Positions 1 to 64,000 of a DNA stretch of 64,000 nucleotides are shown here, piece by piece (position 1 is the first letter of the stretch; each line of letters starts with the position of its first letter). The notes under the pieces were generated by a model. It was not told the origin of the DNA, made no database searches, and was given only the letters and a program-made list of their open reading frames with translations. The DNA lies in contig QHYH01000093.1 of the NCBI GenBank assembly GCA_003223215.1, positions 1 through 64,000 of the forward strand, written 5' to 3'. The translations under genes and the position numbers were made by a program. Source of the DNA: Acidobacteriota bacterium. Its GTDB lineage: Bacteria > Acidobacteriota > Terriglobia > Acidiferrales > UBA7541.

Positions 1-2
1 AG

Positions 3-113
3 GTCTACCTTCGGGACGCCAAGAACCGTTTCCATCTCTCTCGCGTAGTCACGCTAACCAAGAAACAAGAACTCATCCTCAAGGCAATCGACAAGGCCCT
101 GCTCAAAACCTAG
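3..113 (+). CDS. C-terminal end of an unidentified protein (5' truncated by window edge)
   Basis: The third frame is open from the window edge to a TAG at 111-113 and encodes 36 residues ending LLKT. The stretch is basic and amphipathic (for example KKQELILKAIDKALL), compatible with a C-terminal helix. No family can be assigned from so few residues. The gene clearly starts outside the window, so it is reported only as a partial CDS. It could itself be a remnant, because everything downstream to about 1300 is decayed. Confidence 0.4.
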   Translation, partial: VYLRDAKNRFHLSRVVTLTKKQELILKAIDKALLKT

Positions 114-172
114 TGTACATTTTTGAGGTGGAAGTCAGGTCAGTAGTGACGCGAATGCGAGAGGGAGAAAAC

Positions 173-527
173 ATGTCCTACAGCATATCGATCTCCGCAA
201 TCTTCACGACGTCTTCGGTGAAAATGACCCCGCGCGGCGGCGCGCGGCCATCGACGAGATCTTCACCGCAGATTGCGTGTGCTACGAGCCCAGAGGCGTC
301 TACCGTGGCCGCGACGAAATCGATCGCGTCGCGGGCGCGATCAAGGCTACTCACCCTGACTTTCGATATCAACCCATGGCCGGGCCCGAGGAATTGGGCA
401 ATGGCGGGCGGGTCCAATGGGTATCTGGCGCCCTGGAGAGGTGCCAGCTTACGCCGGGACTGATTTCATCATTTCCCGGGACGGCCGGATTGCTGCCGTT
501 TATCTCTTTTTCGACAAGCTACCCTGA
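173..527 (+). pseudogene. SnoaL/NTF2-like (nuclear transport factor 2 family) protein, frameshifted
   Basis: Read across two frames, this segment gives a typical small SnoaL-like protein. It has an N-terminal helix with RNLHDVFGE, then ARRRAAIDEIFTADC, then VYRGRDEIDRVAG, and ends with AYAGTDFIISRDGRIAAVYLF followed by DKLP and a TGA at 525-527. The first part lies in the frame of position 178 and the last part in the frame of position 441, so a single-base indel is required near 428-440 (after VQWVSG). The ATG at 173 is also out of frame with the coding text from 178 on, so the 5' end is disrupted as well. Intact family members are about 115-130 residues, which matches the combined length. 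Homologues act as small cyclases, isomerases or stress-associated proteins; no function is inferred here. Confidence 0.7.
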
Positions 528-687
528 GCTGGACTTTGCCGCGCTACGGCCCAGCTGTGGACGCTCACTTGAAAACGGTCTCTGTCGGAGAGTGTTGCCG
601 ATGGAGTCGTGGCTTCTCCATCCGGGCTTTGAGCGCGACGGAGAGAGTTCACAGTGACCTTTTGCAGAGCAGCCGGAGCGTATGAAG

Positions 688-828
688 ATGCAAATCGGTA
701 TTGATAGCTTTGTAGGTGCGGTGCCAGACACGCTCACGGGTGAGAACCTCGGCCCGGCAGAGCGCTTGAGTCACCTTCTCGATGAAATCACGATTTGCCA
801 AGAAATAATGTTGGTTTGTGCGAGTTAG
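688..828 (+). pseudogene. N-terminal remnant of an LLM-class flavin-dependent oxidoreductase (luciferase-like)
   Basis: The ATG at 688 opens a 46-residue frame beginning MQIGIDSF and continuing through GPAERLSHLLDEI. This is the characteristic first strand and first helix of bacterial luciferase-like monooxygenases (FMN-dependent TIM barrels of about 330-350 residues). After about residue 34 the similarity stops and the frame ends at TAG 826-828. The following DNA belongs to a different decayed gene, so about 90% of the barrel is missing. This is a truncated relic rather than a functional gene. Confidence 0.6.
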
Positions 829-864
829 CGCAGACTCTTGGCTCTACAGGGTGGTTTACGGGTC

Positions 865-1124
865 CAAATCAATGCGAACGGTGTCAACCAGTACGCCCAC
901 ACCGCGTGGACTACCAGGTACGGGTTTACCATGGGCAACATCTACGCCATGGCCCAGACGCCCGATGGTTATCCCTGGTTTGGCACAGGAATTCGGCTTG
1001 TTTCGCTTTGATGGGGTTCGCAGCACTCGATGGCAACCGCCCGCGGGTCAAGAGCTCCGTGACAAAAACATCAACAGCCTGCTCGTCACGCGCGACGGCA
1101 CCGTTGCTCGCGCCGCATGCAAGG
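865..1124 (+). pseudogene. Remnant of a two-component-regulator-propeller sensor histidine kinase
   Basis: From 865 the text reads NQYAHTAWTTRYGF, then GNIYAMAQTPDGYPWFGT. After a one-base frame change near 994 it continues EFGLFRFDGVRSTRWQPP, then the KNINSLLVTRDGT repeat. This is the periplasmic N-terminus of the large Reg_prop (YXWXGT-type propeller) hybrid kinases that are abundant in Acidobacteriota; intact members are near 1000 residues. Only the first one or two propeller blades remain and they are frameshifted. Directly upstream lies an unrelated oxidoreductase remnant, so the junction near 800-865 marks an old deletion or rearrangement point. Confidence 0.65.
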
Positions 1125-1308
1125 CGCATCGAACAAAACCTGTAGAGACTCATCCGTTCGGCTCCGTTCTCCGATTTGGTTTAAATCCACCATGCCCATG
1201 GTCGTGAGCTTCACCTAGAGTATTCAGCGGCGATCCCGCCTTGAAGAAGAGTTTTACAAAATGCTTCTCTCCCGGTAGGGTGGTGTCGGCCCGAGGGAGG
1301 TTTTGACA

Positions 1309-2391
1309 ATGAAGACGATCAAAGGACCCGCAATTTTTCTGGCGCAATTCGCAGACGACAAACCTCCCTTCAACCGATTAAGCGATATTTCCAAATGGGC
1401 GGCCGGGCTCGGCTACAAGGGCGTACAGATTCCGACGTGGGACGCGCGCCTGTTTGATCTGAAGCGCGCCGCGGAGAGCCGCAAGTATTGCGACGAAATT
1501 TTGGAGACGCTCGCGGCAGCCGGCGTGCAGCTGACGGAACTTTCCACGCATCTGCAAGGGCAGTTGGTTGCGGTTCATCCCGCTTATGACGCGGCCTTTG
1601 ACGGCTTCGCGCCGGAATCCGTGCGAGGAAACCCTGTCGCGCGGCAGGCCTGGGCCGTGGAACAACTTCTGTTTGCGGCGAAAGCTTCCGCGAACTTGGG
1701 AGTCAAAGCGCATGCGACGTTTTCGGGCGCCCTGGCATGGCCGTACGTTTATCCCTGGCCGCAGCGCCCGCAAGGGCTCATCGAAACGGCATTCGAGGAA
1801 TTGGCGAAGCGGTGGCGGCCGATCCTCGACGCGTTTGACGCAGCGGGAGTGGATCTTTGTTTCGAACTGCATCCCGGCGAGGATTTGCACGACGGCGTGA
1901 CGTTCGATAGGTTTCTGGACTGTCTAGGCGGCCACAACCGCTGCAATATTTTATACGATCCCAGCCATTTTGTTCTCCAGCAGCTCGATTACCTCGCGTT
2001 TCTCGACATCTACCACTCCCGCGTGAAAATGTTTCACGTGAAAGACGCGGAGTTTCGCCCGACGGGCCGCCAAGGAGTCTACGGCGGATACCAGCCGTGG
2101 GTGGAGCGCGCGGGGCGCTTCCGGTCGCTGGGCGACGGGCAAGTGGATTTCCGCGGCATCTTTTCCAAACTGGCGCAGTACGGTTTTGATGGCTGGGCAG
2201 TGCTCGAATGGGAATGCTGCCTGAAGAGCAGCGAGCAAGGCGCGCGGGAGGGCGCGCCGTTTATCAAGCGGCACATCATTGAGATCGCCGAGCGCGCGTT
2301 CGACGATTTTGCAAAATCCGGTGCGGACGAGGAAGCCAACCGGCGAATGCTGGGGCTTGCGGCACGAAAGGAGACCAAACATGCCGGCTGA
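1309..2391 (+). CDS. Sugar phosphate isomerase/epimerase (xylose-isomerase-like TIM barrel, IolE/IolI type)
   Basis: This 360-residue protein belongs to the AP-endonuclease-2 / xylose-isomerase-like TIM-barrel superfamily, whose members isomerise or dehydrate sugars and inositol derivatives with a divalent metal. The expected metal ligands are visible in barrel order: the Glu of CFELHPGED, the Asp of LYDPSH, the His of MFHVKD and the Glu of VLEWE. There is no signal peptide, so the protein is cytoplasmic. I chose the ATG at 1309, which follows a good ribosome site (GAGGGAGG, 1293-1300), over the in-frame TTG six bases earlier. It overlaps the next dehydrogenase gene by 11 bp, so the two are co-translated. 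A broken inositol oxygenase follows, which favours an inositol- or uronate-related substrate, but the substrate is not decided by the sequence. Confidence 0.85.
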   Translation: MKTIKGPAIFLAQFADDKPPFNRLSDISKWAAGLGYKGVQIPTWDARLFDLKRAAESRKYCDEILETLAAAGVQLTELSTHLQGQLVAVHPAYDAAFDGFAPESVRGNPVARQAWAVEQLLFAAKASANLGVKAHATFSGALAWPYVYPWPQRPQGLIETAFEELAKRWRPILDAFDAAGVDLCFELHPGEDLHDGVTFDRFLDCLGGHNRCNILYDPSHFVLQQLDYLAFLDIYHSRVKMFHVKDAEFRPTGRQGVYGGYQPWVERAGRFRSLGDGQVDFRGIFSKLAQYGFDGWAVLEWECCLKSSEQGAREGAPFIKRHIIEIAERAFDDFAKSGADEEANRRMLGLAARKETKHAG

Positions 2392-3559
2392 ATCCAAAAA
2401 GCAGGGCAAAGACCGGCGGCTGCGTCTTGGCATGGTGGGAGGCGGGCCGGGCGCGTTTATTGGTGCCGTGCATCGCATTGCCGCGCGCATGGACGACCGC
2501 TACGAGCTGGTTGCAGCGGCGCTGAGCTCTGATCCGGGAAAAAGCCTGGCCGCAGCCGAGGCGCTTCACATTCCGCGCGCTTATGGCCGGTTTGAAGAGA
2601 TGGCTGCGGCGGAAGCGGCCCGCCCGGACGGTATTGAAGCGGTGTCCATCGTGACGCCGAATCACATGCATTATGCCAATGCGAAGACGTTTCTCGACGC
2701 GGGAATCCACGTGATCTGTGACAAGCCGCTGACGACGACGCTTGAAGCTGCTCTGGACCTGGCCAAGATCGTCGAGCGAACAGGCTTGATCTTCGGCCTG
2801 ACGCACAACTACACGGGCTACCCAATGGTGCGGCAAGCGCGCGAGATGGTGCTTGCCGGCGAACTTGGCGCGATTCGCATCATTCAAGTGGAATATGCGC
2901 AGGACTGGCTATCGACACCGCTCGAAAAAACGGGACAAAAACAAGCCGAATGGCGCACCGACCCCGCCAGGAGTGGGCCGGGAGGATCGCTGGGCGACAT
3001 TGGCACGCACGCGTTCAACCTGGCCTGTTTTGTGACGGGACTCTCGTGCCAGGAAATAGCGGCTGAAGTCACGACGTTTGTGCCTGGGCGGCGGCTCGAC
3101 GACAACGTGCAATTGCTGCTGCGTTTTTCGAAGGGCGCGAAAGGAACGCTGTGGGCCAGCCAGGTCGCGGCCGGAAACGAAAACAATTTGCGCCTGCGTG
3201 TCTACGGAGAAAAGGCCGGCTTGGAATGGCAGCAGGAGAATCCCAATGAACTTGTCTATGCGCCATTAGGCCAGCCGCGGCGGGTCCTGAGGCGCGGCGG
3301 CCCCGGAGCAGGAGCTGCTGCGGCAAGGGCGATCCGTATTCCTGCAGGGCATCCGGAAGGTTACCTGGAAGCATTCGCTCAGCTCTATAAGGATCTGGCC
3401 GAACAAATCACGGCAAAGCGGGAGGGCGGCTCGCCCGACCCTCAGTCCCTTCTCGTCCCGGGAATTGCGGATGGCGTGGAGGGGATGCGCTTCATTTCCG
3501 CGGTGCTGGAGTCCTCGCGCAACCGTTCAGCCTGGACCGCGCTTTCTGGTTCACGGTAA
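2381..3559 (+). CDS. Gfo/Idh/MocA family NAD(P)-dependent oxidoreductase
   Basis: This is a cytoplasmic dehydrogenase of 392 residues. The N-terminal Rossmann fold shows GMVGGGPGAFIG, followed by the SIVTPNHMH strand and the family signature CDKPLTTT (the usual EKP lysine motif with Asp for Glu). The second domain carries GGSLGDIGTHAFNL, the region that holds the catalytic His; the usual final Asp of the GxHxxD pattern is Asn here. Family members oxidise inositol, sugar or amino-sugar hydroxyls. The start at 2381 is set by AAGGAG at 2368-2373, and the gene begins inside the end of the isomerase gene. That coupling indicates one pathway, probably conversion of a polyol or its keto derivative. 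The exact substrate is unknown. Confidence 0.88.
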   Translation: MPAESKKQGKDRRLRLGMVGGGPGAFIGAVHRIAARMDDRYELVAAALSSDPGKSLAAAEALHIPRAYGRFEEMAAAEAARPDGIEAVSIVTPNHMHYANAKTFLDAGIHVICDKPLTTTLEAALDLAKIVERTGLIFGLTHNYTGYPMVRQAREMVLAGELGAIRIIQVEYAQDWLSTPLEKTGQKQAEWRTDPARSGPGGSLGDIGTHAFNLACFVTGLSCQEIAAEVTTFVPGRRLDDNVQLLLRFSKGAKGTLWASQVAAGNENNLRLRVYGEKAGLEWQQENPNELVYAPLGQPRRVLRRGGPGAGAAAARAIRIPAGHPEGYLEAFAQLYKDLAEQITAKREGGSPDPQSLLVPGIADGVEGMRFISAVLESSRNRSAWTALSGSR

Positions 3560-3630
3560 GATTGCTTTTTTGCACGGCTCACCTTAAGGGTCAGGTGCTG
3601 CGAGGAAACACCGCAGGTGTTCAAAAAAAG

Positions 3631-4617
3631 ATGAAGATCCCTGTTGCGCCGCCGCGCGCAAGCTCTCACAATGAGATCGGGAGCCTAGTCACGGGTGATG
3701 TCCTCCGTACCACCAGCCGCAAAGAAGCCGCCCCGCTCAAGGAACTTGACGATTGGGACGATTTTGTAGCTACTCGCTATCAGCCGGGAAAGTCGGAGGA
3801 CCAGTTTCGCAACTATCGGGCTGAGCCAATCCCACCGTCACCGAGTTTTACCGCCAAAATCACGCCCATCAAACCTTGGACTTTGTGCTCAAGGAAAAAG
3901 CCGAATACTGCGGCCTGCGCCGCGGCAAGAAGAGTATTTGGGAAATGGCGGAATATTTGAATACGCTGGTGGACGGAAGCGATCCGGACACGGACCTAAG
4001 CCAGATCGAGCACCTTCTGCAAACTTCCGAGGCGATTCGCCAGGACGGCCATCCGCGCTGGTTCATTCTCACGGGCTTTGTGCATGATCTGGGAAAAGTG
4101 CTCTGCCTTTATGGTGAGCCGCAGTGGGCGGTCGTGGGTGACACGTTCCCAGTGGGATGTGCGAATTCCGACCAAGTGGTTTTCCCGGCATTCTTCGCCG
4201 CCAATCCGGACTCGCAGGTCTCCGAGTATCAGACCCAGTACGGCATCTATGAACCGCACTGCGGGCTCGACAAGGTGCATCTCTCGTTCGGGCATGACGA
4301 ATACATTTATCAAGTCGCGCGAAACTACCTACCCGAAGAATGGCTGTACATGCTGCGCTATCACTCTTTTTATGCGGCGCATCGGCACAACGCCTACCGT
4401 CACCTGATGAATGAGCACGATGAGGAGAAGTTTGCGTGGGTCCGGATTCAATCCCTACGATCTTTACTCGAAAGGGCGCGAGCGCCCCGACATGAAGGGT
4501 GTTCTTCCCTTTTATCAGGGAAGACCCGCCGTACGGCATTCCAGGGAGGGCGATGGAAACGACGGCATCATTCGAAGCCCGCTCCGCGCCATCGCTCTAC
4601 CCGACCGAAGGCCCTAA
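3631..4617 (+). pseudogene. myo-Inositol oxygenase (MIOX), broken by frameshifts
   Basis: Spliced across frames, this is a full-length MIOX, the non-heme di-iron HD-like enzyme that cleaves myo-inositol to D-glucuronate. The N-terminus runs in one frame to EDQFRNYR (about 3820). The core continues in another frame from [17 protein letters not shown] to FAWVR (about 3830-4443). The tail [10 protein letters not shown] lies in a third reading (about 4446), and the final PPYGIPG is shifted again. Iron ligands are identifiable: His of HQTLDF, HD of HDLGKV, His of GHDEY and His of RYHSFY. The last ligand, the Asp of YDLYSK, falls beyond the second frameshift, so the longest single-frame product lacks both the first and last ligand-bearing segments. 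Position after an isomerase and a dehydrogenase fits inositol catabolism. Coordinates of the 3' end are approximate because no in-frame stop matches the family end. Confidence 0.75.
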
Positions 4618-4675
4618 CTCACAGGTAAGACCGTCAGGGGCAAAAACCAGAGAAAGGGGATCCGGAAACTTCTTC

Positions 4676-5302
4676 TCAGCGCAAGCCCAGCAGCGGACAG
4701 CGGTCGAAGACTTTGCCGTCGGCTTTGAACGCCACTCCGTTTTGAAGAGCCCACTTGTCAAACAGCGCGGGATTGTTCGAGAGGTGCAGGAGAGCGGTGG
4801 CAATTTCCTCGACTTTGGGCATGCCGTTGTGAACCAGGTAAAAGCAAGTTTCTTCGTAGGGGGATTTGGGGTCATTCGGATTTTGCAGCCGGCGGATGAA
4901 CCGATCGCGCACCTGAAACTGCACCGTTGCCACATTCAGGACGTACGAGCCGTCGACCTTCTTGGCCCCGGTGAGGGCGAGGATGCGCTCCAGAAAGGCT
5001 TCGGCGCGCTGCTCCTTGCTGATCAGAGGTGCAAAGGCCGAGGCGTTGTTCCGGGGGCTGCCAAACAGAGGCAAACTTTGTTGGCCGAATACATGCGCGG
5101 CGTAAGGGCGGACCCGGTTCGTTTGCCTTGGCACCACGCCCACTCGGCGCAAGTCCCTGCGGCGAAATTCCATGCCCAGGAGTCTCCACCGGAGCACAAC
5201 AGTGACTCCAATCAGCAGACCCAAAACCGCCACCGCTAGAATTGCCGAAGCCATGTGCGTCCACCAGGCCAGATGCGGAGAAGCGCCCCCCGCGCCCTGC
5301 AC
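4676..5302 (-). CDS. Conserved hypothetical protein with one N-terminal membrane segment
   Basis: This minus-strand gene encodes up to 208 residues. Near the N-terminus is a single hydrophobic segment (MASAILAVAVLGLLIGVTVV) followed by arginine-rich text, suggesting an inner-membrane anchor with a cytoplasmic or periplasmic soluble domain of about 150 residues. No catalytic motif is recognised. The GTG at 5302 gives the long form. An ATG at 5254 just before the membrane segment is an equally plausible start, and neither has a clear ribosome site. The gene lies 60 bp downstream of the 72-residue Gly-Gly protein and could be co-transcribed with it. Coding quality is supported by codon use; function is unknown. 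Confidence 0.5.
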   Translation of the reverse strand: MQGAGGASPHLAWWTHMASAILAVAVLGLLIGVTVVLRWRLLGMEFRRRDLRRVGVVPRQTNRVRPYAAHVFGQQSLPLFGSPRNNASAFAPLISKEQRAEAFLERILALTGAKKVDGSYVLNVATVQFQVRDRFIRRLQNPNDPKSPYEETCFYLVHNGMPKVEEIATALLHLSNNPALFDKWALQNGVAFKADGKVFDRCPLLGLR

Positions 5303-5362
5303 TCGCTTTCGGGTGCAGGTGAGCCTCCGACTGCTGCATCTCGACCGCTTCGCGCTCTACGC

Positions 5363-5581
5363 CTAGCCGCCTGCGATGGGGTGAACCATCAAGACTTCAT
5401 TCTGAGCGCGTGTGATTTTCTCGATGCGTTCTCCGGTCGCAACGTCGAAAGGCTGCGCCCCGGTCTTGGCTTCGTATTCCGCAATCACCCGGTTCACTTC
5501 ATCCATGTCCGCGGTTGCGGGATCGTATTCGAGAATGGTCGTGTCGCCCTGCGATGAAAACGTCAAAATCCTGGCGTTCAT
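5363..5581 (-). CDS. Small 72-residue protein ending in Gly-Gly, possibly MoaD/ThiS-like
   Basis: The ATG at 5581 is chosen because CAGGAG lies eight bases upstream on the minus strand; longer versions have no ribosome site. The protein begins MNARILTFSS and ends EVLMVHPIAGG. Predicted order is strand (ARILTF), strand (TTILEYDP), helix (DEVNRVIAEYEAKTG), strand (PFDVATGERI), strand (EVLMVHPI) and a terminal Gly-Gly. This is the size and tail of the beta-grasp sulfur-carrier or ubiquitin-like proteins MoaD and ThiS. The body does not show an unmistakable MoaD or ThiS signature, and no E1-like (MoeB/ThiF) gene is nearby, so this is a structural hypothesis only. The gene might be operonic with the membrane protein downstream. 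Confidence 0.6.
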   Translation of the reverse strand: MNARILTFSSQGDTTILEYDPATADMDEVNRVIAEYEAKTGAQPFDVATGERIEKITRAQNEVLMVHPIAGG

Positions 5582-5875
5582 GCTCGGTCTCCTGAGGGAC
5601 TTCGTTTGGCTCGTCTCGGGTACGAGCCGGCGGGGTTTGGTCCCTAAACGCCATATTGCACCGATTTCCATAGATGTCAAGACTGCATTTCCCTTGCAAG
5701 AGGTCACGTTACAATTCGAACCGAGCTGGATTGGAATTTGCTCGCGGCAGCGTAAGTTTTAGTTGGAACATAACGGCTAGTACCGGCTGCCGCGGCACAG
5801 GACGAACGTTTTCTCTCTCTCGACAAGTGGGGAGGCTTGAGATTTGTTAGAGCGCTGCTGTGCTCATCGTGGTTT

Positions 5876-8800
5876 TTAGCGCGCGAGGGGCATGCGAACT
5901 ACATTCGTGAGTTCTTCTGAGGGAACAGCCACGCCATCGCGGAAAGCCACTGCCCTGCCAGAATTGGCGGGCACGCGCTCGCCAGGAACGATAATGCCCA
6001 CCAGGTTAAGTGGATCAGCGGCCGAGACGGTGATGAATTCGGCGGCTGCTTTCTGACTGCGCGCGGCACGCAGAGATTCCACGGCCACCGGCAAAGCGAA
6101 TTGCTCTCCCAGGAAATTGCTGACGAAGCGGCCCCCCCGAACTTCGCCGCGATCTTCCAGCCGGCGCAGCGTGATGAGCAACTCGCGCCATTTGGGAAGA
6201 ATCGTTTCGCGCGTCAGAAGCTCGCGAAAGACGATGCCGTAGCGGCGCAACAGCATCCAGCAAATGGCTTCGAGCGCACGGGTGCGGTCGTGGATCTCGC
6301 CGGAATAGAGCAGCGACCAGCGGCCCGTGCTGTGCCGAGGACGTGAACTGCGCGCGCTGCCCTGGCCGGCGCGGCGCTTGGGATCGATGAGCGCGCGCAG
6401 GTTGTCGAAACCGTCGGCAGTTAGGAGGCCCGCGGCGACCAGTTCCCAAAGCGCGGTTTCCACCTCGGACTTCAGCTTGCCGGTGTCGCGCACGATGTCG
6501 GCGAAGAAGGAAGCACCGCGCTGGCGCAGGTACAGGTGGACCGCCACGGCGTCGGGGCTGAGGCCAGCCGTGCTCGCTTCGCTTCCTTCGCGCCGCGGAA
6601 TCATCCAGTCCGTGTCTTCTCGCACAAAGAAGGTAATCGGCGCAACACTGGTCGGGATGACGCGGCGCCTTCCCTCCGCCAGTGCTTCGAGCGTGGCCGG
6701 ATGTGGCGAGAGGCGGCCCCACCCGACTGCGCCCGTCAAACAAAGCTGGTCCAGCATCTTGGGATCGTAGTCGGCGATACGGCCCTTGAGAATCTGGCGC
6801 TCCCAGGAATTTGCCGGCGCTTCGAATCCCTGCACCTGGCGAATCGCTTCCAGCGTGCCGCGCTCACCGAGAAGTTGCGTGCCGGGAGCAACATGTTGCC
6901 AGCGAAGCTGCCAATTCATGAATTGCGCCGGAGTCACGGACTGGATTTCCTTGCGCAGTTGCCCGAGCGTGAGGCGATGAATGCGCGCGAGCAGGCGGCG
7001 TTCGCACCACTCGGTTTGCTCGGAATGAGGATCGCTGAACTTGCCGCGCAGCACGACGCCGCTGGATTCCAGACGCAGCAAGGCTTTGTCTATGTCGGAG
7101 ACGGGGAGAGAGAGCAGGCTCGCCAATTGAGCAGCAGCGACGGGACCGGCGTGGGACATCCAGCCGGTCACGAGTGATAGCAGCGAATCTTCTCCCGAGA
7201 CCGTTCGTGATTCCAGCTTCGGTGGAGAGACTTCGAAGCGTGCCGCCGGGAAAATTTGCGTGAATGCCGGAACCCGTTCCGCGGCAATCCAGTAGGTTGC
7301 GCTCCCCATGTTCGCCCGCCCGGCGCGGCGATCGGCGAAAAGTTGATCGAATAACGGCCTCCACGCATTCAGTGACTCTTGGAGCTTGGCCAGCAGGCGA
7401 TTGTTTCGGAGAAGTTCCTGATTCGTAGTGGCTGGCAAGGTCGTCAGGGTCAGCAGCGCGTCGTGCAATTCCTCCGCATCGCGCACATCGGGCCAAGCTT
7501 CGTCGCACACTTCGGCAATGGCTTCCGGATTGAGCCGGCCGATTTCTCCGAGCACCGCTTCGGGCAAGACCCGGCGCATCTCGACGGCGCGGGCGCGGCG
7601 CTCTTCGAGCGGCGCATCATCGAGGTAGGCGTAAGGATTGGCGTTCAAAATCTCGTGCGAAAACTGCGAAGGCACGGGGGTATCGACCGCGAGGCAGGTG
7701 GTGCGGCCGTCAACGATGTCGCGAATCACGCGTTCGAGGCCATCGACGTCGAGGGCCTCGGTGAGTACGTCCTTCATCACCTCGCGGATAAGCGGATGAC
7801 GGGAAATGGCGATATCGCCTTCGGGAAGGTTTTCCTGGCAAGCCAGCGCTTCCGGAAAGACCGCAGACAACAAATCATCGGCACGCATGCGCTGGATCGG
7901 CGGCGGAACCTTCTTTCCGTTGCGAAAACGGAGCAAAGCCAAAGCGCGGCCCGCATCCCAACGCCAGCGTGCTGTGAAGAGCGGAGAAACAAGCACAGCT
8001 TGCTCCAGGACGGCGCGCAGGGAATTGGGGTGAAGAAAATGAAAGACGTCGGCAAGCGGAAAGCTGTGTTGCTCGCTGAGCGAGATGTTCAGGCCGTTGT
8101 CGGTGGCCGCGGCTTGCAGTTCGAAATTGAAGGAGCGGCAAAAACGCTTGCGCAGCGCCAAGCCCCAGGCCTTGTTGATGCGCGCACCGAAAGGCGCGTG
8201 GATGATGAGTTGCATGCCCCCGCTTTCGTCGAAGAAGCGCTCGGCGACGACGGTCGCTTGCGCGGGAACCGCGCCAAGTACTGCTCGCCCGCCGATGATG
8301 TATTCCACGGCTTGCTCGGCGCCCGCTTGATCGAGGCCGCATTCGAATTTGAGCCAGTTCACGGCGGCGGCAACACCGTCGGTGTTGGGTGTGCCGGAAT
8401 GGGAAGAGGCGCCAGGAACAAACGCGCCGATTTTCTCCCGCAACTCGGAGACGTGCCGGGAGAGTTCGTCCGTCCGCGACGGCGCTTCGCCGCGCCAGAA
8501 TGGCACGTTCGGTGCCGCTCCCGCGGCGTCCTCCACGAGAACTTTTCCGGCCTGCACGCGGCGTATGCGCCAGGAAGTGTTTCCCAGCAGCATGACGTCT
8601 CCGGCAAGGCTCTCGACGGCGAAGTCTTCGTCCACGGTGCCAACGATCGTGCCTTCCGGATGCGCTACGACGGTATACAGCGAGTTTTCCGGGATGGCCC
8701 CGCCGCTGGTGATGGCCGCAAGACGGCTGCCCCGGCGCGCACGGACCACGCCATTCACCCGGTCGCGATGCAGATACGCAGCATAACGGCCGCGAGCGCT

Positions 8801-10198
8801 TGCAATTCCTTCCGAAAGCATTTCGACAATCTCGTCAAAATCGGCGCGTGAGAGATTGCGGTAGGGATACGCCCGCCGCACGGATTGGAACAGTTCCTCT
8901 TCCTTCCAATCTTCCGCGGCACACATGGCCACGATTTGTTGCGCCAGAATATCCATCGGTGCTTCCGGGATGGCGATGCGGTCAAGATCGCCCTGACCAA
9001 TGGCGCGCACGAGCGCGGCGCATTCGAGCAAGTCGTCACGCGTCGTGACGAAGAACCGGCCTTTGGGAATCGCTCCGCGCCAGTGGCCAGCGCGGCCGAT
9101 GCGCTGCAGGGCCGCAGCGATGGAGCGTGGCGAACCAATCTGGCAGACCAGATCCACGCTGCCGATATCGATTCCCAGTTCGAGAGAAGCCGTGGCGACG
9201 AGCGCGCGGATCTCTGCCGCTTTCAGTTTTCTTTCCGCAGCCAACCGCAGATTGCGCGACAGACTGCCGTGATGTGCGGCGACGGCATCTTTCCCCAGGC
9301 GTTCCCCAAGATGGTGCGCCATGCGCTCCGACATACGGCGCGTATTGACAAAAATCAACGTGGAGCGATGCTCGGTGGCCAGCCGAGCGAGGCGATCGTA
9401 GATTTCGTCCCACATTTCGTTGGAGGCCACGGGGCCAAGCTCGCTGCCGGGGACTTCCACGGCCAAATCGAGTTCACGCCGATGGCCGATTTGCACGATG
9501 TGCGGCGCCGGTTGCTCCGCGCCGGTGAGAAAATCGGCCACGAGTTCGATGGGTTTCTGCGTCGCGGAGAGACCGATGCGCGGCAGCCGCTTGCCCGTCA
9601 GATGGTCGAGGCGTTCGAGCGACAGCGCCAGGTGCGCGCCGCGCTTGTCGTCCGCGACCGCGTGGATTTCGTCCACGATGACCGATTCGACGGTCCTCAG
9701 GACTTCGCGGCTTCTTGCAGCAGTCAACAAAATGTACAGGGATTCCGGCGTAGTGACCAGAATGTGCGGCGGATGCCCCAGCATGGCGCGGCGTTCGTGC
9801 GCGAGCGTGTCTCCGGTGCGCACGGCCGTGCGAATTTCCGGCATCAGCATACCGCGCTGGCCGGCGAGTTCGAGGATTTCGCCGAGTGGAACTTCCAGGT
9901 TTTTCTGAATGTCGTTGCTCAGCGCCTTGAGCGGCGACACGTAGAGAACTTCCGTGCGGTCAAGCAGTCCTCCGATAAGCGCTTTGCGCACCAGGCGATC
10001 AATACAGATCAGAAAGGCTGCCAGCGTCTTGCCCGAACCGGTCGGTGCAGAAATCAGCGCGGTTTTGCCGGCGAGGATATGCGGCCAACCTTGGAGTTGC
10101 GGCTCAGTGGGCGTGCCAAAACGGCCGACAAACCAGTCGCGGACAAGCGGATGCGCCCATTCCAAGTCAGCGGAGTTCGGTTGGGCTATGGTCGTCAT
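5876..10198 (-). CDS. lhr: Lhr-family DEAD/DEAH-box ATP-dependent helicase
   Basis: This very large protein (about 1440 residues) is an Lhr-type superfamily 2 helicase, cytoplasmic and implicated in DNA repair in other bacteria. Walker A is APTGSGKTLAAF, motif II is VDEIHAV, motif III is LSATQ, and motif VI is QRIGRAGHW, all within the first 420 residues. The remaining about 1000 residues are the Lhr winged-helix/beta-barrel and C-terminal extension typical of the long bacterial form. The ATG at 10198 places the helicase domain about 35 residues from the N-terminus. The frame stays open 28 codons further upstream, but that stretch does not look conserved. No Shine-Dalgarno precedes the ATG; instead a TATAAT lies 15 bases upstream. 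The gene is transcribed divergently from the two-component regulator at 10409. Confidence 0.92.
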   Translation of the reverse strand: MTTIAQPNSADLEWAHPLVRDWFVGRFGTPTEPQLQGWPHILAGKTALISAPTGSGKTLAAFLICIDRLVRKALIGGLLDRTEVLYVSPLKALSNDIQKNLEVPLGEILELAGQRGMLMPEIRTAVRTGDTLAHERRAMLGHPPHILVTTPESLYILLTAARSREVLRTVESVIVDEIHAVADDKRGAHLALSLERLDHLTGKRLPRIGLSATQKPIELVADFLTGAEQPAPHIVQIGHRRELDLAVEVPGSELGPVASNEMWDEIYDRLARLATEHRSTLIFVNTRRMSERMAHHLGERLGKDAVAAHHGSLSRNLRLAAERKLKAAEIRALVATASLELGIDIGSVDLVCQIGSPRSIAAALQRIGRAGHWRGAIPKGRFFVTTRDDLLECAALVRAIGQGDLDRIAIPEAPMDILAQQIVAMCAAEDWKEEELFQSVRRAYPYRNLSRADFDEIVEMLSEGIASARGRYAAYLHRDRVNGVVRARRGSRLAAITSGGAIPENSLYTVVAHPEGTIVGTVDEDFAVESLAGDVMLLGNTSWRIRRVQAGKVLVEDAAGAAPNVPFWRGEAPSRTDELSRHVSELREKIGAFVPGASSHSGTPNTDGVAAAVNWLKFECGLDQAGAEQAVEYIIGGRAVLGAVPAQATVVAERFFDESGGMQLIIHAPFGARINKAWGLALRKRFCRSFNFELQAAATDNGLNISLSEQHSFPLADVFHFLHPNSLRAVLEQAVLVSPLFTARWRWDAGRALALLRFRNGKKVPPPIQRMRADDLLSAVFPEALACQENLPEGDIAISRHPLIREVMKDVLTEALDVDGLERVIRDIVDGRTTCLAVDTPVPSQFSHEILNANPYAYLDDAPLEERRARAVEMRRVLPEAVLGEIGRLNPEAIAEVCDEAWPDVRDAEELHDALLTLTTLPATTNQELLRNNRLLAKLQESLNAWRPLFDQLFADRRAGRANMGSATYWIAAERVPAFTQIFPAARFEVSPPKLESRTVSGEDSLLSLVTGWMSHAGPVAAAQLASLLSLPVSDIDKALLRLESSGVVLRGKFSDPHSEQTEWCERRLLARIHRLTLGQLRKEIQSVTPAQFMNWQLRWQHVAPGTQLLGERGTLEAIRQVQGFEAPANSWERQILKGRIADYDPKMLDQLCLTGAVGWGRLSPHPATLEALAEGRRRVIPTSVAPITFFVREDTDWMIPRREGSEASTAGLSPDAVAVHLYLRQRGASFFADIVRDTGKLKSEVETALWELVAAGLLTADGFDNLRALIDPKRRAGQGSARSSRPRHSTGRWSLLYSGEIHDRTRALEAICWMLLRRYGIVFRELLTRETILPKWRELLITLRRLEDRGEVRGGRFVSNFLGEQFALPVAVESLRAARSQKAAAEFITVSAADPLNLVGIIVPGERVPANSGRAVAFRDGVAVPSEELTNVVRMPLAR

Positions 10199-10219
10199 CG
10201 ACGCTAGTATCGAATTATA
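10199..10219 (-). promoter_or_regulatory. Candidate lhr promoter with very short leader
   Basis: On the minus strand a perfect TATAAT occupies 10214-10219 and is followed 15 bases later by the lhr ATG. With the usual 6-8 base distance to the start point, the transcript would have a leader of only about 8-9 bases, and no Shine-Dalgarno sequence is present. No convincing -35 element sits at 17 bp; a CTGACA occurs but only 14 bp away. The -10 match is exact, the rest is inferred. Confidence 0.4.
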
Positions 10220-10372
10220 CCGTGAACGGTTGATGTCAGCAGCGGGCGGAGCTAGCGAACTCTCTCGCGACGGGTTTATCACGAGTTTCCACGCGCGTTC
10301 GGCTCCCGGAAACGCGCCGAACAGCGGTTCTGGACCGGAACGACGAAGAGCGGCTGTACCGGGCCAGGCGAT

Positions 10373-10408
10373 TGATTATTTTCCTCGCTTCTGCCGTATC
10401 ATGCTCTC
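10373..10408 (+). promoter_or_regulatory. Candidate promoter of the response-regulator operon
   Basis: TATCAT at 10397-10402 ends exactly six bases before the ATG at 10409, so the predicted transcript would begin at or next to the start codon (leaderless). No ribosome site precedes the ATG. A TTGATT about 19 bp upstream is a weak -35. The same six-base spacing is seen at the blaI-like gene (36795), which supports the reading. Confidence 0.35.
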
Positions 10409-11170
10409 ATGCGGCTACTCCTGGTGGAAGATGATGCACGGATCGCGCGGTTTGTGGCTAAAGGGCTGCGCGAACAGACCTATGCCGTGGATGTCTCCGC
10501 TACGGGCGAAGATGCGCTGTATCAGGCCGCGGTGAACACCTACGACCTGGTGATCCTCGACGTGATGATTCCCGCCCCGGACGGTTTTGCGGTGTGCCGC
10601 GAGCTCCGCAAATCCGGGCAACGCATGCCCATCTTGATGCTGACTGCTCGCGATGCCGTGGAGGACCGCATCGCTGGCCTGGATCATGGGGCGGATGACT
10701 ATTTAACGAAGCCATTCGAGTTTCGCGAACTGCTGGCGCGCCTGCGGGCGTTGTTGCGGCGCTCGGGTGAACTACGGCCAGAGAAAATCACCATCGCCGA
10801 TCTTGTGCTCGATACCGCAGCACAAACCGCCAAGCGCGCCGGCCGCAATGTGACGCTGACGGCAAAGGAATATGCGCTGCTCGAGTATCTCGCGCACAAC
10901 GCCGGCCGCGTGGTGCGCCGCGCGGAAATCGCCGAGCATGTGTGGGACGAAACGTTTGATCCGTTTTCGAATTTAATCGAAGTGTACATCAACCGCGTGC
11001 GGCGCAAGATTGACGCGGATTCGGCGAAGCCGCTGCTGCACACGCGGCGCGGCGTAGGCTACGTTCTTGGCACGGAGGCCGACCTGCCGGACGCCGATTC
11101 GAACGAAGAGAGCGCCTCTTCGCGGTCGCGGATGAGAACACCTTCTTCTATCCGCAAGAACCATGCTTGA
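10409..11170 (+). CDS. OmpR/PhoB-family response regulator
   Basis: This is a 253-residue two-component response regulator. The receiver domain carries the acidic pair in LLVEDDAR, the phospho-acceptor Asp51 in VILDVMIP, the Thr of LTARD and the Lys of LTKPFEF. The C-terminal winged helix (about 125-225) shows LTAKEYALLEYL and INRVRRKID, typical of OmpR/PhoB DNA binding to tandem repeats about 11 bp apart. A roughly 25-residue Ser/Arg-rich tail follows the domain and is unusual. The stop overlaps the sensor-kinase start by 8 bp. The efflux operon begins just after the kinase, so the pair most likely controls it, and a tandem 11-bp repeat lies at the kinase stop codon. Confidence 0.93.
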   Translation: MRLLLVEDDARIARFVAKGLREQTYAVDVSATGEDALYQAAVNTYDLVILDVMIPAPDGFAVCRELRKSGQRMPILMLTARDAVEDRIAGLDHGADDYLTKPFEFRELLARLRALLRRSGELRPEKITIADLVLDTAAQTAKRAGRNVTLTAKEYALLEYLAHNAGRVVRRAEIAEHVWDETFDPFSNLIEVYINRVRRKIDADSAKPLLHTRRGVGYVLGTEADLPDADSNEESASSRSRMRTPSSIRKNHA

Positions 11171-12635
11171 TTCCATTCGCACGCGTCTGACGCTTTGGTA
11201 CACGGGCGTGCTAGCGCTCGTTCTCGTGGTACTGTTCGTCATCACTTATCTGGTTTTTCTGCGAAGTGTCCAGGGCCGAATGGACACCGACCTCAGCGAA
11301 CTTTCCAAAGCGTTCCTGGCCACCGTCCGGGCGGAACTGGAAGATCAAACGGCACCGGACCCCTTCACGGTTGCGGTGGAAGCGGCCATTGCGGAGCATC
11401 ATTTCCGTGATCATGTCTATGCCATTCTGGACGCCAACGGCAGGCTGATCGCGAGATCCACCGAAGATGTTCCGGCAAGCTCCAGGAAGCGCGCCGATTC
11501 TGCGACTCTTCTCGAGTCGGCCTCCTTCGAGCAATTTGTCAACAGCGCCGCGGCTGCGGAACAGTTCTTCGGAATGGTTGAAGGAGGAAGAAGTGGCTAT
11601 CGCGCGTTCGCCCGGCGGTTCACCGCACAGGGAAACCCATACACGCTCGTCATCCTGCGCTCTTTGCACCCCCGGTCGGAGATGCTCGAAGAAGTGACCG
11701 AGACGTTCGCTTGGGTGATTCCGATTGCGATTTTACTTGCGAGCGGCGGCGGTTATTTCCTGGCGCGCAAAAGCCTCGCGCCGGTCGTGGCTATGAGCAG
11801 CCAGGCGGGCCGCATCGGCGCCGCAAATCTGCACGACCGGCTGGCGGTGCAAAACGAAAAGGATGAGCTGGGGCACCTGGCGCGGTCTTTTAACGGTTTA
11901 CTGGACAGGCTGGCTGAATCGTTCGACCGCCAGCGCCGCTTCATGGCCGATGCCTCGCATGAACTGCGCACGCCAGTGGCGATTCTGCGCGGGGAATCGG
12001 AAGTCGCGCTGTCGCAGCAGGCCCGGTCCGCCGAGGAATACCGCGAATCTCTCGGTGTGCTGCACCATGAGGCGGAGCGGCTCACGCGCATCGTGGAAGA
12101 TCTTTTCACTCTGACTCGCGCCGACACCGGGCAATATCCGCTCCAGCCGCGCGATTTGTACTTGGATGAACTGATCGCGGAATGCGTGCATTCGGCGCGT
12201 ACCCTCGCGCAAGCCAAGAAGATTTCGCTCACCTTCGATGGAGCGCCGGAGTCCCCGATTCATGCCGATGAATCTCTGCTGCGCCGCATGCTCCTGAATC
12301 TCTTGGACAACGCCATCAAATACACGCCGTCCTTTGGACGAATCACCGTGGCTTGCCGACGCAGCGGTCAGGAATACGCAGTCAGCATCGCGGACACGGG
12401 GATCGGCATACCCGCCGAGCTTGGGCCACGCATTTTCGAGCGTTTTTTTCGCGCCGACAAGGCGCGCTCGCGTTCCGAAAGCGACGGGGGCGGCGCCGGG
12501 CTGGGTTTGGCCATTTCGCGCTGGATAGCGGAGGCGCATCAAGGCCGGCTGGAACTTACGTGTTCCGATTCCACGGGAAGCACCTTCACCGCCTATCTCC
12601 CCCTCGATTCCGGGTGTTCTCCATCTAGTGGTTAA
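11163..12635 (+). CDS. HAMP-domain sensor histidine kinase
   Basis: This is a 490-residue inner-membrane sensor kinase. A first membrane helix (about 14-36) and a second (about 180-198) flank a periplasmic sensor region of about 140 residues. HAMP follows, then the HisKA phosphorylation site ASHELRTPVAIL. The ATPase domain shows the N box NLLDNAIKYTP, DTGIGIP, and the G2 loop GAGLGLAISRW. The layout resembles CusS/heavy-metal or envelope-stress sensors of RND operons, but no metal-binding motif stands out in the sensor region, so the ligand is unknown. It is translationally coupled to the regulator upstream, and a TolC/adaptor/RND operon starts 79 bp downstream. Confidence 0.92.
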   Translation: MLDSIRTRLTLWYTGVLALVLVVLFVITYLVFLRSVQGRMDTDLSELSKAFLATVRAELEDQTAPDPFTVAVEAAIAEHHFRDHVYAILDANGRLIARSTEDVPASSRKRADSATLLESASFEQFVNSAAAAEQFFGMVEGGRSGYRAFARRFTAQGNPYTLVILRSLHPRSEMLEEVTETFAWVIPIAILLASGGGYFLARKSLAPVVAMSSQAGRIGAANLHDRLAVQNEKDELGHLARSFNGLLDRLAESFDRQRRFMADASHELRTPVAILRGESEVALSQQARSAEEYRESLGVLHHEAERLTRIVEDLFTLTRADTGQYPLQPRDLYLDELIAECVHSARTLAQAKKISLTFDGAPESPIHADESLLRRMLLNLLDNAIKYTPSFGRITVACRRSGQEYAVSIADTGIGIPAELGPRIFERFFRADKARSRSESDGGGAGLGLAISRWIAEAHQGRLELTCSDSTGSTFTAYLPLDSGCSPSSG

Positions 12636-12654
12636 TCCTGCGTTTATCCTGGAA
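12633..12654 (+). promoter_or_regulatory. Tandem 11-bp direct repeat, candidate response-regulator site
   Basis: Two adjacent 11-bp units (12633-12643 and 12644-12654) share the core ATCCTG in the same register. OmpR/PhoB-type regulators bind direct repeats with this spacing. The repeat starts on the kinase stop codon and lies 60-80 bp before the efflux operon, the expected place for an activator site. This is inference from arrangement, not a known consensus. Confidence 0.35.
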
Positions 12655-12674
12655 TTGTTAGCCTGAATCCTCCC

Positions 12675-12689
12675 GCCCTGCGTCAGGGC
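12675..12689. repeat. 15-bp inverted repeat, also found at 38928
   Basis: GCCCTG and CAGGGC flank CGT, giving a perfect 6-bp stem with a 3-base loop in the leader of the TolC gene. The same 15 bases recur identically at 38928-38942, in another intergenic region. There is no T-tract, so it is not an obvious intrinsic terminator. Confidence 0.45.
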
Positions 12690-12714
12690 CGATCCGGCAT
12701 AGGAGTCGTGATTC

Positions 12715-14100
12715 ATGAGATCACTTGGAATCTTTGCGGTGTCGTGGCCGATAGCCGCTGTGCTGTGCCTAGGCGGTCCGGAAATCTCTGCCGCGCAAGG
12801 TACCACGAATCCGGCAGCCACTATGCCTACGGCCGCCGGCAATCCGGCTCAGTCTTCTTCGCCCGGAGCGCCGCCGCTGAAGCTGACTCTGCAGGATGCG
12901 CTTGAGCGCGCGCGGAAAAACAGCGCGCCATTTCAAGCGGCGCTCACCGATTCTGCGCTCGCCCGGCAAGATCGATTTCAGGCGGGCGCCGCGCTGCTTC
13001 CCAGTGTCACCTACATCAATCAAGCGTGGTACACCCAAGCCAGGGAGAACGGTGTCGTTTTTATTGCCAACAACGCGGTGCACGAATACGTCAGCCAGGG
13101 AAACATACATGAGTCGCTGGACCTTGCGAGCGTGTCGAGCTTTCGTCGCGCCTCCGCGCTTGCGGCCGTCGCCAAGGCGCGAGCGGAAATCGCCGCGCGC
13201 GGCCTCGTGGTAACCGTAGTCCAGGATTATTACGCTGTTGCGGCGGCTCAGCAAAAACTGCTTTCCGCGCAAAAAACAGCGGACGAAGGCGATCGCTTCT
13301 TCAAGCTAACGCAAGACCTGGAGCATGGCGGCGAAGTGGCGCATTCCGACGTGATCAAGGCCGAATTGCAGGCGCAGGACCGCCGCCGGGCCTTGCAAGA
13401 AGCGCAATTGGCGCTGCTCAATACGCGGCTGGATCTGGCGGTGCTGATTTTTCCAGATTTCAACGAAAACTTTGAATTGACCGACGATCTGCACGCGCCG
13501 GCGCCGTTGCCGACGCTCGGCGAGGTGCAGCAGCAAGCCGCGCAGAATAATCCTGACGTTCGGGCGGCGCTTGAAACTGTCCGGGCCGCGGGATTTGACG
13601 TGACCAGCGCGCGCGCGGGTTATTTGCCCTCGCTGAGTTTTGACTACTGGTATGGCATCGATGCGCCGCAGTTTGCCGTGAATGGGACGAACGGGGTTTC
13701 CAATTTAGGCGCGTCCATCCTCGGCACGCTGAATATCCCCATCTGGAACTGGGGAGCGACGCAAAGCCGCGTCAAGCAAGCCGAACTGCGGCGTGCGCAG
13801 GCTCAGCGGGAGGTTTCTCTTGCGCAGCGCAGGCTGCTGGCGGAAATCAAGTCGCTTTACTCGGAAGCGGAAACCGCGATGAACGAACTTGGCGGCCTAG
13901 GCCGCTCCGCGGAGCTGGCGGAAGAGAGCCTGCGGCTGACCACGCTTCGCTACAAGGGCGGGGAAGCCACCGTGCTCGAAGTGGTGGATGCGCAGACCAC
14001 CTATGCGCAGTCAAACGCCGCTTATCAGGACGGTGCGGTGCGTTACCGCGCGGCTTTGGCGAATTTGCAAACTTTAACGGGAGTGCTGACAGCTCCATGA
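12715..14100 (+). CDS. TolC-family outer membrane efflux protein
   Basis: This is a 461-residue outer-membrane channel component of a tripartite efflux pump. A signal peptide is visible (hydrophobic to about residue 27, then an Ala/Gln cleavage region). It is followed by a Pro/Ala-rich linker and two OEP repeats made of long Ala/Gln/Glu coiled-coil helices (for example ALAAVAKARAEIAARG and RYKGGEATVLEVVDAQ). The tail YRAALANLQTLTG matches the end of the family. The stop overlaps the adaptor start (ATGA), so channel, adaptor and pump are made together. The upstream two-component system probably controls transcription. Confidence 0.9.
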   Translation: MRSLGIFAVSWPIAAVLCLGGPEISAAQGTTNPAATMPTAAGNPAQSSSPGAPPLKLTLQDALERARKNSAPFQAALTDSALARQDRFQAGAALLPSVTYINQAWYTQARENGVVFIANNAVHEYVSQGNIHESLDLASVSSFRRASALAAVAKARAEIAARGLVVTVVQDYYAVAAAQQKLLSAQKTADEGDRFFKLTQDLEHGGEVAHSDVIKAELQAQDRRRALQEAQLALLNTRLDLAVLIFPDFNENFELTDDLHAPAPLPTLGEVQQQAAQNNPDVRAALETVRAAGFDVTSARAGYLPSLSFDYWYGIDAPQFAVNGTNGVSNLGASILGTLNIPIWNWGATQSRVKQAELRRAQAQREVSLAQRRLLAEIKSLYSEAETAMNELGGLGRSAELAEESLRLTTLRYKGGEATVLEVVDAQTTYAQSNAAYQDGAVRYRAALANLQTLTGVLTAP

Positions 14101-15443
14101 AACACACCATACATCCCGACGTCGTTCGGCCCAGGCGACGGGCCTGGCTTCCCCTAACCATTGCTCCGCTGCTGGTCTCCGCCGGCTGTAGCAAACAGGA
14201 GGCGGACAAAGAGCCGGTGGTCAGCGTGCAGACCGCTCCGGCCCAGCGCGCAACCATTTCGCAGACCGTTTCGGCCGAAGCGGTGATCTACCCGCTCGAG
14301 CAAGCCACGATTTCGCCAAAAATTACTGCGCCAATTACCGAATTCAAGGTGCAGCGCGGGAGCCGCGTGAAAAAAGGGCAACTGTTGGTCATCCTGGAAA
14401 ACAAGGACCTCGCGGGCCAGGCTGAAGCGAGCCAAGGCACCTTCGAACAGGCTGATGCCAGCTACACGACGTCAGTGGATGCAACCATTCCGCAACAGCT
14501 GCAAAAAGCGCAGCTCGATGCAGACGCCGCAAAAGCAGCGTATGAGGCCCAGCTTCGGGTATACAACAGCCGTAAGGAACTGTTCGACCAGGGCGCGCTT
14601 CCCCAACGCGACCTGGATTCCGCCGCAGTTGCCCTAGCGCAGGCGCGCGGCGCAAATGAAGTGGCCCAAAAGCAGCTGGCGGACTTGCAGCGGCTGGGGA
14701 AGGAACAAGCAATAAAGTCGGCCCACGGCTCGCGCTTGTCAGCGGAAGGCACCATGCTTAGTGCCGAAGCGCAGCTCAGTTACTCCAGGATTCGAAGCCC
14801 CATTGATGGGGTCGTTACCGATCGGCCTCTCTACGCCGGCGATCTTGCGACTGCGAATCAGGCCATCCTTACGGTGATGAATCTGAGCCGGTTAATCGCC
14901 AAATCGCACATCCCGCAAACCCAGGCCGCAACGCTCAAAGTGGGGGACGCTGCGCAATTAAAGGCGCCGGGACTCGATGAACCTGTGAACGGCAAAGTGA
15001 CTCTCGTGAGTCCCGCTCTGGATCCTGGAAGCACCACGATTGAAGTCTGGGTCGAAGCCTCCAAGCCGAATCCTGCCTTGAAGCCCGGCATGACCGTGCA
15101 GCTTGCAATGACTTCGAAGACCGTCAAAGACGCCATCGTCGTGCCGGCCAACGCCGTCTTCAAGAATCCAGAAGGCCAGGCCGACTACGTGGTGATCGCC
15201 GGCGCGGACCAGAAGGCGCATTGGCAGACGGTCGAACTCGGTGTGCGAAATGCGGACAACGTGCAAGTCGTCACAGGCTTAAATGCCGGGGCTCCGGTTA
15301 TCACTTCCGGCGGATACGCGCTGCCGGACAACACCAAAATCAAAATCCAAGCACCCGAAGAGCAAGCCAAAGGGGACGAGAAAGCAGACAAAGCCGGCGA
15401 TTCCTCAAAATCTGGCGCCAAAGAGAAAGACGACAAGGACTAG
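14097..15443 (+). CDS. RND efflux periplasmic adaptor (HlyD/MFP family)
   Basis: This 448-residue membrane fusion protein links the inner-membrane RND pump to the TolC channel. After a basic N-terminus and hydrophobic stretch there is a possible lipoprotein signal ending SAGC, although the Ser at -3 is not ideal. The barrel-sandwich half motifs are ITEFKVQRGSRVKKGQLL and SYSRIRSPIDGVVTDR, with a long alpha-hairpin between them. The beta-barrel and membrane-proximal domains follow, and the tail is strongly Lys/Glu/Asp-rich. It overlaps the TolC gene by 4 bp and precedes the pump gene by 6 bp. Confidence 0.9.
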   Translation: MKHTIHPDVVRPRRRAWLPLTIAPLLVSAGCSKQEADKEPVVSVQTAPAQRATISQTVSAEAVIYPLEQATISPKITAPITEFKVQRGSRVKKGQLLVILENKDLAGQAEASQGTFEQADASYTTSVDATIPQQLQKAQLDADAAKAAYEAQLRVYNSRKELFDQGALPQRDLDSAAVALAQARGANEVAQKQLADLQRLGKEQAIKSAHGSRLSAEGTMLSAEAQLSYSRIRSPIDGVVTDRPLYAGDLATANQAILTVMNLSRLIAKSHIPQTQAATLKVGDAAQLKAPGLDEPVNGKVTLVSPALDPGSTTIEVWVEASKPNPALKPGMTVQLAMTSKTVKDAIVVPANAVFKNPEGQADYVVIAGADQKAHWQTVELGVRNADNVQVVTGLNAGAPVITSGGYALPDNTKIKIQAPEEQAKGDEKADKAGDSSKSGAKEKDDKD

Positions 15444-15449
15444 AACCGC

Positions 15450-18400
15450 ATGGAAACTCGGCCCGAATTCTCCAATGCCATCTCGGCGACAGCCAAGGCA
15501 GGCCTGCCCTGGTTTCACCGCCTGTCTAATCCTATTTTATTTTTAATCGTCAGTTTGGCGCTGGTTGGCGGTTATTTGGCATTCACCATTCCCGTCTCCG
15601 TTTTCCCCAGTACCGATTTTCCCCGCATCCTCATCGGCGTGGATAACGGCGTAATGCCGATCGACCAAATGCTCGTGACCATCACGCGTCCTTTGGAGGA
15701 GGCGGTCAACAGCGTTCCCGGACTTCAAAAAGTCACATCGATCACCAGTCGCGGCTCCGCCGAAGTCGACCTGTTTTTTGAGTGGAACAGCGACATGATC
15801 CTGACATTGCAGCGCGTCGACGCCGTCGTCGCCCGCCTGCAGGCGGAGCTTCCTCCGACGGCCAAAGTAGAAACACACCGTATGACGTTCGCTGTTTTTC
15901 CCATCATCGGTTACAGCCTGACTTCAGACACCGTGCCCCCGAACAAGTTGTGGGAAATAGCGACGTACGACCTGAAGCCGCGCATCAACCGGCTCGACGG
16001 TGTCGCCACCGTCATCATCCAGGGCGGGCGGGTACCCGAGTTTCAAGTGACTCCTGATCCCGCCCGGCTTCTCACCGCCGGCATCACCGTCCCCGATATT
16101 CTCGACGCGATTCGCCGCACCAACCTGGTGGACTCGCCGGGTTTGATCGAGCACGACCACCAACTCGTGCTCGGGCTCGTCAGTGGACAAGTGCGAACTC
16201 CGGAGCAGATCGCGCAAATTGTCGTCAAGAACTCACCTGCGGGCGTGCCGATTCGGCTGGGCGACATTTCCTCGATCGCTCCGTCGGTAGCGCCTACTTA
16301 CACGATGGTCACGGCCGACGGGAAACCCGCCGTGCTGCTCAATGTGAACCGCCAGCCCGAAAGCAATACTCTGGCGGTCGCCAACGAAGTGCACGCGCTG
16401 ATCCAAGAGCTTGCTCCCACTCTTCCTTCTGGCGTGCATCTTGAACCGTTCTACGACCAGTCGACCATCGTCCACGATTCCATCTCGAGCGTTCGGGACG
16501 CTGTGCTCCTGGGAATCGTGCTTTCTTCGATCATTCTGGTGCTGTTCCTGCGTGACTGGGGAACTTCGTTCGTGGCCGGCCTGGTGATTCCCGTTACGCT
16601 GCTGATCACTTTCATTGTTTTGAAAGCGACGAATCAAAGCTTCAACCTGATGACCCTGGGCGGTCTCGCCGCCGCAGTGGGCTTGGTCATCGACGACGCC
16701 ATTGTCGTCCTTGAAAATATTGTTTTGCACCGGGACGCCGGGCAAACCCGCCTTCAAGCCATCCAGGGCGCGCTGAAGGAATTGACCGTACCGCTGATCG
16801 GCTCGACGATTACCCCCATCGTCGTCTTTCTTCCCCTGATTTCCACTACCGGCGTGACCGGCACCTTCTTCCGCGCCTTGGCCGTCACCATGACCGTGTC
16901 GCTCCTCACCTCCTTGCTTCTGGCCTTGTCGTGGACTCCGACGCTCAGTCAGTATCTGGTTCGCCGGAAGGATAAGGAAACCGTTTCCGCCGCAGCACCT
17001 TCGGAAGGCCCCAACATGGCGGCGCTCCTTGCTGCGGAAGAAGCGCACCTTTCCGGCTTCTTCGGACGCATCGTGGGTTTCTATACCCGCGCCATGCAAG
17101 CCATCGTCAAGCGCCCCTGGATGTTGGCCGGGAGTTCGGTCGGGATCATCATTCTGTCCTACGTTTGTTACAGCCTGGTGGGCACCGATTTTCTCCCAGA
17201 AATGGATGAAGGAGGATTCATCCTCGATTACTACACTCCGCCGGGGAGCTCCCTCGCGGAATCCAACCGCATCCTCCTGCACATCGAGGATATTCTCCAC
17301 TCCACGCCGGAGGTCGAGAACACCTCGCGCCGAACCGGTATGCAACTAGGTCTTGCGGCCGTCACGGAAGCCAACAACGGCGATTTCACTGTGAAGCTGA
17401 AGAAGGACCGGCAGCGCGGCATTGACGACGTCATCGAGGATGTCCGGTCCGAAATCAAGCACACCGAGCCGGCTGCGGATATCGAATTTGTCCAATTGCT
17501 GCAGGACATGATTGGAGACTTGACGAGCCAGCCCGAGCCGATTGTCATCAGGCTTTTCTCTCAGGACGGCAAACTTCTGAACGACACCGCCCCGCGCGTT
17601 GCGGATGCGATTGGAAAGATTCAAATTGGGAAATCGCGTCCCGTTGTGGATGTTCTCGACGGGGTGGAGAACACGATCAGCGGTCCGGCCGTGACCTTCC
17701 AGGTGAATCCCACCGTCGCGGCCCGCGCCGGATTCACTCTGGAGGAAGTCGCTGTGGACGCCTCCGCCGTGCTCGAAGGTGAACCCGCGGCGACACCGGT
17801 CGTTCTGAATGACCGAGCCTACACCATTCGCGTGCGCTTTCCTGATGAGAACCGGTCTTCGCTCGATCGCATGACCAACACCTTGCTGACCAGTGCGAGT
17901 GGGCACACCGCCACGCTCGGTTCGCTCGCGACCGTCACCAGCGACCCCGGCGAAACGGAAATTCGACGCGAGAATTTGCAGCGCCTTGTCCAAGTCACGG
18001 CCCGCTTGGAAGGCGTGGACATGGGGACGGGGGTTGCTGCCGTACAGAAAGCCGTCCGCGACATGCATCTTCCCTCCTCCATCCGCATCCAGTACGGCGG
18101 GCTATATGAAGAGGATCGGAAATCCTCGCGCGATTTGATGATGGTTCTGCTATTGGCTCTCTTGCTTCTGTTTGCCGTGCTTCTGTTTGAGTTCCGGACC
18201 TTTTCCGCACCCACGGCGATCTTGACTTCGGCGTTGCTCTCCACGTTTGGCGGTTTTCTGGCGTTGCTGCTTACGAGTACGACGTTTAACGTCGCGTCAC
18301 GAATGGGCATGATCATGGTCATCGGCATCGTCGCCAAGAACGGCATTTTATTGCTCGACGCCGAACACCGTTTCCGCGACCTCGGATTTTCTCCCAAAGA

Positions 18401-18629
18401 AGCTATGATTCAAGCGGGCCGCCGGCGCCTGCGTCCCATCGCCATGACCGCGCTTGCGACGGTAGCCGGCATGCTGCCATTGGCGTTCGGGATAGGCGCC
18501 GGTTCCGAGATGCTGAAGCCCCTGGCGATTGTTGTGATTGGCGGCTTGCTCAGCTCAATGGTCCTTTCACTGGTCTTCACTCCGGCGATCCATTTCTATT
18601 TGCGCCCGCGAAAAACGGCAGCTGCATAA
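15450..18629 (+). CDS. RND-family efflux transporter permease (HAE1-like)
   Basis: This is a 1059-residue inner-membrane proton-driven pump with the RND layout: TM1 (ILFLIVSLALVGGYLAF), a large periplasmic loop, TM2-7, a second loop and TM8-12. The proton-relay segment reads GLVIDDAIVVLENI in TM4, as in the hydrophobe/amphiphile (HAE1) branch. It lacks the N-terminal signature of the heavy-metal CusA branch, so drug-, solvent- or lipid-like substrates are more likely than metal ions. It is the last gene of the operon. About 70 bp after the stop begins the Pho-like repeat region that belongs to the next unit. Confidence 0.92.
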   Translation: METRPEFSNAISATAKAGLPWFHRLSNPILFLIVSLALVGGYLAFTIPVSVFPSTDFPRILIGVDNGVMPIDQMLVTITRPLEEAVNSVPGLQKVTSITSRGSAEVDLFFEWNSDMILTLQRVDAVVARLQAELPPTAKVETHRMTFAVFPIIGYSLTSDTVPPNKLWEIATYDLKPRINRLDGVATVIIQGGRVPEFQVTPDPARLLTAGITVPDILDAIRRTNLVDSPGLIEHDHQLVLGLVSGQVRTPEQIAQIVVKNSPAGVPIRLGDISSIAPSVAPTYTMVTADGKPAVLLNVNRQPESNTLAVANEVHALIQELAPTLPSGVHLEPFYDQSTIVHDSISSVRDAVLLGIVLSSIILVLFLRDWGTSFVAGLVIPVTLLITFIVLKATNQSFNLMTLGGLAAAVGLVIDDAIVVLENIVLHRDAGQTRLQAIQGALKELTVPLIGSTITPIVVFLPLISTTGVTGTFFRALAVTMTVSLLTSLLLALSWTPTLSQYLVRRKDKETVSAAAPSEGPNMAALLAAEEAHLSGFFGRIVGFYTRAMQAIVKRPWMLAGSSVGIIILSYVCYSLVGTDFLPEMDEGGFILDYYTPPGSSLAESNRILLHIEDILHSTPEVENTSRRTGMQLGLAAVTEANNGDFTVKLKKDRQRGIDDVIEDVRSEIKHTEPAADIEFVQLLQDMIGDLTSQPEPIVIRLFSQDGKLLNDTAPRVADAIGKIQIGKSRPVVDVLDGVENTISGPAVTFQVNPTVAARAGFTLEEVAVDASAVLEGEPAATPVVLNDRAYTIRVRFPDENRSSLDRMTNTLLTSASGHTATLGSLATVTSDPGETEIRRENLQRLVQVTARLEGVDMGTGVAAVQKAVRDMHLPSSIRIQYGGLYEEDRKSSRDLMMVLLLALLLLFAVLLFEFRTFSAPTAILTSALLSTFGGFLALLLTSTTFNVASRMGMIMVIGIVAKNGILLLDAEHRFRDLGFSPKEAMIQAGRRRLRPIAMTALATVAGMLPLAFGIGAGSEMLKPLAIVVIGGLLSSMVLSLVFTPAIHFYLRPRKTAAA

Positions 18630-18702
18630 ATCCCGTAAATCCCGCGAAATACGCCGGGTGCGGCGTTGTTTGAACGAAGCTTGCTAATATTTAGGGCTCG
18701 CC

Positions 18703-18753
18703 CTTTCATGTCTTTCTAATCCTCCTTTCATCTCGCTGTCATAAACCTGGCGT
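18703..18753 (+). promoter_or_regulatory. Pho-box-like array of five 7-bp half-sites with exact 11-bp period
   Basis: Five heptamers are spaced by exactly four bases: CTTTCAT (18703), TTCTAAT (18714), CTTTCAT (18725), CTGTCAT (18736) and CTGGCGT (18747). CTGTCAT-N4-CTG(T/G)... is the classical PhoB recognition pattern (direct 7-bp repeats every 11 bp). The array lies 137 bp upstream of the TonB receptor and its phosphatase neighbour, whose functions fit phosphate starvation. The periodicity is seen directly; PhoB binding is inference. A -10 element could not be placed confidently. Confidence 0.6.
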
Positions 18754-18889
18754 TAACTCCGCTCCACTGGGACCGACGGTGTGTGCTAGAGCGATGTGAA
18801 CCTGGGAATTTTCTAATGGCTCGCCAACTTCCCTGGACACTTCGCCACGGAGACTCATTGCGAATCCGGTTGCGATTGAAGGAGTTACT

Positions 18890-21787
18890 ATGCGAACTTT
18901 TGCCGGTTTCCTGCTCTCGCTGGTTGGTTTGTTTTTGCTTTACCCGCCTGCCCATGCGCAGACAGAACGCACTGCGGGACAGGAACGACCTGGAGCAATC
19001 ACTGGTAAGGTAACCGATTCAGGTGGTGCCGTCCTGCAAAGCGCAAAAGTCAAGGTGGAACCTGGCCCCATCGACGCCCTATCGGATGCTCAAGGGCAAT
19101 TTCTCATAAGCGGCCTCGCCCCCGGCACTTACACAGTGACCATCCGGTATGTCGGATTCAATACCTTCACCAAGAGCGTTATGGTTTCGGCAGCGCAAGT
19201 CGCGAATGTGAACGCACAACTTGGGGTCGCTTCCCAAAACCTGGAAGTGTTGGTCACGGCAGAGCGGGCCTCCGGCGAAGCGGAGGAGGTCAACCGCCAG
19301 CGCAACGCAGACAACGTCGTCCAAGTGCTTACCTCGGATGTTATCCGCAGCCTTCCCAACGCCAACATGGCTGACGCCCTCGGCAGACTGCCGAGCGTCA
19401 CCATCGAACGCGACGAAGGCGAGGGTAAGTACGTGCAGGTTCGCGGCACCGAACCGCGCCTTACCAACACCACCATTGACGGCATCAACGTTCCTTCACC
19501 GGAATCCGGTGTTCGGCAGATCAAATTCGACACCATTCCCGCCGACATCGTCGAGTCCGTCGAAATCAACAAGACCTTGCAGGCCAACATGGATGGCGAT
19601 GGCATCGGCGGCTCCATTAATCTGGTCACCAAGACTGCGGGAGAACGGTCCACCATGAACTTCAGCAGCATGGCTGGATACACTCCGATTCTCGGGGGGC
19701 GCGGCCTTACGGAAAACACCGGGACGCTCGGCCAGCGTTTCGGTGCGGACAAGCGCTTCGGCATCCTCTTCGGGGGCTCTTACGACTGGAATGGCCGCGG
19801 CATTGACGACACCGAACCAGTTCCAGACATTGCCACTTTCCCCAACGGCACCGAGGCCCGCTACTTCGAGGCTGCCGACATTCGCGAATACCGCTACTAC
19901 CGCAGCCGCGGGGGTGTCGCTGGGAGCGCGGATTACAAGATTGCTGACGGATCCAACATCTACGCCCGTCTCTTGTACTCGGACTTTCACAACTATGGCG
20001 ATCGCTGGGTCTATTCTCTGACCGACAACACAACCGGTATTCTTCTGCAAGGGGCAAACGGCTGTGCAACAGATCCCACAACCGGACTAACGACGCAACC
20101 CTGCACCGGCGTTCCCTCCTTCAACGACCAAATTCGCCGACCGGATTACGCCGTAGGAAGTCTTTTGCTCGGTGGCAAGCACGTGCTCTCTACGACGTGG
20201 TACGCCTGGGACGTTTCCGCATCGCGTTCCCGCCAGATCGGCCAGGTGGGCGATCGCACGGCTTCTTTTGCTTCCGGTTTGGCTTCCAGCTCCTGCCAAT
20301 ATGACTTAGCCAACACCACAAGTCTCTACTTGCCTCAGTGGACCCCGAGCTGTTTTACGGAAGCTTATCAACAACAAAGCGATTTCCCGCTGACTCGCAT
20401 GCAAGTGAACAACGGCCTGACCGCGCAACTGAACCTCCAGGGCACAGGAGCCATGGCCAAGCGCTATCACTTGGGTTCTCGCTTGGCCACCATCGAATTC
20501 GGAGGCAAGTTCCGCAACGGGCATAAATTCGCCAACACCTCGACAGACGACTATGACCCCTCCGGAACCGGTGCACCCCTTCAGCTGGGATCCTTCCCCA
20601 ATAGTTTCTCCAACAGCGACTACTATCAAGGGGCCTACAAATTGGGGCCCAATCCCAGCTTCAACGCCATCTACTCCGCCTTTCGGGCCGACTTAGCCGC
20701 GAATCCGTCCAATTACACACTGACCCACGACATCTCGAGCCAATTCAACTTGGTTGAACAAGTCGCTGCTGGCTACGTGATGCACACCATCGATTTCAAC
20801 AAGGTCCGCTTGGTCGCCGGCGTGCGTTTTGAAAACACCAATCTCAATACTGCCGCACGCATCTTCGATGGGAACGGCAACTTCCTTGGAATCAGTAATA
20901 ATAACGGCTCTTATTTGAAGACTTTGCCGAGTGCCTCTCTCCGATTCACCCTCGGCAAGGACACTTACCTGCGCACCGTCTATAGCCGGGGCCTCTCGCG
21001 TCCTGATCCTCAAGACATTGCTCAAGCCGTCTCGTACAATTTCATTGGCCCGAATGACCCGAGGAACTCCGTCTCCCTCGGCAACCCCAGCCTCCGCGCC
21101 GAATCGTCGTCCAACGTGGACGTCCTGATCGAACATTACATCAACCCTTTTGGAATGGTTACCGCCGGTTACTTCTACAAGAACTTGACCGAGCCGATCG
21201 TTTCGCGGACCGGAATCATTGCCAATTATCAACCCCCGGTTCCGGGGGCCCCGGCGGGCTCATACACGGTCACCCAGCCATTCAATGCGGGGAGCGCCTG
21301 GATCAATGGTTTTGAAGCAGCGTACCTCCAGCATTTATCCTTCATGCCTGGAGTGCTGAAGGGACTCGGCTTTTCCGCAAATTACGGCTACACGGCATCG
21401 CGGATCGCTTTCGGGCCCGATTTCGGTCGCGCCGATCATCCCCGGCTCCTGCGCAACGCCCCGAATAGCTGGAATATCAGTCCTACCTACGACCGTGGTC
21501 GAATCTCCGCTCGCGTTGGTTTGTCTTACAATCAGGCGAATATAGCTGGGTATGGGAACGGTCCCACCGGTCCGTTTGGCGACAACTATTTCTACTCGCA
21601 TCTGCAGTTCGATGCCCAGGGCAGCGTGAGACTGGCGAATGGCCTTCAGTTCATCATGTATGGCCTGAATATCAACAACGAGGTTTTCGGCTTCTACAAC
21701 GGCAGCCCGCAATACATGGTCCAGCGCGAATACTACCGGCCGACTATTGCCGCGGGCGTCCGCTGGTCGCCGCTGCACGAAAAATAG
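18890..21787 (+). CDS. TonB-dependent receptor with N-terminal carboxypeptidase-regulatory-like domain
   Basis: This is a 965-residue outer-membrane receptor. A signal peptide (to about residue 24, cleavage after AHA) is followed by a CarboxypepD_reg-like beta-sandwich (GAITGKVTDSGGAVLQSAKV ... GLAPGTYTVTIRYVGF). A plug domain follows (DVIRSLPNANMADALGRLPSV, VQVRGTEPRLTNTTIDG, GDGIGGSINLVT) and then a beta-barrel ending in an aromatic-rich strand. The plug text resembles the Xanthomonas-type TonB receptors of oligotrophs. The start is set by AAGGAG before the ATG at 18890. With a five-unit Pho-like array upstream and a secreted phosphatase gene 11 bp downstream, the likely cargo is a phosphorylated compound. 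The substrate is inferred, not shown. Confidence 0.9.
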   Translation: MRTFAGFLLSLVGLFLLYPPAHAQTERTAGQERPGAITGKVTDSGGAVLQSAKVKVEPGPIDALSDAQGQFLISGLAPGTYTVTIRYVGFNTFTKSVMVSAAQVANVNAQLGVASQNLEVLVTAERASGEAEEVNRQRNADNVVQVLTSDVIRSLPNANMADALGRLPSVTIERDEGEGKYVQVRGTEPRLTNTTIDGINVPSPESGVRQIKFDTIPADIVESVEINKTLQANMDGDGIGGSINLVTKTAGERSTMNFSSMAGYTPILGGRGLTENTGTLGQRFGADKRFGILFGGSYDWNGRGIDDTEPVPDIATFPNGTEARYFEAADIREYRYYRSRGGVAGSADYKIADGSNIYARLLYSDFHNYGDRWVYSLTDNTTGILLQGANGCATDPTTGLTTQPCTGVPSFNDQIRRPDYAVGSLLLGGKHVLSTTWYAWDVSASRSRQIGQVGDRTASFASGLASSSCQYDLANTTSLYLPQWTPSCFTEAYQQQSDFPLTRMQVNNGLTAQLNLQGTGAMAKRYHLGSRLATIEFGGKFRNGHKFANTSTDDYDPSGTGAPLQLGSFPNSFSNSDYYQGAYKLGPNPSFNAIYSAFRADLAANPSNYTLTHDISSQFNLVEQVAAGYVMHTIDFNKVRLVAGVRFENTNLNTAARIFDGNGNFLGISNNNGSYLKTLPSASLRFTLGKDTYLRTVYSRGLSRPDPQDIAQAVSYNFIGPNDPRNSVSLGNPSLRAESSSNVDVLIEHYINPFGMVTAGYFYKNLTEPIVSRTGIIANYQPPVPGAPAGSYTVTQPFNAGSAWINGFEAAYLQHLSFMPGVLKGLGFSANYGYTASRIAFGPDFGRADHPRLLRNAPNSWNISPTYDRGRISARVGLSYNQANIAGYGNGPTGPFGDNYFYSHLQFDAQGSVRLANGLQFIMYGLNINNEVFGFYNGSPQYMVQREYYRPTIAAGVRWSPLHEK

Positions 21788-21798
21788 TCGCGCGGCAA

Positions 21799-22731
21799 AT
21801 GAGGACTCACCGAACGATGCGCAAGACTTGGCATCAAAATGCCCTGATTTTCGTTGTGATCCTTGTTCCGGTTTCTTTTTTTGGAAATGCGGGATCGCGT
21901 CGCGATGGTTGGCTCGCGCCACAAAACGATCAGGTCACCGTATTGGTGGGAGCGGGCGACATCGCCGACTGCCGAAATCTCGCTGGCGCAGAAGCCACGG
22001 CCAAATTACTGGACCGGATTTCCGGAACGGTAATGGCCGTCGGCGACCTCGCGTATCCGGACGGCAGCACGGGAAATTTCGTCTGCTACGACAAGACCTG
22101 GGGCCGCGCGAGATTGCGCACGCGGCCTGCGCCGGGCAATCATGAGTTTCATTCCTCCCGCGCCACACCCTATTTTGATTATTTTGGTGTGTTTGCCGGC
22201 GATGAGAAGACGGGCTACTACAGCTACGATCTAGGCGCGTGGCACATCATTGTGTTGAACAGTGAGTGCAAAGACATCGGCGGTTGCGAAGCTGGCTCAC
22301 CCCAGGAGAGATGGCTTCGCGCGGACCTGGCCTCCCATCCCGTGGCCTGCACGCTGGCCTATTGGCACAAGCCGCTGTTTAGTTCCGGCAGCGCCCACGG
22401 CACCGATTTGACCATGAAGCCCCTGTGGGATGCGCTCTACCAAGCCAACGCCGACGTGGTGGTCAACGGCCACGACCACGACTACGAGCGCTTTGCCCCC
22501 CAAACCCCGGAAGGCGCCCCTGATTCGGCTCGTGGCATTCGTGAATTTGTTGTCGGCACCGGCGGGAAGGGCCTTCGCCCGTTTAGCGCACCGAAGCCCA
22601 ACAGCGAAGCGGGCAACGCCGAGGCTTTCGGAGTGCTGAAGCTCACGCTTCACGCTAACGGCTACGACTGGCAATTCATTCCAGAAGAAGGCAAGAGCTA
22701 CACCGACTCAGGCAGCGGCGCCTGCCACTAA
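21799..22731 (+). CDS. Secreted calcineurin-like metallophosphoesterase (purple-acid-phosphatase-like)
   Basis: This 310-residue exported phosphatase has the five metallophosphoesterase blocks in order: GAGDIADC, MAVGDLAYPDG, APGNHEF, YWHKPL and NGHDHDYER. They provide the Asp/His/Asn ligands of a two-metal centre. A hydrophobic segment near the N-terminus (NALIFVVILVPVSFF) is a signal peptide or anchor. A second ATG at 21817 is a possible alternative start. The gene lies 11 bp after the TonB receptor stop, probably in the same transcript. Together they suggest periplasmic or surface dephosphorylation of a phosphate ester coupled to uptake. Confidence 0.88.
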   Translation: MRTHRTMRKTWHQNALIFVVILVPVSFFGNAGSRRDGWLAPQNDQVTVLVGAGDIADCRNLAGAEATAKLLDRISGTVMAVGDLAYPDGSTGNFVCYDKTWGRARLRTRPAPGNHEFHSSRATPYFDYFGVFAGDEKTGYYSYDLGAWHIIVLNSECKDIGGCEAGSPQERWLRADLASHPVACTLAYWHKPLFSSGSAHGTDLTMKPLWDALYQANADVVVNGHDHDYERFAPQTPEGAPDSARGIREFVVGTGGKGLRPFSAPKPNSEAGNAEAFGVLKLTLHANGYDWQFIPEEGKSYTDSGSGACH

Positions 22732-22899
22732 TCTCGAAACCACTGTTTCTTCACTCCACCGCTTTGAGGAAGCTTGCCTGCGCGCAAGAGGCCTTATGGG
22801 TGCGCAGCACTGCCGGGCCCTTTAAATGCTCTTGCCAAAGAAACAGTCGCTCGTCACTCTTCTCGTCGCGCTTTGCCTTTTTGTGGCACAGTATTGTGG

Positions 22900-24147
22900 A
22901 TGGCAGCTTCTGAGAACTCCAGCGCCTCCGGGCGAATCGCTTTTACCTACCCAAGTTTCGTTTTCTATCAGTTGGCACGCGTGTTTATCGTCCTCTCGGG
23001 CGAAATGCAATCCGTCGCAGTCGGGTGGGAAATCTATGAAATTACTCGCCGGCCCCTCGCGCTTGGCTTGGTCGGCCTGGTGCAATTTCTGCCCGGCATT
23101 CTGCTTTTTCTCGTGGCCGGTCACGCGGCGGATCGTTACGACCGGCGCAAGCTGATTGTCCTGTGCTATTGTGGCTCCTCGGTTTGTTCGGCCGCGCTAC
23201 TGTTTCTCACGCTGGGCGGTTACGGTTCCACCTACCCCATCTATGCGGTCCTGTTCTTCGTGGGTGTCGCGCGTGCCTTCAGCGGACCGGCCACGCGCTC
23301 GCTGCTTCCTCAATTGGTTCCCGCGAAAGACTTTCAGAACGCCGTCGCCTGGGCTTCGGTTTTCTTCCAGGGCACAGTCATTCTGAGCCCTTCACTTGGA
23401 GGAATTATTTACGCTATCGCCCGCGGCCCCGCAGCGGTTTACGCACTTTCTCTTTTCGGGGCGATCGTGGCCGCCGTGTGCGCTGCAAAAATAAGAGTTC
23501 AATCTACCGGGCGCGCGCCAGAGCCGTTGAATTGGCAATCCACGCTGGCCGGCCTTCATTACATTTGGCGCGAGAAAATGATTCTCGGCTCCATCTCTTT
23601 GGATTTGTTCGCCGTTCTTCTGGGAGGCGCGGTCGCGCTGCTTCCCGTCTATGCCAAGGAAATTCTCATGACCGGTCCTTGGGGCCTCGGGCTCTTGCGC
23701 AGCGCCCCCGCTGTCGGCGCGGGCGTTATGGCCATGTTGCTCGCGCACAAGCCGCTGGGTCGCCAGGCAGGTTCCCGAATGCTGTGGTGCGTCGCAGGAT
23801 TCGGCTTGGCCACCGTCTTTTTCGGAATTTCCCGAAATCTCTTCGTCTCGCTGTGTGCGCTCTTTCTCGTAGGAGCCAGCGACATGGTCAGCGTCATGGT
23901 TCGCCAAGTGTTCATCCAGTTGGGCACGCCCGATAAAATGCGCGGCCGCGTCAACGCCGTGGATTCCGTTTTCGTCGGCGCTTCGAACGAGCTTGGCCAG
24001 TTCGAATCCGGTCTCACCGCTCACTGGTTTGGCACCGTACCGGCGGTGGTTCTGGGCGGGGTGGGCGCCATTCTGGTCACCGTTTTGTGGGCCTGGTGGT
24101 TTCCCGAATTACGAAAGTCGCAGGAGGTAGAACAATTCGCGGATTGA
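22900..24147 (+). CDS. MFS transporter (EntS/MFS_3-like exporter)
   Basis: This is a 415-residue inner-membrane major facilitator with about 12 hydrophobic helices. Loop 2-3 carries GHAADRYDRRKLIVL, the conserved MFS motif A region. The second half has PDKMRGRVNAVDSVF, a motif shared by the enterobactin exporter EntS and related MFS_3 proteins. The ATG at 22900 is chosen because family similarity starts there (FTYPSFVFYQLARVF); the frame extends 42 codons upstream without conserved text. No ribosome site is evident. The gene follows the phosphatase by 168 bp and is probably separate from that unit. Substrate is unknown. Confidence 0.85.
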   Translation: MAASENSSASGRIAFTYPSFVFYQLARVFIVLSGEMQSVAVGWEIYEITRRPLALGLVGLVQFLPGILLFLVAGHAADRYDRRKLIVLCYCGSSVCSAALLFLTLGGYGSTYPIYAVLFFVGVARAFSGPATRSLLPQLVPAKDFQNAVAWASVFFQGTVILSPSLGGIIYAIARGPAAVYALSLFGAIVAAVCAAKIRVQSTGRAPEPLNWQSTLAGLHYIWREKMILGSISLDLFAVLLGGAVALLPVYAKEILMTGPWGLGLLRSAPAVGAGVMAMLLAHKPLGRQAGSRMLWCVAGFGLATVFFGISRNLFVSLCALFLVGASDMVSVMVRQVFIQLGTPDKMRGRVNAVDSVFVGASNELGQFESGLTAHWFGTVPAVVLGGVGAILVTVLWAWWFPELRKSQEVEQFAD

Positions 24148-24182
24148 CCGCTTCGCCTGAATTTACCAGGTGGGCCGTAAAA

Positions 24183-24204
24183 CCTCGGCGTTTTTAGGCC
24201 GAGG
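24183..24204 (+). terminator. Hairpin after the MFS gene
   Basis: CCTCGGC (24183-24189) and GCCGAGG (24198-24204) form a perfect 7-bp stem with an 8-base loop, 35 bp after the MFS stop. There is no clean T-run, only a T/C-rich stretch about 15 bp later, so it may be a weak terminator. The remainder up to 24404 shows no gene. Confidence 0.4.
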
Positions 24205-24404
24205 ATATAAGGCCCCTCTTTCTTTTCCTCCCGAACTGCTCTCTATTTCTGTCCGAACGACCTATGGGCGGGCAGCCCAAAAGTAAAGCCTCTTCGTGGT
24301 CCTCCGCTGAAGTAGGGCGGTTGTGGGAGGAACCCACCGAAGCCATCTCGGAAAAACAAACCGAGAGGCCGTAGGAATCCTCGCCGCTTGCGGCGGGGAG
24401 GATG

Positions 24405-25007
24405 TCAATTTTTCTTTGCCTTGGATTCTTTCGCAGGCTTCGTTTCTTTTGCCGGCTTTTCTTCCATCCCGGGCATGGCCATGGCCATCGGCGTGGCATT
24501 TCCGGCAAACAGCTCTTTTTTCACGGACTCGGTAATTTTGTCCGCGTTCTTTACCAGCATCGTCGCCTGCCAAATCTCCTTCTCCGGGATCTGGCCCTTG
24601 AATGCCGGCATTCCCGTCATGCGAATCCCGTTTTCGACTTTCCAATAGGTCTCCCATGGCTCATCATCGGTCACGCCGACTCCGTGAAACAGTTGCGGCG
24701 GCGCGGGAAACATCCCTTGCGAAACGGCCGATTTGGGCTCGCCCGGCAGGCCGTGGCACGTGGCGCACTGCTCTTTGTATACCTTCGAGCCGGCGATCAG
24801 ATTCGCTTCATCCGCGGGCACCATCGGCTGCGGGTGCGGCAACTTATTTAGGTAGGCATGGAGCGCGCTTTTCGCCAGTTTTCTCTCAAGCGGCATCGGA
24901 GATGCGGAAGTCGCGACCGGTGCGAAACCCCACGAAAAGTAAACGTACATGCCCCCTGCAACCAACAGAATGGCAACCACGATTCCGAGGATGAAACCCT
25001 TAGCCAT
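24405..25007 (-). CDS. Membrane-anchored monoheme cytochrome c
   Basis: This is a 200-residue c-type cytochrome. The N-terminal helix (ILGIVVAILLVAGGMYVYF) anchors it to the membrane, and the heme site CATCH lies about residue 86. GMPAFKGQIPEKEIWQ is the C-terminal helix region carrying a candidate axial Met. The last about 35 residues are a Lys/Glu/Pro-rich tail with PAKE repeats after a Met-rich segment, unusual for a redox domain. The ATG at 25007 has AGGAG eight bases upstream. It is monocistronic and transcribed toward the MFS gene; its redox partner is not in the neighbourhood. Confidence 0.88.
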   Translation of the reverse strand: MAKGFILGIVVAILLVAGGMYVYFSWGFAPVATSASPMPLERKLAKSALHAYLNKLPHPQPMVPADEANLIAGSKVYKEQCATCHGLPGEPKSAVSQGMFPAPPQLFHGVGVTDDEPWETYWKVENGIRMTGMPAFKGQIPEKEIWQATMLVKNADKITESVKKELFAGNATPMAMAMPGMEEKPAKETKPAKESKAKKN

Positions 25008-25351
25008 TACCTGTTCTCCTAGTCCCAGTCGGGATTGACAAAAAATGTTTCGGCGGGCTCTTGGTTCCGTCACAGTCTACGGTTTTCGCGGCCATTCTGC
25101 ACGTTGCAAATTTCTGGATTTGTGTCTCGCCCGGGGTGAGGGGCGGCGCATGGCATATTTTGTGATCCGCTCCGGACCTCCTGTCACGTAACCTTTGCTC
25201 TCTCCGGGCCGTCCTATATAGGCATAGACTAAGCTTCCGTAGCCTATGTCCCTTCGTCGGAGCCGCCCTTGGCGTTACCTTTAATGCCGTGCCTTTTGGC
25301 GGCTGGCTCGCACGAATGTAGGTTTTTTTTCAATCTGTTAGGAGCGAATGA
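25008..25351. other. Divergent intergenic region between cytochrome c and the MdtABC-like operon
   Basis: These 344 bp contain no gene. A 10-bp palindrome CCTATATAGG is at 25213-25222. ATAGGC at 25218-25223 pairs with GCCTAT at 25242-25247. It presumably holds both promoters, but no -35/-10 pair could be placed confidently. GGAG at 25341 precedes the adaptor ATG at normal spacing. Confidence 0.3.
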
Positions 25352-26701
25352 ATGGGGCAGCTCAAGTCGATGGACCTACGCGAACCCGGTAGCCACTCGG
25401 CGACCGACGCGTCGCCGGCCAAGCCCTCGAAGAGTCTTTGGTGGCTCTGGGTGGTAGTCATTGCCGGCATTGTCGTGGGCATTTGGTATTTTCGAGGCTC
25501 GCGAATCACTAGCGAGGCAGCCGACCCTTCTCTACCCGCAACGTCAGGCAGAGGCCGCGGTGGCGCCGGCGGAATGGGCAATTTTGTCGTGCCCGTCGTG
25601 GTTGCCGCCGCGCAGCGTGGCGATCTTCCTGTCTACTTCAACGGACTGGGAACCGTAACGGCATTTAACACCGTCACCGTGCGCAGCCGCGTGGACGGTC
25701 AAATTGTCAACGTGGCCTTCAAGGAAGGTCAGTACGTTCACGAGGGGGATGTTCTGGTCCAGATTGACCCACGACCTTTTCAAGTCCAGCTCGAACAGGC
25801 CGAGGGTCAGCTCGCCAAGGATCAGGCGCAGCGCAAGGACGCCGAAGTCAATCTCGAGCGCTACAAGCTTCTCTTTAAGGAAGGTGTCATCCCGCAGCAA
25901 CAGCTTGACACGCAGGCAGCATTGGTTGGCCAATTTGATGGCTCTATCACCTCGGATCAAAGCCAGATTGACAACGCCAAACTGCAACTCACCTATAGCC
26001 GCATCACCGCTCCCATCAGCGGCCGGGTCGGGCTGCGTTTGATTGACCCCGGCAATATCGTGCACGCGACCGACGCCAATGGCTTGGTGGTCATCACTCA
26101 GCTTCAGCCCATCGCCGTGCTCTTCAGCTTGCCCCAGGACGAGCTTCCCCAGGTCAATGCCAAGCTCCGTGCCGGGGTGCAGCTCACCGTCGACGCCTTC
26201 GACCGCGACGATACGCAAAAGATTGCCACTGGCAAATTGCTCACCATCGACAATCAAATCGACCCCACCACCGGCACCTATAAGCTCAAGTCTGTTTTTA
26301 ACAATTCAGACAATGCTCTTTTCCCCAATCAATTCGTGAACATGCACCTGCTGGTTGATACCAAGCACAATCTCACCATCCTGCCGACTGCTGCCATTCA
26401 ACGTGGTCCGCAAGGAACCTACGTCTATGCCGTTGGTAGCGACAACATCGTGAAAATCCATCCGGTCACCCTTGCGCAAAGCACCGGCAACCGCGTCGGC
26501 CTGAGCGATGGCTTGAATGCCGGCGAGTTGGTCGTCATTGATGGCCAGGACAAACTTCAGGACGGTAGCAGGGTCGCGCCCACGATCGCTAGCGGAAACA
26601 ATGGCGGCGCGCAAGCGTCAACCAACGCCACGCCTGGGAATCCTAGCGCGCCTCCGGCCCCCAATTCTCCGCGCCGCCAGTCGGGAGGTTCCCGGCGATG
26701 A
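25352..26701 (+). CDS. RND efflux periplasmic adaptor, MdtA-like
   Basis: This is a 449-residue membrane fusion protein. A single N-terminal transmembrane helix ([18 protein letters not shown], about residues 30-47) anchors it, without a lipobox. The barrel-sandwich motifs are [30 protein letters not shown] and the later [16 protein letters not shown], separated by the alpha-hairpin. The beta-barrel domain contains [15 protein letters not shown]. The C-terminus is Ser/Pro/Arg-rich. The start at 25352 has TAGGAG seven bases before it. The stop overlaps the first permease gene (ATGA). This operon brings no TolC-like channel, so it presumably borrows one. Confidence 0.9.
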
Positions 26702-29700
26702 GCCCGTCGCGGCCGTTTATTCTGCGGCCGGTTGCCACCACACTCCTCATGGTGGGAGTCATTCTGGTGGGCTGGGTCGCCTACCGGCAATTGCCGGTCT
26801 CGGCTCTGCCGCAAGTCGATTACCCCACCATTCAAGTGCAAACGTTTTATCCCGGCGGCAGCCCCGAGGTCATGGCTTCTTCGGTGACCGCGCCGCTCGA
26901 ACGCCAGTTCGGCCAGATCCCCGGGCTGAATCAGATGACCTCTACGAGTTCGTTCGGATGCTCCCTCATCACCTTGCAGTTCGTGCTCGACCTCAACATT
27001 GACGTCGCCGAGCAGGAAGTTCAGGCGGCCATCAATGGCGCCTCGAATCTCCTCCCACAGGGCCTGCCCAATCCGCCCATCTACAGTAAGATCAATCCGG
27101 CGGACGCGCCTATTCTGACGCTCGCCCTTGCTTCTGACAGCCTTCCGCTTTCCAAGGTGGAAGACTTGGCGGACACCGCCTTCGCGCAGAAAATCTCCCA
27201 GCTTTCCGGCGTCGGATTGGTTAGCATCAGCGGCGGCCAGCGTCCCGCCGTTCGCATTCAAGCGAATCCCACCGCGCTTGCTTCCTACGGCCTGAGTCTC
27301 GAAGACCTCCGCACTGCACTCGCCCAGGCCAATGTGGACATGGCCAAGGGCACGTTTGACGGTTTGCACCAGGCCTATACCATCGGCGCGAACGACCAGT
27401 TGCTGTCGAGCGATGGCTACAAGCCGCTGATCATTGCGTATCGCAACGGCGCGCCGGTCCGCGTCCGTGACGTCGCGAACGTCATCGACGGCGTGGAAAA
27501 TGACAAGCAGGCCGCATGGGCCAATAAGAATCCCGCTGTCATTCTCAATATTCAGCGCCAGCCCGGCGCCAACATCATCGCCGTGGTCGATCGCGTGAAG
27601 AAGCTTCTCCCGCAGCTTCAAGCTGCCCTTCCCGCTGCGGTCAAAGTGGATATTCTCACCGATCGCACCACCACCATCCGCGCGTCCGTGGACGACGTCC
27701 AATTCACGCTGGTGCTCACCATCGCCCTGGTCGTGATGGTCATTTTTCTTTTCCTCCGCAGCGTCCGCGCTACGGTCATTCCCAGCATTGCCGTGCCCTT
27801 GTCGCTGGTCGGTACTTTCGGCGTGATGTATCTCTTGGGCTATAGCCTCAACAACTTATCCCTCATGGCGCTCACCATTTCCACCGGCTTCGTCGTCGAC
27901 GACGCCATCGTCATGATTGAAAACATCAGCCGTTTTATCGAAGCCGGCGACTCGCCTCTACAAGCGGCGCTAAAAGGTTCCGAGCAAATCGGCTTCACCA
28001 TCGTCTCGCTGACCGTCTCGCTGATTGCCGTGCTCATTCCTTTGCTCTTCATGGGCGACATCGTTGGCCGCCTTTTCCGCGAATTTGCCGTCACCCTGGC
28101 CGTCACGATTCTGGTTTCCGCATTCGTCTCCCTCACGCTCACGCCCATGATGTCCGCCAAGCTTCTCCGCCATCAGAAAAAAGAAGAAGAGAGCTGGTTC
28201 TATCGCAAGTCGGAAGACGCCTTCAACGCGGTGATCGCCTTTTATGGCCGCACGCTGCAATTTGTGCTGCGCTATCGCACCACCACGCTGCTGGTTACCG
28301 TCGGGACGCTCGTCGGCACCATTCTGCTTTATATCTACGTGCCCAAAGGTTTCTTTCCGGTGCAGGACACCGGCGTCATTATCGGTGTCTCCGATGCTCC
28401 GCAAAATGTTTCGTTTGCTGCTATGTCTCGGCGCCAGCAGGCTCTGGTAGATGTGATTTTGAAAGATCCCGCCGTCGAAAGCCTTTCCTCGTTCATCGGC
28501 ATTGACGGCACCAATACCACGCTCAACACCGGCCGGCTTCAGATCAACCTCCGACCGCTGGCCGAGCGCAAAATTAGCGCTTCCGACGTGATTCGCCGCC
28601 TTCAGCCGGAGCTTGCCAAAGTTGACGGCGTCTCGCTCTTCTTGCAGCCTGTTCAGGACTTGACCGTCGAAGATCGCGTCAGCCGCACGCAATTCCAGTA
28701 CAGCCTCGAAGACGTCGACCCGAAAGAGCTTGCATACTGGACTTCGAGCTTCATGGACAAGTTGAAATCGCTCCCGGAGTTGCGCGACGTCGCCAGCGAC
28801 CAGTTGAACCAGGGCCTGCTTGCCTCTCTGGTGATTGACCGTGACACCGCGTCGCGCCTCGGCATTCTCCCGGCCGACATCGACAATACGCTCTACGACG
28901 CCTACGGCCAGCGCCAGGTCTCCACCATCTTTACGCAACTGAACCAATATCACGTCGTCCTCGAAGTTGATCCGCAATTCCAGCAGGATCCCGAGGCTTT
29001 GAAAAACCTCTACGTCAAATCCTCCAACGGCGCGCAAGTTCCGCTCAGTTCCTTCACGCACTTCGATCCCGCCGATACCGCGCTGGCCTTAAACCATCAG
29101 GGCCAGTTTCCTGTCGTGACGATTTCCTTCAACCTCGCTCCTGGTGCGGCGCTCGGCGATGCCGTCGACGCCGTGAATCGTGCCAAGCAGGAATTGAACA
29201 TGCCGCCCAGCATTCAGGGTACATTCCAAGGCACCGCGGCCGCCTTCCTCCGGTCTCTTTCCAATGAGCCCATCTTGATATTGGCTGCGGTCATCACCGT
29301 TTACATTGTTCTCGGCGTTTTGTACGAAAGCTACATCCATCCGATTACGATTCTTTCCACGCTTCCTTCCGCCGGAGTCGGCGCCATCCTTGCCCTCCTG
29401 CTTTGTCGCACGGAATTTGGCGTCGTCGCGCTCATTGGCATCATCCTGCTGATCGGCATCGTCAAGAAAAACGCCATCATGATGATTGACTTCGCGCTCG
29501 AAGCTGAACGCAAGGAAGGCAAGTCTCCGCTCGACTCCATTTACGAAGCCTGCCTGCTGCGTTTCCGGCCCATCATGATGACCACGATGGCCGCGCTGCT
29601 CGGCGGTTTGCCTCTTGCGCTCGGAACCGGCGTCGGTTCCGAGTTGCGCCGTCCACTCGGCATCACCATCGTTGGCGGCTTGATTCTCAGCCAATTGCTG

Positions 29701-29805
29701 ACCCTCTATACCACCCCTGTCGTCTACCTCGCTTTTGACTGGCTTAGCCGCCGCTTCGAGTTTCACATCGGCAATCCCATTGAGGAGCCTTCGCCCGGAG
29801 ATTAG
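26698..29805 (+). CDS. RND efflux permease, MdtB-like
   Basis: This is a 1035-residue inner-membrane RND pump subunit. The N-terminus [23 protein letters not shown] is TM1. TM4 carries the proton-relay pair in [19 protein letters not shown]10-12 contain [19 protein letters not shown] and [16 protein letters not shown]. The protein is closely related to the next gene throughout, and the pair resembles MdtB/MdtC, which assemble as a heterotrimer in Enterobacteria. It overlaps the adaptor by 4 bp, and the next permease starts one base after its stop, so expression is coupled. Confidence 0.92.
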
Positions 29806-32800
29806 ATGGAACACCTGCATGTCTCTTCCAATTTCTCGGCGCCCTTTATCCGAAGGCCGGTAGCTACGTCGCTGATCACCGTCGCCATTCTGCTTTCCGG
29901 CGTCGTCGCTTTCCGCTTCCTGCCCGTCGCGCCTCTTCCGCAAGTGGATTTTCCGACCATCTCTGTTGGCGCGAACCTGCCTGGAGCCAGCCCTGTAACC
30001 ATGGCTTCGGCCGTCGCCACGCCTCTCGAGCGCCAGTTCGGCCGCATCGCCGGCGTCACGCAGATGACTTCTTCGAGCGGCCTCGGCTCCACAAACATCA
30101 CTCTGCAATTTGAACTCAATCGCGACATCAACGCCGCGGCCCGCGACGTGCAAGCCGCCATCAATGCCGCCCGCAGCCAGCTCCCGGCCGACCTTCCCAG
30201 CCAGCCCAACTACCGCAAGGTCAATCCTGCCGACTCTCCCATCCTGATGCTTGCGCTGACCTCGGACAATGTTCCTCCGGCGCAGATCTATGACGCTGCC
30301 GATTCCATCCTGGCCCAGAAGTTAGCGCAAGTCGAAGGGGTCGGCCAGGTGTTTACCTGGGGTAGTGCGCGCCCGGCCGTTCGCGTCGAGGCCAATCCCG
30401 ACCAGCTCAACAGCTACGGAATTAGCCTCGAGCAGATTCGCAAGTCCCTGCAATCTGCTAACGCTAATCTTGCCAAAGGCCTGCTCTCAGACAACCAGCA
30501 AATGTGGTTCGTTGCAGCCACCGACCAGCTTTTCAAAGCCTACGAATATGAGCCCTTAATCGTTGCCGGACATCAGGGCGCTCCCGTGCGCCTGCGCGAC
30601 ATCTCGGAAGTCGTCGACTCCGTCGAAGATACGCGCAACCTGGGCCTCTCCAACGGCAAGCGCGGTGTCCTGATGGCCATCTTCCGTCAGCCTGGCGCCA
30701 ACATGATCGATACCGTCGACCGCATCATGGCCCTCCTTCCCTTGCTGCGCGCCTCGATTTCTCCGTCTCTGCATCTCACCGTTGCCGTCGATCGCACTAC
30801 CACCATTCGCTCTTCGGTCCGCGACGTCGAAATCGCCCTCAGCATTTCCATCTTGCTGGTCGTCTTCGTTGTTTTTGCCTTTTTGAGAAACGTCTGGGCC
30901 ACCATCATTCCCAGCGTGGCCGTGCCTCTCTCTCTGATCGGTACCTTCGGCGTCATGTATCTCTGCAACTATAGCCTCGACAATTTGTCTCTCATGGCGC
31001 TCACCATCTCCACGGGATTCGTCGTGGACGATGCCATCGTGGTCATTGAAAACATCACCCGCCACATCGAAAACGGCATGAAACCCTTCGCCGCCGCCAT
31101 GAAGGGCGCCAGCGAAATCGGCTTCACCGTTCTCTCCATGAGTACTTCGCTCGTCGCTGTCTTTATTCCCATCCTGATGATGGGGGGCATCGTGGGGCGT
31201 CTGTTCCGCGAGTTCGCGGTAGTGCTCAGCGTGGCCATCGGCGTTTCACTTTTCGTTTCGCTCACGACCACGCCGATGATGTGCGCGCGTTTCCTGCGCC
31301 ACGAGAATGGACAGCACAATCGTCTTTACCGTTTTTCGGAAGGCGCCTTCAATGGTCTTCTCCGTACCTACGACGTCTCGCTCCGCTGGGTTCTCCGCCA
31401 TCAATTCCTCATTTTGTTGGTTACGCTTGGCACCGTCTGCCTGAACCTTTATCTCTTCGTGAAAACTCCCAAGGGATTTTTCCCACAGCAGGATACCGGC
31501 CGCTTCACTGGCTTGGTCCAGGGTGATCAGGATTTGTCGTTTGCCGCCATGTCCCAGAAAATGCGGCAATTTACCGACATTGTGATGAGCGACCCTGCGG
31601 TGGAGTCCGTCACTTCGTTCACCGGCGGCGGCAGCGGGGGCAGCACCGCCCGCATGTTTGGCCAGCTTAAGCCGCTCGGGGAGCGCAAAATCAGCGTCGA
31701 CCAGGTTATCGCGCGCATTCGCGCCAAAACCGCGAAAATTCCCGGCGCAGCCTTATACCTGCAGGCGGTTCAGGACCTCAGCATGGGTGGGCGCATGGGC
31801 GGCGCTCAATACCAATACACTTTGCAGGCGGACAACCTCTCCGATCTCACCTACTGGGCGCCCATCCTGCAGCGCAAGCTCGCTACGATTCCGGAGCTGC
31901 GCGATGTGAACAGCGATCAGCAATTAAAAGGTCTTCAGAGTTCCCTGGTGATCGACCGCGACACCGCTTCGCGCCTCGGCGTCGCGGTTCAGGACATCGA
32001 CAACACCTTGGGCGACGCTTTCGGTCAGCGCCAGGTCTCCAACATTTATAAAGGTCTGAATCAATATCACGTGGTCCTGGAAGTCGCCCCGGAGATGCAA
32101 CGCTCACCGGAAGCGTTGAAATCCATCTATGTTCCCTCGAACTCCGGCAAGCTCGTTCCGCTCAGCGCGTTCGCGCACTACGAACCTTCCAACACCGCGC
32201 TTTCCGTCAACCATCAAGGCATCTTCCCGGCGATTACGCTTTCCTTCAACCTCGCTCCCGGCGCCTCTCTTGGCCCTGCCGTCGATCATATTGAAGCGGC
32301 CCGCCGCGAACTTAAGGTGCCTAACACCGTCCACGCCACGTTTCAGGGCACCGCGCAGGCCTTTCAGGACTCTCTCACGAACCAAAAAGTGCTGATCATC
32401 ACCGCGCTCGCCGCCGTCTACATCGTTCTGGGAATTCTTTACGAGAGCTTCATCCATCCCATCACCATTCTTTCCACGATTCCTTCCGCCGGCATCGGTG
32501 CGCTTCTCGCGATTCAGATCATCAAGTCGGACCTGAACATCATCGCGCTCATTGGCATCATCCTCCTGATCGGCATCGTAAAGAAAAACGCAATCTTGAT
32601 GATCGATTTCGCGGTGCAGGTGGAGCGCGAGGAGAACAAGTCGCCCGTCGAAGCGATTTACAAAGCCGGCCTGTTGCGTTTCCGGCCGATTTTGATGACC
32701 ACGATGGCTGCGCTGCTCGGCGCCATGCCCCTGGCTCTCGGCAGCGGCGTTGGCTCCGAGCTCCGCCGCCCGCTTGGCATCACGATCGTGGGCGGCCTCA

Positions 32801-32931
32801 TTCTCAGCCAGATGCTTACGCTGTTCACCACTCCGGTCGTTTACATCTATATGGACCGTCTGCAATCCTGGCTGCGCGGTGCATTCGGCGCGGCTCCCGC
32901 GCCGATTCACGCTCCCGCGCAATCCGACTGA
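29806..32931 (+). CDS. RND efflux permease, MdtC-like (second permease of the operon)
   Basis: This 1041-residue RND pump is a paralogue of the preceding gene. It has the same TM1 region (FIRRPVATSLITVAILLSGVVAF), the same TM4 relay [17 protein letters not shown] and the same TM10 [19 protein letters not shown]. An in-frame ATG follows immediately after the upstream TAG (no gap), a hallmark of stoichiometric expression. By analogy with MdtBC, the two permeases likely form a mixed trimer in the inner membrane and export amphiphilic compounds. Substrate is unknown. It is the last gene of the operon; no clear terminator is visible before 33003. Confidence 0.92.
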   Translation: MEHLHVSSNFSAPFIRRPVATSLITVAILLSGVVAFRFLPVAPLPQVDFPTISVGANLPGASPVTMASAVATPLERQFGRIAGVTQMTSSSGLGSTNITLQFELNRDINAAARDVQAAINAARSQLPADLPSQPNYRKVNPADSPILMLALTSDNVPPAQIYDAADSILAQKLAQVEGVGQVFTWGSARPAVRVEANPDQLNSYGISLEQIRKSLQSANANLAKGLLSDNQQMWFVAATDQLFKAYEYEPLIVAGHQGAPVRLRDISEVVDSVEDTRNLGLSNGKRGVLMAIFRQPGANMIDTVDRIMALLPLLRASISPSLHLTVAVDRTTTIRSSVRDVEIALSISILLVVFVVFAFLRNVWATIIPSVAVPLSLIGTFGVMYLCNYSLDNLSLMALTISTGFVVDDAIVVIENITRHIENGMKPFAAAMKGASEIGFTVLSMSTSLVAVFIPILMMGGIVGRLFREFAVVLSVAIGVSLFVSLTTTPMMCARFLRHENGQHNRLYRFSEGAFNGLLRTYDVSLRWVLRHQFLILLVTLGTVCLNLYLFVKTPKGFFPQQDTGRFTGLVQGDQDLSFAAMSQKMRQFTDIVMSDPAVESVTSFTGGGSGGSTARMFGQLKPLGERKISVDQVIARIRAKTAKIPGAALYLQAVQDLSMGGRMGGAQYQYTLQADNLSDLTYWAPILQRKLATIPELRDVNSDQQLKGLQSSLVIDRDTASRLGVAVQDIDNTLGDAFGQRQVSNIYKGLNQYHVVLEVAPEMQRSPEALKSIYVPSNSGKLVPLSAFAHYEPSNTALSVNHQGIFPAITLSFNLAPGASLGPAVDHIEAARRELKVPNTVHATFQGTAQAFQDSLTNQKVLIITALAAVYIVLGILYESFIHPITILSTIPSAGIGALLAIQIIKSDLNIIALIGIILLIGIVKKNAILMIDFAVQVEREENKSPVEAIYKAGLLRFRPILMTTMAALLGAMPLALGSGVGSELRRPLGITIVGGLILSQMLTLFTTPVVYIYMDRLQSWLRGAFGAAPAPIHAPAQSD

Positions 32932-33002
32932 AGCGCATCAGTGCTCAGTTGTCCGTGTTCAGTTCTTGGCCGTTTTCAGTTTTCTAATTTCCGTTTTCCG
33001 GT

Positions 33003-33962
33003 CTACGAACTTCCAATCAACCATCCCGTCAGAAACACCAGCACACCGCCCACCACCACCTGAAACGTCGCCTGCAGGAACGGCGTGTCCATGTATTTGT
33101 GCCGTACGTAGCTGATGACGCACAGCTCCACGGCCACTACGGCCACGGCAACGAGGGTCGCCACGCGAAAGCTGGAAATCAGGAAGGGAAGGGTGTGACC
33201 GATGCCCCCGGCCGTGGTCATGAGCCCCGTTACTCCGCCGCGGAGCCATGGCGAACCGCGTCCCGTTAGCGAGCCGTCGTCGGAAAGCCCTTCGGAAAAT
33301 GCCATGGAAATTCCCGCCCCAATCGAGGCCGCCAGCCCGACCAGGAACGCGTCCGAGCTGTGCCGCGTGGCAAATGCTGCCGCGAACAGCGGCGCCAGCG
33401 TGGAAACCGAGCCATCCATCAGCCCCGCCAAGCCCGGCTGCACAACCTGCAGCAAAAACAGCTTGCGGTGCGACTCTTCTTCCTGCGCTTTCGCGGTGGC
33501 GGTAAGATGCTTTTCTTCCAATTCGCCCGCGGTGCGCGTGTGCTTGCGCTCTTCGTCGGCAAGTTGGTTCAGCAATTCGCGCGTCGAGACGTCGCTGGTC
33601 CGGCTGGCCGCCTTGTGATAGAAGCGCTGCGCCTCCAGCTCCATCAACTCGGCTTGCTTCCGCGCGACTTTCACGCGGAGCGGACGCACCAGCCACACCG
33701 GCCTCCGCTGGAGGAACCCTTTCACATTCTCGCGGCGAATCAGCGGAATGTGTTCGCCGAAGCGCTGCCGAAACATGGTAATCAGCCGGTCGCGGTGCAC
33801 CGCTTCTTCCTTGCGCATGTCCTCGAACATCTCTGCTGTCGAGGGATACTCCTCGCGCAGCGCATCGGCAAAATCCCCGTAAATGCGCCCGTCCTCTTCC
33901 TCCGCACCGATGGCGACGGCCAGAATTTCTTTTTCGGTCAGGTCTTTGAATTTCTTCAGCAT
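33003..33962 (-). CDS. mbfA: Er-VIT1 family iron exporter (MbfA-type: ferritin-like domain + VIT1)
   Basis: This 319-residue fusion has an N-terminal erythrin/ferritin-like four-helix domain with the expected acidic and His ligands (IGAEEEDGRIY, MRKEEAVHRDRL, LMELEAQRFYH, LADEERKH). The C-terminal VIT1/CCC1 membrane domain has about five helices (LLQVVQPGLAGLMDGSVSTLAP, VGLAASIGAGISMAFSEGLSDDG). Characterised MbfA proteins of alpha-proteobacteria export iron and protect against iron/peroxide stress. The ATG at 33962 begins right before the ferritin-like domain (MLKKFKDLTEKE); the upstream extension looks non-conserved. It is convergent with the RND operon and appears monocistronic. Confidence 0.88.
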   Translation of the reverse strand: MLKKFKDLTEKEILAVAIGAEEEDGRIYGDFADALREEYPSTAEMFEDMRKEEAVHRDRLITMFRQRFGEHIPLIRRENVKGFLQRRPVWLVRPLRVKVARKQAELMELEAQRFYHKAASRTSDVSTRELLNQLADEERKHTRTAGELEEKHLTATAKAQEEESHRKLFLLQVVQPGLAGLMDGSVSTLAPLFAAAFATRHSSDAFLVGLAASIGAGISMAFSEGLSDDGSLTGRGSPWLRGGVTGLMTTAGGIGHTLPFLISSFRVATLVAVAVVAVELCVISYVRHKYMDTPFLQATFQVVVGGVLVFLTGWLIGSS

Positions 33963-34346
33963 CGTCCTCGCCCTGGTCCAAATAGAGGAGTAAGAATCGC
34001 ACAAAGGGGACGGGGAAGTCATCCTGGCTGACGGGCCTTGGCATGCGTCTCCGCCGCGATGCTGCTTTTGGTTTGCGGCATTTCTGCGAAAGACGGTCCA
34101 AAAAGAGAATCGGGATGGTCCTCCTGCCGCGTCTTGCTCTTCGTGGATGGCGGAAAGGTTGCGAAGAAGAATCTGAGCTGAAGATAGGCCAAGGTGGCCG
34201 CGGCGCCGGGAGAAGCGGCTCCGAACGAGAAGGACGGTGACAAAAGGAGAAGTCTTCGTCGCCTTAGCCCTGCACTCGAGCGCTATATGGCGGAAACACT
34301 AGAACGGAAGCGCGATGCCGGAGCCCGGCCTCCCAAGGGCTGAACC
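33963..34346. other. Intergenic region upstream of mbfA
   Basis: These 384 bp lie between two minus-strand genes. I see no convincing gene, hairpin terminator or Fur/Irr-like box here. A 74-codon minus-strand frame exists but has low-complexity, non-conserved text. Confidence 0.3.
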
Positions 34347-36389
34347 TTAATGCTTGAGCACGTGTTGGTCGTCGGTGATGCGGAGGCGCTCGGCCTCGCC
34401 AACGGACACGTCGGAGAGGATGACCTTGTCGCCCTCTTTTAACCCATCCAGGACCTCGATGGTAGTCGCCGAGGCGCGTCCAAGCTTCACGTAGGTCCGG
34501 ATTGCTTCCGAGCCATTGTTGATGATCTTAAACAGGAACATCCCGGTGTTCGGACTGCCACCTACCGGGCGTCCGACGAACAGAGCGTTGTCGAGCTTTT
34601 CGATGTTGATGGTGGCAATGACTTCGAGACCCGCGCTGGTTCCCGGGGGCAAGGCATCGAGGGCGATATCCACAGTGCGCGTATCGTTGGATGACGGCGC
34701 GCCAGTGCTGTGGACGTGCCCATTCAGAGGACCTTTTTCCGTGCTGACCGCGACACTCTGGCCAGGTTTCACGTCGGCGGCCAAGGAAGCCGGAACGCTC
34801 ACTCGAGCGACTAAGTTCGCGGAACCTTCTCCGCGGACGAGAGTTCCGGAGCCGCGAACCTGACGCATCATCGGGCCTCTTTTTACCGTGTCGAGCCAAA
34901 TGGTCGAATAGTCCACGCTTGGTTCGTCCCAGGAAGGTTGCGTACGAAGGGCGCCACGGATACCCCCGACGATTCCCCTAGAAACTCCTTCGGCAATGCC
35001 GTGCGAAATACCTTGCGAGATACCGCCGGCAACCCCGCCAGCCGTGCCGCCCTCAAGTCTGCCTGGCAGGATGATTTGCTCATAGACGTCAAATTGCAGG
35101 TTGGCGTAACGGGTCGATCGTGCGTAGGGAGTCAGGGTCGTGCGAACTTCTACCGTAATTCCGCGCTCGCTCCAGAAGCTTTCCAGGGCTTCCTTCATCT
35201 TGCCTGCTTTTGCCTGGTCGTAGGCGGTTTCGACGGTGAGCCGGCCGGGAAGCTGATTCAGGCGGGTACGCTCATCGTTCACAACCGTATCGCGCAAAAC
35301 GTTGCCGGTGAAATCGTGATGCTTCACTTCGATTCGCCGGAGTAGCGGGACCGCTCGATCGAGGTTTTGTTGCCAAACGCCTCCGAGGGTGGATGGGGCG
35401 GGCAGCGGCCCGCCTTGGAGCGGAAAAGTCCAGGCAGCGAGCGAGATGATCAGGATCAGGCAGCAGGAGATGGCGCCCAATGAGGCGATCAGTCTTCTCC
35501 GGGACATTCGAACCTCCTCGAGCATGAGCGCTATACGCTCGACCAGTTGACGCTCCGCGAGGAACGGCGGCGCGGGAATGGCCGCGATGGGCGCGGGGCC
35601 GTTGGCGAACTCGAGCAAGGATGCCAGATATGGTTTCCGCGCTTCGGTCAGCCTAACCACTTCTAGATCGACAATTTGCTCGCGCGCGAGACGGACGCGC
35701 GAGACCAGCCAGGCGATGGCGGGATGGAACCAGAACACAGCGCGAAGGATTTCTTCGCCGAGGTGATGGACCCAGTCGAGGCGGTGCACGTGAAGCAGTT
35801 CGTGACAGGCAATCGCAGATTGGAAGCGGGGGTCCAAAGACGCAAAACGCTCTGGAAGGAGCACGACCGGAGCCACAAACCCGAACGTGACGGGCGAATC
35901 CACTTGGGCGGACAGACGGAACTCCGCGGGAGCAGCTACCAGGGTAGCCATTGCTTGGAGAACGGCGGCAGATTCTGCAGCAGAGGCGATTGGCCTCGAG
36001 GCTTGGCGGAGTCGGTGAAGTTTGAGAAGACCGAGCGCAAGGATTGCGCAGCGCAAGGCAATTCCGACTAGAATCACGATGCCAAGAATCGGAGCGATGG
36101 TTTGAAGGCTAGGAAGATGCCCGTGGCTGGCGGCGGGGCTGGATGGCGCAGGAAGCAGAGCGCCAACAACGTCAGTGGAGATAACCATCGGTGCGCCATG
36201 GTGTGGGCGATGCCAGGGCTGCATAAACGGGAGTAGCAGGCTCGTCGCGAGGAGCGACCTCCAATAGGCGAAAAGCACGCGGGGCTGCCGAAGTTTGAGG
36301 GCGCCCGCTAGAAGTCCAGCCGCCAAGACAAGAAGGGCTACCTGGACGCTCCAGAAAACCAGGTTTGCAAACCACAGCGGCATGTCCAT
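34347..36389 (-). CDS. M56 (BlaR1-like) metallopeptidase fused to POTRA-like and membrane-fusion-protein-like domains
   Basis: This is a 680-residue membrane protein. Residues 1-325 form a BlaR1/MecR1-type M56 unit: hydrophobic helices near 10-30, 35-55 and 98-123, the zinc motif HELLH at 196-200 with further acidic residues in HHLGEEILRAVFWFHP, and a final helix at 301-324. Instead of a penicillin-binding sensor, the rest differs. Residues 352-438 resemble a POTRA unit (VKHHDFTGNVL ... FWSERGITVEV ... LQFDVYEQ). Residues 446-480 are Gly-rich repeats. Residues 500-672 read like an HlyD/MacA adaptor barrel (VKRGPMMRQVRGSGTLV, LDGLKEGDKVILSD). The ATG at 36389 has AAGGAG six bases upstream. It lies 31 bp after the BlaI-like repressor gene, with which it surely forms a signalling pair, the peptidase relieving repression on an unknown envelope signal. 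Confidence 0.8.
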   Translation of the reverse strand: MDMPLWFANLVFWSVQVALLVLAAGLLAGALKLRQPRVLFAYWRSLLATSLLLPFMQPWHRPHHGAPMVISTDVVGALLPAPSSPAASHGHLPSLQTIAPILGIVILVGIALRCAILALGLLKLHRLRQASRPIASAAESAAVLQAMATLVAAPAEFRLSAQVDSPVTFGFVAPVVLLPERFASLDPRFQSAIACHELLHVHRLDWVHHLGEEILRAVFWFHPAIAWLVSRVRLAREQIVDLEVVRLTEARKPYLASLLEFANGPAPIAAIPAPPFLAERQLVERIALMLEEVRMSRRRLIASLGAISCCLILIISLAAWTFPLQGGPLPAPSTLGGVWQQNLDRAVPLLRRIEVKHHDFTGNVLRDTVVNDERTRLNQLPGRLTVETAYDQAKAGKMKEALESFWSERGITVEVRTTLTPYARSTRYANLQFDVYEQIILPGRLEGGTAGGVAGGISQGISHGIAEGVSRGIVGGIRGALRTQPSWDEPSVDYSTIWLDTVKRGPMMRQVRGSGTLVRGEGSANLVARVSVPASLAADVKPGQSVAVSTEKGPLNGHVHSTGAPSSNDTRTVDIALDALPPGTSAGLEVIATINIEKLDNALFVGRPVGGSPNTGMFLFKIINNGSEAIRTYVKLGRASATTIEVLDGLKEGDKVILSDVSVGEAERLRITDDQHVLKH

Positions 36390-36420
36390 AAACGACTCCT
36401 TCCATCCGGGCAGCGGGCTT

Positions 36421-36795
36421 TCATTCGCTTTCCTCGACCATACGGACAATCTTTTGCAGATCCCTTTCCCGAAGATGGTGCGATTTGACCAGGTGAACGA
36501 GGAGAGGTTCGGCTGAGCCATTGAAAACGCGATCGATGAATTCGCGGATCATGCCGCGGATGATTTGATTCTTGGGATGCGCGGGGCGGTAAAGGAAAGC
36601 GCGGTCCTGCCGGCGTTTTTTCAGATAACCCTTGGTTTCGAGGATCTTCATCATGGTCATGACCGTGGTGTAAGCGATTTTGCGGCGCTCAAGGAGGACT
36701 TCATAGACATCACGGACGGTCGCAGCGCCGCGTTGCCAGACGAGCTTCATGATTTCGAGCTCCTGAGGGGTAAGCGTGTTGTGTTTGGGACGCAT
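36421..36795 (-). CDS. BlaI/MecI/CopY-family transcriptional repressor
   Basis: This is a 124-residue winged-helix repressor. The HTH region reads LTPQELEIMKLVWQRGAATVRDV, the recognition part ERRKIAYTTVMTMMKILETKGYL, and the wing contains RAFLYRPAH. This is the BlaI/MecI/CopY pattern, including the TTVMT segment. The C-terminal dimerisation helices (about 85-124) are present, so the protein is complete. It is first in a two-gene operon with the M56 peptidase. A perfect 10-bp palindrome sits between the -10 and -35 elements of its own promoter, so it probably represses itself. The peptidase presumably inactivates it. Confidence 0.9.
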   Translation of the reverse strand: MRPKHNTLTPQELEIMKLVWQRGAATVRDVYEVLLERRKIAYTTVMTMMKILETKGYLKKRRQDRAFLYRPAHPKNQIIRGMIREFIDRVFNGSAEPLLVHLVKSHHLRERDLQKIVRMVEESE

Positions 36796-36801
36796 AGCAA
36801 G

Positions 36802-36830
36802 TATTTAGTACTAATTAATTCGTATGTCAA
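36802..36830 (-). promoter_or_regulatory. Promoter with palindromic operator for the BlaI/M56 operon, leaderless-type
   Basis: On the minus strand TTGACA (36825-36830), a spacer of exactly 17 bp and TAAATA (36802-36807) form a near-consensus promoter. The -10 ends six bases before the ATG at 36795, so transcription should begin at the start codon. The perfect palindrome TTAGTACTAA (36805-36814) overlaps the -10 and spacer, where a dimeric repressor would block polymerase. All positions are read directly; repressor identity is inferred. Confidence 0.65.
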
Positions 36831-37512
36831 GGGAAAAAGCAAACCGCCGCGAGGCTCGCCGGGCGGGATGACAGGGGGCACTGGGAGAGTGGACTGCTTC
36901 GGCGTGCGCTTGGCGATTTCCTTGTCGGTGAGTCCCTCGGCCACCCAGCGGGATGAGTCAACATCGGCGAGAGGCCTTCGCGCGGCAGCGCGGTTCCCGC
37001 GGCCACAGCGACCATGGGTTTTTTTTGTCCCTCTGGCACGGCAGCGCTGCCGTCGAAGCCTGCTGGTCGCCTTGCAAAACCCTCCGCGTGGCAGTGGCCA
37101 TGCCGGAGCGCTTCTCGGTGCTGGACTTCTTTCCTGCGGCTGACGGTTGGTGTTGCTTTCTTGTGGAAATCCTGTGCTTGCCTTCTCGTCAAAAAGCAGC
37201 CTTGCAACCGGAAAGGTGGCCGGCTGCCGTTTGCGGCTCGCGGCAACTCGTGGTGAGAGTTCTCCTTTTGCACTCACTCCGGCTTAGGTACCCGAGAGTG
37301 GGACCCTTTTCTCTCTTTTCGCCTTTTGCCCCATTTCGTCCTCACTTTTTCCTCCAACCCTCCTTTCCTTTTTAGTACCGCCGTACTACTATTCTTCGGA
37401 GACGTCCGATTCCCTTTAGGGGTACGTATTCACTATAGGTTTTTGCGTCGCCGGTGAACTACACTGCTTCTGGATAGACAGCCAGGATTTCCTCCGGAAA
37501 GTCGGTTTGGCC
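36831..37512. other. Intergenic region with an inverted repeat upstream of the PilZ-like gene
   Basis: No complete gene is seen in this 680-bp stretch. A perfect inverted repeat TAGTAC-CGCC-GTACTA is at 37373-37388; it shares the TAGTAC core of the operator at 36805. A minus-strand string EGLTDKEIAKR (about 36900-36935) resembles a LuxR-type helix but has no supporting context. The T/C-rich stretch 37300-37372 has no coding character. Confidence 0.35.
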
Positions 37513-37935
37513 ATGGCGACCCACCCTGAGATAGTGCGTGAAATGACGACCAAGAAGCCCGAAACAGCGGCACCGGCCAGACCGGCCGCCACCCAGCCCG
37601 AGCGTCGCGGCAATCGCCGCTGCCGAATTACCCAACTCATGCGCATACGGCCGTCCGATCCCGAGAAAACGCATTTCGAGGACTTGCGTGGTTCGATGAG
37701 TGTGTCGAGGTCGGGCGTGTATTTTCAGTCGAGCGAACCTGGCTACGAGGTAGGCTTGCGGCTCTTTGTGACCATGCCGTACTCAAACGACCCGGCCTCG
37801 CTCAATCGGGAGTATTTGGCCGAAGTGGTGCGCCGCGATGTTTTGCCCACCGGCATGTATGGCATTGGGATCAAGATCCTGATGGAGATGGGGATTCAGC
37901 ACTCGTACAACTTCGGGCCCAGCACGCCTTTTTGA
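37513..37935 (+). CDS. PilZ-like domain protein
   Basis: This is a 140-residue soluble protein. After a Thr/Pro/Ala-rich N-terminus comes RRGNRRCRI, matching the RxxxR half of the PilZ c-di-GMP-binding site. SMSVSRSGVYFQS stands where PilZ has (D/N)xSxxG; the first acidic/Asn residue is Ser here, so nucleotide binding is uncertain. Following strands (GLRLFVTMPYS, EYLAEVVRRDVLPTGMYGIGIKI) fit the PilZ barrel. The ATG at 37513 is chosen over a TTG two codons earlier. A strong bidirectional terminator follows. The nearby inverted repeat at 37373 may control it. Confidence 0.65.
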   Translation: MATHPEIVREMTTKKPETAAPARPAATQPERRGNRRCRITQLMRIRPSDPEKTHFEDLRGSMSVSRSGVYFQSSEPGYEVGLRLFVTMPYSNDPASLNREYLAEVVRRDVLPTGMYGIGIKILMEMGIQHSYNFGPSTPF

Positions 37936-38036
37936 ACAAGCGCAACCGGGACGCGCCCTCGACCGGAGTGCGGGGCGAACCGATCAACAAACTTCAGAAG
38001 CATAAACCTCGAATTAGATACGACTTGAAACAAGAG

Positions 38037-38064
38037 CGGGCGTCCCGAGTGCATGGGACGCCCG
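38037..38064. terminator. Bidirectional rho-independent terminator
   Basis: CGGGCGTCCC (38037-38046) and GGGACGCCCG (38055-38064) form a perfect 10-bp GC-rich stem with an 8-base loop. T-rich tails occur on both strands (TCCTTGTGTTT on the plus strand, CTCTTGTTT on the minus). It separates the convergent PilZ-like and TPR genes. Confidence 0.8.
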
Positions 38065-38091
38065 TCCTTGTGTTTGGGGGGAGAGAACTCG

Positions 38092-38556
38092 TTAGGAGGC
38101 CTGCCCGAATAATCGCATGGTGCGGTGCCGCAGCCTGCCAAGTTGCCGGTTCAAGGGGTGCCTGCGCGAGAGGAAGCTTAAAACTGGGGGGCGCCGCTGA
38201 GTCAGCTTATTGATGGCGATGGTCAGCCGCACGTCGCGCCGCGCAAATTTCAAACCGGATTCCAGGGCTTCGCGGGCATCCTCGCGCCGTCCGGCGGCGG
38301 CGTAAACTTCCGCCAAATTCAAATACAGTTGCGCCTGGTTTCTCTTCATGCGAACCGCGGAGTCGCAGAGCTTCTGCGCTTCGCCCCATTTACCTTCCGA
38401 GCGTGCCAAGACCACACCCAGGTAGGACATGTAGTAGGGATTGTTCTTGTCAAGCTCCACGGCACGCCGCATGTGGGGAAGGGCCTTGGCCGCGCGTCTG
38501 TCCCGAAGGAGGGTCAGACCGGTCTTGAACTCCCGGAAGGCTTCTGTATCCATCAT
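38092..38556 (-). CDS. TPR-repeat protein
   Basis: This is a 154-residue protein with about three tetratricopeptide repeats: ALPHMRRAVELDKNNPYYMSYLG, EAQKLCDSAVRMKRNQAQLYLNLAEVY and DAREALESGLKFARRDVRL. It has no signal peptide or membrane helix, so it is probably a cytoplasmic scaffold. The basic C-terminus (RRHPLNRQLGRLRHRTMRLF) is notable. The start is at 38556 with GAGGTG upstream; a second ATG follows immediately. It might be co-transcribed with the small membrane frame just upstream. Specific role is unknown. Confidence 0.7.
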   Translation of the reverse strand: MMDTEAFREFKTGLTLLRDRRAAKALPHMRRAVELDKNNPYYMSYLGVVLARSEGKWGEAQKLCDSAVRMKRNQAQLYLNLAEVYAAAGRREDAREALESGLKFARRDVRLTIAINKLTQRRPPVLSFLSRRHPLNRQLGRLRHRTMRLFGQAS

Positions 38557-38560
38557 GGTT

Positions 38561-38755
38561 TCACCTCATTCGGCCTGTGCGAACCGGGAGCTGCAGGAGC
38601 ATTGGATTTCCAGGAACGGGGGTAATTTCCGCGGGGCGCGGAGGGCGTCCGCGCCAAACCGTATTGAGGAACTCCAGAAAGGAAGTTCCGCGAAACCCAT
38701 TGATCAGTGGAACGGCCAGCACTACGGTTGCGAGAAAGGTTCCCATCCCAGTCAT
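38561..38755 (-). CDS. Possible small membrane protein upstream of the TPR gene
   Basis: This 64-codon minus-strand frame starts at the ATG at 38755, encodes one hydrophobic segment (MGTFLATVVLAVPLINGF) and then a Pro/Arg-rich tail. It stops four bases before the TPR gene start. The arrangement suggests an operon leader or small membrane protein, but the ribosome site is weak and no family is recognised. It could be non-coding. Confidence 0.3.
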   Translation of the reverse strand: MTGMGTFLATVVLAVPLINGFRGTSFLEFLNTVWRGRPPRPAEITPVPGNPMLLQLPVRTGRMR

Positions 38756-38848
38756 TTTGCAACGTACCTGACGTTCGACGGGGAATCTACTGACCTGGAG
38801 GACAGTCTTGGTGCAGCGGGACTGGCGTTGTAAGGGACGCGGCCAGGA

Positions 38849-38864
38849 CAGGGAGTACTCCCTG
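38849..38864. repeat. Perfect 16-bp palindrome
   Basis: CAGGGAGTACTCCCTG is self-complementary over all 16 bases, centred on AGTACT. It lies in a 190-bp gap between two minus-strand units. No T-run follows, so a protein-binding site is more likely than a terminator. Confidence 0.4.
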
Positions 38865-38927
38865 GGTCTTTGGTTCTGGGTTAGGCGTACTCTGTTGCCG
38901 AGATTTCAAAGCCGTGGTTCTCTTCGA

Positions 38928-38942
38928 GCCCTGCGTCAGGGC
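38928..38942. repeat. Second copy of the 15-bp inverted repeat (see 12675)
   Basis: It is identical to 12675-12689 (GCCCTG-CGT-CAGGGC). It sits directly after the 3' end of the DUF2252 gene and may act as its transcript 3' hairpin. Flanking sequence is not shared between the two copies. Confidence 0.45.
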
Positions 38943-38945
38943 GCA

Positions 38946-39979
38946 CTAGCTGGCCTTCGTTCTCGCCGCCTCTTTCCAGCCGCGGCGCGACGACAGATCG
39001 TGCTTTACTTTCGCGACGGCCTTCGGGCTTCCGAAGTGCATGTTCGCTGTTTCCCAGCCCATGTCATAGAGCAGGCGCGACTCATCCCTTTCTTTGGGCA
39101 GTGAGGAAAGCTCGATGCGGGAACAGTCGGGAGCCAGCCGCCGGACGAGCCAGTGGCCGTGGAAGCGTACGCAGGGATCTTTGACGCGGATGGCGGAGTT
39201 CACCAATCTCGCGCCGTAGAGTTCTTCGGCGGAGTTGTCCTTGTACCAGGCCCAGGCGGAAGTGCGGATTCCCTTGGCTTCGCGCGCGATGAAGGCGCCT
39301 TCCCAGGAGGACAGCGCCAGGATTCGGGGATGTCCCAGGCTCCCGAGGCCGGCGATTCGGCGTTTCAATTGGTAGGCGCGGCAGGGCTCGGGCAGGGAGG
39401 CCTCAATGAGCTTGCGCGCTTCGCTCGGGGGCTTGGAGGTGTACGGCGGGCACTGCTGCATTTTTGCCCAGAAGCGCACAGAGGATCGCGCAATTTGCCG
39501 AGCGCCAGCACGCGCAGCCATTGGTGGTGCTCTGCCAATACGAAGGCTTTGCCGCCCGCGGCTAAGGCGTCGCGGTAGCCTTCCTCGATGGCCTCGGCGG
39601 CTTCCCGGCGCGTCAGGGAAAGATGCTCGGAGGAAATCGCCAGATAGGCGCTGGTCGCGAGACGCGCTAGATCGAGCGTGTAGACGGCGGGCCAGGCTTC
39701 GTCGAGGTCGTTGACTCCCCAAATGAGCCGGCCCTCTTCATCGCGCCAGGTGCCGAAGTTCTCGATGTGCAGGTCGCCGACAGCGAGAACCGGGGGAGCT
39801 TTGGCCAGCTCGGGGCAAACTTCCGGCCAGAGCTGGAGCCAGCGGTAAAACGTCGCGCGAAAGAAGGGAAAAGCGGCGTCGGCCATGTGCTGATGCTTCA
39901 AAGCAATGTCTTGGCGCACGATGGGAAGGCGTTTTGCCAACCAGCGCTCGAAGTCGGCGGTCGCTTTGAAGATGTTCAT
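38946..39979 (-). pseudogene. DUF2252 family protein, split by a single frameshift
   Basis: The N-terminal part from the ATG at 39979 shows the family text FFRATFYRWLQLWPEV, LAVGDLHIENFGTWRD and WGVNDLDEAWPAVYTLDLARLATS, which resembles a kinase-like fold with HxEN and D motifs. It runs to LALGKLRDP. The remainder (RFWAKMQQCPPYT ... KRRIAGLGSLGHPRILAL ... ESRLLYDMGWETANMHFGS) is in another frame, so one base is missing or added near 39488. The combined length of about 345 residues is normal for the family. Whether this is a true mutation or an assembly error cannot be told here. Function of the family is uncharacterised. Confidence 0.75.
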
Positions 39980-39998
39980 TTAAGGAAGAGAATTCGCC

Positions 39999-41299
39999 CT
40001 ATGCGCGGGCGCGTTCGGAATGCATTTTGCCGCGGTGCATGCGCGCCTCATAGACGGGGAACTTTGCGGCAAGCTCGGCCACTTGCTTGCGGACGCGCTG
40101 CTCGACTTCCGCATTGCCAATGTTCGTAAGGACGTCGGCGATCCAGCCGCCAATCTGTCCCATCTCCGGTTCGCGCATGCCGCGCGTCGTGATGGAAGGG
40201 CTGCCCAGGCGGATGCCGCCCGCTTTCATCGGTGGTAGAGGGTCAAAGGGAATGGCATTTTTGTTCACGGTGATGCCGGCGCGGTCCAGAGCTTTTTCCG
40301 CGTCGGAACCGGTGATGCCGCGCAAGTGCACTTCGATCAGGAACAGGTGATTGTCCGTGCCACCGCTGACGATGCGGAATCCGCGCTTGGCGACGGTTGC
40401 GGCCATTGCTTTCGTGTTCGCCACCACCTGCTTTTGATATTCCGTGAAAGAAGGCTCCATGGCTTCTTTCAGACACACGGCCTTGGCCGCAATCGTGTGC
40501 ACTAGCGGGCCGCCCTGCGTCCCGGGGAAGGTCAGCCGGTCCAATTCTTTGGCGAAGGCGGCCTTCGAGAGGACCAGGCCGCCGCGCGGACCGCGCAGCG
40601 TCTTGTGCGTGGTGGTGGAGACGACATCCGCGTGCGGAATCGGGCTAGGATGGACGCCTGCGGCCACCAGTCCCGCGATGTGCGCCATGTCGACGAAGAA
40701 AATCGCCTCCACGCCTTTGGCGGCTTTCGCAATGCGCTCGAAGTCGATGATCCGCGGATAGGCACTCGCGCCGGCCACAATCATTTTCGGCTTATGCTCG
40801 TGGGCCAGCTTTTCGATTTCGTCGTAATCGATGCGCTCGTCTTCTTTCCTGACTCCGTAGGCCACGAATTTGTACATCCGGCCCGAAAAGTTCAGCGGGT
40901 GGCCGTGCGTGAGGTGGCCGCCGTGCGCGAGATTCATGCCCAGTACCGTGTCGCCTGGATGTACACCGCGATGTTGGCCGAGGTCCCTGAGTGCGCCTGG
41001 ACGTTCGCGTGCTCCGCGCCGAAAAGCGCTTTCGCGCGATCTATCGTCAGTTGTTCGACCTTGTCCGCAAACTCGCAGCCGCCGTAATAGCGTCTACCGG
41101 GATAGCCCTCCGCGTATTTGTTGGTGAGAATCGAACCCATCGCTTCGAGCACGGCTTCCGAGACGAGGTTCTCCGAAGGAATCAGCTCGAGGCCGGTGGC
41201 CTGGCGCCGCGCCTCTTCGCGCAGCAGATCCGCGATTTGCAGATCCACGGAGTCCAGCGGCCGATTCATGCGCTCCCCGGCGGGCGGTGTTGATGTCAT
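39999..41299 (-). pseudogene. glyA: Serine hydroxymethyltransferase (glyA), broken by a ~13-bp deletion
   Basis: SHMT is the PLP enzyme interconverting serine and glycine with tetrahydrofolate. The N-terminal part (start at 41299, GAGG upstream) is normal through [29 protein letters not shown] and [15 protein letters not shown]. It then reads IQATRYWA and stops at about 40934. The rest ([19 protein letters not shown] ... [13 protein letters not shown] with the PLP Lys ... GGTDNHLFL) lies in another frame to 39999. In homologues five residues separate AVY from PGD; here only two bases do, so about 13 bp are missing. Neither half can be an active enzyme. rpiB lies immediately upstream in the same direction. 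Confidence 0.85.
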
Positions 41300-41386
41300 G
41301 AGAAACCTCGTTCGCAAGCCATCGTTTTGTCATGCTTGGACCGAACAGCGATTTTATCGGATGGAATTGAGGAATGCCAATTTCGT

Positions 41387-41872
41387 CTAACGCTTTGCGG
41401 CTTCGGCCCGTTCTTCCTTTTCTATGGCGGTGATTTTGTCGAGGCGCCGCTGGTGGCGGCCACCGAGGTAGGCGGTGGTCAGGAAAACCTGCACCATGGC
41501 AACGGCCGCTTCGCCGGTGACGACGCGGCCGCCAAGCGCGAGCACGTTCGCATCGTTGTGTTCCCGCGCCAGGCGTGCTGTATTGACGTCATGCGCCAAT
41601 GCGGCGCGGACGCCTGGCACTTTGTTGGCCGCAATGGAGATGCCAATCCCGGTCCCGCAAACGGCGATGCCAAAATGCGCTTGCTTCGACACCACTCGCT
41701 CGCCCACCGCCTTGCCGTAGTCCGGATAGTCGACGGATTCTTCGGAAGAGGTTCCCAGATCGCTGACCGCATAGCCTGCGCTCTCGAGATACCGGCGAAT
41801 CGTTTCTTTGACGGAGAATCCGGCGTGGTCAGAACCAATGGCGATGCGCGGCTTGGCGGATGGAATAGTCAT
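41387..41872 (-). CDS. rpiB: Ribose 5-phosphate isomerase B
   Basis: This 161-residue cytoplasmic enzyme of the RpiB/LacAB family interconverts ribose-5-P and ribulose-5-P. It shows IAIGSDHAGF (phosphate/substrate loop), YPDYG, the catalytic Cys in AVCGTGIGISIAANK, and HNDANVLALGGR. The C-terminal extension RRLDKITAIEKEERAEAAKR is charged. The ATG at 41872 is the family start; the frame runs 81 codons further upstream without conserved text. On the minus strand a TATACAAT lies about 26 bases upstream of the ATG as a possible -10. Its downstream neighbour is the broken glyA. Confidence 0.92.
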   Translation of the reverse strand: MTIPSAKPRIAIGSDHAGFSVKETIRRYLESAGYAVSDLGTSSEESVDYPDYGKAVGERVVSKQAHFGIAVCGTGIGISIAANKVPGVRAALAHDVNTARLAREHNDANVLALGGRVVTGEAAVAMVQVFLTTAYLGGRHQRRLDKITAIEKEERAEAAKR

Positions 41873-42192
41873 GGCCTTCGTTCGGCTAAACCCGGCGCGA
41901 TTGTATAGGATGAGGCCGCGGTTGCCCAGTCCGGCTCGCTTCGCTTGGTTCGATTGCTTGCTCAGGTTTCGCCAAACAGGGAGAGTGCCGGGAAAAGCGG
42001 CGGCAAGGGCGCCGCAGTTTAAATGACTTCGTTTGCGACATGTTGCGGCGCTCAACAAGGAGAAGCGACGCGGACGTTCCGGAGGAACGTCTATCGGTTC
42101 ATGGCGTACCGGCAAAGCCGCAATCTTTTGCTTTCCTTGGAAAAACGGATATAGTTTCCGCGCTAAAGTTGGCAGCTTGAGGAGTATCGGAC

Positions 42193-43845
42193 ATGCGTGG
42201 ACTGCGGCCCGTTGCCGTCCTGTCGCTATCGGTCGTTGCCTTCGCAGCAGCCATCGCGGTCGAGCGGAAAGAGAAAGAAGAGGAGGCGCTCGAGCGCAGA
42301 GTAGACCAAATCTTTGCTGCCTACGATAAGCCCGACTCGCCCGGCTGCGCGCTCGGAGTCATCCGAGACGGAAATTTCGTTTACAAAAAAGGCTACGGGG
42401 CCGCCAGCCTCGAGCTTGGCGTTGCTCTCACGCCTGCATCCGTTTTCTACATGGGCAGCGTCTCGAAGCAATTCACGGCGGCCAGCGTGGTTCTCGCCGC
42501 CGAGCAGGGGTTCCTCTCGCTCGATGACGACATTCGCAAATATGTCCCGGAAATTCCCTCTTACGGCAAACCCATCACGCTGCGCAAAATGCTGCATCAC
42601 ACCAGCGGCTTCCGGGACATCCTGAGCCTGTTCTTTCTCGCTGGCCGGAATTCCGAAGACATCCATCCGACCAACGAACTGCTCGATTTACTCTCGCGAC
42701 AAAAGGCGCTCAACTTCACTCCCGGCGATGAGTTTCTCTATAGCAACACGAATTACTTTTTGATGAGCGTGGTGATCCGCCGCGCGACAGGCAAGCCGCT
42801 TTCCCAATTCGCCGAGGAAAACATTTTCAAGCCCCTCGGTATGACGCACTCGAGCTTCTATGACGACCGCACGGTTGTGTTGCCTGGCCGGGTAGCCGCT
42901 TACGCGCCGCGCCCAGGCGGCGGCTTTCGCGTCGACTGGTCCACCAATTACGACATGGTCGGGGGCGGCGGGTTGATGAGCAGCGTGGACGATCTCCTTA
43001 GATGGGACCACAATTTCTACGACAACAAGCTGGGCAAAGGGACCTTGCTCGCGGAAATGCAGACGCAGGGCGTCCTCAACAACGGCAAGCAAATCGAGTA
43101 CGCGCTGGGCCTGTTCATCAGCAAATACCGCGGCCTCCCGGTCGTCGCCCACGACGGCGCGAACTTCGGCTATCGCACCACGCTGATGCGCTTTCCCGAG
43201 CAGAGATTCTCGGTGATCTGCCTTTGCAATCTCGCTACAAGCAATCCCCTCCGTCTGTCTTATCAGGTTGCGGACCTTTATCTGGAAAGCCAACTCGTAC
43301 CAGACCCCGCACCCGCATCCGCCGCCAAAGTTGACCCGCAGCCTTTCGCGGGCTGGTATCGCAACCTGGAGTCTCATTCCGCGTATCAACTTTCGGCGGC
43401 TGACGGCGACATTGTAGGCCTCGGCACACGTTTCAAACCGCGCGACGCAAATCATTTCGTGGCCACGCCCGGCGCGGCAATCGCTTTTGATCGTTTGCAA
43501 AACGGGGGCATCCGCGCCACGCTGACTGTCGAGGACAGTGCGCCCCAGGTTTTTGTGAAATTTGAACCGGTAAAACCCTCCGCGGAAGATCTCGCGCAAT
43601 ATGCCGGGGAATATACGAGTTCCGAACTTCAGGCTACCTATCGCTTCGCAGTGAAGGACGGGAAACTCACTCTGGCCACCAACTGGCAGGAACCGTCTGT
43701 TCTTGAACCGGCCGTGCGCGACGAATTCCAGAGTCCCGTCGGCGTGGCCATGGTCTTCCGCCGCGATGCTCCGGGACACGTCACCGGTTGCGACCTTTTT
43801 GCCGGACGCGTGCGGAATATTTTCTTCACGCGGGTGGCAAAGTAG
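42193..43845 (+). CDS. Exported serine hydrolase (class C beta-lactamase / DD-peptidase family)
   Basis: This is a 550-residue secreted protein. The signal peptide covers about residues 1-20 (LRPVAVLSLSVVAFAAAIA). The Beta-lactamase (PF00144-type) domain shows the nucleophile motif MGSVSKQFTAAS (SxxK), YSNTNYFLM (YxN) and HDGANFGYRT in place of KTG. A C-terminal beta-domain of about 180 residues (PFAGWYRNLESHSAYQL, LAQYAGEYTSSEL) resembles the DUF3471-type lid found in acidobacterial and bacteroidetal peptidases. Likely substrates are D-amino-acid peptides or esters; antibiotic resistance should not be assumed. It is monocistronic, with the cytochrome/PQQ group downstream. Confidence 0.88.
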   Translation: MRGLRPVAVLSLSVVAFAAAIAVERKEKEEEALERRVDQIFAAYDKPDSPGCALGVIRDGNFVYKKGYGAASLELGVALTPASVFYMGSVSKQFTAASVVLAAEQGFLSLDDDIRKYVPEIPSYGKPITLRKMLHHTSGFRDILSLFFLAGRNSEDIHPTNELLDLLSRQKALNFTPGDEFLYSNTNYFLMSVVIRRATGKPLSQFAEENIFKPLGMTHSSFYDDRTVVLPGRVAAYAPRPGGGFRVDWSTNYDMVGGGGLMSSVDDLLRWDHNFYDNKLGKGTLLAEMQTQGVLNNGKQIEYALGLFISKYRGLPVVAHDGANFGYRTTLMRFPEQRFSVICLCNLATSNPLRLSYQVADLYLESQLVPDPAPASAAKVDPQPFAGWYRNLESHSAYQLSAADGDIVGLGTRFKPRDANHFVATPGAAIAFDRLQNGGIRATLTVEDSAPQVFVKFEPVKPSAEDLAQYAGEYTSSELQATYRFAVKDGKLTLATNWQEPSVLEPAVRDEFQSPVGVAMVFRRDAPGHVTGCDLFAGRVRNIFFTRVAK

Positions 43846-43929
43846 CATCGCTTATTCAGCATTGAGCGCACAGAGTTCGGCCGCTCGTGTATAGTGACTG
43901 CAACTTCCACAATGCCGGGAGGTCCCACT

Positions 43930-44829
43930 ATGCCCGCCTTGAGCAATTCGGAGGGAACGGCCGCGTCTTTCTTTGCAGTGGTAGCGAATGGTCTTCGCCG
44001 CCCGATGCGCGTGACACTTCTGCTAACGCTCATGTTTGCCTTCGCGGCCGTCCGCGCCTTCGCGCAGGGAAAGAATCCGTATGCGGGTGACGCGAAAATC
44101 GCGAAGCTCGGTGAATACCAGTTTCGCTTGAACTGCGCGTTTTGCCACGGGCTTGGCGCGCGCGGCGGCGGGCGCGGGCCGGATCTAACGCGCGCGCAAA
44201 AGCGTCACGGCAACTCCGACGCGGAAATGTTCCACAACATTCATGACGGCATTTCCGGTACGGCCATGCCCGCTGCCACCAACGGCGGCATCGGAGTGGG
44301 CATGAGCGACGAAGAAATCTGGCAAGTGGTCACTTATCTGCGCAGCGTGCAGGCGAAAGCCCCGGCGCAACCCGCGGGAAATCCCGAGCACGGGAAAGAA
44401 CTCTTCAACGGCGGTTTCGGTTGCTCCACGTGCCACATGATCGAAGGGAAGGGAGGCCGCCTTGGCCCGGATCTCACCACGGTGGGCGCGTCTCGCTCGA
44501 CGGAGTACCTCGTGGAATCGGTGCGCAACCCGAGCCGCCAACTCGCGCAAGGCATCCTCGAAGCGATGAAGGAATTCCCCCAGGAGTATGAATCGGTCTT
44601 GGTCGTGACCGCGGATGGAACCAAGCTCAGCGGCGTGGTGTTGAACCAAGACCAGTTCACCTTGCAAATGCTCGATACCCGCGAACAATTGCACTTGTTT
44701 GAGAAGGACAAGCTGCGTTCGTTTGAAACCCGGCGCGAATCGGTAATGCCTGTTTACGACCAAAAAGCGCTGGGCGACAAAGACCTCCAAGACCTTCTCG
44801 CCTATCTTTTTGAAGTCGGCGGCAAATGA
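43930..44829 (+). CDS. Secreted di-heme cytochrome c
   Basis: This 299-residue protein has two heme-binding sites, CAFCH and CSTCH, each followed by a Gly-rich GP(D)L segment (GGGRGPDL, GGRLGPDL), in two cytochrome c domains. The first domain includes GISGTAMPA with a candidate axial Met. After the second heme the C-terminus has VVTADGTKLSGVVLNQDQFTLQMLD, typical of the cytochrome c/heme-binding domains found beside PQQ dehydrogenases. A membrane/signal segment lies near residues 26-46 (MRVTLLLTLMFAFAAVRAFAQG). The ATG at 43930 is favoured by GGGAGG nine bases upstream. It is very likely the electron acceptor of the PQQ dehydrogenase 0.2 kb downstream. Confidence 0.88.
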   Translation: MPALSNSEGTAASFFAVVANGLRRPMRVTLLLTLMFAFAAVRAFAQGKNPYAGDAKIAKLGEYQFRLNCAFCHGLGARGGGRGPDLTRAQKRHGNSDAEMFHNIHDGISGTAMPAATNGGIGVGMSDEEIWQVVTYLRSVQAKAPAQPAGNPEHGKELFNGGFGCSTCHMIEGKGGRLGPDLTTVGASRSTEYLVESVRNPSRQLAQGILEAMKEFPQEYESVLVVTADGTKLSGVVLNQDQFTLQMLDTREQLHLFEKDKLRSFETRRESVMPVYDQKALGDKDLQDLLAYLFEVGGK

Positions 44830-44867
44830 AAAAGCCGAAGCGAAGAACCTTTGGCCAGGAGATCAGG

Positions 44868-45002
44868 ATGGCTGCGCACTTTGTTGATATCGACGTCAAG
44901 GATATGGATCGAATGCAGGAATACCGGGAAGCAGTTCCCCGTACCGTCCAGAAGTACGGAGGACGCTAGCTGGTCCGCGCCGTCGAAGGCATCCAGGCTT
45001 GA
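44868..45002 (+). pseudogene. DUF1330 protein remnant with internal stop
   Basis: The ATG at 44868 starts MAAHFVDIDVKD and reaches TVQKYGGR, then meets TAG at 44967 where the family has Tyr (GGR-Y-LVR). Continuing in the same frame gives LVRAVEGIQA and then TGA at 45000-45002. Intact DUF1330 (dimeric alpha/beta-barrel) proteins are about 95 residues, so the last half is missing. It lies between the cytochrome and the PQQ dehydrogenase and overlaps that gene's upstream leader. Confidence 0.65.
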
Positions 45003-45040
45003 TGCGATTTAAGTTGCGCTTATCGAAGGGGTCACAAGAG

Positions 45041-46639
45041 ATGGGCAACATGAAGAGAATCCTTACAGAGGCAACCATCTTGCTCGGCTTTGGCCTGGCA
45101 GGGATTTCCGCCAGCGGGCAGGTGACGCCCGAGCGCCTGCTCGAATCCGCCAAGGAGCCGCAGAACTGGCTGATGTATTCGGGCGATTATGCGGGACGGC
45201 GTTACAGCACGCTCGATCAGATCAACACCAAAAACGCAGCTTCGCTCGTTCCCAAGTGGGCCTATCAAACCATGGCCGGCGGAAAATTTGAAACCACATC
45301 ACTGGTTGTCGATGGGGTTCTTTACGCCACCGGCGCTGACGATCGCGCCTTTGCGCTTGACGCGCCTTCCGGCCGCCCCATCTGGCAATATCAGCGCTCA
45401 TTGCCGCCCGATATTCGTCCCTGTTGTGGCCGCGTCAATCGCGGGATGGCCATCCTGGGCGATAAAGTTTTTCTCGGCACGCTTGACGCCCACGTCATCG
45501 CGCTCGACACAAAAACGGGCAATGTCGTTTGGGACGTGGGCACGTCGGACTACCGTAAGGGCTACAGCATCACACTCGCGCCCCTGGTGATCAACCATCT
45601 CGTGCTCATCGGGGTTTCCGGCGGCGAATACGGCATTCGCGGGTTCATCGATGCTTATGACGCCGTGACCGGCGCGCGCAAATGGCGCTTCTACACCGTT
45701 CCCGGTCCGGGCGAACCCGGCCACGAAACCTGGGAAGGCGACTCCTGGAAAATCGGCGGCGCGCCCGCATGGATTACCGGCACCTATGATCCCGCGACGA
45801 ATACCACGTTCTGGACCACCGGCAATCCTTCGCCTTCGAATCGCGGCGAAGGCCGTGCCGGCGACAATCTCTACAGCAATTCGTTGCTTGCGCTCGATCC
45901 GGATACGGGCAAGCTGAAATGGTATTTCCAGTTCACCAAGCACGACGAGCACGATTACGACGCCACGCAGGTTCCTGTGCTGGTGGACGACGGCGATCGC
46001 CATCTCATCGTCCAGGCCAACCGCAACGGTTTTTTCTACGTGATTGACCGCCGTGACGGCAAACTTCTCTCGGCCACTCCCTACGGGAAAGTCAGCTGGA
46101 GCAATGCGAAAGACGCAAGCGGCGTGCCCCTCGAGCGCAAAGAAGCTTCCCCAACTTTGACGGGCGTGCCGGTTTGTCCAGGCGCGATCGGCGCCACCAA
46201 TTGGATGTCGCCGACCTACGATCCGCAAACCAAACTTTTCTACGTCACCGCGCGGGAGCAGTGCGACATTTTCAGCTCCGCGCCGCAGCCTTACGAAGCG
46301 GGCCACGCGTTTTACGGAAGCGCGTATTTTCCCAATGACGACGCGCAGCCATTTTGGGGAGCGGTTCGCGCCATCGATCCAGCCACCAGCCAGGTTAAGT
46401 GGGAGCTGAAGCACCTCTCGCCATCGTGGTCTGGAGTGCTTTCTACCGCAGGTGGCCTTGTCTTCACCGGGGACGCCGAGGGTAATTTCATGGCGCTCGA
46501 TGCGGCCTCCGGGAAGATTCTGTGGCACTTTCAGTGCGGTGCGTCGGTCTACGCCTCACCCATGAGTTATGCAATGGATGGCAGGCAATACGTGGCCATC
46601 GCGGCGGGCACGACGCTTTTCGCGTTCGGCCTACCCTGA
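45041..46639 (+). CDS. PQQ-dependent dehydrogenase (quinoprotein alcohol dehydrogenase family, lanthanide-type motif)
   Basis: This 532-residue periplasmic eight-bladed propeller begins with a signal peptide (to about residue 26). Active-site signatures are all present: the vicinal disulfide CC at 128-129 in RPCCGRVNRG, the metal ligand Glu196 in SGGEYGIRG, Asn262 in TTGNPSPSN, and the catalytic Asp305 in DEHDYD. Asp307 two residues later corresponds to the extra Asp that marks lanthanide-dependent XoxF/PedH enzymes; calcium enzymes have Ala or Ser there. Tryptophan-docking repeats (TGKLKWYFQ) are clear. I chose the ATG at 45041 (GAAGGGG upstream). The neighbouring di-heme cytochrome c is the probable electron acceptor. 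The substrate is probably an alcohol, but not determinable. Confidence 0.88.
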   Translation: MGNMKRILTEATILLGFGLAGISASGQVTPERLLESAKEPQNWLMYSGDYAGRRYSTLDQINTKNAASLVPKWAYQTMAGGKFETTSLVVDGVLYATGADDRAFALDAPSGRPIWQYQRSLPPDIRPCCGRVNRGMAILGDKVFLGTLDAHVIALDTKTGNVVWDVGTSDYRKGYSITLAPLVINHLVLIGVSGGEYGIRGFIDAYDAVTGARKWRFYTVPGPGEPGHETWEGDSWKIGGAPAWITGTYDPATNTTFWTTGNPSPSNRGEGRAGDNLYSNSLLALDPDTGKLKWYFQFTKHDEHDYDATQVPVLVDDGDRHLIVQANRNGFFYVIDRRDGKLLSATPYGKVSWSNAKDASGVPLERKEASPTLTGVPVCPGAIGATNWMSPTYDPQTKLFYVTAREQCDIFSSAPQPYEAGHAFYGSAYFPNDDAQPFWGAVRAIDPATSQVKWELKHLSPSWSGVLSTAGGLVFTGDAEGNFMALDAASGKILWHFQCGASVYASPMSYAMDGRQYVAIAAGTTLFAFGLP

Positions 46640-46949
46640 GGGTTGTGGAAGGGCGTGTCCGGGATTATTCTGCGACGCCAATGTGCGAACCGAGCAGGGC
46701 GCGCACCGGCTTGATGACCCGATGTAAAGGAAGTGGATCATTAGGCCCTTCCCGCCATGCTGGCAAGCGGTCCCGGTGCGCTTTAAACACCGAATCTTCG
46801 CTCCTTGCCTTTGCAGCTTTGAGCACATTCTGTCCCTCTGGTACTGGCGGCCTATCCTTGCTGACTGCGTCCGGGGCTAAACTTGGTTGACCGCCGTTGC
46901 TTCCGGGCAAGCGGGTTTGCCTGGGCAAGCTTCGGCCGGGGACACTGCC
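46640..46949. other. Intergenic region before the Sel1-repeat gene
   Basis: 310 bp without a supported gene. The minus-strand frame here lacks conserved text and a ribosome site. No hairpin terminator for the PQQ gene was found. Confidence 0.3.
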
Positions 46950-48284
46950 ATGAGCTTTCCGTCTAAGGCCATCGTCGCCACCCTTTTCGTTCTCGCGCTT
47001 GGCTATGGGGTGCGCTCGCAAGCACCGGCCCAAGCGCCGGCGCAGGCGCCGGTACAAACGTCAACCCAGGCGACGGCACCGCCGCCGGACGGTGACTTTT
47101 ACGCTCTTCGCGGGCCCGCCGCTGCGGGCGACGCTCAGGCGCAATACGCCCTCGGGAATTACTATTTTCGCGCTCGCTGCCTGACGCTCGAACACGCTCA
47201 AGCCCTCACGTGGTACCGCAAATCCGCCGACCAGGGCTACGCCCCCGCCGAGAATCAGCTTGCCACCATCTACCAACATGGCTTCGGCGCGGTGCGCAAT
47301 TTTAAACTGGCGCTAGCCTACTACCGCAAAGCGGCGGACCAGGGTTATGCGCCTGCGCAGTTTAATCTTGGCGTTACATACGAGAGCGGTAACTACGGCG
47401 TCAAGCGCGATTACAAGCAGGCTTTCGCGTGGTATCGCAAGGCCGCGGACCAGAATTGGTCGGATGCCGAACGAGAAGTCGCGTATTTTTACCAATGCGG
47501 ACTTGCCGTCAAACAGGACTTTGCGCAGGCGCTGGCCTGGTATCGCCGCTCCGCCGGCCATGGCAACGCCATGGCCGAAAACCAACTTGGCTACTTTGCG
47601 GAGGAAGGATGGGGCGAGCCGAAGAATGACAACGAAGCTCTCTCCTGGTGCTACAAAGCCGCAGAACATGGCAACGACACCGCCGAAGAAAACATCGGCT
47701 ACATGTTTCAGAACGGCGAGGGCGCGCCAACCGATTATGCCAAGGCTCGATACTGGTTTTACAAAGCGGCCGCGCAAGGGAACGGCGACGCGGCAAACCA
47801 GCTCGGGTGGATGTATCAGCATGGGCAAGGTGTGGAGGAGGACGATGCGAAGGCCCTGGCCTGGTACCGCCTGGCTGCCGACCAGGGAAATGTACACGGC
47901 AAGAACAATCTTCAAGCTTTCTGCGACGAGCTGGAAGACCGCGGAGAGGAGGTGTGTGAATCCGCCAATGCGCCGGTCGATGACGCTGCCATTCGGCAGG
48001 CCGAGCGGCGCGCGCGCATCTCGGATCTACGCGCCCGCATTGACGGACTCGAGGGCGACGCCCAGCGGCAAGAAGATCAAGCCTACGAACTCGACCATAC
48101 GGGCAAGGGCAAGAAAGATGCCATCACAAAGGTTTTCAATGCGATTGACAGCGTCCCGGCGGCCAAGTTCCGCCTCCAAGCGGAGAAGGATCGCGACGAA
48201 GCCGCCCGCCTGCGCGATGAACTCCGTCAACTCGAAAGCCAAGACCACCAAGACCAATGGAACGCCGGCGTCCCCGAACCCTAA
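46950..48284 (+). CDS. Exported Sel1-repeat (SLR) protein
   Basis: This is a 444-residue protein. The signal peptide (AIVATLFVLALGYGVRSQA) is followed by a Gln/Ala/Pro linker with repeated QAPAQAP. About seven Sel1-like TPR units occupy residues 55-315, each of the type AxxWYRKAADQG(Y/N)xxAxxxLGxxYxxG (for example FAWYRKAADQNWSDAEREVAYFYQCG). A charged coiled-coil region closes the protein (RRARISDLRARIDGLE ... LRDELRQLESQ). SLR proteins act as adaptors in signalling or envelope assembly. The ATG at 46950 is chosen to begin at the signal peptide. It is convergent with the glycosyltransferase gene 40 bp away. Confidence 0.82.
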   Translation: MSFPSKAIVATLFVLALGYGVRSQAPAQAPAQAPVQTSTQATAPPPDGDFYALRGPAAAGDAQAQYALGNYYFRARCLTLEHAQALTWYRKSADQGYAPAENQLATIYQHGFGAVRNFKLALAYYRKAADQGYAPAQFNLGVTYESGNYGVKRDYKQAFAWYRKAADQNWSDAEREVAYFYQCGLAVKQDFAQALAWYRRSAGHGNAMAENQLGYFAEEGWGEPKNDNEALSWCYKAAEHGNDTAEENIGYMFQNGEGAPTDYAKARYWFYKAAAQGNGDAANQLGWMYQHGQGVEEDDAKALAWYRLAADQGNVHGKNNLQAFCDELEDRGEEVCESANAPVDDAAIRQAERRARISDLRARIDGLEGDAQRQEDQAYELDHTGKGKKDAITKVFNAIDSVPAAKFRLQAEKDRDEAARLRDELRQLESQDHQDQWNAGVPEP

Positions 48285-48324
48285 CGGGCCCGGAAAAACC
48301 ACCTTCCCGAGCAGTGCCAGTCGA

Positions 48325-49662
48325 TCAACCATCAGGCGCCGGGCTATGGACATTTCCTGTATCGGGTACAAGAACCGATCCTCTCCGCGCCGTTGCCTTC
48401 TTCACCGAACTGGTTACGGCAATCGCGACCAGTAGCAACACTGCCGGATCGATGGGATGCCGGTACCTTAAGTTCGAGTGCGTTAGGTAATAAAGCCACG
48501 GGAAGACCAGGGGATAGGCCGCCAGCGGAAATGCATACGGACTGTGCTTCCCGAGGAGTGCCGCGATTCCCAAGAGCCCGCCTAGGGCTGATGCGGTGCT
48601 GCATAGCAATAACACGCGAACCAGGGAATCCGCCGAGAGGAATCGTTGCCACGGGTCCGCAAGTCCCGTCCAAAAAGCCACAAATCGATCGGCGATCAAC
48701 CTCACTTCGACCCGTGGATACGCGCGCATGAAAGCCAGCGCCTTGCGCTTCTCTTCCTCCATGAATGGGATCTCGCCCATGTGGAAATAGCGCACGAGCT
48801 CGCGTTCCTTGGTGATTTGCGGCGGCCACACGGCTCGCGGCGTGTAGTTTTCGTTGTTTCCGATGTACAGCTCGAGCGGAAGATTCGAACGCAAAGGAAC
48901 CACTCGATGAAAAACGATGTAATTGCGGATGGTCCAAGGGAGACAGCATAAAATGGCAATCAGCGCCGCCACAAGCGCCGGCTTCGTTGCGTCAAATTCC
49001 ATTCCGCGATGCGGTTGGTTCAGACGATACGCTCGGTACGCCGCCCATCCGAGCAGGAAAGGGAGGAGCGAACCCAGGGACGGATTGGTCATCAGCGTGA
49101 AGCCCCACAACCATCCGTAGAGGCACCAGTCGCGCCAGCGCTTCGACTCGGCGAGTTCGAGTGTAGCCCACAAAATGGTGGCGCCCAGGAGCACCGATAG
49201 CGACGTGTCCCACACCCATTCGAAAGGAAACATCACCGCATTGGGGAACAGTGCCCACAGCCAGGCTGCTCCGCTAGCCACTCCCGCTCCCGCGATTCGC
49301 TTGCCCGCATAGAAAATCGGCACGCACACCCCCGACGAGAACACAGCATTGAGGAAGACCACTGCGAAAAACGAGGGTCGTGTGAAAATCCCAAATACGC
49401 GGAAGATCCCCGCCACCAGCAAGGGGTACACCGGCGTGAGCCACGCTGTAGGTCCCGTGTCTTTTCCAAACGGCGAACTGAATCCTTTTCCCAGGGCCAG
49501 CGATTTGGCAATGCTTCCGGTTTCCTGACTAAACATCGCAGGCGCGAGCACATCGCGGGGAAATTTGCGCTCCTGCTGCCAGGCAAAGCCCAGACGCGCT
49601 CCGAGCGCCAAGAAAAAAATCAGCCACAGCGAAGTCGCTGCTTTCGGCAGAATTCTGTTCAT
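48325..49662 (-). CDS. Multi-pass membrane glycosyltransferase (ArnT/PMT-like, GT-C fold)
   Basis: This 445-residue integral membrane protein has about ten hydrophobic helices. The first periplasmic loop carries a charged sequence after WQQERKFPRD and later GPTAWLTPVYPLLVAGIFRVFG, typical of GT-C family 39/83-like enzymes. A middle WTIRNYIVFHRVVPLRSNLPLELYIGNN segment matches hypothetical acidobacterial mannosyltransferases using lipid-linked sugars. The C-terminus (LTHSNLRYRHPIDPAVLLL) has the usual RxRxP-type ending. The ATG at 49662 is chosen because the hydrophobic N-terminus begins there. It lies 83 bp downstream of the AraC regulator in the same direction. The acceptor is unknown. Confidence 0.72.
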   Translation of the reverse strand: MNRILPKAATSLWLIFFLALGARLGFAWQQERKFPRDVLAPAMFSQETGSIAKSLALGKGFSSPFGKDTGPTAWLTPVYPLLVAGIFRVFGIFTRPSFFAVVFLNAVFSSGVCVPIFYAGKRIAGAGVASGAAWLWALFPNAVMFPFEWVWDTSLSVLLGATILWATLELAESKRWRDWCLYGWLWGFTLMTNPSLGSLLPFLLGWAAYRAYRLNQPHRGMEFDATKPALVAALIAILCCLPWTIRNYIVFHRVVPLRSNLPLELYIGNNENYTPRAVWPPQITKERELVRYFHMGEIPFMEEEKRKALAFMRAYPRVEVRLIADRFVAFWTGLADPWQRFLSADSLVRVLLLCSTASALGGLLGIAALLGKHSPYAFPLAAYPLVFPWLYYLTHSNLRYRHPIDPAVLLLVAIAVTSSVKKATARRGSVLVPDTGNVHSPAPDG

Positions 49663-49745
49663 GGTCTCGGTGGCATTCTCCAGCCCGCAACGAATCGACG
49701 GAAATACGATTCTAGCGGGCTTTACGAAGGCTTCTTGTGACAATT

Positions 49746-50744
49746 TCACCGTACCGGTGCCGCTTCCAAACAGTCCTCGAGCGAAGCCTTCCAGGACCGC
49801 GGGTTGGCGCCAAACTCGTTCCGAAACGCGCGATTGAAGTTCGACACGTCGCCAAAGCCGCAATCGAGCGCGATATCTAGAACTTTTTCTTTTTTCGACA
49901 CGAGTCTCACCGCCGCTTCGCGGAGCCGCATGCGGCGCACGTATTGATGTGGCGTGACGCCGGCGAGTTGCTCGAAGGTGCGCAGGAAGTGGTAGGGGCT
50001 GAGCCCAGCCTCTCGCGCCAGGCTTCCCAAAGGCAGTTCATGATCGGCATGCCGCTCGATCATTCGCAGGGTCCGGGTTACGCGCGCCACCGTGCTTGGC
50101 TCGACGGCTCTCGCGCTTGCGGATAAGCCGTGCACCATTTTGACGGCGTCGGCGGCGAGTTGCACGCTCAGTTCTTCCCACCGCGTTTGTGAAGCGTGAA
50201 CCAGACCGGCGCAAGCCCTCGCAATCAGGGGGGACAAGTGTGCGAGGGCCGGCAGGCGCAGCCTTGGGAAGTTTCGCTGGCCGCGAGAAATCCCCGCATC
50301 GGCGGCGACGCGCGCGAAGTAATCCCGCGAGTAGCGAAACGAAAGGCAGCGGTCCCCCAACCCGTGCTCATGACCGCACTCGAAACACTGGCCGGCATTG
50401 CCAAGCAGCAGGGAGCCCGGCGTCATCAGCTCCTCGGCGAGCCCCGGGCCATTGAGTGAGGCGCGATATTGAAACGTGCCCGCAACAACGACGGCGATGG
50501 TGAAGGAAGGATGTTGCTCTTCAAAACGGCGGTCTTGTGGACCGCACGTGCACACGACGTCCGCGACGTGCCACCCGTCGCCCTGGCCTAGCACCCGTGA
50601 GGCCATGCTGCCCGGCTCGCCAGTCGCGGCGCGCTGGGCCACGGCTCGCTCCAATTCCACCGCAATTTTTGCCAAGAATTCTTCTCCCCAGCCGCCGTAC
50701 AAGGATTCTAGCAAATCGGAGCACCACGGCGATTCGATGCGCAA
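49746..50744 (-). CDS. AraC-family transcriptional regulator
   Basis: This is a 332-residue regulator. The N-terminal about 200 residues form a cupin-like effector domain with several Cys/His residues (VCTCGPQDRRFEEQHPSF, GQCFECGHEHGLGDRC), suggesting metal, thiol or redox sensing. The C-terminal double HTH is canonical: LGSLAREAGLSPYHFLRTFEQLAGVTPHQYVRRMRLREAA, then VLDIALDCGFGDVSNFNRAFRNEFGANPRSW. The gene diverges from two small plus-strand genes with only 45 bp between start codons, so it probably controls them. Confidence 0.9.
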   Translation of the reverse strand: MRIESPWCSDLLESLYGGWGEEFLAKIAVELERAVAQRAATGEPGSMASRVLGQGDGWHVADVVCTCGPQDRRFEEQHPSFTIAVVVAGTFQYRASLNGPGLAEELMTPGSLLLGNAGQCFECGHEHGLGDRCLSFRYSRDYFARVAADAGISRGQRNFPRLRLPALAHLSPLIARACAGLVHASQTRWEELSVQLAADAVKMVHGLSASARAVEPSTVARVTRTLRMIERHADHELPLGSLAREAGLSPYHFLRTFEQLAGVTPHQYVRRMRLREAAVRLVSKKEKVLDIALDCGFGDVSNFNRAFRNEFGANPRSWKASLEDCLEAAPVR

Positions 50745-50789
50745 AGTGATCAGAAAGGAACGCAGTCGTTAGCAGGGAGGTTATCTTTC

Positions 50790-51338
50790 ATGCACGCGAC
50801 GCAAGCTTGGCGGGAGGACGGTTTTACGGCGCGGTTGTCGGCTCCGGGGCGCTCAGTGGAAATTCCCGAATCGGCCGATGTGTACGGCTGGCTCGTCGGC
50901 AGTTGGGAGCTCGAGGTCGTTCATTACAAGGCGGTCGACGTGTCGGCCGGGCGCATCGTGGGCGAAGCGCACTTTGGCTGGGTGCTCGAGGGACGGGCGA
51001 TTCAGGATGTTTGGATTATGCCCCGTTGTTCCGAGCGTCGCGCTGACTTGGAAAAGACGAACAACATGTATGGCACGACCTTGCGCGTCTGGGACGCGAC
51101 CATTCAGGCGTGGCGGATTCACTGGACTAATCCGGTGAGCGGTCATCGCGAGCAGCAAATTGGTCGTCGAGTTGGCAAGGACATTGTGCAAGTGGGCGCG
51201 CGCTCCGATGGGACGCCGACGCGCTGGCAATTCACCGAGATCACTGCGGACTCCTTTCACTGGCTCGGCGAGGCGCTCGAACCGGACGGCAAGACGTGGA
51301 AACTTGAAGGCGAGTTCCGGGCGCGGCGCAATCGTTGA
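50790..51338 (+). CDS. Small DUF1579/lipocalin-like hypothetical protein
   Basis: This 182-residue cytoplasmic protein has short beta-rich text (VYGWLVGSWELEVVHYKAVD, GEAHFGWVLEGRAIQDVWIMP, TTLRVWDATIQAWRIHWTNP, GTPTRWQFTEITADSFHWLGE). The pattern resembles small lipocalin/SMP30-adjacent proteins of about 160-180 residues that often accompany AraC regulators. GGGAGG lies nine bases before the ATG. It is divergent from the AraC gene and followed 45 bp later by a DinB-like gene, so the two form an AraC-linked pair. Function unknown. Confidence 0.75.
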   Translation: MHATQAWREDGFTARLSAPGRSVEIPESADVYGWLVGSWELEVVHYKAVDVSAGRIVGEAHFGWVLEGRAIQDVWIMPRCSERRADLEKTNNMYGTTLRVWDATIQAWRIHWTNPVSGHREQQIGRRVGKDIVQVGARSDGTPTRWQFTEITADSFHWLGEALEPDGKTWKLEGEFRARRNR

Positions 51339-51382
51339 TCGGAATTGTTGACTTAGAAACCTTCTCCTAAGGAGGCTCGCCG

Positions 51383-51877
51383 ATGAGCAGTGGCAAAACA
51401 GCACCCAGTCGAACTGCAGAAGCGCGTTTGCTGACGCGCGTTCTCGATGAAGCATACGGTTCCGGAGCGTGGCACGGACCGGACTTGAAGGCAGCGCTCG
51501 GCGACGTTGCGCCCGAGGTCGCTTTCTGGCGGCCGTCGCCAGAGCGGCATAACCTTGCGGAAGTGGCGTTCCATCACACGTTTTGTGCGCGTTCGGTGCG
51601 CGGACAACTCTCCGGAACGACACCCGAACCCTTCGTGCTCGAAGGCCAGGATTGGTTCGCGTTGCCGGGACCTGAGCGGCTCGCTTGGCCGCAAATTCAC
51701 GCAGCCGTGGAAGAGGAGCAGACGAAGCTCGCAGCTCTTGTTGCGGAACTTGCTGCGGGACGCACGCTGTCCCGGCTTTCCGAAGCCGAGCGTTTCAACC
51801 TCGTGCTCGGAATTACCTGCCACGCGGTGTACCACGCCGGACAAATCCAACTGCTCAAGCGGCTGCACGGCGCGTAA
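51383..51877 (+). CDS. DinB-like metal-binding helical protein
   Basis: This 164-residue protein has the DinB/YfiT four-helix layout. Candidate metal ligands are the His residues in LAEVAFHHTFCARSV and the C-terminal CHAVYHAGQIQLLKRLHG, the classic HxxxxH end of DinB domains. DinB-like proteins are stress-induced or thiol-transferase-like and need a divalent metal. The start has an excellent AAGGAGG eight bases upstream. It follows the lipocalin-like gene and is likely controlled by the divergent AraC regulator. The exact reaction is unknown. Confidence 0.8.
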   Translation: MSSGKTAPSRTAEARLLTRVLDEAYGSGAWHGPDLKAALGDVAPEVAFWRPSPERHNLAEVAFHHTFCARSVRGQLSGTTPEPFVLEGQDWFALPGPERLAWPQIHAAVEEEQTKLAALVAELAAGRTLSRLSEAERFNLVLGITCHAVYHAGQIQLLKRLHGA

Positions 51878-51991
51878 ATCAAAAGCCGACAAGCGGCCTA
51901 GGGTGGTGTGAGGGCTCGTGTTGGTTCTCTTCGAGGAACCGGTTCGCGTTGAGAAGCGCGCTCCTCGGCTATTTCGTGAGCCGGTATTGCT

Positions 51992-52792
51992 CTACTTGCT
52001 TAAAAGCGATTTCCAGCGGTCCCAAGCGTCGGTGCGGGCCTTCTTGTTGGCGTCGGAGGCGTCGGGAGCTTCGCCAGCGCGCATGAAGCCGTGACCGGCG
52101 CCTTCGTAGGTGACCGGCTCATAGGTTCTGCGGGCGGCCTTCATCGCGGTGATGGTGTCTGGAATCGTGGCGCCAATGCGCGCGTCATTGCCGCCATAGA
52201 ACCCGTAGACAGGAGCTTTGATGTGCGCCATGGCGTCCTTGTCCGGCGGGCCGCCGTAAAAGACGAACGCGGCGGCGAGGTCCGCGCGATTGGTGGCAAA
52301 GCGGAACGACTGGCTGCCACCCCAGCAAAAGCCGGCAACAAACAGTTTGCCGCTCGAGGCAGGCAGCTTCAGCGCATAATCCGCGACCGCGTTCAGGTCC
52401 GCGGTGATCTGGTCGGCATTCAGGTGGCTCACGGCTTCCATGGTCTTGCCTTCGGGGAAGCTGCTGCTGCGGCCGCCGTTCGGGCCCAGGCCGGAGAGCA
52501 GGTCAGGAGCCACGGTGATGTAGCCAGCGGCGGCAACCTGGTCGGCGAGATCCTCGACCCAATCGGTCATACCAAAAATCTCGTGGATGACGACCACGAC
52601 AGGCGTTTTGTTTTTCCCTTCGGGATACACCAGGAGCGTTTCGACGGAGCGGTCGCCGTGCTTGACGGTGACCCATTCGCGATGGCGCGGGGATTTTTCG
52701 AGCGTGGCTTTGGCCCAGTCTTGGGCGAGAGTGAAGGGCGAAGCGGACAGCGTGCAGAGAACAAGTAGACCAACGAACGTGAGACGTTTCAT
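51992..52792 (-). CDS. Exported dienelactone hydrolase-family protein
   Basis: This 266-residue alpha/beta hydrolase has a signal peptide at residues 1-23 (FVGLLVLCTLSASPFTLA). The nucleophile elbow is GFCWGG with a Cys, as in dienelactone hydrolases. The oxyanion region is VVVIHEIFGMTDWVEDLAD, the catalytic Asp is expected in GGNDARIG, and the His is in GAGHGFMR. Family members hydrolyse dienelactones and small esters. The ATG at 52792 coincides with the signal peptide; the longer frame is unsupported. It is monocistronic; a decayed beta-barrel fragment lies just upstream. Confidence 0.86.
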   Translation of the reverse strand: MKRLTFVGLLVLCTLSASPFTLAQDWAKATLEKSPRHREWVTVKHGDRSVETLLVYPEGKNKTPVVVVIHEIFGMTDWVEDLADQVAAAGYITVAPDLLSGLGPNGGRSSSFPEGKTMEAVSHLNADQITADLNAVADYALKLPASSGKLFVAGFCWGGSQSFRFATNRADLAAAFVFYGGPPDKDAMAHIKAPVYGFYGGNDARIGATIPDTITAMKAARRTYEPVTYEGAGHGFMRAGEAPDASDANKKARTDAWDRWKSLLSK

Positions 52793-52867
52793 GGGCGTGG
52801 TGTCTCCCTCAAAAGTAGTTGCGACCCTTGGGGCGCGCCGAAGCGTCGCCCCTACAAAACGGGCAAC

Positions 52868-53045
52868 GCCAAGATAAGCCAAATTCGAAAGGAAAGACAA
52901 TGCCGGCGGAGACCCGCGGCTGATTTTGCGACGCGCTGGCGAGATGCGTGTGGACGCTATCGATTTGAAAGATGCGGATGGCGACAAAAGAAGCGATGTC
53001 CCAGTTGAGACCGCCGCCGAGGGCGCTTGACCAAGAGGTACTCGA
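52868..53045 (-). pseudogene. C-terminal remnant of an outer-membrane beta-barrel protein
   Basis: The minus-strand text GSSTSWSSALGGGLNWDI, then FVAIRIFQIDSVHTHLA, then QPRVSAGIVFPFEF is the alternating-strand ending of acidobacterial small OmpA-like barrels (GGGLD..., IRxxQxDYxxT, RLSAGIVFRF). The N-terminal strands are absent, and the frame runs on past the terminal Phe without a stop. It is therefore a relic in an otherwise gene-free 490-bp gap (52793-53282) between the hydrolase and proS. A G/C-rich arm (GGGGCGCGCCGAAGCGTCGCCCC) nearby resembles dispersed intergenic repeats. Confidence 0.5.
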
Positions 53046-53204
53046 CCCGAGGCCGAAGCGCCAGGGGGCGTGGTGAGGACGGGGCAAGCTTAGGGTCTGG
53101 TCTTGTGCCTTGCGAGGATTGCGATGCCAAGACCGCTTCTGGAGTTGTCAGACTTGATCGTCCCCTTCCTGCTGCATGGATGCCATGCATGCTGGGTGCG
53201 TTGA

Positions 53205-54722
<1,518 letters not shown>

Positions 54723-55015
54723 GTCTTGCTTCGGAGGCGACGGGCCGGAGCGTGTACCCAAGCAGGAAGAGGTCATGGCTCCGCGCCGCAAGCACTCCCG
54801 GAGTCCGCGCACGACGAGGGTCTCTCGAGCAGATCTAAACCTTACCCATAAAGCGGGGCTACAAGACCCACCGTTCCTTTCCCGCAACACACCATCGCCA
54901 TTTTCTCGACACGCTTGCCGCTCAGTGCTAGGTTGAGTCTACACGGAGAAATGTCAGGCTGGCCTCCCTCGACCGCAGCGCAGGTCACCGCGAGACGGCC
55001 AGAGAGAGGATTAGA

Positions 55016-55420
55016 GTGCATACGGAAGGCATCGATGCGTCGCCGAAACCGCGCCAGCGCCGGTTCGAACGCGGCGAAGGAAGGCTGAAAGGCATTCTCA
55101 TTGTCGTGATTGTGGTGCTAGCAATTTACAGCGCGTGGAAAGTCGTGCCGGTTTACGTGAACGAGTACCAGCTCTCCGACAAGATGCAGGAGCAGGCGCG
55201 CTATGCGGTCGTGAACCGCTATACCGAGGACCAGATACGCGACAATATTTTCAAAGTTATACAGGACCTGGATATTCCCGCGAAGCGGGAAGACATCAAA
55301 GTGGTTTCCAACAACTCCATGGTGAAAATCTCGCTGGCGTACTCCGTACCCGTGGATGTGTTGATGTACCACACGGACATTCATTTTTCTCCGAACAGCG
55401 AGAACAAAGCGCTCTTCTGA
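55016..55420 (+). CDS. Small single-pass membrane protein (DUF4845-like)
   Basis: This 134-residue protein has a GTG start at 55016. A basic Arg/Glu-rich N-terminus is followed by one membrane helix (GILIVVIVVLAIYSAWKVVPVYV) and a periplasmic alpha/beta domain (LSDKMQEQARYA ... NIFKVIQDLDIPAKREDIKVV ... ISLAYSVPVDVLMYHTDIHF). The size and order resemble DUF4845 proteins found next to signal-peptidase or cell-envelope genes. It stands 135 bp before a class A PBP gene in the same direction, suggesting an envelope role. Function is not known. Confidence 0.7.
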   Translation: MHTEGIDASPKPRQRRFERGEGRLKGILIVVIVVLAIYSAWKVVPVYVNEYQLSDKMQEQARYAVVNRYTEDQIRDNIFKVIQDLDIPAKREDIKVVSNNSMVKISLAYSVPVDVLMYHTDIHFSPNSENKALF

Positions 55421-55554
55421 AGTTCTAGTGGCAGTTCGCATGCCTCGGCATGGTATTTGGGGATGCCCAGCCGGCAGCCCCGCGCGGTGCAAATCCGTCT
55501 TTCCTAGCGGACGGCCTTGCGAGACAATAGAGGTCCAGCCCAGGGAGAAATGTT

Positions 55555-58140
55555 TTGCAAATCCGGGTGCAACGAGGTTTCTTTACTTCCACTATCGGCC
55601 TGGCGATTCTTGGCATCCTCTTCGGTGTTTTCATCATCGCCGGCGGGATCTTCACTTACTACTACACCAAGTACTCGCGCATGATTGACGAGCGCCTGTC
55701 CGGAAACATCCTGCAAAATACCACCCAGATTTTCTCCGCACCGGAGCACATTTCGACCGCCGAAGCCTGGGGACCGGACGACCTGACGGATTATCTGACG
55801 CGAGTGGGGTACCGGCCGGAGGCCGACCCCAGCGCGCTCGGTCAATACAGCGTGCAAAACAACACGGTGGACATTCGGCCCTCGAAGCTGTCTTATTTTG
55901 GCGGCAAAAACGCGTTGGCTGTGCAATTCCGGGGAAAGAGCGTTCGCAGCATCCGTCCGCTCGAGGGCGGGCCGGACGTGGACACCGCGGAAATCGAGCC
56001 GGAACTGATCACCAACCTTTTCGACAGTGCGCGTGAGAAGCGCCGGCCGGTGCGCTACGAGGACCTGCCGGTCGCCCTCGTGGATGCCATCCTTTCCGCT
56101 GAAGACAAGCGCTTTTTCGAGCACGGCGGATTTGATTTCATTCGCATCGTCGGCGCCGCGTGGGCGGACCTCCGGCACACCAGCCAGCACTACCAGGGCG
56201 CGAGCACCATCACCATGCAGGTGGCGCGGACCTTCTTTCTCTCGACCGACCGCAACTGGCGGCGAAAGGTGGCCGAGGCCTTGATTTCGCTGGAGCTCGA
56301 GCAGCGCTTCAGCAAGCAGCGAATTTTCGAAATGTACGCGAACGAAGTGTATCTGGGGAATCGCGGCAGCTTCGGGATTCGCGGCTTTTCCGAAGCCAGC
56401 GTGGCGTACTTCGGGAAAGACATGCGGCAGCTGGCCATTCCGGAATGCGCGTACTTGGCCGGAATCATCCGCGCCCCCAATTACTATTCGTCGGCCGACC
56501 GCCATCCCGAACGCGGGGTGCAAGCGCGCGATCGCGTGCTGACGCAAATGCTGGAGAACAAATACATCAACGCGGAGGATTTGGAAGAGGCCAAGAAAAC
56601 GCCGTTGAGGATTATCCATGCGGCGACTTCCGGAAGAGAAGCGCCGTATTTCGTGGACATGGTGAAAGACCACCTGCTCGACAAATACTCCGAGAACGAA
56701 CTGTTGAGCCAAAACTTCCGCGTGTACACGACGCTCGACCCGGCGCTCGAGCGCGACGCGGTCTCTGCCGTCGAAGCCGGCATGAAGAACGTGGACACGC
56801 TGCTGGCGAAAAGGTATGACAAATGGAAGCGCGAGCTGGCCAAGAAAGGAAGTGACGAACCCGTTCCACAGGTGCAGGTGGCGCTGGTCGCGCTCGACCC
56901 GCGGAATGGGGAAATCAAGGCTGTTGTCGGCGGAAGGGATTACGGGCAGAGCCAGCTCAATCACGCCCTGGCGCACCGCCAGCCTGGCTCGGTCTTCAAA
57001 CCTTTTGTCTATGCGGCGGCGTTCGACAATGCCGTAGACAACGTGCAGCCCATCCTCACGCCGGCGACCACCGTCGACGACGAGCCCACGACGTTCGAAT
57101 TCGACGGCAAAGGGTACACACCCAACAATTACAACGAGAGGTTCATGGGGCGCGTGACGGTCCGCGACGCGCTGACCAACTCGCTGAACGTGGCCACGGT
57201 AAAAGTGGCGGAACTGATTGGCTACGGCCGTGTCGTGCAAGTCGCGCGGCAGATGGGGCTAGGGACGAACATTCAGCCGACGCCGGCCGTGGCGCTTGGC
57301 GCCTATGAAATGACACCCGTGGATGTTGCCGCGGGCTACACCGCATTTGCGACGATGGGAATGCGTTCCGAGCCGCAATTCATCCGCAGCGTGGTCAATT
57401 CGGACGGCGAAGTCCTTGAAAAATTCACGCCACAGACGCACTCCGTGCTGGACCCGCGCGTGGCGTTTCTGGTGGACAGCTTATTAAAGGACGTGCTGAA
57501 CCGCGGCACAGGCGCTGCCGTCCGGGCGCACGGATTTACCCTGCCGGCGGCAGGGAAAACCGGAACTTCGCGAGACGGCTGGTTCGCGGGCTTCACTTCC
57601 AACCTGCTGTGCGTGATCTGGATTGGCTTTGACGACAACCGCGACCTGGGGATTACCGGAGGCGCCGCCGATGCGCCGATCTGGGCGGACTTCATGACTA
57701 AGGCAACGTCCATATCGCCTTACCGGGATGTCAAAGATTTCAGTATGCCGGATGGGGTGCAGTCCGTGGTGATCGATCCGGAGTCCTTGCAACTGGCAAC
57801 CCCTAATTGCCCGACCACGCGCGAGGAAGTATACGTGGCAGGCTCGGCTCCGACCGATTTCTGCGAACTTCACGGCGGGCACGGCACGGTAACCTCCACC
57901 GGTTCAGTGCTATCGCAAATCTTTGGCGGGCAACCCAAGACACCGGATGCGAACGGGCAGGTAGTGATGAAGTCGGACCCCAACCGGCCGCCGGACGCGA
58001 CCGGACAACCCGGGGACGCGTCTGCTGAGAACGGGGACAAGAAAAAGAACCCCTTGCAGAAAATATTTGGTATCTTTGGGGGTAAGAAGAAGGAACCCGA
58101 CAAGGCCAAGTCCAAGCCGGAGAAGGGAGATTCGCCATGA
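55555..58140 (+). CDS. Class A penicillin-binding protein (PBP1-like, GT51 + transpeptidase)
   Basis: This 861-residue bifunctional peptidoglycan synthase has an N-terminal membrane helix (residues 12-36). A UB2H-like linker region follows (LTDYLTRVGYRPEADPSAL). The GT51 glycosyltransferase has AEDKRFFEHGGFDF, QGASTITMQVAR and RKVAEALISLELEQRFSKQRIFEMYANEVYLG. The transpeptidase has SxxK in RQPGSVFKPF, SxN in LTNSLNVATVKV and KTG in PAAGKTGTSRDGWFAGFT. The C-terminus is a Lys/Glu/Asp-rich tail. The TTG start at 55555 has AGGGAG eight bases upstream; an ATG five bases earlier is out of frame. The stop overlaps the next gene by 4 bp. Confidence 0.93.
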   Translation: MQIRVQRGFFTSTIGLAILGILFGVFIIAGGIFTYYYTKYSRMIDERLSGNILQNTTQIFSAPEHISTAEAWGPDDLTDYLTRVGYRPEADPSALGQYSVQNNTVDIRPSKLSYFGGKNALAVQFRGKSVRSIRPLEGGPDVDTAEIEPELITNLFDSAREKRRPVRYEDLPVALVDAILSAEDKRFFEHGGFDFIRIVGAAWADLRHTSQHYQGASTITMQVARTFFLSTDRNWRRKVAEALISLELEQRFSKQRIFEMYANEVYLGNRGSFGIRGFSEASVAYFGKDMRQLAIPECAYLAGIIRAPNYYSSADRHPERGVQARDRVLTQMLENKYINAEDLEEAKKTPLRIIHAATSGREAPYFVDMVKDHLLDKYSENELLSQNFRVYTTLDPALERDAVSAVEAGMKNVDTLLAKRYDKWKRELAKKGSDEPVPQVQVALVALDPRNGEIKAVVGGRDYGQSQLNHALAHRQPGSVFKPFVYAAAFDNAVDNVQPILTPATTVDDEPTTFEFDGKGYTPNNYNERFMGRVTVRDALTNSLNVATVKVAELIGYGRVVQVARQMGLGTNIQPTPAVALGAYEMTPVDVAAGYTAFATMGMRSEPQFIRSVVNSDGEVLEKFTPQTHSVLDPRVAFLVDSLLKDVLNRGTGAAVRAHGFTLPAAGKTGTSRDGWFAGFTSNLLCVIWIGFDDNRDLGITGGAADAPIWADFMTKATSISPYRDVKDFSMPDGVQSVVIDPESLQLATPNCPTTREEVYVAGSAPTDFCELHGGHGTVTSTGSVLSQIFGGQPKTPDANGQVVMKSDPNRPPDATGQPGDASAENGDKKKNPLQKIFGIFGGKKKEPDKAKSKPEKGDSP

Positions 58141-58994
58141 TCCGTACCTCATTGGCGTTTCCAGCAAGTGTTCTCTTCCTGAGTCTTTGCATTCCCCAGG
58201 CAGCGCGACCGCAATCCCTCGTAGACAACCCCGGCCCACCGCCCCCCTCAACCGTCGCCCCGCATGTTCCGCAGGCGCAACCGCCCAACCCCACGCAGTC
58301 CTCGACCATCGTAGTGCGCCCGAACCTCACCGAAGAGCAGATGGCAGACCTGTATATGGCGCGCAAGGAATACCGTGAGGCGTCACAACTCTACAAGCGG
58401 CTTGCGGAACAAAACCCGCAAAACGCCGTTTACCTAAACAAACTGGGAATTTCCTTGCATCAGCAGGCGGCGCTAGGACCAGCGCTGAAGTTTTACGAAC
58501 GCGCCGTCAAGGTCGACCCTACTTATGCCGACGCTGCAAACAATATCGGCACGATCTATTACCAGCGGAAAAAATACAGCAAAGCCATCAAGGCGTACCA
58601 CAAGGCCATTGCCATCCGGAATGACATGCCCGTCCTCTACAGCAATCTGGCCTATGCCTACTTTGAGGACAAGAAATTCGAGCAGGCCATCGCTTCTTTC
58701 CGGCAGGCGTTGGCATTGGACCCGCAATTGTTCGAGCGCAACAGCTCCAGAAACGGATCGATCCTGCAGGACCGTACCGTCGGAGACCGCGGAAAGTTTT
58801 ATTTCTTGCTCGCGAAATCATTTGCTGAGGCGGGGAACCTGGATCGCTGCCTGGTCTATTTGCGCAAAGCCAAGGACGAAGGCTATAAGGAACTGGCGGC
58901 GATCAAAATGGATCCTTCCTTTGCCGCTGTTATACAGAATCCGGCGATCCAGGAAATCCTGGCTCCGCGGCCGGAAGACAACCCACAAATCTGA
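58137..58994 (+). CDS. Secreted TPR-repeat protein coupled to the PBP gene
   Basis: This 285-residue protein has a signal peptide (SLAFPASVLFLSLCIPQAARP) and a Pro-rich linker. At least four TPR units then follow: EYREASQLYKRLAEQNPQNAVYLNKLG, ALGPALKFYERAVKVDPTYADAANNIG, KYSKAIKAYHKAIAIRNDMPVLYSNLAYAYF and FEQAIASFRQALALDPQL. The start codon overlaps the PBP stop (ATGA), which suggests an accessory scaffold for the synthase in the periplasm, analogous in role though not homologous to LpoA/LpoB. That role is inferred from linkage only. A modest tail (NPAIQEILAPRPEDN) ends it. Confidence 0.8.
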   Translation: MIRTSLAFPASVLFLSLCIPQAARPQSLVDNPGPPPPSTVAPHVPQAQPPNPTQSSTIVVRPNLTEEQMADLYMARKEYREASQLYKRLAEQNPQNAVYLNKLGISLHQQAALGPALKFYERAVKVDPTYADAANNIGTIYYQRKKYSKAIKAYHKAIAIRNDMPVLYSNLAYAYFEDKKFEQAIASFRQALALDPQLFERNSSRNGSILQDRTVGDRGKFYFLLAKSFAEAGNLDRCLVYLRKAKDEGYKELAAIKMDPSFAAVIQNPAIQEILAPRPEDNPQI

Positions 58995-59186
58995 CCGAGC
59001 CCCGGCAGTTTGTCGGAACTGTCCGAGAACGCGACAGGGCGATCCCTTAGGCGGACAAAACCTCGCGTTGTCTGGGTGCGCAAGTCGCTTCTAAGTCATT
59101 TGTTTCTTTCGGTTACATAAAATGTCGAAGAGGTCCTGAAGTTGCTCAGCTCGTCTGCGGCTGGGTGTAGTCTCGCGAGGTGGATC

Positions 59187-59642
59187 GTGAAAAGAATTGA
59201 TCGCATTCGAGAGAAGGTCGCCATACCTCCGACTTCGGTTTACCTGTCCAAGATGCACGATGCGGGCTGGCGTCTGGTGGCGCTCGAGTGGGAACGCGAA
59301 ATCGAATTCTCGGGCGCGCCGGAACCGCCCGTCGAGGCCGGCGCCGAAGAGATTCCTTTCGGACTGCGCATCGCTTCGGACTGCCGCCATCTGGAAGACG
59401 ATCCACTCGAGACGCAAACCCTCAAGTTCCTCGCCGAAATGGTTCTCCAGGACGTGTCTTTCCGAGGCATGGCCGACGCGCTCAACGCTCGGGAATACCG
59501 CACGCGCGACGGGCACCCCTGGAGCGCTGCCAGCGTTTTCAAGCTCATCCCCCGCCTGATTGAAATTGCCCCGCGCCTTCTTACCGGCTCCGAGTGGGAG
59601 TCTCGCAAAAAGCAACTGACCCACGTCACCTGGAACTCCTGA
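59187..59642 (+). CDS. Recombinase-tail-like small protein upstream of the ADOP permease
   Basis: This 151-residue protein has a GTG start at 59187 and GAGG upstream. Its C-terminal half reads LAEMVLQDVSFRGMADALNAREYRTRDGHPWSAASVFKLIPRLIEIAP. It resembles the Recombinase-domain segment of large serine recombinases (ALNxRGxxTRxGxPWxxxSVxRLL). It lacks the N-terminal resolvase domain and its catalytic Ser, so it cannot recombine DNA. The N-terminal half is unique (IPPTSVYLSKMHDAGWRLVALEWEREIEF). It ends 26 bp before the permease, in the place where PadR-type regulators commonly stand before ADOP genes. A DNA-binding regulator derived from a recombinase is a plausible reading. Confidence 0.6.
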   Translation: MKRIDRIREKVAIPPTSVYLSKMHDAGWRLVALEWEREIEFSGAPEPPVEAGAEEIPFGLRIASDCRHLEDDPLETQTLKFLAEMVLQDVSFRGMADALNAREYRTRDGHPWSAASVFKLIPRLIEIAPRLLTGSEWESRKKQLTHVTWNS

Positions 59643-59668
59643 AACGTCAAACTTCAAGGAGGTGAAAA

Positions 59669-62143
59669 GTGAAAGATTTCTGGCAAGACCTGCGCCAGGG
59701 CGCGCGCGTGTTGCTGAAAAGCCCGAGTTTCAGCGTGGTTGCGGTTTTGTCACTGGCGTTGGGAATCGGCGCGAACACCACGATCTTTACCGTAGTCAAT
59801 GCCATCTTGCTCGATCCGCTGCCGGTAAAGGATATCTCCCAACTCGTCCAGGTAGATACGATTGACGCCAAGACGCAGGTAGGATTTGCCCGTGCGACGA
59901 AACTGGGCTTGTCGTTTCGTAACTTCCAGGATTATCAGCAGCAGAACGAGGTACTCACGGGAATAAGTTGCTTCCTGGGGACTCCACTGACGTGGAGCGG
60001 GGGCGCGGAGCCCCGGCAGATAAATGGGCAAATGGTCAGCGCAAACTATTTTGACGTGCTAGGCTTGCGCCCCGCCGCCGGACGTTTTTTTCTGCCCGAT
60101 GAAGATAGCAAGCTGAGCGGGAATAACGTGGCGGTCATCAGTTACAGCTTTTGGACCAACAAGCTGGGCTCGGACAAAGATGCAGTTGGCAAAACGCTGA
60201 CGCTGAATGCCATGCCGTACACCATCATCGGCGTGTCGCCGAAAGGTTTCAAAGGGACACTTACTTTCGGCAGTGCCGAGCAGATCTGGATTCCCACCAG
60301 CATGTATCCCCAGGCTCTCACCGGGTTCGCCAAAGAGTTTTTCAACGACCGAAGATTTCTGAACGCCCTGGCCGTCGCAAGGCTCAAGCCAGAGACGGGG
60401 TTGCGCCAGGCTGAGGCTTCGCTGAAGACCATCGCCGCGAAGCTCGAAAAGGACTTTCCGAAAGACAATGCCGGGCGCAGCATCGCGCTGACGCCCTTGA
60501 CCGAAGCGGCCGTGGGCGTCAACGTGCACGACCAAATTGGGCTTGCCGGCACGATGATGATGACCGTGGTGGGGTTGGTGCTTTTGATCGCTTGCGCAAA
60601 TCTGGCCAATCTGCTTCTTGCGCGCGCGGCGCGCCGCGAAAAAGAAATGGGTCTGCGGGCAGCCCTGGGCGCAAGCAGGCCGCGGCTGATTCGGCAGATG
60701 CTGACCGAATGCATCCTGCTCGCCCTTGTCGGAGGCGCGACAGGCTTGGCTATTGCGTATGTGGGGCGAACCGTGCTTTGGTCCTTCCGCCCGCCGTTCA
60801 TTGAGCAGAATGACATTGATTTGTCGTTTGATTTGCGCGTCTTGCTTTTTACGCTAGCGATCTCCATTTTCACCGGGCTATTGTTTGGCCTGGCGCCGGC
60901 CTTCCGCGCCTCCGTTCCCGACTTGGCGGAAACCCTCAAAATGGGCGGCCGGGGCGGATCGATCGGTTGGGGGCGAAACAGGCTGCGCAGCCTGCTGGTC
61001 GTCTCGGAAATTGCGCTATCTCTGGTGGCCCTGGTGGGCGCCGGTTTGTTTATCCGCAGCATGCGCGACGCGCAAAAAATGGATCCTGGTTTCGAATCGA
61101 AAAATCTTTTCATGCTGGCCTTTGACCTGGGCGCTTTGCATTACGACGAGGGGCGCGGACAGCAATTCTTGCGTTCCGCCATTGAGCAAGCCAACGCCGC
61201 CCCTGGCGTGAAGGCCGCGGCCGTGGCCTCCAACTTCCCGCTGGGCGGCGGGCTGGCGCGAACGGTCTTCCCGGAAGGCGAAGATGAATCCTCCGGTTAC
61301 CGGGGAACGCTGACGCAACTGGACGACGTCAGTGTCGGATATTTCAATGCTTTGCGAATTCCGCTTGTCCGTGGCCGCTTGTTTACCGATGCGGACCGCA
61401 AAGAGACGGCGCGCGTTGCGATCATCAACGAGGCCATGGCCAAAAAGTTCTGGCCCAACCAGGAAGCTATCGGCAAGCGGTTCCATTTTTTCGGTGATCC
61501 CGGATTGCTTCAAGTTGTGGGAATCGCCCGCGACAGCGTGGTGAACGCCATCGGCGAGGTCCCTCCGCCGCTTGCGTATCTGCCGGTAACGCAGGATTAT
61601 CCGCCCGCCGCGACGATTCAGGTGCAAACGACGGGCAGGCCGGAAGCAGTGATTGCCGGTGTGCGTGCGCAAATTCAATCCTTGGAGCCGCATCTGGCGA
61701 TTACCAACGTGCAAACTATTGGCCAGATTATCGATCAGGGTCTGTGGGCGCCGGAGATGGGTGCGGCTCTGCTGGCACTGTTCGGCGGCCTGGCGTTGGT
61801 CCTGGCGGCGGTAGGAGTGTATGGAGTCCTGGCCTACTCGGTGACGCAGCAGACCCGCGAAATCGGTATCCGCATGGCCATGGGCGCGGAGCGGTCTCAC
61901 GTGCTGGGACTGGTTGTGGGTCAGGGGCTGAAACTCGCGTGCGCAGGCCTTGCGCTGGGAATCCTCGTAGCGCTGGCTTTGACACGGCAACTTTCCAGTT
62001 TGCTCTTTGGCGTGAGCGTCTATGATCCGTGGGCCTACGGGAGTGTAGTCTTGATCCTCGTGTTTGTGGCGCTTTTGGCGTGTTACATCCCCGCCCGCCG
62101 CGCGACGCGCGTGGATCCGCTGGTGGCGTTGCGGTACGAATAG
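59669..62143 (+). CDS. ADOP-type ABC transporter permease (MacB-like, acidobacterial duplicated orphan permease)
   Basis: This 824-residue membrane protein combines two MacB periplasmic-core plus FtsX permease halves. It opens with LSLALGIGANTTIFTVVNAILL. Then come the soluble domain (YFDVLGLRPAAGRFF ... AVISYSFWTNKLGSDKDAVGKTL), three helices including LVLLIACANLANLLLARAARREKEMGLRAALGASR, a second soluble region, and a final set ending YSVTQQTREIGIRMAMGAERSHVLGLVV and RATRVDPLVALRYE. No ATPase gene accompanies it, the defining trait of ADOP. The GTG start at 59669 has a perfect AGGAGGTG. Substrate is unknown. Confidence 0.92.
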   Translation: MKDFWQDLRQGARVLLKSPSFSVVAVLSLALGIGANTTIFTVVNAILLDPLPVKDISQLVQVDTIDAKTQVGFARATKLGLSFRNFQDYQQQNEVLTGISCFLGTPLTWSGGAEPRQINGQMVSANYFDVLGLRPAAGRFFLPDEDSKLSGNNVAVISYSFWTNKLGSDKDAVGKTLTLNAMPYTIIGVSPKGFKGTLTFGSAEQIWIPTSMYPQALTGFAKEFFNDRRFLNALAVARLKPETGLRQAEASLKTIAAKLEKDFPKDNAGRSIALTPLTEAAVGVNVHDQIGLAGTMMMTVVGLVLLIACANLANLLLARAARREKEMGLRAALGASRPRLIRQMLTECILLALVGGATGLAIAYVGRTVLWSFRPPFIEQNDIDLSFDLRVLLFTLAISIFTGLLFGLAPAFRASVPDLAETLKMGGRGGSIGWGRNRLRSLLVVSEIALSLVALVGAGLFIRSMRDAQKMDPGFESKNLFMLAFDLGALHYDEGRGQQFLRSAIEQANAAPGVKAAAVASNFPLGGGLARTVFPEGEDESSGYRGTLTQLDDVSVGYFNALRIPLVRGRLFTDADRKETARVAIINEAMAKKFWPNQEAIGKRFHFFGDPGLLQVVGIARDSVVNAIGEVPPPLAYLPVTQDYPPAATIQVQTTGRPEAVIAGVRAQIQSLEPHLAITNVQTIGQIIDQGLWAPEMGAALLALFGGLALVLAAVGVYGVLAYSVTQQTREIGIRMAMGAERSHVLGLVVGQGLKLACAGLALGILVALALTRQLSSLLFGVSVYDPWAYGSVVLILVFVALLACYIPARRATRVDPLVALRYE

Positions 62144-62886
62144 GAATTGGCGCGATCCGGTTTGGCGGGCCGGTGGACTCGTTGAACGCCGCCTCCTCCT
62201 AGCTTCTAGCCATTGCCGGGGCTCTTCTTGGCGGATCATCGAGAGCCCACCCAGATGTGCCTAATGCTTCTCGGGCCAGGTCGGGAAGTGGTTGCCAGCA
62301 CGGAAACTAGGCGGACGCCCGATAGGCCAACAAGAGTCTCTTTGCATGAATCGCACGGTGACCTGTACGGGTGAACAGCTAATGTCCGCAACACATTGTG
62401 CCAAAGAGGAACTGGAGCGGCGGGCAAGCGGTCGACAGAATGGGTAGGAGAGAGTTCTCTGGTTCCTGGAGGACACGCCCTCGCGGGTCAGCGGAGCCCG
62501 GTTCAGCGTCCGCAGGACCCTTTTGTGTGGCCACGTGCCGTAACACCTCCCATTCGGGGGCCGATGGCCGCTCAGGTGGTGCCAGATATGGACCGAGCCT
62601 TAGCCGCCATGGTTATCAGTCCGCGTTCGCAACAGGTTTTCTTGTACGGCACATGTCTTTGGATTGGAAAGCCCGGAACCCAAGCATTCTTCGGCAGAGC
62701 CGATGAACCGCACATCAGGCCGTGGGAACCACTCGATTTTAGAGCCGAAGGCGATGAGTCCGGCCCGGCACCTTACCTGCCGTTGCCTTGCGCCAGTTTG
62801 AGAAGGCTAAGGCCCCCCGATGGGTCATATCAAGTTCCTTTGGTCTCCCCGAGTTGCCAGATGAGTAGGCCCGGGGACAACCGGCA
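62144..62886. other. 743-bp intergenic region without recognised feature
   Basis: No conserved protein text was seen on either strand, and no tRNA or hairpin terminator. The frames here are low-complexity and Pro/Arg-rich, as expected for non-coding GC-rich DNA. An undescribed small RNA cannot be excluded. Confidence 0.3.
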
Positions 62887-63219
62887 GTGTCCGCGATGCT
62901 GAAGCTATCCGACGTTTTGACGCACCTTTTGGAGTGGCATGACCGGCAGACGCCCTTGCGTATTCTGCTGTCCACGCCTGATGGCAAGTTTGCTTTTGAT
63001 TGCACGCTCGTGCGATTCTTCGACACGGGCATCTCCCTTCAACTCGCGGGCGACTCCGATTCTGTCGATCTCAACTTGACTGGATACGACTTCGAGGCCT
63101 TGGACCAAGAAACGGAGGAACAGGCGCACGAAGAACTTTCCGGCTCTGGGCGCGGAATCAAAGCCAATAGCAGCGATCGAACCCTGCTCATTCTGGAGAT
63201 GGTCGCGGTTTCTTCATAA
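62887..63219 (+). CDS. Small hypothetical protein
   Basis: This frame of 110 codons starts with GTG at 62887 (or the ATG at 62896). Its text is well-structured: MLKLSDVLTHLLEWHDRQ, PLRILLSTPDGKFAFDCTLVRFFD, GISLQLAGDSDSVDLNLTGYDFEAL, followed by an acidic stretch. Balanced hydrophobic/charged patterning supports coding, but no family is recognised. It is isolated; the next 600 bp are unassigned. Confidence 0.45.
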   Translation: MSAMLKLSDVLTHLLEWHDRQTPLRILLSTPDGKFAFDCTLVRFFDTGISLQLAGDSDSVDLNLTGYDFEALDQETEEQAHEELSGSGRGIKANSSDRTLLILEMVAVSS

Positions 63220-63401
63220 CGAAGTAAGAAGTACTATTGACAGTATTCGGGGAATGGCATAAAACTCGGCTGCCTCCCCGGCATCGTCGAGTCATTTTGG
63301 GGGCGGTGATCCCTTCACCGCATGTTTCGATTGCTGACAGATCTTCAATCCTGAATCCAGGTAGGTCGAACGGATTGCCACTTCCTGGAGGTAAGCCGGA
63401 C

Positions 63402-63578
63402 ATGACGGATACAGAGAAGATGAAGAAACACATCACTTCGACAAAGAGGCTTGGGGAAGTTCTGCTCAGTCCCTTGGCAGTGATTACCATGCGATCTCGC
63501 AGCCGTTGGCGAATTCTCCGGATGGATGCGTCATCGGAGAGACTAACCGTCCTTGGCTCCAGAGAGGTACGCGACTAG
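63402..63578 (+). CDS. Very small possible protein with a good ribosome site
   Basis: GGAGGT lies nine bases before the ATG at 63402. The 58-residue product (MTDTEKMKKHITSTKRLG ... RSRSRWRILRMDASSERLTVLGS) is basic and has no recognised family. It may be a truncated gene. The surrounding region from 63220 to 63837 shows no other feature. Confidence 0.25.
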   Translation: MTDTEKMKKHITSTKRLGEVLLSPLAVITMRSRSRWRILRMDASSERLTVLGSREVRD

Positions 63579-63837
63579 CCGAAGCCGCGATGGCTGCGCA
63601 CGATGAGAAAGAGGATTTTGCCTTTCGAGCAAGCAACGGGTTTGCAGTGATGAGCGAGGGCGAGCGGAGGATACAAACACAACCCCACCTAACCGCTCGC
63701 CTTCCTCTCCACCAAGGGCGATCGAAGTTCCGAGCCGGGCGCGGCTTATTCCTTCCTTTGTTGCCTGGATCAGAATAGCGATTTCCCAAGCGGTGTGCCC
63801 GTTTTGGGCAGAATGAGGGCGAAGTGCCGGATTCGCG

Positions 63838-64000
63838 TTAGCTGGATTGGCCGCGCAGGATGCGGATGGCGTCCGGGACACCGGAACCACCGCGACCGTT
63901 GGCGCTGCCGGAGGATTCGCCGGGTTCCTCCAGGGTTGTGCTTTCGCCGGGCGCCAGGAAGAGATTGGTCTCGACGGCGTGCTGTTTGGTGTAGAGGTCG
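63838..64000 (-). CDS. C-terminal end of an unidentified protein (5' part beyond window)
   Basis: The minus-strand frame entering from the window edge reads DLYTKQHAVETNLFLAPGES and ends with a Gly/Ser-rich tail, VPDAIRILRGQSS and a TAA at 63838-63840. It is a strong continuous frame at the window edge, so a genuine partial gene is likely. The family cannot be named from 53 residues. Confidence 0.5.
   Translation of the reverse strand, partial: DLYTKQHAVETNLFLAPGESTTLEEPGESSGSANGRGGSGVPDAIRILRGQSS

Follow-up and report, generated by a model that had tools for sequence, protein, structure and literature searches.

A candidate PhoB-activated promoter ahead of a TonB receptor and phosphatase gene pair in the Acidobacteriota

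Which regulator reads a tandem array of 7-bp repeats that lies ahead of a TonB-dependent receptor gene in an Acidobacteriota genome? The array is found in a stretch of 64,000 nucleotides (positions 1 to 64,000 of contig QHYH01000093.1, assembly GCA_003223215.1), which was analyzed as a whole and which we call the window. The initial annotation described the array as five Pho-box units under the control of PhoB. Sequence comparisons lead us to conclude that it is probably a PhoB-activated (Pho-box) promoter of the receptor-phosphatase gene pair that follows it, in a member of the Acidobacteriota.

Four half-sites and a spacer

The array sits between an RND pump gene and the gene for the TonB-dependent receptor (Table 1). 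The period of 11 bp that had been claimed for its units is indeed exact: they start at 18703, 18714, 18725, 18736, and 18747 and read CTTTCATgtct, TTCTAATcctc, CTTTCATctcg, CTGTCATaaac, and CTGGCGTtaac. Four of the five units stand as half-sites, and the fifth does not. In the nine copies that we compared, this unit is off the half-site pattern (CTnACGT or similar). Because the window reads CTGTCAT-aaacctggcg-TTAACT, which matches the 10-bp spacing of the wider family and of E. coli, we view CTGGCGT as spacer ahead of a -10-like element. (TTAACT, at 18753-18758, weakly resembles TATAAT and the TAnnnT of the family.) A Pho box has at least two direct 7-bp repeats at an 11-bp period, and the array has four clear units.

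The pair CTKTCATNNNNCTKTCAT occurs without mismatch just once in the 8.8-Mb genome, at the array. If up to two mismatches are allowed, the pattern YTKTCAYN4YTKTCAY has 19 matches in the window as compared to 9.9 expected, a number that was reached by 1 of 100 shuffles.

Table 1. Positions of the array, the genes around it, and a second repeat in the window.
Feature	Position	Strand	Basis
Half-site 1, CTTTCAT	18703..18709	+	Sequence; in-register conservation across orthologues
Half-site 2, TTCTAAT (orthologue consensus TTCTCAT)	18714..18720	+	Sequence; orthologue alignment
Half-site 3, CTTTCAT	18725..18731	+	Sequence; orthologues; part of the best three-unit match to the pstS+phoB matrix
Half-site 4, CTGTCAT, promoter-proximal	18736..18742	+	Sequence; orthologues; pstS+phoB matrix
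10-bp spacer, holding most of the unit formerly called the fifth, CTGGCGT	18743..18752	+	Spacing in the family and in E. coli
-10-like element, TTAACT (TTTACT in most orthologues)	18753..18758	+	Inferred from position
RR1, CzcR/SilR/CopR-type response regulator	10409..11170	+	252 bits, below the cut-off of 279
HK1, CzcS/CopS-type sensor kinase	11163..12635	+	290.1 bits; cut-off 292.55
11-bp repeat GTTAATcctgcGTTTATcctg, between HK1 and the TolC-like gene	12631..12651	+	Kept in five relatives; weak Pho matrix score
TolC-like, membrane-fusion protein, and RND pump genes	12715..18629	+	Directly upstream of the array
TonB-dependent receptor (CarboxypepD_reg, plug, barrel)	18890..21787	+	TIGR01782, 393.9 bits, above the cut-off of 310
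Metallophosphoesterase, purple acid phosphatase fold (model)	21799..22731	+	Pfam PF00149; PDB sequence and model matches
MFS transporter (MFS_3/EntS-like), candidate member of the transcript	22774..24147	+	Counterpart in L086, L088, L090, and partly L091

Conservation of the array in relatives

Receptor homologues for comparison were taken from related genomes. The array can be aligned without gaps in seven promoters (the window and six orthologues), with 23 of 58 columns invariant, and conservation drops beyond its edges. A profile built from these seven promoters (R1) was run on 36 genomes of the genus, and 150 of the 1231 first-look candidates were scored. This identified further copies of the array in G012 (47.5 bits, plus a cut copy at 29.5 bits) and in G030 (42.5 bits). 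The copies stand at the end of the RND gene; in G012, the array precedes a receptor and the cut copy is on a second contig. At the G030 copy, the receptor is missing and just the tail of the enzyme remains. At L129 (G030) and at L130 (one of the two G012 contigs), a piece of the phosphatase gene comes immediately after the array or after its first portion, and the receptor is either deleted or misassembled.

In the window's own genome, R1 found one site at E ≤ 0.5; with 150 of 1231 candidates scored, the exact array was not seen as a genome-wide motif. A search of plasmids gave no match. The array is missing from a receptor paralogue in the same genome (at C66, 74-76% identical) and from homologues without an RND cluster alongside (L085 in the same genome, L092, and L093). 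Two array-less homologous receptors (L027 and L028) are preceded by CGTTTGCAA-type sequences, which look LacI-like by eye. This suggests that members of the receptor family are wired to different signals. At L091 (G023:C54, 3241-5982), a receptor with the array has one TAA stop inside the matched stretch.

Pho genes and Pho promoters of the clade

The genome has a pst operon (L023), a PhoB-PhoR locus (L134), and PhoU genes. Both proteins of the PhoB-PhoR locus score under the curated cut-offs: PhoB reaches 269-270 bits, below the TIGR02154 cut-off of 296.2, and the kinase reaches 397.8 bits, slightly below the PnpS cut-off of 400. The recognition helix of this PhoB, RSVDVYVRRLREK (RSVDVYVRRLR), resembles that of E. 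coli PhoB, RTVDVHIRRLRKA (RTVDVHIRRLR).

The pstS promoters of the genus and class have TTGTAACaatnCTGTAAC in common (24 of 31 have at least 13 of 17 matches), and the phoB promoters (9 loci) have four 11-bp units such as CTTTAACactcCATTCACatgaATGTAAAcaccGCGTTAT. The initial annotation had proposed to check whether such promoters carry the half-sites of the array, and held that their absence would refute the Pho reading. By letters, the array is literally absent from the genome's own pstS promoter (half-sites TTGTAAC and CCGTAAC) and from its phoB promoter (CTTTAAC, CGTTCAC, ATGTAAA, and GTGTTAC). Yet the same matrix covers all of these half-sites, and T is the dominant base at position 4, and A at position 6, in the array, pstS, and phoB sets alike. 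A profile of the whole pstS promoter (R2) found mainly pstS promoters, and at E ≤ 2 the window was not among its matches.

The half-site matrix was trained on the pstS (24) and phoB (9) promoters of the genus and class alone. We dropped 7 of the 31 pst loci, which agreed with the box at fewer than 13 of 17 positions, and we excluded unit 2 of the pst promoters as not conserved. The phoB units were given double weight, except in the phoB-only test. The best three-unit match in the window's array scores 14.9 bits (p = 4.6e-6 per position, with a background that included the arrays themselves). By this matrix, the half-sites match the pstS and phoB promoters of the clade, with non-identical letters. 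A four-unit matrix from phoB promoters alone, again with the arrays included in the background, gives p = 1e-6 to 4e-5 for 8 of 9 window-type arrays, and it places the pstS promoters, which were absent from its training, at a median p of 1.8e-5. That is, it ranks these 8 arrays about as high as pstS. The ninth, L129 of G030, does not fit (p = 1e-2).

Four close orthologous arrays (L151, L153, L154, and L156) score 5.9-8.6 bits with the matrix, which is under the threshold of 9.3, and L152 passes with 12.5 bits; among the 14 loci with at least 55% identity, 5 pass 9.3 and 1 passes 15.9. Because the nearest orthologous arrays score below the window, the matrix seems to suit the wider family better than the window's subgroup, whose Pho membership leans more on spacing, register, and its own conservation. 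We set our confidence in regulation by PhoB slightly lower for the same reason.

Pho-type arrays across the receptor family

In a first set of loci, 15 of 28 upstream regions of the receptor family pass the matrix, as compared to 4 of 115 other upstream regions. (Two of those four are receptor arrays with a different start call, and the other two are promoters of a two-component system, RR2-HK2.) With 60 column-permuted matrices, 0-7 of the 28 pass. L040 and L054, which have no true start, were excluded from the 28 receptor upstreams, as was L046 in one of two runs.

A larger set comprised the best 80 of 128 relatives, from named genomes. These are from acidobacterial groups and include isolates of Granulicella, Edaphobacter, Paracidobacterium, and Terriglobus. 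One locus (L211) has no upstream region and was excluded, which leaves 79. With receptor upstreams masked in the background, 45 of the 79 pass a threshold of 9.3, versus 10 of the 171 other upstream regions that these loci contain (p = 7e-23, Mann-Whitney test) and 0 of 20 unrelated receptors (p = 2e-8; 2 of these 20 stretches were shortened by contig ends). At a threshold of 15.9, the numbers are 22 receptor upstreams, 6 other upstreams, and 0 unrelated receptors. Column-permuted matrices gave a mean of 4.1 at this threshold, and 2 of 200 passed the true 22; part of the permuted matrices are near-equivalent to the true matrix. The remaining 34 of the 79 family members are under 9.3. The 80-locus set shares genomes, and in several cases contigs, with the first set, so neither test is independent of the other.

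Of the six control matches at 15.9, one is an RR2-HK2 promoter, two belong to a divergent gene pair that encodes a PF04185 phosphoesterase and a PF01663 phosphodiesterase, and the other three lie ahead of genes for an aldo/keto reductase (L174), a NUDIX protein (L205), and a Sel1-repeat protein (L207). These last three are either false matches or further members of the regulon. Across 30 PF04185 loci, 7 have a stretch above 9.3 bits within the first 1600 bases, in four cases at a similar place (L253, L254, L255, and L267); the three PF04185 loci of the window's own genome have no stretch above 9.3. Searches for PhoX (PF05787) in 36 genomes of the genus and for PF00245 in 10 genomes gave nothing above the cut-offs.

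Spacing between the last half-site and the -10 element

When 54 loci are lined up at the last half-site, T at +11, A at +12, and T at +16 appear. We scanned spacers of 0 to 37 in 45 divergent loci (under 55% identity and with a score of at least 8). TAnnnT lies at spacer 10 in 20 of the 45 and at spacer 21, which is one additional 11-bp step, in 8; the other spacings have 0-2 each. The pstS promoters of the clade have nAnACT in the -10 place, with A at position 12 in 23 of 24 and T at position 16 in 22 of 24. E. coli K-12 has CTGTCAC-N10-TATTTT at pstS, TTGTCAC-N10-TATAGT at phoA, and CTGTCAT-N10-CATAAT at phoB, where we take TATTTT, TATAGT, and CATAAT to be the -10 elements. The window's TTAACT and the TTTACT of its orthologues are without the A of TAnnnT, but have ACT in common with pstS. 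The 10-bp distance from the last half-site is found in the window as well, although the window's own -10 element is weak. A 15-base identity, GTCATAAATCTGACG, between L087 (10291-10305) and the E. coli phoB promoter (L147, 2075-2089) spans a half-site and the spacer, and is due to either convergence or coincidence. Structural models support a strict spacing between the Pho box and the core promoter, according to the available part of PMC10294691.

Control by PhoB, as had been proposed from the array's spacing and sequence, is well supported computationally by the matrix, by the -10 spacing, and by the PhoB-PhoR, PhoU, and pst genes in the genome.

The receptor and its partner phosphatases

The array had also been said to precede a TonB-dependent receptor and a metallophosphoesterase, and both the gene order and the families hold up. 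Just 11 bp separate the stop codon of the receptor from the metallophosphoesterase gene, whose product has an N-terminal signal peptide, as judged by eye. In sequence, the enzyme is weakly similar to purple acid phosphatases in the PDB (best E = 8e-8). Its structural model (pLDDT 71, pTM 0.74) matches purple acid phosphatases at Z of about 24: the top two matches have Z of about 24 at 2.7 Å over 248-271 residues, and wheat purple acid phytase is among the matches. On the basis of this model, the enzyme is predicted to have the purple acid phosphatase fold. By eye, it also has GDxxY, GNHE, and GHxH, which we take to be the purple acid phosphatase motifs.

A TonB transporter beside a phosphatase is found in relatives as well as in the window. 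The neighbors of the relatives' receptors include a cluster of 16 proteins of the window's type, a canonical purple acid phosphatase (L167), His_Phos_2 proteins (next to the receptor in L181, second downstream in L177), and a His_Phos_1 protein (L205); many receptor loci have neither kind of phosphatase as a neighbor. The presence of unrelated phosphatases beside one receptor family suggests a phosphorylated cargo or joint scavenging of phosphorus. The proposed role in phosphate starvation gains support from evidence that is independent of the array, including the predicted fold of the partner enzyme. A YncE-like beta-propeller protein is another frequent neighbor of the receptor (a cluster of 16 proteins, among the best 80 of 128 relatives).

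Candidate regulators other than PhoB

The window also encodes a two-component system of the CopR/CzcR type (RR1 and HK1), and the array could be the site of RR1. The receptor pair would then belong to the RND efflux cluster and would respond to a metal or envelope signal and not to phosphate. We consider this unlikely. It is true that the order RR1, HK1, TolC, MFP, RND, array, receptor, enzyme is kept in L086 and L088-L090 (in L087, it extends as far as the receptor), and that RR1, at 70% identity or more, is present in each of the 9 genomes with a strong array. However, 17 of the 26 genomes of the genus that have RR1 at this level are without a strong array, and L091 has the array without an RND cluster alongside, even though RR1 is encoded elsewhere in its genome (G023). 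In the class as a whole, arrays are found where no two-component system is adjacent. Furthermore, the recognition helix of RR1, SNLIEVYINRVRRK, differs from that of PhoB.

The DNA near RR1 can be read both ways. The RR1 promoter region has 11-bp direct repeats too, an arrangement that is also used by other OmpR-family regulators, and the 11-bp repeat in the RND promoter, the presumed target of RR1, has AATCnnnCGTTTA in common with the 3' end of the array, a partial likeness seen by eye. In contrast, the Pho matrix gives the repeats of RND promoters weak scores (p = 1e-4 to 9e-4) and detects nothing in RR1 promoters (p no better than 2e-3). The GTTAATcctgcGTTTATcctg repeat is a likely candidate for the operator through which RR1 would control the RND genes. 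We had initially favored RR1 as the regulator of the array from the pstS letters, TTGTAACaatnCTGTAAC; this was reversed by the phoB promoters and the matrix tests, and RR1 is kept as a rival.

Another OmpR-family regulator might bind the array instead, either the PhoB-like/CopR-like RR2 or a factor encoded elsewhere, with phosphate acting indirectly via the Pho boxes of the RR2 promoter. RR2-HK2 adjoins the receptor in L095, L096, L098, and L099, and among the best 80 of 128 relatives the receptor often has related regulators (11 proteins) and kinases (10 proteins) as neighbors. With the Pho matrix, the four RR2 promoters reach 14.6-22.7 bits. Nevertheless, we think that this scheme is quite improbable: a two-component system is beside a minority of the loci, arrays are about equally common with it (10 of 14) and without it (35 of 65), and the window has no adjacent RR2. 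Even among 30 loci where no two-component system was found over at least 4 kb on the upstream side and about 3.5 kb on the downstream side, 16 have an array. PhoB is the simplest common regulator. As a separate observation, the strong Pho-type boxes in RR2's own promoter in L095, L096, L098, and L099 suggest a relay in which PhoB acts on a CopR-like regulator.

Finally, a genome of this size contains many single units and mismatched pairs, but a chance arrangement, or a sequence that was kept for other reasons, is very hard to reconcile with the in-register conservation, the matrix test, and the locked spacing.

Proposed mechanism and its implications

Under regulation by PhoB, the array would work as follows. 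When phosphate is low, PhoR would phosphorylate PhoB, and dimers of PhoB would occupy the four 7-bp half-sites, which lie in tandem on the same side of the helix. With the promoter-proximal half-site exactly 10 bp from the -10 element, PhoB would replace the -35 element and recruit RNA polymerase. The products, a TonB-dependent outer-membrane receptor and an exported enzyme of the purple acid phosphatase type, would scavenge organic phosphorus together. We infer the binding of PhoB, the response to phosphate, the joint transcription, the export, and the cargo.

The partner enzymes have different folds: some are of the purple acid type (with a fold close to that of wheat purple acid phytase), and others are His_Phos_2 proteins, a superfamily that includes the histidine acid phytases. 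A bolder and rather doubtful idea is that the receptors form a dedicated family across Terriglobia that is part of the Pho regulon and imports intact organic phosphates, of which inositol phosphates (phytate) would be the likeliest, for interchangeable partner phosphatases.

Several of the window's nearest named relatives, among the best 80 of 128, are soil MAGs of gp2, which we take to be subgroup 2. Acidobacteriia of subgroup 2 are among the taxa enriched in low-phosphorus soil in both sample sets, as reported in the available part of PMC7593963. A half-site matrix together with the 10-bp spacing provides a working definition of Pho promoters for a phylum that is abundant in phosphorus-poor soil, and it could allow the Pho regulons of Acidobacteriota to be mapped. 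It would also place a receptor family without an assigned cargo in phosphorus scavenging.

Comparison with known systems

In the accessible portions of the literature, including PMC7593963, PMC10875860, and PMC9426549, we found no description of a Pho box of an Acidobacteriota gene; a Pho regulon is described in Gemmatimonadetes (PMC10875860, in the part available). The nearest published system that we found is in Flavobacterium, where, according to the available text of PMC8115612, depletion of inorganic phosphate induces TonB transporters, with "Pus" SusCD clusters beside phosphomonoesterases, phosphodiesterases, or phytase. The likeness lies in the outer-membrane TonB transporters beside phosphatases. 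The window differs from this system in its phylum, in that a scan of four neighboring proteins in the window found no member of the SusD family, and in that induction is predicted here. In Caulobacter, the receptor Cc0171 is found in stalk extracts at low phosphate, yet it is expressed in both rich and poor media (as given in the available part of PMC2996285), which implies that a phosphate-linked receptor is not always under Pho control.

The window's receptor scores above the cut-off for the bacterial TIGR01782 (TonB-Xanth-Caul) receptors and differs from them in carrying an N-terminal CarboxypepD_reg domain. Its partner is like the purple acid phosphatases and phytases (1xzw, 3zk4, and 6giz) in modeled fold and in motifs, but it is a short single-domain bacterial form with about 15-22% identity and a predicted activity. 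The array itself is like the pstS, phoA, and phoB promoters of E. coli K-12 in its 7-bp direct repeats, its 4-bp gaps, and the 10 bp to the -10 element. Unlike those promoters, it has looser half-site letters (CTTTCAT, TTCTCAT) in four units, and the gene that it would control encodes a TonB receptor.
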